Below are positions 1 through 38,771 of a stretch of 38,771 bases of DNA, one piece after another. The notes beneath the pieces were generated by a model. That model saw only the letters and a program-made list of their open reading frames with translations, did not search any database and was not told the origin of the DNA. Every line of letters starts with the position of its first letter. Positions within the stretch are counted from its first letter, which is position 1. The DNA is taken from assembly GCA_947627915.1 (NCBI GenBank), contig CANQXT010000007.1, positions 1 through 38,771 of the forward strand, read 5' to 3'. Origin of the DNA: an uncultured Bacilli bacterium. GTDB lineage: Bacteria; Bacillota_I; Bacilli_A; RF39; UBA660. The position numbers and the translations under genes are program-made.

Positions 1-2
1 AT

Positions 3-1289
3 TTATTTCTTTTCGATTTTTGTTTTTCCACCCATATATGGTTGTAATGCTTTAGGAATTAAAACACTACCATCTTCTTGTAAATTATTTTCTAAGAAGG
101 CAATTAACATTCTAGGTGGAGCAATAACAGTATTATTTAAAGTATGGGCAAATTCTTTTGTGCCATCTTCTTTTTTATAACGAATACCTAGTCTTCTCGC
201 TTGAGCATCAGTTAAGTTAGAACAAGAACAAACTTCAAAATATTTTTGTTGTCTTGGACTCCAAGCTTCAATATCACAAGAACGATATTTTAGATCTGCT
301 AAATCACCACTACAACAAACAAGTTTACGAACCGGAATATCTAATGTTCTAAATAATTCTACTGAATAATTCCACATTTTGTTATACCATTCTTCACTAT
401 CCTCTGGTTTACAAATAACAATCATTTCTTGTTTTTCAAATTGATGAATACGATATACTCCTCTTTCTTCTATACCATGAGCTCCAACTTCTTTTCGAAA
501 ACATGGTGAATAAGAAGTCATTGTAATTGGTAAATCACTTTCTTTTAACAATTGATCTTTAAATTTAGCAATCATTGAATGTTCACTTGTACCAATTAAA
601 TATAAATCTTCACCTTCAATTTTATACATCATAGCGTCTTTTTCTTCAAAAGACATAACGCCATTAACCGCATCACCATGAATCATATATGGTGGAATAC
701 AATAAGTAAAACCTTTATCAATCATAAAATCACGAGCATAAGCAAGAACAGCTGAATGAAGTCTGGCAATATCTCCCATTAAATAATAAAAACCATTACC
801 ACTTACTCTTCCCGCAGCATCTTTATCAAGACCATTAAAACTATTCATAATGTCGGCATGATAAGGAATTTCAAAACTAGGAACTTTTGCTTCCCCAAAA
901 CATTGTTCTTCAACATTTTTAGAATCATCTTCCCCAATTGGTACATCATCAGCAATAATATTAGGAATAACCATCATAATTTGTTTAATTTTATTTTCTA
1001 ATTCTATTTCTTTTTCTTCATATTCAGGTATTTCTTTATTTATATTATTAACTTTTTCTTTAACTTTATTAGCTTCTTCAATTTTTTTATCTTTCATAAG
1101 TGAACCAATTTCACTACTAAGTTTATTTCTTTCAGCTTTTAAATTATCAGCCTTTACTTTATATTCCCGATATTCTTTATCAAGTTCATATACTTCATCT
1201 ACTAAAGGTAATTTTTTATCTTGAAATTTTTTCTTAATATTTTCTTTAACTAATTCTCTATTTTCTCTTATTAATTTAATATCTATCAT
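3..1289 (-). CDS. serS: seryl-tRNA synthetase
   Basis: Full-length class II aaRS; N-terminal coiled coil (MIDIKLIRENRELVKENIKKK), motif 2 (SPCFRKEVGAHG..GVYRIHQFEKQEM), C-terminal NNTVIAPPRMLIAFLENN; preceded by a T-box leader. Confidence 0.97.
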   Translation of the reverse strand: MIDIKLIRENRELVKENIKKKFQDKKLPLVDEVYELDKEYREYKVKADNLKAERNKLSSEIGSLMKDKKIEEANKVKEKVNNINKEIPEYEEKEIELENKIKQIMMVIPNIIADDVPIGEDDSKNVEEQCFGEAKVPSFEIPYHADIMNSFNGLDKDAAGRVSGNGFYYLMGDIARLHSAVLAYARDFMIDKGFTYCIPPYMIHGDAVNGVMSFEEKDAMMYKIEGEDLYLIGTSEHSMIAKFKDQLLKESDLPITMTSYSPCFRKEVGAHGIEERGVYRIHQFEKQEMIVICKPEDSEEWYNKMWNYSVELFRTLDIPVRKLVCCSGDLADLKYRSCDIEAWSPRQQKYFEVCSCSNLTDAQARRLGIRYKKEDGTKEFAHTLNNTVIAPPRMLIAFLENNLQEDGSVLIPKALQPYMGGKTKIEKK

Positions 1290-1294
1290 TATTA

Positions 1295-1495
1295 TTCCTC
1301 TTTCCTTAAAATAAAAACCACAAAACTACTCTTAAGGAGCAATTCTGCGGTACCATCCTTTATATTACTTATTAGTTTATAACGCAACTAAACGATATTT
1401 TTTAAATATACTCCGAAAGGAGATTCTCAATAATTATTTTTTAGTTTCCACCAACCACTAATTCTCTATTAAAATAATTTATTGTTACTAATCTT
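1295..1495 (-). promoter_or_regulatory. T-box leader upstream of serS
   Basis: Minus strand carries AAGGATGGTACCGCAG (T-box core) followed by a GC-containing hairpin and TTTTTATTTT just upstream of serS; stem-I-like GGTTGGTGGAAACT and possible specifier TCT (Ser) further 5'. Confidence 0.85.
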
Positions 1496-1506
1496 TCATC
1501 AACATT

Positions 1507-1716
1507 TTATTTAAATTTATTCATTTGATTCATAACTTGTTTAATTTGTTTTTGACTAGGTTTTCTACCCATTCCACTCATCATTGCTTCAATCATTTTT
1601 TCATTGATGGGAGGATTTTTTTGCATATATTTTTTCGTAATTATTCGCGAAATTAAAAAGCCTAAAATAATACCTACTACTAAACCACCAATTAAGTATA
1701 AAATATTAGCTAGCAT
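1507..1716 (-). CDS. YneF/UPF0154 family small membrane protein
   Basis: 69 aa, single N-terminal TM, [43 protein letters not shown] pattern. Confidence 0.85.
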
Positions 1717-2132
1717 TATTTATTTCCTTTCTTTTCTTTCTTTAATAAATCTCTTATTTCTTCTAATAAAAGAACTTCTTCACTTTTTGGTTCTTCTTTA
1801 ACTTCTTCTTTTTCTTCTTTATCTTTCTTACCTAATTTATGAAGACCATTATTAAAATTATTAATTATTTTAACAACCACAAATAAACATATAGCGTTAA
1901 TTAAGAAATCAATAACTGATTGAATAAAAGCACCATACATAATATGAGCATCTCTAAAAGTAATTGATAAATTAGAAAAATCATGACCTCCTAAAACAAT
2001 ACCTATTATTGGAGTAAAAATATTATTAACTAAACTAGTTACAATATTTCCAAAAGCAGCACCGATTATAACACCTACTGCTAAGTCAACTACATTTCCT
2101 CTTGAAATAAACTCTTTAAATTCTTTTAACAT
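1716..2132 (-). CDS. mscL: large-conductance mechanosensitive channel
   Basis: [47 protein letters not shown] track begins at 2180 but the MscL start is the internal Met. Confidence 0.95.
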
Positions 2133-2196
2133 TTCTTCATCACCTAAACATATTTTATTATAAGTTATCTTATTTTGCAAGAAATAAAAGCAATAA

Positions 2197-2811
2197 TTAC
2201 TTTAATAAACTTATTTGTTTATTATAATCATCATTTAAACAAATAAATGAACCACTTACAATTATATCTAAATTATATGGTTTAATTAAATTAATTACTT
2301 TATCATTAATACCACCATCTATCCCAATTAAAATATTTTTATCTTTTAATGGAGGTATTTTACTTAAAGTACTAGGTATAAATTCTTGACCACCTTTACC
2401 AGGATAAACACTCATAATTAAAACATAATCTATTAAATTAAAATAATTATCTAAAATATGAATATCATCTAAAGGATTAAGAGCAAGACCAATTTTAACA
2501 TTATGTTTATGAACAAAATTAATTACTTCTTCTATATTTGGAGTACCATCTAAATGAACAGTTATCATATATACATTTAAATTAATTAATTCTTTTATAT
2601 AGGGAAGTGGATCTTGAACCATTAGATGAATATCTAATTTTTTAGATGTATCTTTTAAATCATTTATAATATCTTTTAAAGTAAAATTATGTTCGGGAAC
2701 ATATTTACCATCCATTAAATCAACATGAATTAAATCAGCATTACTTTCACATATTAACTTAATGGTTTTATTGCGATCAAATTTACTTTTTAAAAAACTA
2801 ACGGATATCAT
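2197..2811 (-). CDS. rpe: ribulose-phosphate 3-epimerase
   Basis: [39 protein letters not shown] motifs; position next to rsgA/prkC block. Confidence 0.9.
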
Positions 2812-2812
2812 T

Positions 2813-3709
2813 TTAAACTCCTAAAGGGACATAACCAGTAGATTCAGCTATTTTTTGGCCTCTTTTACTTAATAATTCTTCTTTTAATTTTTTTAAAGTA
2901 GCACTTTCATTATCTTTTAAAGTAACCATATAATAGTTAGACTTTAAAGGATATTCCCCATTTTGAATTGTTTTATTTGTTGGTTTTACTCCATTTACTC
3001 CAAGTAATTTCATTTGCTCATTTTTATACATTGTATTAGCATAATAGTAATAAGAATAACCAATAGCGTCTATTCCATTTTCATAACTAGCTACATAATC
3101 AATAATTCCCATCATTGTTTCAATATATTCTTTTTCTGTCGGTTCTTTCATTTTCTTATCTTTCATAACTAGACTAAGCATTCCTGTTTGACTACCAGAA
3201 TTCTCTGGTCTTTGATATGCAATTATTTTAGCATCTCTTCCCCCTACTTCTCGCCAATTAGTTATTTCCCCAGTATATATTTTTTGAATTTGTTCTAAAT
3301 CTAAACTATCTACTTGATTCTTGATATTAGTAAAGAAAACAAATGCTTCATTGACTAAAGGAGTAACTTCTAATTCAACATTATTATCTTCTGCTCTTTC
3401 TAACTCTTCCTTACTTGGTTCAGTAACAATAATTATATCAACTTCTTTATTAATAAGTTTTGTATAAGCAGGATCTGTATTAGTATATTCATGAGTTATT
3501 TTAAATTCCTCTAAATTATCTATTAAAGCATCAGTTAAAGGTTGTGTAGCTAAAGAGGCATCAATTCTTATTTCCTCTTGGTATTGTTCTTTATTTAATA
3601 ATTCTTGCTTATTTTTTAATTTATTACTAAATATTAAATATAAACCAAAACTAACTGCTATAAGAATTAAGATGACAATTATTACTATACTTATATTATT
3701 TTTCTTCAT
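2813..3709 (-). CDS. PstS-like periplasmic phosphate-binding-fold protein, membrane-anchored
   Basis: N-terminal TM; DASLATQPLTDAL, VDIIIVTEPS, IYTGEITNWREVGG, RPENSGSQTGM typical of PBP-like PstS family. Confidence 0.75.
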   Translation of the reverse strand: MKKNNISIVIIVILILIAVSFGLYLIFSNKLKNKQELLNKEQYQEEIRIDASLATQPLTDALIDNLEEFKITHEYTNTDPAYTKLINKEVDIIIVTEPSKEELERAEDNNVELEVTPLVNEAFVFFTNIKNQVDSLDLEQIQKIYTGEITNWREVGGRDAKIIAYQRPENSGSQTGMLSLVMKDKKMKEPTEKEYIETMMGIIDYVASYENGIDAIGYSYYYYANTMYKNEQMKLLGVNGVKPTNKTIQNGEYPLKSNYYMVTLKDNESATLKKLKEELLSKRGQKIAESTGYVPLGV

Positions 3710-3717
3710 AAACTCTC

Positions 3718-5373
3718 CTACTTAAATAAATCATTAATTATTATTTCTGAATTATTATAAAATTCATCATAATCTGAATCATTCTTAGATTCTGCTAACA
3801 TATATATATCATCATTATATTGCATATATATTTTACTTTCAAACATATTTATATGTAAACCTAAAGTATCTTTTTTATAATCATTATTATCCATATATAA
3901 TTCCATATTCTTAACTAAATTTTCTTTACTATCATATTTTAAATAATCATATGGAATATAATCATATATTGTATCTGTTAAGATATCTTGTAACTTAACT
4001 TCTTGATTATTATCTATTAATTTATAACTAAAAATATTAGTACTTAATTTATCATCTATAAAATCATAACCATAAAAATCTTTGATACTATAAGCTCCCA
4101 AAGATGTATTAAATCTAGTATAACTATTTAAATATACTAAAGAACGATATTTTTGATAATCTTTTTTTGTTAATTCATAATTATAATTAGAACAAGCAAA
4201 ATAATAATAATCTTTCGGATATAAATAATATGTATCACAACTTACTTTATAAATACTATTTTCTTTTCGCTTCTTTTTTAAATTATTTACTAAATCATCA
4301 GTATATTCTTTAGCATTATCATCGTATGTATTAACAGTTATATCATATATCGTATTATCTATCTCTTTAAAATATTGACAATTACCATATTCACATTCTG
4401 ATAAATAAGCATAATCATCAAATTCATTAAATTTTCTCTCTATTTTAATTCTATCTTTTGTAAATAAATTATTACCTTTAAATTTATCATATATAATAAG
4501 ATTATCTGTCATATCTAAATAAGATAAAGATATTCTAAAATCTTGATCATAATCATTTTTTAAATAATATTTTTCTTCTTGTCCTTTTATAAAAGTACAA
4601 CTACTATTATTTTGACATTCTTTATATAAATCATCTTCATATTCAGTAATCATTACAGGATTATAAACATAAACATTATGAAAATAGAAATTAAGTGTTG
4701 AATCTCTATAAGAAAATAAATAATTATTTTTATTAAAAGCATTAATTACTGATAAAGTACTATCTTCTACTTCCCTATAATCAGGTATAATATCACAATC
4801 ATAACAAGTATTATAAGCATCACCAATGGAAAAAGAAATACTCTTTTCTACATCTTTATATAATTGTTCTTTTAATTTAGATGAATCATTTATAACATCT
4901 AATAAAGTTAAATTATTACCTGTCTTTAAAGAGACATTTAAAGTATCTAATACTTCACCATCATAATAAGTAGCTTGTTCATCATAGTTAGTAATTATTT
5001 CCTCTGTTTTAATAAATTCAATTGATAAAGTATTTTCAAAACCTAAATAATTAGTTGTATATAAAGTATATTTATCTAAATCAACTTCTTTACTTAATTT
5101 AGTAATTTTCTTTTCTATCTCTTTATTTATTTTATCTTCTATTTTTTTATTTTTTAAACCTTTAATACTTATATAATATATTTTAGAATTATTATTTAAA
5201 TGATGAATATCATAAGATAAAGGATTGGCATAATAAGGGGTTGTTATATCTACTAAATATCTTTTATTAATAAACTTTATAAAATTAGAATTATTCTTTA
5301 AATAATAAAATAATTCTAATCCTATAATACTTAATAATATTAAAATAATTAATGTTTTAAATAGCCTCTTCAT
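3718..5373 (-). CDS. hypothetical exported protein, possibly DUF3298/RsiV-like repeats
   Basis: N-terminal TM/signal; segments such as IKGLKNKKIEDKINKEIEKKI and LNVSLKTGNNLTLLDVINDSSKLKEQL resemble DUF4163/DUF3298 proteins; weak call. Confidence 0.35.
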   Translation of the reverse strand: MKRLFKTLIILILLSIIGLELFYYLKNNSNFIKFINKRYLVDITTPYYANPLSYDIHHLNNNSKIYYISIKGLKNKKIEDKINKEIEKKITKLSKEVDLDKYTLYTTNYLGFENTLSIEFIKTEEIITNYDEQATYYDGEVLDTLNVSLKTGNNLTLLDVINDSSKLKEQLYKDVEKSISFSIGDAYNTCYDCDIIPDYREVEDSTLSVINAFNKNNYLFSYRDSTLNFYFHNVYVYNPVMITEYEDDLYKECQNNSSCTFIKGQEEKYYLKNDYDQDFRISLSYLDMTDNLIIYDKFKGNNLFTKDRIKIERKFNEFDDYAYLSECEYGNCQYFKEIDNTIYDITVNTYDDNAKEYTDDLVNNLKKKRKENSIYKVSCDTYYLYPKDYYYFACSNYNYELTKKDYQKYRSLVYLNSYTRFNTSLGAYSIKDFYGYDFIDDKLSTNIFSYKLIDNNQEVKLQDILTDTIYDYIPYDYLKYDSKENLVKNMELYMDNNDYKKDTLGLHINMFESKIYMQYNDDIYMLAESKNDSDYDEFYNNSEIIINDLFK

Positions 5374-5376
5374 AGT

Positions 5377-6201
5377 TTACTCCCTAATAAATTTTAAATA
5401 ATTTTCATATCTTGATAATAATATTTTTTTATTATTAACATCTTCAATTACTTGACAACCTTTTTCACAGATATGCTTACAATCATTAAATTTACATTCT
5501 TTATCTTTAAATTCTATAAAACTATTTTTAATATCTTCTTTACTATATATACTTATATCTATTGAGGAAAAACCAGGGGTATCAATTATATAAAAGTCAT
5601 CTATTTCATATAAGGATACTAATCTGGTTGTATGTTTTCCTCTTCCTAGACTTTTTGATATTTCATTTGTTTCCAAATTTAAATGATGATCTAATTTATT
5701 AATTAAAGTACTTTTACCAGCGCCAGTTTGACCACATACAGAAACAATTTTTCCTTTTAAATATTTTTTTATTTTCTTAATATCAGTATTTAAAAATACT
5801 TGGATACCTATTTTTTTATAATAATTCATTATTTCTTTAATATTTTGGAATTCTTCTTCTAAAGCTAAGTCTTTTTTAGTAAGAATAATTACTGGTTCTA
5901 TATGATTAATTGTAATTATACTGATTAATTTATCTAATAAAGTATAGCTAATATTAGGTTCTTTAATACTTGTGACAATTAAAGAGATATCAATATTAGC
6001 CACATTAGGTCTTAAGAGATAATTTTTTCTTTCTAATATACTTTCAATAGTTAAATTATTTAAGTCAACGAAAACTAAATCTCCTACTAAAGGTTTAGTT
6101 TTTTTAACTTTACCTCTTAACTTACAATTATATACTTGATCTTTTATTTTAACCGTAAATAGATCACTATTAATTTTAATTAATAAACCTTTTTCTAACA
6201 T
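5377..6201 (-). CDS. rsgA: ribosome small subunit-dependent GTPase A
   Basis: Circularly permuted GTPase: VCGQTGAGKSTLIN, DTPGFSS, zinc site CKFNDCKHICEKGC. Confidence 0.93.
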   Translation of the reverse strand: MLEKGLLIKINSDLFTVKIKDQVYNCKLRGKVKKTKPLVGDLVFVDLNNLTIESILERKNYLLRPNVANIDISLIVTSIKEPNISYTLLDKLISIITINHIEPVIILTKKDLALEEEFQNIKEIMNYYKKIGIQVFLNTDIKKIKKYLKGKIVSVCGQTGAGKSTLINKLDHHLNLETNEISKSLGRGKHTTRLVSLYEIDDFYIIDTPGFSSIDISIYSKEDIKNSFIEFKDKECKFNDCKHICEKGCQVIEDVNNKKILLSRYENYLKFIRE

Positions 6202-7967
6202 AAACCATCATCACAACTAGGTTCATCACTACTATTATCAGCTTTAGAAACCCATATTGTAAACGTTGTTCCTTCGATTACTGGTGAACCTGGTTCTCTA
6301 CTTTGACGATAAATATTATTTTCCGAATTAGTTTCATCAATAGTATATTTAACTTCTGGTGTAACATTATGAGTTCGACAGAAATCTTCAACATCGGTAA
6401 CTGTATATGTTCCATCCGTAAAATCAGGATAAGCTACACCAACCATTGCTTTATATAATGTTATACTTGTTCCTTTTTTAACACTTGTACCAGCTTCAAC
6501 TGATTGTTTAACTATTTCATCATTATTAATTTCGGAATCAACATCATCAATTACTTCATCTTCAACATTAACAATTATACCTCTTGCTTCTAGGGAACCT
6601 TTAATTTCTAGATAATTTTTACCTGTATAATCTTCAATTAAAACAGTTTCATCACCAGTGGAAATATATAATTTAATTTCTGAACCTTTCTTTCTTTCAG
6701 TTCCTTCAAGTGGTGAAGTTTTAACTACTTTACCAACTTCAATTTCTTTAGAAGCAATACTATCTTGTTCATCAGAAACTGTAAATCCTGCTTTTTGTAA
6801 TACTTTAACGGCATCACTTGGAGTCATATTAGCAACACTTGGAACAATTATAACTTTTCTTTGATTTAGAAAGATAAGTAACACAAAGGCCAAAGTTACA
6901 ACAATTATTAAGCCAACAAATATAGCTCCTAATTTAACTAATATTCCATTTTGTTTTTTCATATCATCACCCGTTATCTTTTTAACAATTATTTCATTAT
7001 CATCTTCATTTTTATTATGGTTATTATTTTTTTCTTGCATCTTTTTTGCTTCATTTTTAACTTGTTTTAAGACTTTAGTATCATCACTAACTTCTTGATA
7101 TTTTAATTTTATCTTTTCTTCATTAGCTCGCGTTGGATCTAAACAAGTTTTTAAATCTTCGTGCATTTCTCGAGCATCACTATAACGATTTTTAGGATTT
7201 TTAGCTGTTGCTTTAATTATAATATTTTCCACACTTTGAGGAATATTAGGAACTTCATCACGAATACTTGGAAGTGGTTCTTTTAAATGTTTCAATGCTA
7301 TTTCTACAGCATTTTCACCTTTAAATGGTAATTTACCAGTTAATAATTCATAAAATAAGATTCCAATTGAATAGATATCACTTTGTAAGGTTGCCCCTTT
7401 ACCGCTTGCTTGTTCCGGTGGTAAATAATGGACACTACCCATTACTGAATTCGTTTGCGTAAGTTGAGTAGAATTCATAGCCATAGCTATTCCAAAATCA
7501 GTTATTTTAACTAAGCCATTTTCTAAAATCATTATATTTTGAGGTTTAATATCTCGATGAATTATATAGGAATCATGCGCTACAGATAAACCATCAGTTA
7601 TTTGTAAAACAATATCTACTGCTTCCGTAACTGTTAATTTACCTCTTTTTTTCAACAATTGTTTTAAATGTTTACCTTCAATATATTCCATAACAATATA
7701 ATATTCACCGTTATCTTCACCAACATCATAGACTTCTACAATATTAGGATTTGATAAACTAGATGCTGCTAAAGCTTCTCTTTGAAAACGTCTAACAAAT
7801 TTTTCATCATTAGCTAAATCGCCTCTTAATATTTTAACAGCAACATTTCGATCTAAAATGGTATCATATGCTAAATAAACATTAGCCATACCACCTTCAC
7901 CAATATTTTTTATAAGTTGATAACGATCACTAATCTTTTGCCCTTTCATAATCATTCTATTCACCAT
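6195..7967 (-). CDS. prkC: Ser/Thr protein kinase with three PASTA domains
   Basis: GEGGMANVYLA, HRDIKPQNIM, DFGIA kinase motifs; one TM; three PASTA repeats. Confidence 0.95.
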   Translation of the reverse strand: MVNRMIMKGQKISDRYQLIKNIGEGGMANVYLAYDTILDRNVAVKILRGDLANDEKFVRRFQREALAASSLSNPNIVEVYDVGEDNGEYYIVMEYIEGKHLKQLLKKRGKLTVTEAVDIVLQITDGLSVAHDSYIIHRDIKPQNIMILENGLVKITDFGIAMAMNSTQLTQTNSVMGSVHYLPPEQASGKGATLQSDIYSIGILFYELLTGKLPFKGENAVEIALKHLKEPLPSIRDEVPNIPQSVENIIIKATAKNPKNRYSDAREMHEDLKTCLDPTRANEEKIKLKYQEVSDDTKVLKQVKNEAKKMQEKNNNHNKNEDDNEIIVKKITGDDMKKQNGILVKLGAIFVGLIIVVTLAFVLLIFLNQRKVIIVPSVANMTPSDAVKVLQKAGFTVSDEQDSIASKEIEVGKVVKTSPLEGTERKKGSEIKLYISTGDETVLIEDYTGKNYLEIKGSLEARGIIVNVEDEVIDDVDSEINNDEIVKQSVEAGTSVKKGTSITLYKAMVGVAYPDFTDGTYTVTDVEDFCRTHNVTPEVKYTIDETNSENNIYRQSREPGSPVIEGTTFTIWVSKADNSSDEPSCDDGLC

Positions 7968-8703
7968 TCCTTGTTAAATACGCCACCGAGATATTATCAT
8001 TACCACCACGGGCGTTACATTTTTTTATTAATTTTTCAACTTTTTCATTGATGTCTAATTCTTCATCAATTAAAACTTTTTCAATTTGTTCATCAGTTAA
8101 CATAGTAGTAAGTCCATCACTACATAACATTATATCTTCAATATCTTCCATATCCACTACTTCAAAGATATCTAAATCTACTTTTTCACTTGCTCCAAGT
8201 GCTTTCATTAAAACATTTCTCTTCGGATGATTTTTTGCTTCAGTTTCGGTTAAATTACCAACATCCACTAATAAATTAACAAGTGTATGATCTTTCGTAA
8301 CTTTATGTAATTTATGATTTTTATTTATAACATAACCTGATGAATCACCAATATTACCAAATATTAAAAAACTTTTTGTAAGTAGAGCTACTACAACTGT
8401 CGTACCTAATCCTTTCGAATCAATATTTTCTTCACCATAATTTAAAATATCTTGATTGATTTCATTAATACTATCATTTAACCAATTAATCGCATCTAAT
8501 TTACTACCTATACTAGGTATTTCATTAAATCTTTTACCAAGTTTAGTAACCACAATACTTGATGCTACCTCTCCTTTACGATGTCCACCCATACCATCAG
8601 CTACAACTAATAAATATTCGTCACTTTCATTTTTTAATATTGTAACACTATCTTCATTATGACTTCTAACTCGTCCTGAATCAGTCATATAACATACTTT
8701 CAT
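7957..8703 (-). CDS. prpC: PP2C-family Ser/Thr phosphatase
   Basis: DSGRVRSHNEDS, VADGMGGH, GNIGDSS, CSDGLT, GGNDNISV; overlaps prkC. Confidence 0.95.
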   Translation of the reverse strand: MKVCYMTDSGRVRSHNEDSVTILKNESDEYLLVVADGMGGHRKGEVASSIVVTKLGKRFNEIPSIGSKLDAINWLNDSINEINQDILNYGEENIDSKGLGTTVVVALLTKSFLIFGNIGDSSGYVINKNHKLHKVTKDHTLVNLLVDVGNLTETEAKNHPKRNVLMKALGASEKVDLDIFEVVDMEDIEDIMLCSDGLTTMLTDEQIEKVLIDEELDINEKVEKLIKKCNARGGNDNISVAYLTRNGE

Positions 8704-8705
8704 CT

Positions 8706-9716
8706 TTACACCTCTTTACTTCTAAGTTGTCCACAAGCAGCACTAATATTACCACCAAATTCTTTTCTAACAGTAACATTAAGACCATTTTTAATTAATA
8801 TATCTTTAAATTCTTTTATTCTTTTACTTTTGGTAAAATCAATATTTTTGGTTTCATTGTAAGGAATTAAATTAACATAAACATTCATTCCTTTTAATAA
8901 AAGAACTAATTTATTGGCATGTTCAATGCTATCATTTACCATATTAAGCATAACATATTCTATAGTAACTCGTCTATTAGTTTTTGAAATATATTTTTTT
9001 AAAGCACTCATTACTTTACTTATATTATACACTTTATTAATGGGCATAATTTTATCTCTAGTTTCATCATCGGGAGCGTGTAAACTAAGAGCTAAATTAA
9101 TTTGTAAATCTAAATTACTAAATTCTTCTATTTTAGGAACTATACCACAAGTAGATACTGTTATATGTCTAGCACCTATAGCTAAACCTTTAGGATGATT
9201 AATAATCTTCAAAAAATTAATTAAATTATCATAATTATCAAATGGTTCGCCAATACCCATTACTACTACATTATTAATTTTATCCTTAATATCATTTTCT
9301 ATTAATAAAATTTGTTCAACCATTTCATATGTTTCTAAATTACGAACTTTTTTAAGACGACCACTTTCACAAAATTTGCAACCCATATTACAACCAACTT
9401 GACTAGATATACAAACACTTAAACCATAATCGTGGTACATTAAAACTGCTTCAACATAATTATGATCTTCTAGTTCAAATAAATATTTCTTAACTAAATC
9501 TCCTACTTCTCTTCTTTTAATACTAATAAAATTAATTTTAAAATCATTTAATAATTTATTTCTTATATCTTTATTTATATTAGTAAAATTATTTATATCA
9601 TATTCTTTATGAATATATAACCATTCAAAAACTTGAAGAGCTTTATATTTCTTTTCTCCAATACTTATAAAATAATCTTCTAAATCTTCAATTTTTAAAT
9701 CTAATAAATTCTTCAT
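8706..9716 (-). CDS. rlmN: 23S rRNA (adenine2503-C2)-methyltransferase
   Basis: Radical SAM CNMGCKFCESG, VVMGIGEPFDNYDN, CGIVPKI, C-terminal GQLRSKE. Confidence 0.95.
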   Translation of the reverse strand: MKNLLDLKIEDLEDYFISIGEKKYKALQVFEWLYIHKEYDINNFTNINKDIRNKLLNDFKINFISIKRREVGDLVKKYLFELEDHNYVEAVLMYHDYGLSVCISSQVGCNMGCKFCESGRLKKVRNLETYEMVEQILLIENDIKDKINNVVVMGIGEPFDNYDNLINFLKIINHPKGLAIGARHITVSTCGIVPKIEEFSNLDLQINLALSLHAPDDETRDKIMPINKVYNISKVMSALKKYISKTNRRVTIEYVMLNMVNDSIEHANKLVLLLKGMNVYVNLIPYNETKNIDFTKSKRIKEFKDILIKNGLNVTVRKEFGGNISAACGQLRSKEV

Positions 9717-9749
9717 AACTATATTTTACTATAAATAAGTAATTTTTTA

Positions 9750-9847
9750 AATAAAAAAAGAAAGGATTTCCTCTCTCTTTTTAGTACAATTAAGTACTAT
9801 ATTAAAAAATTGTGGTATTAGGTAATTAAAAATGCATTTTACCTAAC
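9750..9847 (-). ncRNA. candidate small RNA or terminated leader upstream of rlmN
   Basis: Minus-strand promoter TTGCAT(9881-9876)-16 nt-TATAAT(9859-9854); hairpins TTAGGTAA/TTACCTAA and TAGTAC/GTACTA; terminator AGAGAGGA-aa-TCCTTTCT followed by TTTTTTT. Confidence 0.55.
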
Positions 9848-9960
9848 AATTAAATTATACCACTTTTTTTTAATAATGCAACATTTTTGTCCAAATTTAT
9901 CCACTTTTTTGTCTTCTAAAATAGATAACATATATAATATGCCTAGAAAGTGGTTATTTA

Positions 9961-10388
9961 TGGATAAATTAAAAAGCTTGAGAGAAGATGCTCAATTACG
10001 TCAAATTGACGTAGCAAATGTTTTGGGAATTGACAGAACTACTTATACTTCTTATGAAATTGATAGAGATACAATGCCTATTAATCATTTAAATACGTTA
10101 TGTAATTATTTTGATGTTTCAATTGATTATATTTTAGGATTAACTAAAATTAGAAAATATTCTAATTATCGCCAAGAAATAAATAAAGATTTAATGTTAG
10201 AAAGAATTAAAAAGATTAGAAAAGATAATAATTTAACTCAAATTAAAATAGCTAAACTTTTTAATATTTCAAGAAGCACTTGGACTGGTTATGAATATGG
10301 TTATTATCAAATGCCAACGCTTATTTTATATGATATTGCTTCTAAATTTCATATTAGTATAGATTATATTTTAGGTAAAATTGACTAA
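9961..10388 (+). CDS. XRE-family regulator with two tandem HTH domains
   Basis: LKSLREDAQLRQIDVANVLGIDRTTYTSYE and IKKIRKDNNLTQIKIAKLFNISRSTWTGYE; likely start MDKLKS with an upstream promoter TTGTCT..TATAAT. Confidence 0.85.
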
Positions 10389-10449
10389 ATATGATTAGCA
10401 AAAAAACCTTTTTACTCATAAAATACTATGAGTATGAAAGGATGGTTTA

Positions 10450-10656
10450 ATGAGTAAAGGAATACTTACAGCAAGAGAACAAGAAGTTTTTAACTTACTA
10501 GTCCTAAATAAAACAACGAAAGAAATTGCTAAACATTTACAAATAAGTGAAAAAACAGTACGTAATCATATATCAAATACGATGCAAAAATTAGGTGTTA
10601 AAAGTCGTGCTCAAGCTGTCGTTGAATTACTTAAATTAGGAGAATTAACTATTTAA
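10450..10656 (+). CDS. gerE: GerE-type LuxR-family HTH regulator
   Basis: LTAREQEVFNLLVLNKTTKEIAKHLQISEKTVRNHISNTMQKLGVKSRAQAVVELLKLGEL, nearly colinear with recalled B. subtilis GerE over its whole length. Confidence 0.85.
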   Translation: MSKGILTAREQEVFNLLVLNKTTKEIAKHLQISEKTVRNHISNTMQKLGVKSRAQAVVELLKLGELTI

Positions 10657-10716
10657 ATTATTTAATTCTCTTTTCTTATGTCTTAAAAAAATAATAAACT
10701 AATATAATTTAAATAG

Positions 10717-11658
10717 GTGATTAGATTGTTAAAAAAAATAGCCTATAAAAAATTATTTATTATTTTTGTTTCTTTATTTATTCTGACTATTCTCTATTTT
10801 TTTCCTAATGCAAACGAAGATGAAATTAAAACCACTATTACCTATACTAATCCCACAACTATTCCTATATATTTAATAGATAATAATAATTTTGTTGCGC
10901 GTTTTCCCGTTATTAAAAATAGTGATGATACTTTAGATTTAATTGAAGAAATAATTACTAAATTAACATATAATAAAGAAAATACTAATTATCTACCCAA
11001 TAATTTTCAACCAATAATTCCCGAAAATACTAAAATCATTAATAAAAGTTTAGAAGATGGTTTATTAAAAATTAATTTCACTAAAGAATTATTAAATGTA
11101 ACAAGAGATAAAGAAGAGAAATTAATTGAAGCTTTAGTCTACTCTCTTACAGAAATAAAAGAAGTTAAACAAATAATGCTTTTTGTTGAAGGAGAACATT
11201 TATTAAAGTTACCTAATAGTAATATTACTTTACCTAATACATTAGATAGAAATTATGGAATTAATAAAATATATGATTTAACAAGTATGAAAAATATTAA
11301 TAAAATAACAACTTATTATATTAGTAAACTAGATAATATATCTTATTATATACCTATTACTACTTATACTAATACTAATAAGGAAAAAGTAGAAATAATT
11401 ATTGAAAAATTAAAAGCATCACCAACTTATGAAACTAATTTAATTAGTTATTTAAATGCTTCGGCAGAATTATTAAAATATGAAATATTAGAAAATAGTG
11501 TTAGTTTAAGTTTTAATAACGCTATATTAAGTTTAGATGATAACAAAATTATTGAAGAAGTAAAATATTCTATCGCTTTATCTATTCGAGATAATTATGA
11601 TATTTATGAAACTATTTTCTTTGTTGATGATGTTTTAATGGATGCAAACTTTATTTAA
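10717..11658 (+). CDS. gerM: GerM-like protein with two GerMN-type domains
   Basis: N-terminal TM, two repeats of a fold ending in LSLSF/LKINFTKELL type strands; next to gerE; GTG start. Confidence 0.7.
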   Translation: MIRLLKKIAYKKLFIIFVSLFILTILYFFPNANEDEIKTTITYTNPTTIPIYLIDNNNFVARFPVIKNSDDTLDLIEEIITKLTYNKENTNYLPNNFQPIIPENTKIINKSLEDGLLKINFTKELLNVTRDKEEKLIEALVYSLTEIKEVKQIMLFVEGEHLLKLPNSNITLPNTLDRNYGINKIYDLTSMKNINKITTYYISKLDNISYYIPITTYTNTNKEKVEIIIEKLKASPTYETNLISYLNASAELLKYEILENSVSLSFNNAILSLDDNKIIEEVKYSIALSIRDNYDIYETIFFVDDVLMDANFI

Positions 11659-11729
11659 GAGATAAACTTCAGTCAAGAATTCGATTACTCTATTCCCTGA
11701 GCTAGCTAATAACTTATGTAACATTTTTG

Positions 11730-11758
11730 TTGAAATCTTACTTCTTTTGTTATATAAT
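11730..11758 (+). promoter_or_regulatory. promoter of tRNA-Arg
   Basis: TTGAAA (11730-11735), 17 nt, TATAAT (11753-11758). Confidence 0.7.
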
Positions 11759-11772
11759 TAGTTTGTTCAGTT

Positions 11773-11849
11773 GTCTCCGTAGCTCAGCTGGATAGAGCAA
11801 TCGCCTTCTAAGCGATCGGTCAGGTGTTCGAATCACCTCGGAGACACCA
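11773..11849 (+). tRNA. tRNA-Arg (anticodon TCT), CCA encoded
   Basis: GTCTCCG...CGGAGAC acceptor stem, GCTC/GAGC D stem, ATCGC-CTTCTAA-GCGAT anticodon arm, AGGTG-TTCGAAT-CACCT T arm, ACCA end. Confidence 0.97.
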
Positions 11850-11889
11850 TTGGCATTTCTGTTCGAATTTTTTCGAACTTCTATATAGA

Positions 11890-11913
11890 GAACTTGTAAA
11901 AAGTTCTTTTTTT
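11890..11913 (+). terminator. tRNA-Arg terminator
   Basis: GAACTT-gtaaa-AAGTTC-TTTTTTT. Confidence 0.75.
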
Positions 11914-11929
11914 ATAGTATTATTAATAT

Positions 11930-12046
11930 GTCAAAGAAATTTGCATAAAATAAAAAAAGGAACATTCAGTTTTAGCGAGTTGAATGCCTACCCAATTAAT
12001 ATTGTTTAGACATTTAATTCAATGAAAAATTAAGTGTCATTTTTTA
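11930..12046 (+). ncRNA. unit A: antitoxin-like RNA of a truncated type I TA cassette
   Basis: TTGTAA(11894-11899)-18 nt-TATTAT(11918-11923); 5' hairpin CAAA-GAAA-TTTG; CATTCA/TGAATG hairpin; terminator GACATTTAATT/AATTAAGTGTC + T6; aligns with units B-D. Confidence 0.6.
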
Positions 12047-12078
12047 TTACTACTATCATAACGATAAGGAGATAAATT

Positions 12079-12471
12079 ATGGAACAAATATATAATAAAT
12101 TAGTAAGAGATAAAATACCAGAAATAATTAAATCAAATGGAGAGGAACCAATTACTAGAATCCTAACAGATGACGAATATAAAATTGAATTAGAAAAAAA
12201 ATTAAATGAGGAATATCAAGAAGTTTTAAGTGCAACCGGAAAAGATAGAATATAAGAATTAGCTGATATGTTAGAAATTATAAAATACTTAGTTAAACTT
12301 GAAAATGTTACTTTAGACGATGTCATTGCTATTGCCAATACCAAAAGTTCAAAAAGAGGAGCATTTAACGAAAAAATATTTTTAGAAAAAGTATTAAAAA
12401 ATGATCAAATTTTATTAAGGCACTTTATAAATTATTACTCACACTTTTATGGTTCAAATAAGAAGACTTGA
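12079..12471 (+). pseudogene. MazG-like / phosphoribosyl-ATP pyrophosphohydrolase-like protein interrupted by in-frame TAA at 12253-12255
   Basis: [105 protein letters not shown]; both halves in the same frame, RBS aaggag upstream. Confidence 0.8.
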
Positions 12472-12496
12472 TAAAAGCACACTTTTATGTTATTAT
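12468..12496 (+). promoter_or_regulatory. promoter of unit B antisense RNA
   Basis: TTGATA-17 nt-TATTAT; equivalent boxes at 12933-12961 (unit C, TTGATA-17-TATTAT) and 13320-13348 (unit D, TTGATA-17-TATATT). Confidence 0.75.
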
Positions 12497-12502
12497 GAAT
12501 AT

Positions 12503-12614
12503 GCCAAGGAAACTTGCATAAAATAAAAAAGGGAGTACTTAACTTTTTGCTTGTTGAGTACTTACCTAATAAGGGTTTGTACTTAATCTATTGCAGATTG
12601 AGTACTATTTTTTT
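12503..12614 (+). ncRNA. unit B antitoxin RNA (candidate)
   Basis: Promoter 12468-12496; 5' hairpin CAAG-GAAA-CTTG; hairpin AGTACTTAAC/GTTGAGTACT; terminator GTACTTAATCT/AGATTGAGTAC + T7; antisense to 3' part of toxin B mRNA. Confidence 0.7.
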
Positions 12615-12694
12615 ATACATAGAATCATCAATGAGACTATTAATAAAATGATAATTAATATTAGAAATGAGATTAATAAATCTTTTTTCTTCAT
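12605..12694 (-). CDS. unit B hydrophobic peptide, candidate type I toxin: MKKKDLLISFLILIIILLIVSLMILCIKK (29 aa)
   Basis: ATG preceded by AAAGGAGG 9 nt upstream; -10 TATACT (12764-12759); near-identical peptide in unit C with mostly synonymous differences; absent from the supplied ORF track because of size. Confidence 0.75.
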   Translation of the reverse strand: MKKKDLLISFLILIIILLIVSLMILCIKK

Positions 12695-12967
12695 AATATC
12701 AAGCCTCCTTTCCAAAAGAAAGTTGGCAAGTACTCAACAGTTAAGTTTCCCTACTAAAAGTATAACAAACATTTGTGCGAAAAATAATATATTTTATTAA
12801 AAAAATTTGACAATTTAGAAAGTAAAAATTATATTAACTAACTTTTTCTGTTGCTTAAAAATTATTGGACGTTTTCCTTTAAAGAATCAGATTGATTGTT
12901 ACTCATACTTTTGTACTTTGAGTATAGAATACTTGATAAGAGCACACTTTTATGTTATTATGTATTT

Positions 12968-13077
12968 GTCAAGGAAACTTGCATAAAATAAAATGGGAAG
13001 ACTTAACTTTGCCGAGTTGAGTACTTGCCCTTAAGTGGTAAGCACTTAATCTATGCTAGATTGAGTGCTATTTCTTT
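12968..13077 (+). ncRNA. unit C antitoxin RNA (candidate)
   Basis: Promoter TTGATA-17-TATTAT (12933-12961); CAAG-GAAA-CTTG; ACTTAAC/GTTGAGT hairpin; terminator AGCACTTAATCTA-tgc-TAGATTGAGTGCT + T-rich tract. Confidence 0.7.
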
Positions 13078-13157
13078 ATACATAGAATCATTACAGAGAC
13101 TATTAATAAAATGATAATTAGTATTAGAAATGAGATTAATAAATCTTTTTTCTTCAT
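13068..13157 (-). CDS. unit C hydrophobic peptide, candidate type I toxin: MKKKDLLISFLILIIILLIVSVMILCIKK (29 aa)
   Basis: SD GGGAGG; promoter TTGCAT(13252-13247)-17-TATAAT(13229-13224); one amino-acid difference from unit B. Confidence 0.78.
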   Translation of the reverse strand: MKKKDLLISFLILIIILLIVSVMILCIKK

Positions 13158-13354
13158 AATATCAAGCCTCCCTTCTTTTTATGAAGTTTGGCAAGCACTC
13201 AACAATTAAGTTTCCCTATAAAAATTATACCAAACTTTTGTTCTTAATGCAATCTGCTTTATAAAGAAATTAGGACTATTTAGAAAACACACTTTATCCT
13301 GAGTTTGAGTATAGAATACTTGATAAAAGTACACTTTTATGTTATATTGAATAT

Positions 13355-13466
13355 GTCAAGGAAACTTGCATAAAATAAAAAAGGATACATTTGATTACTG
13401 GAATCAGATGTTATCCCTTATTGGTTGCATCTGAAATCAACGATTGTTGAAATCAGATGTTTTTTC
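13355..13466 (+). ncRNA. unit D antitoxin RNA (candidate)
   Basis: Promoter TTGATA-17-TATATT (13320-13348); CAAG-GAAA-CTTG; long hairpin GGATACATTTGATT/AATCAGATGTTATCC; terminator CATCTGAAATCAAC/GTTGAAATCAGATG + T6. Confidence 0.7.
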
Positions 13467-13543
13467 TATTTTAGAAGTAAAATAATTACAACTAAGAATA
13501 GGAGTAATATTATAATAAATTGAGAAAATTCTCTTTTCGTCAT
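13466..13543 (-). CDS. unit D hydrophobic peptide, candidate type I toxin: MTKREFSQFIIILLLFLVVIILLLK (25 aa)
   Basis: SD AGGTGGTGAT; promoter TTGTAT(13649-13644)-17-TATAAT(13626-13621); same architecture as units B/C but diverged sequence. Confidence 0.75.
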   Translation of the reverse strand: MTKREFSQFIIILLLFLVVIILLLK

Positions 13544-13704
13544 AAATATCACCACCTTTCTTTTATCTTATGATAATTGAAAGGGAAAACATCTGATATA
13601 TTCCAAATGTATCCATTAGTATTATACCAAACATTTGTTCTTTATACAATGTTTATTTATATTTTTATAATATTATTTAAATAAAAAAATAAGGTTTAAA
13701 AAAA

Positions 13705-13726
13705 GTATACTTATTTAAAAGTATAC
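13705..13726 (-). terminator. terminator of the sortase-substrate gene
   Basis: Minus strand GTATACTT-ttaaat-AAGTATAC followed by TTTTTTT. Confidence 0.6.
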
Positions 13727-13727
13727 A

Positions 13728-14483
13728 TTAAGATAATTCTTTTTTTAAGGTAAATAAACCTAAAGTACTAATTCCTAATAAACCTATAAAGAAGAAAATG
13801 TTGATATCAGCCGTTTTGGGATTTTCTGCATCAGGTTTAGGTGGTAAAGTTGTATAAATATCTACACCATAATTTGCTTTAATATTACAGGCCCATAAAT
13901 ATCTTACATTACTAACATTTGAAGCATCTACATCTAATTCAACAAAATCTGTTGTACCAATTTCTTTACCATAATCAAGAACCGTAAACTTAACTAGTAC
14001 CTTATTATTACTTTTCTTATATTCCCATCTATAAGTATATACTCCATCAGTATCAATTGTAGCAATTGTTTTTTTATCTTTTGTCCAATTATTAGCGGTT
14101 ATAATAAATTTATCACCACTTTTTTGAGTCATAACAACTGCTTCTGTTAAATAAGCATTATTTTGTCCATTTATAGCAATTGATAATTCAAATAATTCTG
14201 AATTTTGATAATCATCTTTCTTTAATCCAACATATACATCTTCGGTAACTCCAGAACTTATAATACCTTTACTAGCTTTATTGTATGGTCCCCTTTTCAT
14301 TCCTTCTTTTTCTTCTTTTTCACCTTTAAGATTAGTTATATTAGAAGAAACCTTAGTTTTTGTTCCATAATCTTTACCATCTTGCCAATCTTCAAATTTC
14401 CAAGTTGTTAATGCTTTAACAGAATTGTTAGCCATAAAGAATAAGGTAACAAATATTAAACTTAAATAGAAAAATTTTTTCAT
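13728..14483 (-). CDS. cell-wall-anchored protein with NPKTA-type sorting signal
   Basis: Signal peptide MKKFFYLSLIFVTLFFMANNSVKA; C-terminus NPKTADINIFFFIGLLGISTLGLFTLKKELS (motif, hydrophobic stretch, Lys tail). Confidence 0.75.
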   Translation of the reverse strand: MKKFFYLSLIFVTLFFMANNSVKALTTWKFEDWQDGKDYGTKTKVSSNITNLKGEKEEKEGMKRGPYNKASKGIISSGVTEDVYVGLKKDDYQNSELFELSIAINGQNNAYLTEAVVMTQKSGDKFIITANNWTKDKKTIATIDTDGVYTYRWEYKKSNNKVLVKFTVLDYGKEIGTTDFVELDVDASNVSNVRYLWACNIKANYGVDIYTTLPPKPDAENPKTADINIFFFIGLLGISTLGLFTLKKELS

Positions 14484-14535
14484 AACTTCAACTTCCTTCA
14501 TTTTAACTATATGAAATATTTTTCTATTTATTCTA

Positions 14536-15387
14536 TTAATTAATAATTTGTTTTTTTATTAACTTTGCTTGAACTACAATACGCTCTCCCCTTCTATTTT
14601 TACAAGTAGATAATGTTAGAAATTTATCATTAACATTAACATCCGTAGTAATTTTTGCTATATTTCTTTTTTTCATTGTTTCAATCCATTCTTGTTTTTC
14701 TATGTTATTATTAAAATTAGTTTTAATATAATAACTCTCTTCTTTAATAGTATAAATAGAAAAAATTTGAAAAAGCATATTTTCTTTTAAAGTAGAAAAA
14801 TATATAACATAATTATCCTTATTATTTTGCCAAGTAGTATTTAAAACATTTTTAAGAGTTCCAAATATAGAACCATCTTTTCTTGAATGACCATAAATAA
14901 TAGTATTGTCATCTAATACATTATAATCATTACGATAGTCCATAAATACCCAACCAGCACTATTGGGAGTTTTATCAAATGAATGTTTTAAATAAAAATT
15001 ATTATCATTTGTTTTTACAACTGGATAACTAATAAGGGTATTTTTTAAATAAATAAAACCCACTAAATCATTATTTTTATTCAATAAATTAGAAAAATTA
15101 ACTTCATAAAAAGGAAAAGAACTATAATAATAATAATTACTATTTTTATTACTTGGTTCATTTACTAATATTCCTTCTCTATTATTACTATTTTTCATAA
15201 TATTGATTTCTTTATTTATCCTTTTTATTTTATAACTATCATATGTCCATTTAATTAATACTCCTAAAGATAAAATAAATAAAATTATACATAATATATA
15301 TAATAAATAAATATATCTTTTTCTTTTACCTTTTTGATCTTTAGTTTGATTTTGAAAATATTCTGTAATAGATATATATTTTTTCAA
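14536..15387 (-). CDS. class B-like sortase
   Basis: TM anchor; DNTIIYGHSRKDGSIFGTLKN (catalytic His), LTLSTCKNRRGERIVVQAKL (catalytic Cys/Arg). Confidence 0.88.
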   Translation of the reverse strand: MKKYISITEYFQNQTKDQKGKRKRYIYLLYILCIILFILSLGVLIKWTYDSYKIKRINKEINIMKNSNNREGILVNEPSNKNSNYYYYSSFPFYEVNFSNLLNKNNDLVGFIYLKNTLISYPVVKTNDNNFYLKHSFDKTPNSAGWVFMDYRNDYNVLDDNTIIYGHSRKDGSIFGTLKNVLNTTWQNNKDNYVIYFSTLKENMLFQIFSIYTIKEESYYIKTNFNNNIEKQEWIETMKKRNIAKITTDVNVNDKFLTLSTCKNRRGERIVVQAKLIKKQIIN

Positions 15388-15506
15388 ATATCATCACCTA
15401 ACTAAAATATTTTTATGAAAATTATTATTAATATATGCTATATATCTTATTAATAATAGTTTCAAAAACATTCTTTTTCTGATACAATATTATTATAGGT
15501 GATGAT

Positions 15507-16478
15507 ATGTCTAAATTAAAATTAAAGAAAAGTGTCCAAAAAATAATAATCTTAGCAATTGTGATAATTATACTTGGAGGAATTGGGTTATATTCATATA
15601 ACAAAATAAAAAAACAAAAAGAATATGAACAAACTTATGAGTATAAATTAAAAACAGTTGGTTATAATGATGAAGATGTAGAATTTATTCAAAAGAAATT
15701 TAAAGATCAAGAAATTGAATATATCTTAGGTCAAGAAAAAAATGATACTTACATAGCAATTGCTAAAGAAGAATTCTTTATTTATGATAAGTTTTATAAC
15801 TATCTAGATTATTTTCAAAATAATCCTACTCTAACATTACGCGATGTTATTGAAAAAGTTAATACAAAAACAAATACACCATATTATGAGAATCCTCTAA
15901 AAACAGATATTACTAAAAAAGAATTAATGTTAGTTAACAAATATTATTATTTAGATGAAACATATACACCAGAAAATTTAGTAACTATTCCTTTAACTTA
16001 TGCTTATGGAGAATTAGGTAGTCAACAAGTTACGGAAGATACTTATAATGCTTTTTTAAATTTATGGAATGCTGCTAAAAGTGCTGGATATAGTTTAATA
16101 ATTAATTCATCTTATAGAACTTATGAAAGTCAAACTAATGTGTACAACGATTATAAAAAACAAGGCACAGAATATGCTGATAAAATTGCAGCTAGACCAG
16201 GTTTTTCCGAACATCAAACAGGTTATGCTTTTGATATGTTTGCAATAGGTACTAATAGTAAAAACTTTCACGAATCAGAAGCTTATCAATGGTTATTAGA
16301 TAATGCTTATAAATATGGTTTTATTTTAAGATATCCAGTTGATAAAGTTAATATTACTGGTTATGAATTTGAATCTTGGCATTATCGTTATGTGGGAATA
16401 GATGCTGCTACTTATATCCACGAACATAATATAACATTTGATGAATACTATGCTTATTTTATTGAAACACAATCTTAA
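15507..16478 (+). CDS. D-alanyl-D-alanine carboxypeptidase, VanY/LdcB family
   Basis: SSYRTYESQ, GFSEHQTGYAFDM, FESWHYRYVG metal-site motifs; N-terminal TM. Confidence 0.9.
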   Translation: MSKLKLKKSVQKIIILAIVIIILGGIGLYSYNKIKKQKEYEQTYEYKLKTVGYNDEDVEFIQKKFKDQEIEYILGQEKNDTYIAIAKEEFFIYDKFYNYLDYFQNNPTLTLRDVIEKVNTKTNTPYYENPLKTDITKKELMLVNKYYYLDETYTPENLVTIPLTYAYGELGSQQVTEDTYNAFLNLWNAAKSAGYSLIINSSYRTYESQTNVYNDYKKQGTEYADKIAARPGFSEHQTGYAFDMFAIGTNSKNFHESEAYQWLLDNAYKYGFILRYPVDKVNITGYEFESWHYRYVGIDAATYIHEHNITFDEYYAYFIETQS

Positions 16479-16490
16479 TTGTGTTTTTTT
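16466..16490 (+). terminator. terminator after vanY-type gene
   Basis: AAACACAAT-ctt-AATTGTGTTTTTTT. Confidence 0.65.
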
Positions 16491-16560
16491 CTTGACATTT
16501 AAATGAAAATTCTTTCGGAAGTTGTTTATAAATTATAAAAATATGGTATAATCATTATAG

Positions 16561-17127
16561 GTGAAATATGTGAATTATCCAAATAATTTAAAAAAAGAAT
16601 TTCATAAAACAATTAATTATGCTAATAGAGGAATGGATTTAGAAAATATTATTAATCAAACTAATGAATATTTATTAGAAAAAGATATTGCTCTAATATA
16701 TAAAAAACCTACTCCTATTGGAGTTGTTAAAGTAAGTTATAAAGATAATAAACAAATAATTGATAAAGCATATTTCGCATATCATTCAACATTAGATTAT
16801 AATGGACTTTATAAAGGAAAATATATTGAATTTGATGCTAAGAATACTAATTCCCATACATCATTTCCTTTAAATAATGTTCATCCCCATCAAATTCAAC
16901 ATATTAGAAATGTTATTAAACATAATGGGATAGTATTTTTAATAATAAGAATTAATGAAGAAATATATTTATTAAATGGTCCTGATTTTATTAATTATAT
17001 TGATAATAATAAGAGAAAAAGTATACCGTATGAATTTATTAAAAATAATGGTTATCTTTTAGAATATAATTATATTAAAGGATTAGATTATATAAAATAT
17101 GTAGATGTAATTGGAGGACTTTTATGA
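16561..17127 (+). CDS. recU: Holliday junction resolvase RecU
   Basis: NRGMDLENIINQTNEYL, KKPTPIGVVKV, GKYIEFDAKNT, PLNNVHPHQIQHI; directly upstream of PBP1A as in Bacilli. Confidence 0.92.
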   Translation: MKYVNYPNNLKKEFHKTINYANRGMDLENIINQTNEYLLEKDIALIYKKPTPIGVVKVSYKDNKQIIDKAYFAYHSTLDYNGLYKGKYIEFDAKNTNSHTSFPLNNVHPHQIQHIRNVIKHNGIVFLIIRINEEIYLLNGPDFINYIDNNKRKSIPYEFIKNNGYLLEYNYIKGLDYIKYVDVIGGLL

Positions 17128-19625
17128 ATAAAGAGTTAAAAGTAAAAGAAAAGAAAAAAAAGAAAATAAATATTTTTAGACTTTTATTAGGAATTATTTT
17201 AGTAGGAGCTATATTTGTCGTTAGTATTATATTAGCATTTGCGTTATATATTGTTATAATTTCTCCTAATTTTGAAAAAGAAGAATTATATCAAAAAGAA
17301 CCAACAATTTTCTTAGCTATAGATGGTAGTATTTTAGGAAAAGTTGGAGAAGCTAATACAACATTATTAACCTATGATGAAATACCAGATGTTGTTATTG
17401 ATGCTTTAATTGCTACAGAAGATTCAAGATTCTTTCAACATAAAGGTATTGACTTATTTCGTTTTTTAAAAGCTTCTATTTTACAAGTATTAGGTCAAAA
17501 TGCTGGTGGAGCTTCAACATTAGATATGCAACTTATTAAACAAACTTACACTGGAACAGTATCCCACGGTTTTGCTGGTATTGTTCGTAAATTTGAAGAT
17601 GTATATATGTCTATCTTTAAACTAGAAGCTAATTATACGAAAGATGAAATAATTGAATTTTATTTAAATAGTCAAGATTTTGCTTCTGCTAATAATATTA
17701 ATTTAAAAGATAATAGTATTCGAGGTATAGAACAAGCTAGTCAATATTTCTTTGGTAAATCTTGTAAAGATTTAAACTTAGCTGAAGCATCTTTATTAAT
17801 TGGTATGTTTAAAGCTCCAGATGGTTATAATCCATATAAAAATCCAATTAATAGTCGAGAAAGACAAAAAACAGTTTTAAATTTAATGGTTAGACACGGT
17901 TATATTACTGAAGAAGAAAGAGATATGGTACTTGCTATACCAATTCAAAATTTATTAAAGAAACAAGAAAAGAATAATAGTAATGTAAGTGAACTTCAAG
18001 TATTAATTGATTACACTGCTAAAGAAATATTAGATAAAGAAAACATAAATGTTAAACAAGGTGGTTATATTGTTCAAACAACATATGATTTAAAAGTTCA
18101 AGAAGAAGTGCAAAAAGTTGAAAATGGTGATGTTTATAAATTTCCTAATGATGTTATAACGGAAGGTATAGCTGTTACTAGTACAGTCGATGGTTCAATA
18201 GTAGCCCTATCTGGTGGTAGAGGTTATACTCCAGGTGGTTACATTATGTCAACAGATATCAAAAGACAACCAGGATCTACAGCTAAACCAATATTTGATT
18301 ATGCAATGTATATTGAAAATATTAGTAAAAGTAGTTATGCAATGTTCTTAGATGAAAGAACTACTTACTCAGATGGTACAAGTATTTCAAACTATGATAA
18401 TAGTTATAAACACTTAATAACAATGCGTTATGCTTTAGTTGATTCTCGTAACATTCCAGCTTTATTAGCATTTAAAGCAGTTATGAAATATGATAAAAAT
18501 TTAATTGGTAATTATGTTAATAGTGTTGGTATCGATTATGGAGAAGAATTATTTGAATCTTCTGCTATTGGTTCAATAAATTGTACTACTCCACTTGAAT
18601 TATCAGCAGCATATGGTGTTTTTGCAAGAGGTGGTTATTATATTGAACCTTATAGTTATACCAAAGTAACTAATACTGAAACGGGTAAAGAATATACAAA
18701 TAGTTACACTAAAGAAAAAGTTTTAAGTGAAGCTACATCATTTATGATTACTGATATTCTAAAAGATGTCTATAATGGTAAAAGTGTTTCAGGTACTGAT
18801 ATAGCTGCTAAGACAGGAACAACTAACCTTTCTTCAAAAGATAAAAGTGATCATAATTTACCATCAAATGCTATTCGTGAAGTTTGGATGGAAAGTTATT
18901 CTCCATCATACTCTATTGCTTTATGGTATGGATATGATCATATATATGATAATGCTAGTACTGATAAATTATATTTAACTAGTAGTGTTGGTTCTAAAGC
19001 AAGAAAAGAAATGATGAGTGCTTTAGCATCAAATATTCATAAGAAAAATGAAAGATTTACTAAGCCAAAAACTGTTACATCAGTTAAAGTTGAATTAGAA
19101 ACATTCCCTGCTCAATTATGTAGTGAATATACTCCATCAAGTAAATGTGTAAGCGAATATTTCTTAAAGGGATCTGAACCTACAGAAGTATCAGAAAGAT
19201 ATAGTAAATTAGAAAATCCTACTAATGGTAATTATACTTTTAGTGGTAATACAATAACTATTAAATGGGATCCTATTGCAACACCTAGTGCTATTGATCC
19301 AAATTATTTATCTAAACATTTTAATGAATATTATGATAAGTATGCTGATTCTTACTACGAAAAGAGAATTACATATAATAATACTTATATAGGTAGTTTA
19401 GGATATCAAGTTTATTTAAAGAATAGTGATGGTACGGAAACTTATATTGGTTATACAAATAGTAATAGTTTCAATTATATTGTTCCAAGTGGTGGTAATT
19501 ATACTTTTGTTGTTAGATCTGCTTATTCTATCTTTAAAGATAATATGAGTTCTGGTTTAACTATTAGTACTAAAACAATTGATACTAACGTAAGTGATAT
19601 GGTATCGCCAGAACCTACAGAATAA
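17124..19625 (+). CDS. class A penicillin-binding protein (PBP1A-like) with C-terminal Fn3-like region
   Basis: Transglycosylase ATEDSRFFQHKGID, transpeptidase RQPGSTAKP (SxxK), AAKTGTT. Confidence 0.93.
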   Translation: MNKELKVKEKKKKKINIFRLLLGIILVGAIFVVSIILAFALYIVIISPNFEKEELYQKEPTIFLAIDGSILGKVGEANTTLLTYDEIPDVVIDALIATEDSRFFQHKGIDLFRFLKASILQVLGQNAGGASTLDMQLIKQTYTGTVSHGFAGIVRKFEDVYMSIFKLEANYTKDEIIEFYLNSQDFASANNINLKDNSIRGIEQASQYFFGKSCKDLNLAEASLLIGMFKAPDGYNPYKNPINSRERQKTVLNLMVRHGYITEEERDMVLAIPIQNLLKKQEKNNSNVSELQVLIDYTAKEILDKENINVKQGGYIVQTTYDLKVQEEVQKVENGDVYKFPNDVITEGIAVTSTVDGSIVALSGGRGYTPGGYIMSTDIKRQPGSTAKPIFDYAMYIENISKSSYAMFLDERTTYSDGTSISNYDNSYKHLITMRYALVDSRNIPALLAFKAVMKYDKNLIGNYVNSVGIDYGEELFESSAIGSINCTTPLELSAAYGVFARGGYYIEPYSYTKVTNTETGKEYTNSYTKEKVLSEATSFMITDILKDVYNGKSVSGTDIAAKTGTTNLSSKDKSDHNLPSNAIREVWMESYSPSYSIALWYGYDHIYDNASTDKLYLTSSVGSKARKEMMSALASNIHKKNERFTKPKTVTSVKVELETFPAQLCSEYTPSSKCVSEYFLKGSEPTEVSERYSKLENPTNGNYTFSGNTITIKWDPIATPSAIDPNYLSKHFNEYYDKYADSYYEKRITYNNTYIGSLGYQVYLKNSDGTETYIGYTNSNSFNYIVPSGGNYTFVVRSAYSIFKDNMSSGLTISTKTIDTNVSDMVSPEPTE

Positions 19626-19634
19626 TAGATAATA

Positions 19635-19670
19635 AAAAAATACAGACTTGATTAATAATCTGTATTTTTT
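19635..19670. terminator. bidirectional terminator
   Basis: AAAAAATACAGA...TCTGTATTTTTTT between convergent genes. Confidence 0.7.
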
Positions 19671-20323
19671 TATTGAATTCTTTCAAATTTATCTTTTCCT
19701 ACCCCACATACAGGACAAACCCAATCATCAGGTAAATCAGCAAATTTAACTTCATTTTCACTATCTTTATATAAGTGTCCACATATCATACAACGATATA
19801 CTTTATCATCACTTTCTACTTTTTCTTCTATGTATGTTGGAGCATTTTTAGGAGATTTTCCTTTCATAAATTTTCGATAATAATCATATGTTAAGTTATC
19901 ATTATCATTTACTTTTTTTAAATTAGTAACTTTAATCAAAAAGATATTATGGGTATTTACATCAATTACATCAATTATATCACCAATTATATAACCACAA
20001 ATGCCTTTCTTTAATATAGGCATCTCATCAATTAGACTATAAGATACATCTAAAAATTTATTAACATTTTTCGAAGATTGAAAACCAAATATTTTTATAA
20101 TATCAGGATCAATATCTGAAGATAAGATATTAATAGCTATTTTCTTTTGTTCTTTTAATACTTTATTAGTATAATTATTTTTATTGACACTTACACTTAA
20201 AATAGGATCTTCACTAGTAATTTGCACAACAGTATTAACAATACATCCCACTAATTTATTATGTTCATTACTACTTATTAAATATAATCCATAAGTAAGT
20301 CTTTGTAATATTTCTTTATCCAT
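19670..20323 (-). CDS. flavin reductase-rubredoxin fusion (high-molecular-weight rubredoxin-like)
   Basis: N-terminal flavin reductase-like domain; C-terminal YRCMICGHLYKD...DLPDDWVCPVCGVGKDKFE. Confidence 0.85.
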   Translation of the reverse strand: MDKEILQRLTYGLYLISSNEHNKLVGCIVNTVVQITSEDPILSVSVNKNNYTNKVLKEQKKIAINILSSDIDPDIIKIFGFQSSKNVNKFLDVSYSLIDEMPILKKGICGYIIGDIIDVIDVNTHNIFLIKVTNLKKVNDNDNLTYDYYRKFMKGKSPKNAPTYIEEKVESDDKVYRCMICGHLYKDSENEVKFADLPDDWVCPVCGVGKDKFERIQ

Positions 20324-20331
20324 TTATAACC

Positions 20332-20712
20332 TTAAAAGCTATTCATATTAATAATTTTAGCTACTTCTTCCCTAACATTATCAAATGTAAATGGTTTAGC
20401 TAAAACATCCACAATAGGATAATTAAAAGCACGATCGACTCTTTCTTTTTGAACATCTCCTGTAATAATTATAACTGGTATTCTTTTAAATAAATTATTT
20501 TCTTTAAAATAATCTAATACAGCAAAACCATCAACATCAGGCATATTTAAATCAAGTAATAAAGCTATAATAGAATCATCAATATTATTTTTAATAATAT
20601 CTATCGCTTCTTTACCATTAACTGCTACCACAGTTTCATATTCATCTTTAAATGCTCGATCGACAATATTACTAATTATTTTTGAATCATCAGCAACTAA
20701 TATTTTTTTCAT
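20332..20712 (-). CDS. single-domain response regulator
   Basis: REC fold: VADDSK, LLLDLNMPDVDG, IIITGD, AKPF; no output domain. Confidence 0.9.
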   Translation of the reverse strand: MKKILVADDSKIISNIVDRAFKDEYETVVAVNGKEAIDIIKNNIDDSIIALLLDLNMPDVDGFAVLDYFKENNLFKRIPVIIITGDVQKERVDRAFNYPIVDVLAKPFTFDNVREEVAKIINMNSF

Positions 20713-20725
20713 TTTCTATCTTCTC

Positions 20726-21082
20726 CTATCCTAAATATTTTAAAGCAAGTTCGGTATATTTTTTAACTTCAGCCATTAATTCATCATATTTTGCGAGAAC
20801 TTCATCAACATTATTAGCTTTACTGGCAAGTTCGTGAACATAAGCTATATCAGCTAAACTTTTAAATCCTAAATATTTAGAATCACTTTTTAGAGCATGA
20901 ACTAAAATAGCATAATCATTCATATTTAATTCTTTTTTATATTTTTCAATATTAGGTATTCTTGTTTTATTTTCTTCTAAAAAACTAGTTAATGTTTCAT
21001 CATAGAATTCAAGATCTCCTAATAATTCTAACGCACTATCTAAATCTACCCCATTATCCGTTAATATACTTACATCTCTCAT
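20726..21082 (-). CDS. HPt-domain phosphotransfer protein
   Basis: ILVHALKSDSKYLGF (HPt His motif) in an all-helical 118 aa protein. Confidence 0.85.
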   Translation of the reverse strand: MRDVSILTDNGVDLDSALELLGDLEFYDETLTSFLEENKTRIPNIEKYKKELNMNDYAILVHALKSDSKYLGFKSLADIAYVHELASKANNVDEVLAKYDELMAEVKKYTELALKYLG

Positions 21083-21122
21083 TTTATACCTTCTCTCTAT
21101 TATGATTATATCACAATCTTAT

Positions 21123-22943
21123 CTATTTTGCATTTAAATACAATTTAAGAACTCTTTCTAATTCATTTTTATCAATTGGTTTAGATATATAATCATTAAA
21201 TCCTTCTTTTAAATAATTTTCTTTCATACCGGCAATTGCATTTGCTGTTAAAGCTACCACTGGAGTATTAAATCCTTCTATTTCTTGTAATTTTTTAAAA
21301 GTTTCTACTCCACTCATCTTTGGCATCATATCATCAAGTAAAATTAAATCATATTTATTTCCTTCTTCAATTTTCTTTAAACAATCAAAACCACTAGATA
21401 CTTCTTCTGTTTGAACTTTATATGTTGATAATAATCTTGCTGCTACTTTTAAATTAATCATATTATCATCTACTATTAGAACTTTCTTATCTTTAACATT
21501 TAATTTCTTATTTTCTTTAACTACGGCATCAATTACTTTTACTTTATTAACTATTTTTTGATCTATAGCTACTGTAAATGTTGAACCTTTACCATATGTT
21601 GAATCTACAACTATTTTACCGTGCATTAAATCAACTAACTTTTTAGTGATAGCAAGTCCTAATCCTGTTCCTTCAATAGTCATATTTTTATCTAAATCTA
21701 ATCTTTCAAATTTACTAAATATTTTATCTAAATTCTCTTTCTTAATACCAATGCCACTATCTTTAACACTAACTATTAAACGACATACATTATCTTTTTT
21801 AACGGTAGAGACATTAAATTCAACAAAACCTTCTTTAGTATATTTAACGGCATTTGTAAGTAAATTTAGAATAACTTGTTTAACTCTTACATAATCACCA
21901 TTTAAATAATCAGGTAAATCAGAAGCAATATTAACTCTAAATTCAAGAGGTTTATCACCAATTCTAGCTTTAGTTAATTTAACTAGTTCATCAAATATTT
22001 TCTTTGGTTCATATTCAACTTTAACTATTTCTAATTTATTAGCTTCTATTTTAGAAATATCTAAAATACCATTAACTATTTCTAATAAATTTTGAGATGC
22101 CATCATAATATCTCTAGCTTCATCTTTAATAGAATCGATATTATCTTCTTCTAAGATTAATTGACTAAAACCATCAATCGCATTAAGTGGTGTTCTTATT
22201 TCGTGAGACATACTTGATAAAAATTCTGTTTTAGCGTGATTAGCTCTTTCTGCTTGTTCTTTAGCTAAATTTAATTGTTCAATCATTTTTACATCGGGAT
22301 TTTCAATTGTAAAGTACATAATTAAACAAGTTATAACTGCAGAAGGATTAATAAAATAATTTAAGTTTGGATAGATCATTTGAATAACTGTTGTAAATAT
22401 ACTTTCAATTAATAATATATACATTGGTATATATTTTTTATTATAAAAATTTTTACGTTCAATAAATAGTAATATAAATAATACTATATATAGCAAAACA
22501 GAAATTATAGAAGTAAAATCAAGTGCTAAACCAGATGTAACAGCAACCCCATTAATTTCATTAACATCAATTGGAAGAATTATAGTAAGTACCATAGAAA
22601 ATGTTAAAAAAGAAAAATATACAATTTTATGAGTATTATTCTTTGGATTATAAAGATGAGAAATACAATAAGTATAATAAGCAAATACAGAACTAGAAAT
22701 AATTAAACCAATTAAATATAGTTTATTTAATACAGCAATTATAAAAAGTTTATTAGCAAAATTAACAGTTAATATTCCTCCTAGTACAATTCCAATAGAA
22801 ATCGTTACAGATTCCATAACTAACAAAAATGCATATAAATTATCCTCTATTTTATGTAATCTTTTTTTTGAAAAAAATACAATATCTAAAATTATTAATA
22901 TTAATAGAGAAAAAATATTTAAAAACATTGGCGTTTGATTCAT
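21123..22943 (-). CDS. hybrid sensor histidine kinase (multi-TM, HisKA, HATPase, REC)
   Basis: Multiple N-terminal TMs; [58 protein letters not shown]. Confidence 0.93.
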
Positions 22944-23035
22944 TTTTAACCACCTTTACTTTACATAATAAGTTTATCAAAAAAATAATAAAATGTCATT
23001 AAATATGTGCAGTATATGTAAAAAAAAATTCAAAA

Positions 23036-25078
23036 TTATTTTTGAATTTTTCTTTGATAACCTTTTTTAGGTGGTAATACTTTTAATGAATCAACTGAAA
23101 TATTTGTTTCTTCAATTTCAATAGTAAATTCATCACCATTTAATCCTTCTTTAGATAAAGCTAAATAATCATTTTTACTATTTGAAGAATATATTAATGA
23201 ATTTCTAAATCTAATTTTGTAAGGAATTTGTCTTGAAGAAACTTCTGAATTTTGAATAAAGTATTTATTAATAATATTTTGAACAAAAATTAATTTTTCA
23301 TCATCTGATAATTCAACATTATCTTCTAATACAATTGTTGCCATAACTATATTACCAAAACGTTGTTCATCATATATTGGAGATATAACACAATATTTAA
23401 TATTTTCATCTTGTTTTAACAAATTTTCTATTACGTGTGGCTTTATTTTAAATCCATCATATCTAGTAAATGATCTATCACTTCTAGATAAGAAATTCAT
23501 AATTCCATCTCTATCCATTTGGGCTATATCTTTAGTACGAATAAAATCTATTCCATCATAATTTACATGATTAATATATTCTTTATCATCCAATACACCT
23601 GATGATATAGTACGTCCATGGATTATTAATTCACCTTCTAGTTTTTCTGTTTGATCATCGAATCTTAATAATTCTTCTGTTTCGGGATTTATTAACCCAT
23701 AAACAACACGTGGCATAGGTATTCCCATACTTCCTAATTTATTATAATTGCCAATGGCATTAGATCCACAACCTGCTGTTTCAGACATGCCATGGCCTTT
23801 AGACATTTTTATATTACAATTATGAGATGCTAAAAAATCATTTAATTTTATTTCATCTTCAATTTCTAAAACATCTCCTCCACAACTAACCATCTTTAAA
23901 AATGATAAATCTTTATTTTTTAAAGATGTATCTTTTAATAATCCTAAGAACCATGAAGGTGGGCCCATTATTATTTGTGGTTTATATTTCATAATTAATT
24001 TTCCTAAATTTGCTGGAGCAAATTCTGGAATTTGAATTAAGTCACAACCGTGAAATAATCCAGCATGAGTAACATCTACAACACCATAAGCTGCAAAATA
24101 AGGTAACATATGAAGAACTTTATCACCAGGACCCATTGGCATATTAGCTCCAATTGTTTGTTCAGCATAAGAATTTAAGTTATCGGTAGTTAAAGTTATT
24201 GGCTTAGGCATTGAACTTGTTGTACCTGAGGTATGTACTATTAAATCCAATTGATTAGGATTATATTCTGCTTTTTTAAATTGAGTATATTCACTTCCAG
24301 CCACTAATTGTTTATAATCTAAAGTAGGAATAATAGAATTTTGACGAGCATTAGCTACTAATTCATTTATTTTTTTCATTTTAGCTAGTTTTTGCTTTAA
24401 TGCTTTTAAACCTTCGAAATTGGCAGTTTCGCTTAAATAATTCATTGTAGTTTTAACATCCATTGAATCACTTGCTGAAACTATAACTATTTCACCAATA
24501 CCTAAATCCCGTAATTCTTTTTCTATAGGTTTTAACATAGCTAAATAACATTGATCTAATGCTACAATGTATTTACTTTTTTCATTTTGAATTAATTGTA
24601 ATACTTTACTAGAACTAATTTTAGGATTTATGCTATCAGGACGAGGGTCAACATAATCTGATGCAACACCAATTTGTGAACCACCATAAAATAAATATGC
24701 TGTCTCTGGAATATTGGCCATTAGATACATTACTCTTTCATCTTTTTGACATCCTAAATTTGTAAGAACTTTTGAAGCTTCATCAATATGATTATATAAT
24801 TCGCCATATTTAATATGTTTGCCAAAATAACTTATAGCGTTCAAATCTTCTTTTTGAGGATTATGACTTTTCATATAATCTGTTATTGTCATATTTGGAA
24901 CTGAACCTACTAAAAATTGTTTATCATAGTTTTTTAACCATACTCTATCTAAGTGGGGATAACCAGTATATGGGGCTTTTATTTCTCCAGTAGATATTTT
25001 TTTAAAGTATTCTTCTCTTTCTATATCTGACATATTTTTTATAAAGTTTCTATAATTTTCTATTTCTTCTATTGTCAT
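23036..25078 (-). CDS. AMP-forming acyl-CoA synthetase/ligase superfamily protein
   Basis: IVHTSGTTSSMPKPITLT (P-loop), GHGMSETAGCG, RSDRSFTRYDGFKIKPHVIE. Confidence 0.85.
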   Translation of the reverse strand: MTIEEIENYRNFIKNMSDIEREEYFKKISTGEIKAPYTGYPHLDRVWLKNYDKQFLVGSVPNMTITDYMKSHNPQKEDLNAISYFGKHIKYGELYNHIDEASKVLTNLGCQKDERVMYLMANIPETAYLFYGGSQIGVASDYVDPRPDSINPKISSSKVLQLIQNEKSKYIVALDQCYLAMLKPIEKELRDLGIGEIVIVSASDSMDVKTTMNYLSETANFEGLKALKQKLAKMKKINELVANARQNSIIPTLDYKQLVAGSEYTQFKKAEYNPNQLDLIVHTSGTTSSMPKPITLTTDNLNSYAEQTIGANMPMGPGDKVLHMLPYFAAYGVVDVTHAGLFHGCDLIQIPEFAPANLGKLIMKYKPQIIMGPPSWFLGLLKDTSLKNKDLSFLKMVSCGGDVLEIEDEIKLNDFLASHNCNIKMSKGHGMSETAGCGSNAIGNYNKLGSMGIPMPRVVYGLINPETEELLRFDDQTEKLEGELIIHGRTISSGVLDDKEYINHVNYDGIDFIRTKDIAQMDRDGIMNFLSRSDRSFTRYDGFKIKPHVIENLLKQDENIKYCVISPIYDEQRFGNIVMATIVLEDNVELSDDEKLIFVQNIINKYFIQNSEVSSRQIPYKIRFRNSLIYSSNSKNDYLALSKEGLNGDEFTIEIEETNISVDSLKVLPPKKGYQRKIQK

Positions 25079-25144
25079 TATAATCTCCTTCTATTTAGAT
25101 ATATTAAAACATAGAACAACATATTGCAAGAAACTTTACACAAA

Positions 25145-27271
25145 TTAGACGTTTAATTCTTTTACCAAATCATTATCTTCATTATAAAGAATAATTAATT
25201 CGTGTAATGCTCTAGTCATTGATACATATAATAATTTCATATCTAAAGTATTATTAATATCATACTTATTTAAATCATTAATAATTACGGCATCAAATTC
25301 TAATCCTTTAGCTAAGTAATTTGTTAAGATACATACTCCTCCATTATATTTAGTATTCTTATTAGTTATTAAATCTATCTTTATTTTATCTTTTAACATC
25401 TTATAAACAAGATTACTTTCTTTTTCACATTTACATATAATAGCAATACTTTGATAACCTTTATTTTGAAAATAATTTATTTTTTCTAAATAATAATTTT
25501 CTTTAACCATATTCTTATCTAATAAAACTTTATTACCGTGTCTTAAAACCGATATAGCATTTCCATAACCAAAATGTTTAGCTACAATATTAGCACTACT
25601 CATTATTTCACAAGTTGTTCGATAACTTTTTTCTAATTTTTCTAAAGAACAATCATTATGAAAGATATCATTAATAACACTTTCCCAATCACTAATACTT
25701 TGATAAGAATAAATTGATTGAGCTAAATCACCAAAGATAGAAAAAGTACTATTTTTAAATAATTCTTTAATAACATAAAAATGATATAAACCAAAATCTT
25801 GAGCTTCATCAATAACGATATGTGCATATTTATCATAATTTTTATATCCCTTAAAAATAATATTTAAATGTATTAAAGCAGGTAAATCTTCATAACCAAA
25901 GGTTTTAGTTTTAATATAATCTAAAGTATTTTCTTGAAGGGTATTTATTATACAATCATCTTCATTAAGATATTTATCACAATTAAGAATAAAGTTTTTA
26001 TATAATTCACTAGTTTTTAAATTATAATTATGAAAATAATTATTAATAATTTTATCAATATGCATTATATCTTGATTAAATTTTTCTGTTATATTTAGTA
26101 TTTCTTTTTTTCTTATTTCATCTTGACTATTTAAATATTCATTTTTATATTTTAACCAATATTTATATTTAATATCATCACCATATTTTTTCAAATAATC
26201 TTTACCATATTTAATTAATAATTTAATTTTTTCTTCTATACCTAAATTATTTTTATTCATAAAATTACTAATTGTTTTTTGATCAATTAAAGTTACACCT
26301 TCATAACTTATATCACCATGAACAATATTATTTAATAAATCTTTTATATACTTATCTAATGAATCTTTATATTTTAAAGAAGATTTATATTTAATATTTT
26401 TAATTAATAAATTATTTTGCATTAACATTTCTAAACGCATATTTTGATCAATTATTTTAATTTTTTCACCTAAAAAATTATTAACAATATCTAAGAATGT
26501 TTTTTGTCCTACAGCATTAACTTCTAAGTCAGGTAATACTTTTGAAATATAATCCATAAAATAAGCATTAGGACCAATAACTAAAAAAGAACTTTCTTGA
26601 TAATTTTTTTGTTCATTATAAACAAGATAAGCAATACGATGGAGAGCTACCGTAGTTTTACCAGAACCAGCAGTTCCTTGAATAATAATATTTTCTTTTA
26701 GATCTTCTCTAATAATATGGTTCTGTTCACTTTGAATAGTAGCAACAATATTTTTTAAACGATTATCAGCAGAAACACTTAAATAGGGTTTTAATAATTC
26801 ATCATTTGCTACAGCAGTTAAATCTTGATAACTTTTTAAAATACCATTAGCTATATCAAATTGTCTTTTTAATTCGAGATTGCCTTCAATTAAACCATTG
26901 GGAGATAAATACTTCGCACTTCCTAAAGAAGAATCATAATAAAGACTGGAAATAGGAGCACGCCAGTCAACAGTTATAGGGTTTTCATCATTATCTAGAA
27001 TACCAACTTTCCCTATATAACATATTTCTTTTTTGCCACTTGAATCGACAAAATCAATCCGCCCAAAATAAGGATTATTAATATACTTATTTAATAATCT
27101 TATCTGGGTTCCATAATAACTTAGTAGATTTTCCTGTAAAATGGGATCATTTTTGTAAGTTTTACTTACACTTTGCATCTTCTTATCATAAAGAAATATT
27201 AAGTCACGATATTCCTTTATAACATCATGCAACTTCTTGTCTTCAATTTCTAGGTTGGTCATAAATAACAC
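25145..27271 (-). CDS. helD: HelD-like UvrD-family helicase
   Basis: ITVDWRAPISSLYYD, IIQGTAGSGKTTVALHRIAYL, HIVIDEAQDFG, LEKSYRTTCEI, LLYVSMTRALHEL. Confidence 0.85.
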   Translation of the reverse strand: MLFMTNLEIEDKKLHDVIKEYRDLIFLYDKKMQSVSKTYKNDPILQENLLSYYGTQIRLLNKYINNPYFGRIDFVDSSGKKEICYIGKVGILDNDENPITVDWRAPISSLYYDSSLGSAKYLSPNGLIEGNLELKRQFDIANGILKSYQDLTAVANDELLKPYLSVSADNRLKNIVATIQSEQNHIIREDLKENIIIQGTAGSGKTTVALHRIAYLVYNEQKNYQESSFLVIGPNAYFMDYISKVLPDLEVNAVGQKTFLDIVNNFLGEKIKIIDQNMRLEMLMQNNLLIKNIKYKSSLKYKDSLDKYIKDLLNNIVHGDISYEGVTLIDQKTISNFMNKNNLGIEEKIKLLIKYGKDYLKKYGDDIKYKYWLKYKNEYLNSQDEIRKKEILNITEKFNQDIMHIDKIINNYFHNYNLKTSELYKNFILNCDKYLNEDDCIINTLQENTLDYIKTKTFGYEDLPALIHLNIIFKGYKNYDKYAHIVIDEAQDFGLYHFYVIKELFKNSTFSIFGDLAQSIYSYQSISDWESVINDIFHNDCSLEKLEKSYRTTCEIMSSANIVAKHFGYGNAISVLRHGNKVLLDKNMVKENYYLEKINYFQNKGYQSIAIICKCEKESNLVYKMLKDKIKIDLITNKNTKYNGGVCILTNYLAKGLEFDAVIINDLNKYDINNTLDMKLLYVSMTRALHELIILYNEDNDLVKELNV

Positions 27272-27335
27272 CTCCTTAGAAATGATCTTTAAAAACTAAA
27301 TATAAGTTTAACACATTTTTTAAAAAAAAGAAATA

Positions 27336-28772
27336 TTATTTAAACATTTCAATATTTCTTATTCTTCTTCTTGAGTAATTAGTTTTCGCATCTTTTAAAA
27401 GTTCTTGTTTATCTATATAAGCATTAACACTTGTAAGAATTCGAACTCGATCATTATTTTGCAAAACATAATCATTTTTTACGGGTTCATCATTAACAAT
27501 AGCTCCGATCATTGTATTACCTACTTCGGAATGAATACGATAAGCAAAATCAACAACAGTAGCACCTTTAGGTAATTCCATTATTTCTCCTTTAGGAGTA
27601 TAAACATAAACTTTTTCTGTAAATAATTCTTTTTCTACTTCTCTAATAAATTCGGCATTATTACTAAATTTATTATCAATATCAACTAATGATTTATAAA
27701 ATTGAAATTTTTCTTTTAATTCTTCTTGCATTATAACTCGGGTATTACCATTTTTTATTTTAAAATAACTAGGTAATCCAAAACTAGCAACTTGATCCAT
27801 TTCATAAGTTCTAATTTGCGTTTGAACTAATAAATTATTGGGACCAAAAACAGTGGTATGTAAACTTTGATATAAGTTAGTTTTAGGACTAGCAATATAA
27901 TCTTTAAATCTCTTAGGAACAGGATGATAAACATTATGAATAAGTCCTAAAGCTTTATAACAATCTAATTCTTCATTAACCATAATTTTTAAAGAAAATA
28001 AATCGTGGATATTATTTAATTTTTGATGTTGTTCATATAAATATTTATATATACCATAAATATTTTTAGTTCTTATTTTAATATCATTATTTAAATCATA
28101 AGTTAATAATTTATGATGAATTACATCTTGCATTTCTTCTAGAATAGGTTGTTTTTCTTTTTCTAATTCTTTTTGAATAGTTAAAGTATCACAATATTCG
28201 TGTGGTTTTAAATATTGTAAAGATAAATCTTCTAATTCACTTTTTATTCGGTAGGCACCAATATAATATGCAAGAGGAACAAATAAATGCATCGTTTCTA
28301 AAGAATTTTCTCTTTGTTTATATTCTGATTTATATTGTAAAGTACGCATATTATGTAATCTATCAGCTAGTTTAATAATAATAATTCGAACATCATCTCT
28401 AATACTAGTAATTATTTTGCGATTATTAGCATTATTTAATTCTTCTTTAGAATTAAAATTCATTTTAGCAAGTTTAGTAACTCCATCAACTAAATTGGCT
28501 ATATCATCGTTAAAGTGATAAGCAATATATTTTTTTGTAGCTTCTGTATCTTCGATTACATCGTGTAAAAGTCCTGCACAAATAGTATCTCTATCAGCAT
28601 GTAACTCAGCAAGAATAATAGCTACATTTAAAGGATGAATTATGTACTCTTCCCCACTTTGACGATATTGTCCTTCGTGTAAAAGACGAGCACACTTATA
28701 AGCTTCATAAATCATTTTTTTATCTCTTTCACTATAATCTGTTAATAATTTTTCTAAATCTTTATACTCCAT
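27336..28772 (-). CDS. RelA/SpoT homologue (HD hydrolase + synthetase-like domain + TGS), truncated C-terminus
   Basis: HEGQYRQSGEEYIIHP, LLHDVIEDTEAT, KLADRLHNMRTL; RFKDYIASPKTNLYQSLHTTV; TGS VYTPKGEIMELPKGATVVDFAYRIHSEVG; likely start MEYKDL with SD GGAGG. Confidence 0.9.
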   Translation of the reverse strand: MEYKDLEKLLTDYSERDKKMIYEAYKCARLLHEGQYRQSGEEYIIHPLNVAIILAELHADRDTICAGLLHDVIEDTEATKKYIAYHFNDDIANLVDGVTKLAKMNFNSKEELNNANNRKIITSIRDDVRIIIIKLADRLHNMRTLQYKSEYKQRENSLETMHLFVPLAYYIGAYRIKSELEDLSLQYLKPHEYCDTLTIQKELEKEKQPILEEMQDVIHHKLLTYDLNNDIKIRTKNIYGIYKYLYEQHQKLNNIHDLFSLKIMVNEELDCYKALGLIHNVYHPVPKRFKDYIASPKTNLYQSLHTTVFGPNNLLVQTQIRTYEMDQVASFGLPSYFKIKNGNTRVIMQEELKEKFQFYKSLVDIDNKFSNNAEFIREVEKELFTEKVYVYTPKGEIMELPKGATVVDFAYRIHSEVGNTMIGAIVNDEPVKNDYVLQNNDRVRILTSVNAYIDKQELLKDAKTNYSRRRIRNIEMFK

Positions 28773-28786
28773 ATAAACCTCCATAA

Positions 28787-28823
28787 GAAAACAGCAACCA
28801 AAATCATATTAGTTGCTGTTTTC
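28787..28823 (-). promoter_or_regulatory. 12-bp hairpin upstream of the RelA/SpoT gene
   Basis: GAAAACAGCAAC/GTTGCTGTTTTC perfect stem, 13-nt loop, a few nt upstream of the SD. Confidence 0.65.
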
Positions 28824-28895
28824 AGAAATTGCCCATAAAAATAGATTATTATAACTATTAAAGAGAAAATAATGTTTTAATAAAATATTTTTCAT
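28809..28895 (-). CDS. candidate 28-aa leader peptide MKNILLKHYFLFNSYNNLFLWAISENSN
   Basis: ATG with GAGAGG 5 nt upstream; stop codon lies just after the 5' arm of the 28787-28823 hairpin; upstream TTGACA-17-TAGAGT promoter. Confidence 0.45.
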   Translation of the reverse strand: MKNILLKHYFLFNSYNNLFLWAISENSN

Positions 28896-28956
28896 ATGAA
28901 CCTCTCTATAAATTTCTTATAACTCTATCGCATTTTTGAATTATTGTCAAGACTTT

Positions 28957-31380
28957 TTAATTATTTTCTTCTTCTTTCTTTAAAACAATAGCATTTATTT
29001 GATATTTATTTTCTAAAGCATTTATTTTTAAATCTTCAATAAATAATGTTGCTTTAAAATCTTTTATAGAACTTTCAATGGCATTTTTTAATTTATCTTC
29101 AACAGAGATATCTAATGATTCAACAACTGTTTTTAAAGATAAATTATTATTAGATTTTTCTCCTCTTACAAGACTAATTATTTCACACATTAAATCACCA
29201 TATTTTTGTTCTTCCTTAAAATCATATTTTAATTCTTCTATTTCAGTTAAATGAATAGATTTCTTTGTATGATATATTACAGAGAATATTTCTTCAGTAA
29301 TAAATGGGAAGAAAATACTAAAGTCTTGTAATAATTTATATAACAACATATAAACAGTTTTTTGACCACTATAACGAGGTATTACCCCAAATTCTTCAGG
29401 TCTATATAAACGATGTTTAACTATTTCAATATAATTATCACAGAAATTCCAGAAGAATTTTTCTAAAGTATTTAAAGCTAAACCTATTTCATATTTTTCT
29501 AAATAATTAATAAATTCTTTTTCCATATTTTGGAAAGAACCTATTATCCATTTATCCACATATTCAAAATCATTAAATTCTTTATCTTCATAATCTTCTA
29601 AATGCATTTCAATAAATTTAGCGACATTCCAAATCTTATTAATTAATTTTTTACCTCTTAATAAAGTTTCTTCACTAAAAGTAATATCTGTACCTAATCT
29701 ACCTGATGCTGCCCAATAACGAATAACATCAGCAGAATATTCTTTAATAATATCAATTGGTTCTACTTTACTATTACCTTTACTTTTACTTATTTTTTCA
29801 CCCTTACTGGCCATAACAAAACCAGAAATCATCACATTATCCCAAGGTTTAATACCAAAATGATAAAAACTTTTAACAATAGTATAGAAATCCCAAGTTC
29901 TAATTATTTCAGAAGCATTAGTTCTTAAACTCATTGGTTTTAATATATCTTCATAATTATCTTTTTCTCCATAACGCATATTAATAAGTGGCGTTACAGA
30001 AGAAGTTGCCCAAGTATCCATTACATCAGTTTCTGGAATAAAGGAAGTACAACCACATTTTGGACATTTACTTTCTCTTGGTTTATCAATTAAAGGATTA
30101 ACTGGTAAATCTTCTTTGTGAGCAAATATTGGTTCTTGACATTTTTCACAATACCATACTGGGAAGGGAACACCAAAATATCTTTGTCTTGAGATACACC
30201 AATCCCAAGCAATATTATTAACCCATTCTTCATATCTGGTATACATATATTTTGGATACCAATTAATTTCTTTACCTATCTTTAAGAAATCTTCTTTATG
30301 ATTCATTATATCAATAAACCATTGTTTCATAACGGCATATTCGACTTCTTTACCACATCTTTCGTGGGTTTGAACTTCGTGTTCTAATTCTTCTATTTTT
30401 AAAACATAACCTTGTTCTTGTAAATCCTCAATGATTTGTTTTCTTGCTTCTTTGATTTTTAATCCCCCATAGTTAGGAACAGAATCAATAATTTTACCAT
30501 CATCAGTAAATATATATTTAAGAGGTAAATTATATTTTTTCCACCATTCTATATCGGTTTGATCTCCAAAAGTACAGCACATAACAACACCAGTACCTTT
30601 ATCAATAGCTACTTTTTCATCACCCATTATTGGAACATCTACATTAATAACTGGAATATGGGCTTTCTTACCAATTAAATGTTTATGTTCTTCATCTAAA
30701 GGATTAACAAAAACACATACGATAGCAGGTAATAATTCTGGTCTTGTAGTAGCAATAATAAATTCTTCATTATCTTCAACAGTTTTAAATTTAAGATAAT
30801 TAAAAGTTGTTTTAATAGTCTTAGTTTCTAATTCGGCTTGAGCAATAGAAGTTAAACATTCATTACACCAAAGAGCAGGACTTTCTTTATGATAACAATG
30901 ATTCTTACTAATTAAATCTAAAAAAGAAGTTTGACTTATTTTAATTGTTTCTGGACTAACTGTTTTATAATGAATATTCCAGTCAGTACTTACACCAAGT
31001 TTACTAAATAAATCTTGAAATTCAGCTTCATATTTATCAGTTGTTGCATAACATAATTTAGAAAATTCTTCTCTACCTATTTCGTGGGCTTTTTTACCTT
31101 GTTCTTTTTCAACTAATCTTTCACTAGGTAAACCGTTATCATCAAAACCAAAGGGATAAAAAACATTATAACCCATCATTCTTTTATATCTAGCAATCAT
31201 TTCCGCTTGACTATAAGAGAATATATGACCAATATGAATTTTACCATTAACAGTTGGAGGAGGTGTATCAATAGAATATACCTTTCTCTTATCTACTTTA
31301 AATTCATATATTTTATTTTCTTGCCAGTAATTTAACCATTTTTCTTCTTTTTCTAAAGCATTATATTTCTTATCTAACAT
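28957..31380 (-). CDS. valS: valyl-tRNA synthetase
   Basis: PPPTVNGKIHIGHIFSY (HIGH), GEKISKSKGNSKVEP (KMSKS), DWCISRQRYFGVPFPVWYC. Confidence 0.95.
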   Translation of the reverse strand: MLDKKYNALEKEEKWLNYWQENKIYEFKVDKRKVYSIDTPPPTVNGKIHIGHIFSYSQAEMIARYKRMMGYNVFYPFGFDDNGLPSERLVEKEQGKKAHEIGREEFSKLCYATTDKYEAEFQDLFSKLGVSTDWNIHYKTVSPETIKISQTSFLDLISKNHCYHKESPALWCNECLTSIAQAELETKTIKTTFNYLKFKTVEDNEEFIIATTRPELLPAIVCVFVNPLDEEHKHLIGKKAHIPVINVDVPIMGDEKVAIDKGTGVVMCCTFGDQTDIEWWKKYNLPLKYIFTDDGKIIDSVPNYGGLKIKEARKQIIEDLQEQGYVLKIEELEHEVQTHERCGKEVEYAVMKQWFIDIMNHKEDFLKIGKEINWYPKYMYTRYEEWVNNIAWDWCISRQRYFGVPFPVWYCEKCQEPIFAHKEDLPVNPLIDKPRESKCPKCGCTSFIPETDVMDTWATSSVTPLINMRYGEKDNYEDILKPMSLRTNASEIIRTWDFYTIVKSFYHFGIKPWDNVMISGFVMASKGEKISKSKGNSKVEPIDIIKEYSADVIRYWAASGRLGTDITFSEETLLRGKKLINKIWNVAKFIEMHLEDYEDKEFNDFEYVDKWIIGSFQNMEKEFINYLEKYEIGLALNTLEKFFWNFCDNYIEIVKHRLYRPEEFGVIPRYSGQKTVYMLLYKLLQDFSIFFPFITEEIFSVIYHTKKSIHLTEIEELKYDFKEEQKYGDLMCEIISLVRGEKSNNNLSLKTVVESLDISVEDKLKNAIESSIKDFKATLFIEDLKINALENKYQINAIVLKKEEENN

Positions 31381-31394
31381 TTTCTTCCTTCTTT

Positions 31395-31615
31395 CTAAAA
31401 AAAATTCACCCTTATCTAAAGGATGAACTTAAGTCCATGGTACCACCTTAATTTATACTTTTAAGTATACACTTTGAAACTTTAACGCAGTTATACGTAT
31501 TTTCTAAAATTAGAAAACAAGCTCATAAGCTACCTTCAATAACCTTTAATACAAATTTTCACCAACCATTTGCTCTCTAAAATTAAATAGTTATTTACTC
31601 CTCTTCTTCACAGCT
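31395..31615 (-). promoter_or_regulatory. T-box leader upstream of valS
   Basis: Minus strand AATTAAGGTGGTACCATGG; terminator TTCATCC..AGGGTGAA + TTTTTTT; possible specifier GTA (Val) in ATTGAAGGTAGC. Confidence 0.85.
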
Positions 31616-31659
31616 TTTCCTTATTATAACATATGTCTTTTTATTGCACAATTAACTTT

Positions 31660-33129
31660 TTAATCTAATGGTTTCATAAGTGGGAACATAACAACATCTT
31701 TAATATTTTCACTATTAGTTAAAAGTTGAATAATTCGATCAATTCCCATTCCCCATCCACTTATTGGTGGCATACCATATTCCATTGCTTCAATATAATC
31801 ATAATCCATTGGCATTGCTTCTTCATCGCCATTATCTTTTAATCTTGCTTGTTCAAGTAATCTTTTTTCTTGTTCTTGTGGATCAACTAATTCCGAATAA
31901 GCATTAATTATTTCTGCTCCATTTATAACTAATTGGAAACGATCAGTTAATTCTTTATTATCATCATTAGCTCTAGCAAGTGGTGATAAACTAATTGGAT
32001 GTTCCGTTAAAAAGATTGGTTCCACAATATTAGGACGAGCTACTTTCTTATATAGTTGATCTACTAAATTACCATAACCTAAATCTTCAAGTGGTGTTTC
32101 ACTTTCAATAGTAATATTTTTATTTTTAATTTCAGAAAGTAAACTTTCTTTAGTTGTAAACTTCTTAATATCTATATCACTATATTTTAAAATTAAATCT
32201 CTAAATGATACACTAGGCCATTCTCCAGATAAATCAATAACTTTATCTCCCATATTTATTTGTAATGTACCAAAAACATTTTGAATAACAGTTTGTAACA
32301 TTTTTCTTAATAAAAGCATATTATCTTTATAATTTAAATAAGCGCCATATCCTTCAATCATTGTAAAGTCTTGTAAGTGTGATGTATCCATTCCTTCATT
32401 TCGAAAACATCTAGCTATTTCAAATACTTTTGTAAAACCACCAACAACAGCTCTTTTTAAATATGTTTCTGGAGCTATTCTTAAATAAACATCCATATCT
32501 AAAGCATTATGATGCGCAATAAATGGTTTAGCAGTTGCTCCACTAGCTTTCATATTTAAAATTGGTGTTTCAATCTCAATATAACCTAAATCATTTAAAT
32601 ATTTTCTTAATTCTTGAATAAATTTACTCCGAAGTAAAAATACTTCTCTACTTCTTTCATTAGTAATTAAATCGACGTGACGATTACGATATATTAACTC
32701 TTGATCAGTTAAACCATGGAATTTTTCTGGTAGAACTTTTAAAGCTTTACCTAAAAAAGTTATCTCTTCTGCTCTAATCGTTTTTTCTCCTGTATGAGTT
32801 GTAAATACTTCACCACATACACCCATAAAATCGCCTAGATCATAATCTTTTTTAAAATGTTCATAAGCTTCTTCTCCAACTAAATCAAGTTTAACAGATA
32901 CTTGTATTTTACCTTCAATATCTTGTAAAACTAAGAATGACATTTTACCCATTTTACGCATTGAAACAATACGACCAGCAACTTTAACCCCTTTTGTTTC
33001 ATCAGGTAAATTCATTGCGTCTTTTAGTTCATAATTTCTTTCAAATCTTTCAGGATAAGGATTAGTATATTCTTTGATACTATCTAATTTTCCTCTTCTT
33101 ACTAATTCTTGTTCACTAAACTCTCTCAT
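31660..33129 (-). CDS. lysS: lysyl-tRNA synthetase (class II)
   Basis: RNRHVDLI, IETPIL, FRNEGMDTSHLQDFTMIEGY, C-terminal GMGIDRIIQLLT. Confidence 0.95.
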   Translation of the reverse strand: MREFSEQELVRRGKLDSIKEYTNPYPERFERNYELKDAMNLPDETKGVKVAGRIVSMRKMGKMSFLVLQDIEGKIQVSVKLDLVGEEAYEHFKKDYDLGDFMGVCGEVFTTHTGEKTIRAEEITFLGKALKVLPEKFHGLTDQELIYRNRHVDLITNERSREVFLLRSKFIQELRKYLNDLGYIEIETPILNMKASGATAKPFIAHHNALDMDVYLRIAPETYLKRAVVGGFTKVFEIARCFRNEGMDTSHLQDFTMIEGYGAYLNYKDNMLLLRKMLQTVIQNVFGTLQINMGDKVIDLSGEWPSVSFRDLILKYSDIDIKKFTTKESLLSEIKNKNITIESETPLEDLGYGNLVDQLYKKVARPNIVEPIFLTEHPISLSPLARANDDNKELTDRFQLVINGAEIINAYSELVDPQEQEKRLLEQARLKDNGDEEAMPMDYDYIEAMEYGMPPISGWGMGIDRIIQLLTNSENIKDVVMFPLMKPLD

Positions 33130-33181
33130 AACTTTATACTCCCTTGCTTTTTTACTTGCTTATTATAACATAAACATTAAA

Positions 33182-33218
33182 AAAAAGATAGATTTCTCAA
33201 ATAATTAGAGAAATCTAT
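33182..33218 (-). terminator. terminator of suf operon
   Basis: ATAGATTTCTC/GAGAAATCTAT stem followed on the minus strand by T-rich run. Confidence 0.75.
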
Positions 33219-33220
33219 TG

Positions 33221-33655
33221 TCAATCACTTTTCTTTTCATATTCTTCTAAAGCTTTTAATATACCTTTATAAGGAAGTAATGCACAATTTTTACGATTAC
33301 TTTGTTTATATATATCTTGAAATGCTAAACCTTCATTAAGTATATCTTCATCATACTCTTCTTCATTACACATATGATTAAAATTATTTATATATTCTTT
33401 AGCATCTTCTATTTTCTTACCAATTAAATTTTTAATCATAATTGAGGTAGATGATGTTGAAATAGCACAAGCTTCACCCATAAATTTTATATCTTTAATT
33501 ATATTATCTTCAATTAAAAGATATATATTTAAATTATCTATACAATTAGGATTATTACTATTTACTTTTAGATATTTAGAATCATTTACTTCTTCTTTAT
33601 TAAGAGGATGACTAAAATGTTCTAATATTATTTCTCTACCTAATTCTTTATCCAT
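33221..33655 (-). CDS. sufU: SufU-type Fe-S assembly protein
   Basis: NPNCIDNLNIYL, FMGEACAISTSSTSIM, NRKNCALLPYKGI. Confidence 0.88.
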   Translation of the reverse strand: MDKELGREIILEHFSHPLNKEEVNDSKYLKVNSNNPNCIDNLNIYLLIEDNIIKDIKFMGEACAISTSSTSIMIKNLIGKKIEDAKEYINNFNHMCNEEEYDEDILNEGLAFQDIYKQSNRKNCALLPYKGILKALEEYEKKSD

Positions 33656-33672
33656 TATTTTCCTCTTTTCTT

Positions 33673-34869
33673 TTATAACATTTCTTTTAATATTTTATCT
33701 TTATCTTTTAATAAGTCAACTAAATTATCTATTTCAGCTTCCGTATTATAAAAATATAAACTTACTCTAATTGAGTTTACAACTCCTAAAACATCTTTTG
33801 TAAGTTTAGCACAATGACTACCAGCTCTTACACAAATACCATATTTATTTAAATAATAAGCTACATCTTCTGAGAATATACCTTCGACATTAAAAGCAAC
33901 TATACCCGAATCAGCTTCTAAATTTAAAATATCTATATGGGGAATATTTATTAATTTTTCAATTAAATATTTACGTAAATCTTTTTCATATTTAAAAATA
34001 TTATCCATACCTATTTTATTTAAATATTTAATGGCTTCTCCTAAAGCTATAACTCCAGCAATATTAGGAGTACCAGCTTCAAAACGCATTGGCACTTCTT
34101 TTAAAACCATTTTCGAAGGACTTTCAAATGATTCATTCATTCCTCCCCCTAAATTAACTGGTTCAATATTTTGCATAAGTTCATATTTAGCATACATTAT
34201 TCCAACCCCAGTTGGTCCTAACATTTTATGAGCTGAGAAGGCTAAAAAATCGATATCACTATCACTAACATCTACTTTAATATGAGGAACACTTTGTGCT
34301 CCATCAACGACAACAAAAATATCATGTTCGTGAGCAAATTTAGTTATTTCTTTTATTGGTCTTTTATCTCCAACTACATTAGTAATTTCAGCTAAACTGA
34401 TAACTTTCGTATTAGGAGTAACTATTTTTTGTAAATTTTCTAAAGTAACAAAATGATTATCATCTAAAGGAATATATTTAATTATTGCTCCTGTTAAACC
34501 TGCAATCCGAAACCACGGCATAATATTAGATGCATGTTCTGTTTTAGTTAAAATTATCTCATCACCTTTTTCAAGATAATTTTTAAAAAAACCATTAACA
34601 ATTAAATTTAAACTATCAGTTGTTCCACTAGTAAAAACAATTTCTTCTTTTCTTTTAGCATTAATAAAATCTTTAACTAAATCTCTAGTATTTTCATACT
34701 CTAAATCTACTTTATAAGAAATATCATAATCTCCTCTATGAGCATTAGCACTATAATTTTCATAATAATCAATTGTTTTATCAATAACTGATTGAGGTTT
34801 TAAACTAGTAGCACCATTATCTAAATAAATTAAATCTTGTTTTAATAAAGGAAAATCTTCTCTATGCAT
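33673..34869 (-). CDS. sufS: cysteine desulfurase SufS
   Basis: YLDNGATSLKPQSVI, SGTTDSLNL, DGAQSVPH, FSAHKMLGPTGVG, RAGSHCAK. Confidence 0.93.
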   Translation of the reverse strand: MHREDFPLLKQDLIYLDNGATSLKPQSVIDKTIDYYENYSANAHRGDYDISYKVDLEYENTRDLVKDFINAKRKEEIVFTSGTTDSLNLIVNGFFKNYLEKGDEIILTKTEHASNIMPWFRIAGLTGAIIKYIPLDDNHFVTLENLQKIVTPNTKVISLAEITNVVGDKRPIKEITKFAHEHDIFVVVDGAQSVPHIKVDVSDSDIDFLAFSAHKMLGPTGVGIMYAKYELMQNIEPVNLGGGMNESFESPSKMVLKEVPMRFEAGTPNIAGVIALGEAIKYLNKIGMDNIFKYEKDLRKYLIEKLINIPHIDILNLEADSGIVAFNVEGIFSEDVAYYLNKYGICVRAGSHCAKLTKDVLGVVNSIRVSLYFYNTEAEIDNLVDLLKDKDKILKEML

Positions 34870-35534
34870 TAAATCACCTCCACACTTTTTATATAATCAT
34901 CCATATTACTATATAGAAATCCTTTTAATAATAAATCTTTAGTTAATTCCTCTTTTATTCCTTTACTCATTAAATAATTAATAATATCTTTATTAAAACT
35001 ACCTATAGTAGTTAAATGATTAGCAGATACTTCATTACTATTACAAATAATATTAGGTTCAATATGGATTAAACCACCATTATTAATTCCTTTTAAATCT
35101 TCTAAGGCGATATTATTTGTTGTTCTTTCTTCTATATAAGCATTAATAATTACTTTACTTAAACCATTATTACTTATATTTCTTATATTTATATTAGAAT
35201 TATTATTATGACCTTTAATATTATTATTAATTACACATTCATAATCATTATTATTTATAAAAGCATATCTTAAATCTATTTTAGTATTATTATCTTCTAG
35301 AATGTTAATAACTAACTTATTATTAACATTTTTATTAAAAATATACATATTTACATAACTATTATCATTTATTAAAAGATCTAAATTATTTATTAAAGTA
35401 TTAATTAAATAAATAGTTATATTACCATTTGTTATTATTTTTAATTTATTACTTTTAACTTCTAATAAATAAATTCCTTCTTTTAATTCAATAATATCAC
35501 TCACTAATAATTTATTCATTTTCATTATTCTCAC
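34869..35534 (-). CDS. sufD: short SufB/SufD-family scaffold protein (SufD position)
   Basis: C-terminal core IEPNIICNSNEVSANHLTTIGSFNKDIINYLMSKGIKEELTKDLLLKGF; only 221 aa. Confidence 0.75.
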   Translation of the reverse strand: MRIMKMNKLLVSDIIELKEGIYLLEVKSNKLKIITNGNITIYLINTLINNLDLLINDNSYVNMYIFNKNVNNKLVINILEDNNTKIDLRYAFINNNDYECVINNNIKGHNNNSNINIRNISNNGLSKVIINAYIEERTTNNIALEDLKGINNGGLIHIEPNIICNSNEVSANHLTTIGSFNKDIINYLMSKGIKEELTKDLLLKGFLYSNMDDYIKSVEVI

Positions 35535-36285
35535 TTATAACAAATGTATTAGATAATTCTTTATAACCTTTATTTAAGATATCTAACGCTAATAATTTAT
35601 CCCCTGATTTTACTATTTTTTGATTATCTAAAATATGAACATAATAATTATCAAAAATATTTAATAAAGCATTTGAATGAGTAATTATTATGATACTAGG
35701 TTTATATAATTCATAGTATTTTTTTAAAGAATTACCAACTATTTTAATGGCATCAACATCTAATCCTGAATCTATTTCATCTAAAATAATTAATGATGGT
35801 TTAAGTATCCACATATGTAATAGTTCAATCTTTTTTCTTTCTCCTCCAGAACAACCAACATTAATTTCACGATGAATAAAACTTTTATCTAACTCTAAAC
35901 TTTGACAAATATTTTCTAATTCTTGATTAAATTTAAAAATATTTAAAGGTTCATTAGTTTTTTCTGTTACCGCTAAACGTAACATTTCCGCATTAGTAAC
36001 TCCTTCAATTGCAATGGGTGATTGATTAAGTAAATAAATACCTCTTTTACTTCTTTCATATATATTTAAATTAGTTATATCTTCATCATTATAATAAATA
36101 TGGCCTTTAACTTGATAATTATTATCACCCATAATAGCTTTCGCAATACTACTTTTACCAACTCCATTATGCCCCATTAAAATATGAATTTCGCCATCAT
36201 TTATATTTAAATTTAAATTAGTAAATAATATATTATCATTTACACTTAAACTAAAGCCTTGTAATTTTAACATAAAATCACCCAA
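35512..36285 (-). CDS. sufC: Fe-S assembly ATPase SufC
   Basis: GHNGVGKSS Walker A, VGCSGGERKKIELL signature, LIILDEIDSGLDVDAI Walker B. Confidence 0.93.
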   Translation of the reverse strand: MGDFMLKLQGFSLSVNDNILFTNLNLNINDGEIHILMGHNGVGKSSIAKAIMGDNNYQVKGHIYYNDEDITNLNIYERSKRGIYLLNQSPIAIEGVTNAEMLRLAVTEKTNEPLNIFKFNQELENICQSLELDKSFIHREINVGCSGGERKKIELLHMWILKPSLIILDEIDSGLDVDAIKIVGNSLKKYYELYKPSIIIITHSNALLNIFDNYYVHILDNQKIVKSGDKLLALDILNKGYKELSNTFVISENNENE

Positions 36286-36338
36286 GTAAAATTATAACAC
36301 TTATCCCTAATTATGTAAATTTATGTTAATTAAAGTTA

Positions 36339-36367
36339 TTTACAAATAAAGAAAAAGATACTATAAT
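36339..36367 (+). promoter_or_regulatory. promoter of the AAA+ gene
   Basis: TTTACA-17 nt-TATAAT; the divergent sufC gene has a matching TTTACA-17-TATAAT on the minus strand near 36285-36325. Confidence 0.65.
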
Positions 36368-36390
36368 ATTTTTTACTAAAGGAGAAAAAT

Positions 36391-37782
36391 ATGACGGATA
36401 TAAAATTAGTACCTATATTTAAAGTTCATAAAGTTCCTTACAGATATAAAAAATTAGAAGTATTAGAATTTAAAGAAATGGTTTTTGGTATTACAGTGGG
36501 TTCTCAACTTTTTACAACAAGTCAAAAGTATTCTTTTGCTGATTTAATGAATAAAAAGAATTCTAAAAATATGATTGTATGGTTAGATGATAGTTCAATA
36601 AATAATAAAATAAAAGAATGTCAAACATATGATTTAAATGATATTATTAAATATTATAATAATAAATATAAAAATAATTATTGGACTTATGATGGTAATT
36701 TAAATAGTATCAAAGATCAAAATATAATAGATATTATTAAAGATTATTTAGATAATTATAAAGAAGATAATAATATTAATTTAAGTAAAGAAGATTTAAA
36801 TACTTTAGAAGAAGTAATAGAAGAAGAAACTAAAGAAGAATTATTTTTTGCTACTCTTTCAGATAGAGATATTGCTTTATTAGAAGAATATGGTGAAGTT
36901 ATTAATTTTCGTAATTATAATGTTGAACCAGTTATAGGTAGAGATAAAGAAATAAAACAAATTGAATTAGCTTTTATTTCTAATATGAATCCTCTTTTAG
37001 TAGGATTATCTGGTGTCGGAAAAACAGTTTTAGTTGATGAACTCAATTATCGCATTAAACATAATTTATTAAAAAATAATTTTTTAGATAATCGTTTAAT
37101 ATATGCCGTTGATCCTCAAATATTAATCGCTGATACAATGTATTCCGGTACTTTTGAAAAAAGAATTAGTGATATAATTAGTGTTTTAAAAAAATATAAT
37201 GGTATTTTATTTATTGATGAAATTCATAAAATATTTGGTACTGGTACAGTTAGAGGTAATGATAATGATTTAGCTAAAATGTTACAGGGATATATTGATC
37301 GAAAAGAAATTAAAATAATTGGAACAACTACTGAAGAAGAATACCAAAAATATTTTGCTAATAAAGCTATTAATCGACGTTTTGAAACAATTAAAATTAA
37401 TGAACCAAATAAAACAGAATTATATAATATCTTAAATAAAGTTTTAAATGATAAATTAGGGGAATTTGAATTAGAATTTCCTGATACAGATTTAAAAGAT
37501 AAAATTATAAATATTATTATTAAAGCTACTTCAAAGTCAGCAGGGACTTATTATGATAATTATCATAATCCTTTTTTAGCTATTGAAATAATTAATAAAG
37601 CTTGTGCTTTAGCTAAATATAGTAATGATAATTTAAATGTATCTTATTTTATAGAAAGTTTTACAAGTAATAATCGCTTATATGAATCCATTAAAAATAA
37701 TGCTATTAAAGAATTAGATGCTATTGATATTAAACAAAATGTAGAAGTAAATCGTCGAACACTAATTAAAGTATTAAAATAA
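36391..37782 (+). CDS. stand-alone AAA+ ATPase related to the ClpA/ClpB D1 module
   Basis: VIGRDKEIKQIELAF, GLSGVGKT (Walker A), ILFIDEIHKIFGTG (Walker B), IIGTTTEEEYQKYF, NRRFETI; no second AAA+ module. Confidence 0.8.
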   Translation: MTDIKLVPIFKVHKVPYRYKKLEVLEFKEMVFGITVGSQLFTTSQKYSFADLMNKKNSKNMIVWLDDSSINNKIKECQTYDLNDIIKYYNNKYKNNYWTYDGNLNSIKDQNIIDIIKDYLDNYKEDNNINLSKEDLNTLEEVIEEETKEELFFATLSDRDIALLEEYGEVINFRNYNVEPVIGRDKEIKQIELAFISNMNPLLVGLSGVGKTVLVDELNYRIKHNLLKNNFLDNRLIYAVDPQILIADTMYSGTFEKRISDIISVLKKYNGILFIDEIHKIFGTGTVRGNDNDLAKMLQGYIDRKEIKIIGTTTEEEYQKYFANKAINRRFETIKINEPNKTELYNILNKVLNDKLGEFELEFPDTDLKDKIINIIIKATSKSAGTYYDNYHNPFLAIEIINKACALAKYSNDNLNVSYFIESFTSNNRLYESIKNNAIKELDAIDIKQNVEVNRRTLIKVLK

Positions 37783-37804
37783 AGAAGTAATTTTGCTTAC
37801 TTCT
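37783..37804. terminator. bidirectional terminator
   Basis: AGAAGTAA-ttttgc-TTACTTCT between convergent genes. Confidence 0.6.
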
Positions 37805-38630
37805 TTTCATATTCATCTAAAAAACTAGTATACTTGCCATCTTTTTTATAACCTAAGATACAATTCATATTAATATTATTTAGGGCCGTAAAAATATTAT
37901 TATCTATGCCCTTTTTTTCTTGTCTTAATTTTTGAATTAATTCTTTCATTTCTTTTCTTTTTCCCATCTTACCCATCTCTTGATCATCTTTTTTACTAGT
38001 TAAAGGACAAGCACAATTAATAAAAGTTAAATTATTACTTTTTTGCCAAGCGATAATATCATTTTCTTTAATTAAATACATTGGTCTAATTAACTCTAAA
38101 CCTGGAAAATTATCACTATGAAGTTTAGGAAGCATCGTTTTAATTTCCGCACCATAAAACATTGATAAAAGTGTTGTCTCAATAACATCATCAAAATGAT
38201 GACCTAAAGCAATTTTGTTACAACCAAGTTCTTGAGCTTTACTATATAAATATCCTCTTCGCATTCTAGCACATAAATAACAAGGATTAACAGGATTAAG
38301 TTTACTTGCTACTGCAAATATATCACTATCAAATACTTCTAAGGGAATGTTTAAAGTTTGAGCATTCTCTATTATTTTATTATAATTTTCTGTATTGTAT
38401 CCTGGATTCATTGTCACAAAGTAAGCTTTAAATTTAATTTTACCGTGTCTTTCTAATTCTTGAATACATTTAGCAAGTAAAAAGGAATCTTTACCACCAC
38501 TTATACAAACCATAATCTTATCATTTTCTTTTATTAGTTCATAATCTTTAATAGCTTTTGTAAATTCTCGCCATATACCTTTGCGAAATTTTTTAATAAT
38601 ACTTCTTTCTATTTCTTGATATTTTTCCAT
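37797..38630 (-). CDS. TtcA-like PP-loop tRNA thiolation ATPase
   Basis: VCISGGKDSFLLAK, PCYLCARMRRGYLY (CxxC), LGHHFDDVIETTLLSMFYG. Confidence 0.82.
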   Translation of the reverse strand: MEKYQEIERSIIKKFRKGIWREFTKAIKDYELIKENDKIMVCISGGKDSFLLAKCIQELERHGKIKFKAYFVTMNPGYNTENYNKIIENAQTLNIPLEVFDSDIFAVASKLNPVNPCYLCARMRRGYLYSKAQELGCNKIALGHHFDDVIETTLLSMFYGAEIKTMLPKLHSDNFPGLELIRPMYLIKENDIIAWQKSNNLTFINCACPLTSKKDDQEMGKMGKRKEMKELIQKLRQEKKGIDNNIFTALNNINMNCILGYKKDGKYTSFLDEYEKK

Positions 38631-38756
38631 AATTTCACCAACTTAGTAAATTATATCACAAAGAGTATATTTTGAAAAAAGATAATATATATTAACAGGA
38701 TAAAATCATAAAATCGAAGAATGTGATAAAATATCTACGGAAGTAGGTATTTTAAA

Positions 38757-38771
38757 ATGGCAAAAAAATCA
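38757..38771 (+). CDS. start of a CDS truncated by window end (MAKKS...)
   Basis: ATGGCAAAAAAATCA at the window edge; too short to identify. Confidence 0.3.

Follow-up and report, generated by a model that had tools for sequence, protein, structure and literature searches.

The par system of pAD1 (RNA I/RNA II, Fst) has convergent promoters, a toxin mRNA of ~230 nt, and a hydrophobic toxin of ~30 amino acids (PMC7472228). In this system, a 5′-UH sequesters the 5′ end of the toxin mRNA for stability, and the SD is masked by an adjacent 5′ stem-loop (PMC7472228, PMC5608710). A 5′-3′ long-distance interaction is also present in aapA/IsoA of Helicobacter pylori, whose 225-nt mRNA contains a 90-nt ORF and CU-rich anti-SDs, one of them inside the ORF. 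The 3′ end of aapA3 carries an anti-SD, and the 5′-3′ helix masks the SD; removal of this end exposes the SD and activates the mRNA (PMC6733600). The full-length hok mRNA (hok/Sok, plasmid R1) is folded inert until 3′ processing (PMC4147584). Finally, txpA/RatA and bsrG/SR4 of Bacillus subtilis are convergent systems in which the overlap is confined to the 3′ region of the toxin mRNA and the antitoxin lacks complementarity to the RBS (PMC4147584).

We analyzed a window of 38,771 nucleotides from an uncultured Bacilli bacterium (GenBank assembly GCA_947627915.1, contig CANQXT010000007.1), together with relatives of three units (B, C, and D) that it contains. Like par, these units have convergent promoters, a toxin mRNA and a hydrophobic toxin of similar size, and, as predicted here, a local 5′ stem-loop over the SD plus a helix that sequesters the mRNA 5′ end. 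They differ in that the direct repeats of par pair the antitoxin with the toxin translation start, whereas we detected no antitoxin complementarity to the toxin RBS region (z = 0.09, 60 units). Because the repeats of the present units are inverted, not direct, the 5′ parts of toxin and antitoxin are alike rather than complementary, unlike those of par. In addition, par has a shared bidirectional terminator, as opposed to two separate terminators here, and the Fst P/D/S/TxxxG transmembrane motif occurs in 0 of the 131 distinct toxin peptides, which are mostly 25 to 30 amino acids long with an SD.

The overlap and the antitoxin of the units resemble those of txpA/RatA and bsrG/SR4, but the toxins are shorter and have no family match. 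For the two Bacillus systems, the literature that we consulted describes no toxin mRNA closed end to end by a 5′ arm resembling the antitoxin. With aapA/IsoA, the units share the long-distance interaction, the mRNA and ORF sizes, and the anti-SDs; yet the SD lies outside the helix here, and antisense complementarity of the antitoxin is restricted to the 3′ UTR. In comparison with hok/Sok, they lack a long leader that is structured and carries its own ORF (mok), and the antitoxin target is the 3′ arm itself. Going by these predicted features, the units have traits in common with par/Fst, txpA/RatA, and aapA, yet belong to none of them, because they lack the Fst motif, RBS-pairing repeats, a shared terminator, RBS release on trimming in the folding model, and a family match. 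We place the family among the convergent type I toxin-antitoxin systems, as a distinct variant with putative toxicity.

Organization of the units in the window

Units B, C, and D are predicted convergent type I toxin-antitoxin-like loci, each with an ORF for a hydrophobic peptide of 25 to 29 amino acids on the minus strand and an antisense RNA on the plus strand that ends at the toxin stop codon. The minus strand of each unit carries a promoter (extended −10 or sigma-70-like), a 5′ UTR of ~57 to 72 nt, an SD, and the ORF of 25 or 29 codons. The predicted antitoxin promoter, on the plus strand, reads TTGATA-17-TATTAT or TATATT, with TG ahead of the −10. From its 5′ end, the predicted antitoxin RNA has a short GAAA-loop hairpin, then an A-rich linker and hairpin 1, and finally hairpin 2, the terminator. 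Antitoxin hairpin 1 and the toxin terminator are reverse complements of each other; the toxin mRNA (predicted length, ~229 nt) ends there, and the antitoxin RNA (~115 nt) continues past it to hairpin 2, where it ends. In 162/162 units, the T-run of the antitoxin is positioned at the stop codon of the toxin (median, −2 nt), so that the antisense region corresponds to the toxin 3′ UTR (~82 nt), and the RBS is not reached. Antitoxin promoters were predicted for B, C, and D and terminators were called for B and C; the leader is kept in all units.

In unit B, the toxin −10 hexamer TATACT (12759 to 12764, minus strand), recognized by sequence and spacing, is preceded by TGT, making it an extended −10. 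The 5′ arm of the toxin mRNA, AGGGAAACTTAACTGTTGAGTACTTGCC, runs from the predicted +1 (12725 to 12752, minus strand; sequence, MFE structure, and inverted repeat I11). It is followed in the 5′ UTR by a local anti-SD hairpin, AACTTTCTTTTGGAAAGGAGGC (12703 to 12724, minus strand; MFE structure), and by the toxin ORF, MKKKDLLISFLILIIILLIVSLMILCIKK, which occupies 12605 to 12694 (minus strand) including the stop codon. The 3′ arm is the toxin terminator hairpin (12531 to 12566, minus strand), with its U-tract at 12521 to 12530; read on the plus strand, the 3′ arm region is antitoxin hairpin 1. The antitoxin promoter (TTGATA-17-TATTAT, TG before the −10) is predicted at 12468 to 12496 and the antitoxin RNA at 12498 to 12612, both on the plus strand and the latter with approximate ends; terminator hairpin 2 spans 12579 to 12605.

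Unit C has its 5′ arm at 13190 to 13217 and its 3′ arm, the terminator hairpin, at 12995 to 13030, both on the minus strand and identified by sequence and MFE structure. Its toxin ORF, MKKKDLLISFLILIIILLIVSVMILCIKK, covers 13068 to 13157 (minus strand, stop codon included), and its predicted antitoxin RNA approximately 12963 to 13077 (plus strand), with the promoter at 12933 to 12961 and the terminator hairpin at 13041 to 13069. On the same evidence, the arms of unit D lie at 13583 to 13614 (5′ arm, GGATACATTTGGAATATATCAGATGTTTTCCC) and 13383 to 13417 (3′ arm and terminator hairpin) of the minus strand. They flank the toxin ORF MTKREFSQFIIILLLFLVVIILLLK (13466 to 13543, minus strand, with the stop codon), inside which an anti-SD, CTCCT, is found at 13500 to 13504. 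The predicted antitoxin RNA of unit D extends from about 13350 to 13468 on the plus strand (promoter, 13320 to 13348; hairpin 2, 13428 to 13459).

Unit A is an orphan antitoxin-like remnant (11931 to 12050, plus strand) in which only the C-terminal codons of the toxin are left. A MazG-like ORF of 58 amino acids begins at 12079, where the toxin stood, and is interrupted by an in-frame stop; a further ORF follows at 12268 to 12471. The antisense of the toxin CTCCT, AGGAG, may now serve as the SD of the MazG-like ORF.

The best conserved part of the units in all classes is the antitoxin leader, TCAAGGAAACTTGCATAAAATAAA (12504 to 12527, 12969 to 12992, and 13356 to 13379), which folds into the GAAA-loop hairpin and A-rich linker. 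Toxin promoters (e.g., 13621 to 13640) have a conserved context, ACAAATGTTTGnTATAAT, within which the near-palindromic CAAATGTTTG sits directly upstream of the −10. Elsewhere in the window, a T-box leader (31416 to 31620, minus strand) immediately precedes a valS-like gene (28957 to 31380) for a class I aminoacyl-tRNA synthetase.

A large family with six classes

We collected 229 distinct related units, 162 of which have a usable toxin ORF and a predicted TSS. According to the antitoxin hairpin, they fall into six classes (A1, A2, B, D, K, and P) that largely match toxin sequence groups. Units B and C belong to class B, unit D belongs to class D, and unit A is of class A1. Matches to the promoter and leader of the antitoxin occur in 37 of the 38 genomes from the genus, with up to 17 per genome, and the leader is present in 204/293 sampled genomes of the taxonomic family, representing 117 of 152 genera. 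Outside this family, a leader match was seen in one sampled genome of the class (G595:C32:11731-11777), attributable to transfer or contamination.

Rfam covariance models had no match within the units, Pfam and NCBIfam gave no toxin match at the curated cutoff, and the three-unit region had no match in plasmid and phage collections. A single pattern match on a viral contig (L152) was discarded, as it lacked any unit sequence.

Predicted pairing between the ends of the toxin mRNA

According to the original prediction, an inverted repeat would pair the 5′ end of each toxin mRNA with its 3′ terminator strand. The stretches it quoted for units B, C, and D are indeed present at those positions of the minus strand, and a repeat finder recovered the inverted pairs 12552-12566/12725-12739 (I11), 13371-13393/13604-13626 (I2), and 13403-13419/13581-13597 (I6). 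When the three predicted mRNAs were folded with RNAfold, each MFE structure contained the 5′-3′ helix, with energies of −66.2 kcal/mol for B, −70.2 kcal/mol for C, and −77.2 kcal/mol for D; these energies come from an RNA-only, equilibrium thermodynamic model applied to predicted transcript ends and TSSs. Relative to an ensemble in which pairs spanning >150 nt are disallowed, closure contributes 18.5 kcal/mol in B, 17.9 kcal/mol in C, and 11.6 kcal/mol in D. The arm had also been placed at the predicted TSS. Its first G lies 6 to 7 nt past the −10 hexamer in 94/106 units, a spacing that puts the start of the arm at the predicted +1.

The helix has a pairing probability of >0.5 in 105/106 units and in 153 of the 162 predicted toxin mRNAs of the larger set, counts that represent nonindependent events because the units are related. 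On average, closure is worth 15.3 kcal/mol, and both transcript ends are buried in the model. Against shuffled 5′ arms, the pairing of the 5′ arm with its own 3′ arm has a mean z of −8.8 (106 units; least extreme, −4.3), and the inverted orientation pairs better than the direct one in 106/106 units. The duplex between a unit's own arms averages −34.5 kcal/mol, versus −9 to −26 kcal/mol with partners from other classes, and the unit's own pairing beats every other-class arm in 93% of units.

That pairing persists although the sequences diverge, as proposed from units B to D, extends to all six classes. RNAalifold detected 23 to 29 long-range pairs by class, with standard pairs in 3,691 of 3,815 alignment cells summed over classes (96.8%) and two-sided changes in each class. 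Between classes, the pairs change in concert (fraction of standard pairs, 0.80 with the own arm versus 0.70 with that of another class). When partners were shuffled within classes on the joint alignment, pair counts did not drop; the covariation seen in these alignments is mostly between classes. Within-class permutation did worsen the duplex energy (own, −35.0; permuted, −33.4; 0/2,000 permutations as low), a difference to which relatedness may contribute. These comparisons show a predicted helix that is specific to each class, conserved, and maintained according to the rules of RNA pairing.

The 5′ arm as a copy of antitoxin hairpin 1

The toxin 5′ UTR had also been proposed to copy the first antitoxin hairpin and to compete with it for the same 3′ site, a view that our analysis supports. 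The 5′ arm is antitoxin hairpin 1 minus its loop. Among transitions that distinguish the two, 308 keep a G·U pair and 52 break it. Counted as distinct contexts, which are partly dependent, the ratio is 90:35 in favor of G·U-compatible change (binomial P, ~10⁻⁶). Class D has no such bias (7:9). The full duplex of the antitoxin with the 3′ arm (approximately −70 kcal/mol) is far stronger than that of the 5′ arm with the 3′ arm (approximately −34 kcal/mol), and the terminator loop of 7 to 9 nt stays unpaired in the closed fold (0.64 to 0.83).

In isolation, the 5′ arms of classes A1, A2, B, K, and P fold with −3.0 to −5.2, compared with −2.2 to −4.3 for shuffled sequences; the arm of class D forms a clear local hairpin (−6.4 versus −2.1). 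Local hairpin formation is therefore an unlikely source of the G·U bias for most classes in this model, class D excepted. The bias toward G·U-compatible change, in spite of a lone 5′ arm that folds little better than shuffled sequences in most classes, suggests that the RNA helix is under selection. By the same measures, the predicted closed form is weakest in class D, where the bias is missing and a local 5′ hairpin folds better than shuffled sequences.

The loops of hairpin 1 are highly variable (178 units), with 32 variants among the 44 class D units, and the stems are conserved. This pattern would be expected if a third strand, namely, the 5′ arm, constrains the stems. The loops may act as identity tags between paralogues; they are shared in 0/19 same-class pairs from the same genome, but sharing is also rare between genomes (5/234 pairs). 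Hairpin 2 of the antitoxin (12579 to 12605, 13041 to 13069, and 13428 to 13459) resembles hairpin 1 of its own unit, which provides a second possible partner for the toxin 5′ arm just past the stop codon. The 5′ arm pairs with this second partner when the trimmed mRNA of unit B is folded.

Accessibility of the RBS

The toxin mRNA had been likened to hok and aapA1, in which long-distance pairing keeps the full-length mRNA inert. The pairing itself holds for these units, but a direct block of translation by the helix is not supported, given that the SD lies outside it in the predicted fold. The expectation that 3′ truncation would activate translation finds no backing in the model, where the cost of opening the RBS goes from 11.3 kcal/mol in the full mRNA to 13.5 kcal/mol after removal of 35 nt. 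With no release of the RBS on trimming, thermodynamics alone gives no ground to expect activation. The SD is predicted to be held by the separate local anti-SD hairpin of the 5′ UTR in both the closed and trimmed mRNAs. In contrast, the cost of opening the first 28 nt drops from 23 kcal/mol for the full mRNA to ~9 kcal/mol after the same 35-nt removal; the predicted effect is thus a sealing of both ends rather than direct masking of the SD. The helix may be unrelated to translation, going by these folds.

In classes A1, A2, P, and D, the toxin ORF carries a conserved anti-SD, CTCCT, built on the rare codon CTC and placed at either codon 14 or codon 20. It is found in 100% of the P, 70% of the A1, 64% of the A2, and 39% of the D ORFs and in none of those of B and K; synonymous recoding gives an expectation of <1%. 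The leucine codon CTC makes up 8.7% of leucine codons in toxin ORFs, compared with 0.5% in the genes of the window. The in-ORF anti-SD is similar to the CU-rich one of the aapA3 ORF (PMC6733600) and supports a multilayer block of translation.

Alternative explanations

Several other scenarios may explain the pairing. One is a translational lock of the hok/aapA type, in which the 5′-3′ helix closes the RBS and 3′ trimming turns translation on. The layout is that of aapA3, with a 225-nt mRNA, a short peptide, a 5′-3′ interaction, and a truncated active form (PMC6733600); the in-ORF anti-SD is another shared trait, and trimming does free the 5′ arm. Yet trimming does not lower the opening cost of the RBS, the SD remains in its local hairpin with or without it, and the main target of the antitoxin would be removed at the same time, so that we consider this scenario unlikely. 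Alternatively, the helix could be a stability element alone, the counterpart of the RNA I 5′-UH of par, and the likeness to the antitoxin would simply follow from having the terminator as a partner. The 5′-UH is essential for RNA I stability and adjoins the SD-masking 5′-SL (PMC7472228, PMC5608710), and the element order of RNA I is also predicted in these units. By itself, however, this explanation leaves the consistent omission of the loop and the G·U bias on the toxin side unaccounted for, and it is possible but doubtful.

Explanations that do without a long-range RNA function are far less probable. If the 5′ arm were a duplicated antitoxin hairpin maintained by common descent or gene conversion, it would form a local hairpin only. 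The two sequences are clearly related, and gene conversion is easy between closely spaced inverted repeats. Nevertheless, in five classes the arm folds locally with little advantage over shuffled sequences, the unit's own pairing beats within-class permutation, and the differences between the copies are stable across species (TTG[G/A]GTG in 20/23 K units), pointing to an absence of ongoing conversion; we regard this explanation as very unlikely. The arms could also be DNA-level inverted repeats, either termini of a small mobile element or operators at both promoters, as suggested by repeats of ~30 bp placed ~200 bp apart and by the many copies per genome. We rejected mobile-element repeats and DNA operators, a reading that we find hardly credible, because homology runs past the repeats through both promoters, with the antitoxin leader best conserved, because the repeat sequence varies among the six classes, and because a G·U bias is a property of RNA.

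Model of an end-sealed toxin mRNA

We favor, with a probability of roughly 0.6, a dormant type I toxin mRNA that is sealed at its ends by a loop-less mimic of its antitoxin, leaving the terminator loop free as the antitoxin landing site. In this model, toxin mRNA and antitoxin RNA would be transcribed convergently from a chromosomal type I locus, and nucleotides 1 to ~28 of the toxin mRNA would pair with the terminator stem, burying both ends. The seal would block 5′ and 3′ nucleases as well as any ribosome standby site, giving rise to a stable dormant pool, with the RBS probably held by the local anti-SD hairpin and, in four classes, by the in-ORF CUCCU too. As the 5′ arm would be a loop-less, G·U-weakened copy of antitoxin hairpin 1, the terminator loop would stay single stranded in the closed mRNA. 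The antitoxin could nucleate on this loop and drive out the 5′ arm, and the long duplex that results would be a possible substrate of RNase III. Should antitoxin levels fall, the sealed pool would persist and might be activated by end processing or by opening of the helix; activation is the least certain step of the mechanism. If the antitoxin binds before the toxin mRNA is completed, the closed form could be a minor species.

A more elaborate version, to which we give less than even odds and which we put forward tentatively, is that the weakened, loop-less mimic locks the 3′ end with the loop as a toehold and is displaced by the genuine antitoxin alone, which commits the mRNA to destruction. 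Several classes of such a switch, pairing poorly with one another, would then operate in one chromosome.

These units add a large type I-like family of at least six classes, apparently undescribed in the open-access literature that we searched, in uncultured gut Bacilli with small genomes. The comparative data set is big enough to distinguish RNA pairing from mere descent, and the predicted end-to-end closure of their toxin mRNAs would be an independent case beyond hok and aapA. The antitoxin-like 5′ arm raises a testable question, namely, whether a weakened copy of an antitoxin may serve as a displaceable lock within the toxin mRNA.
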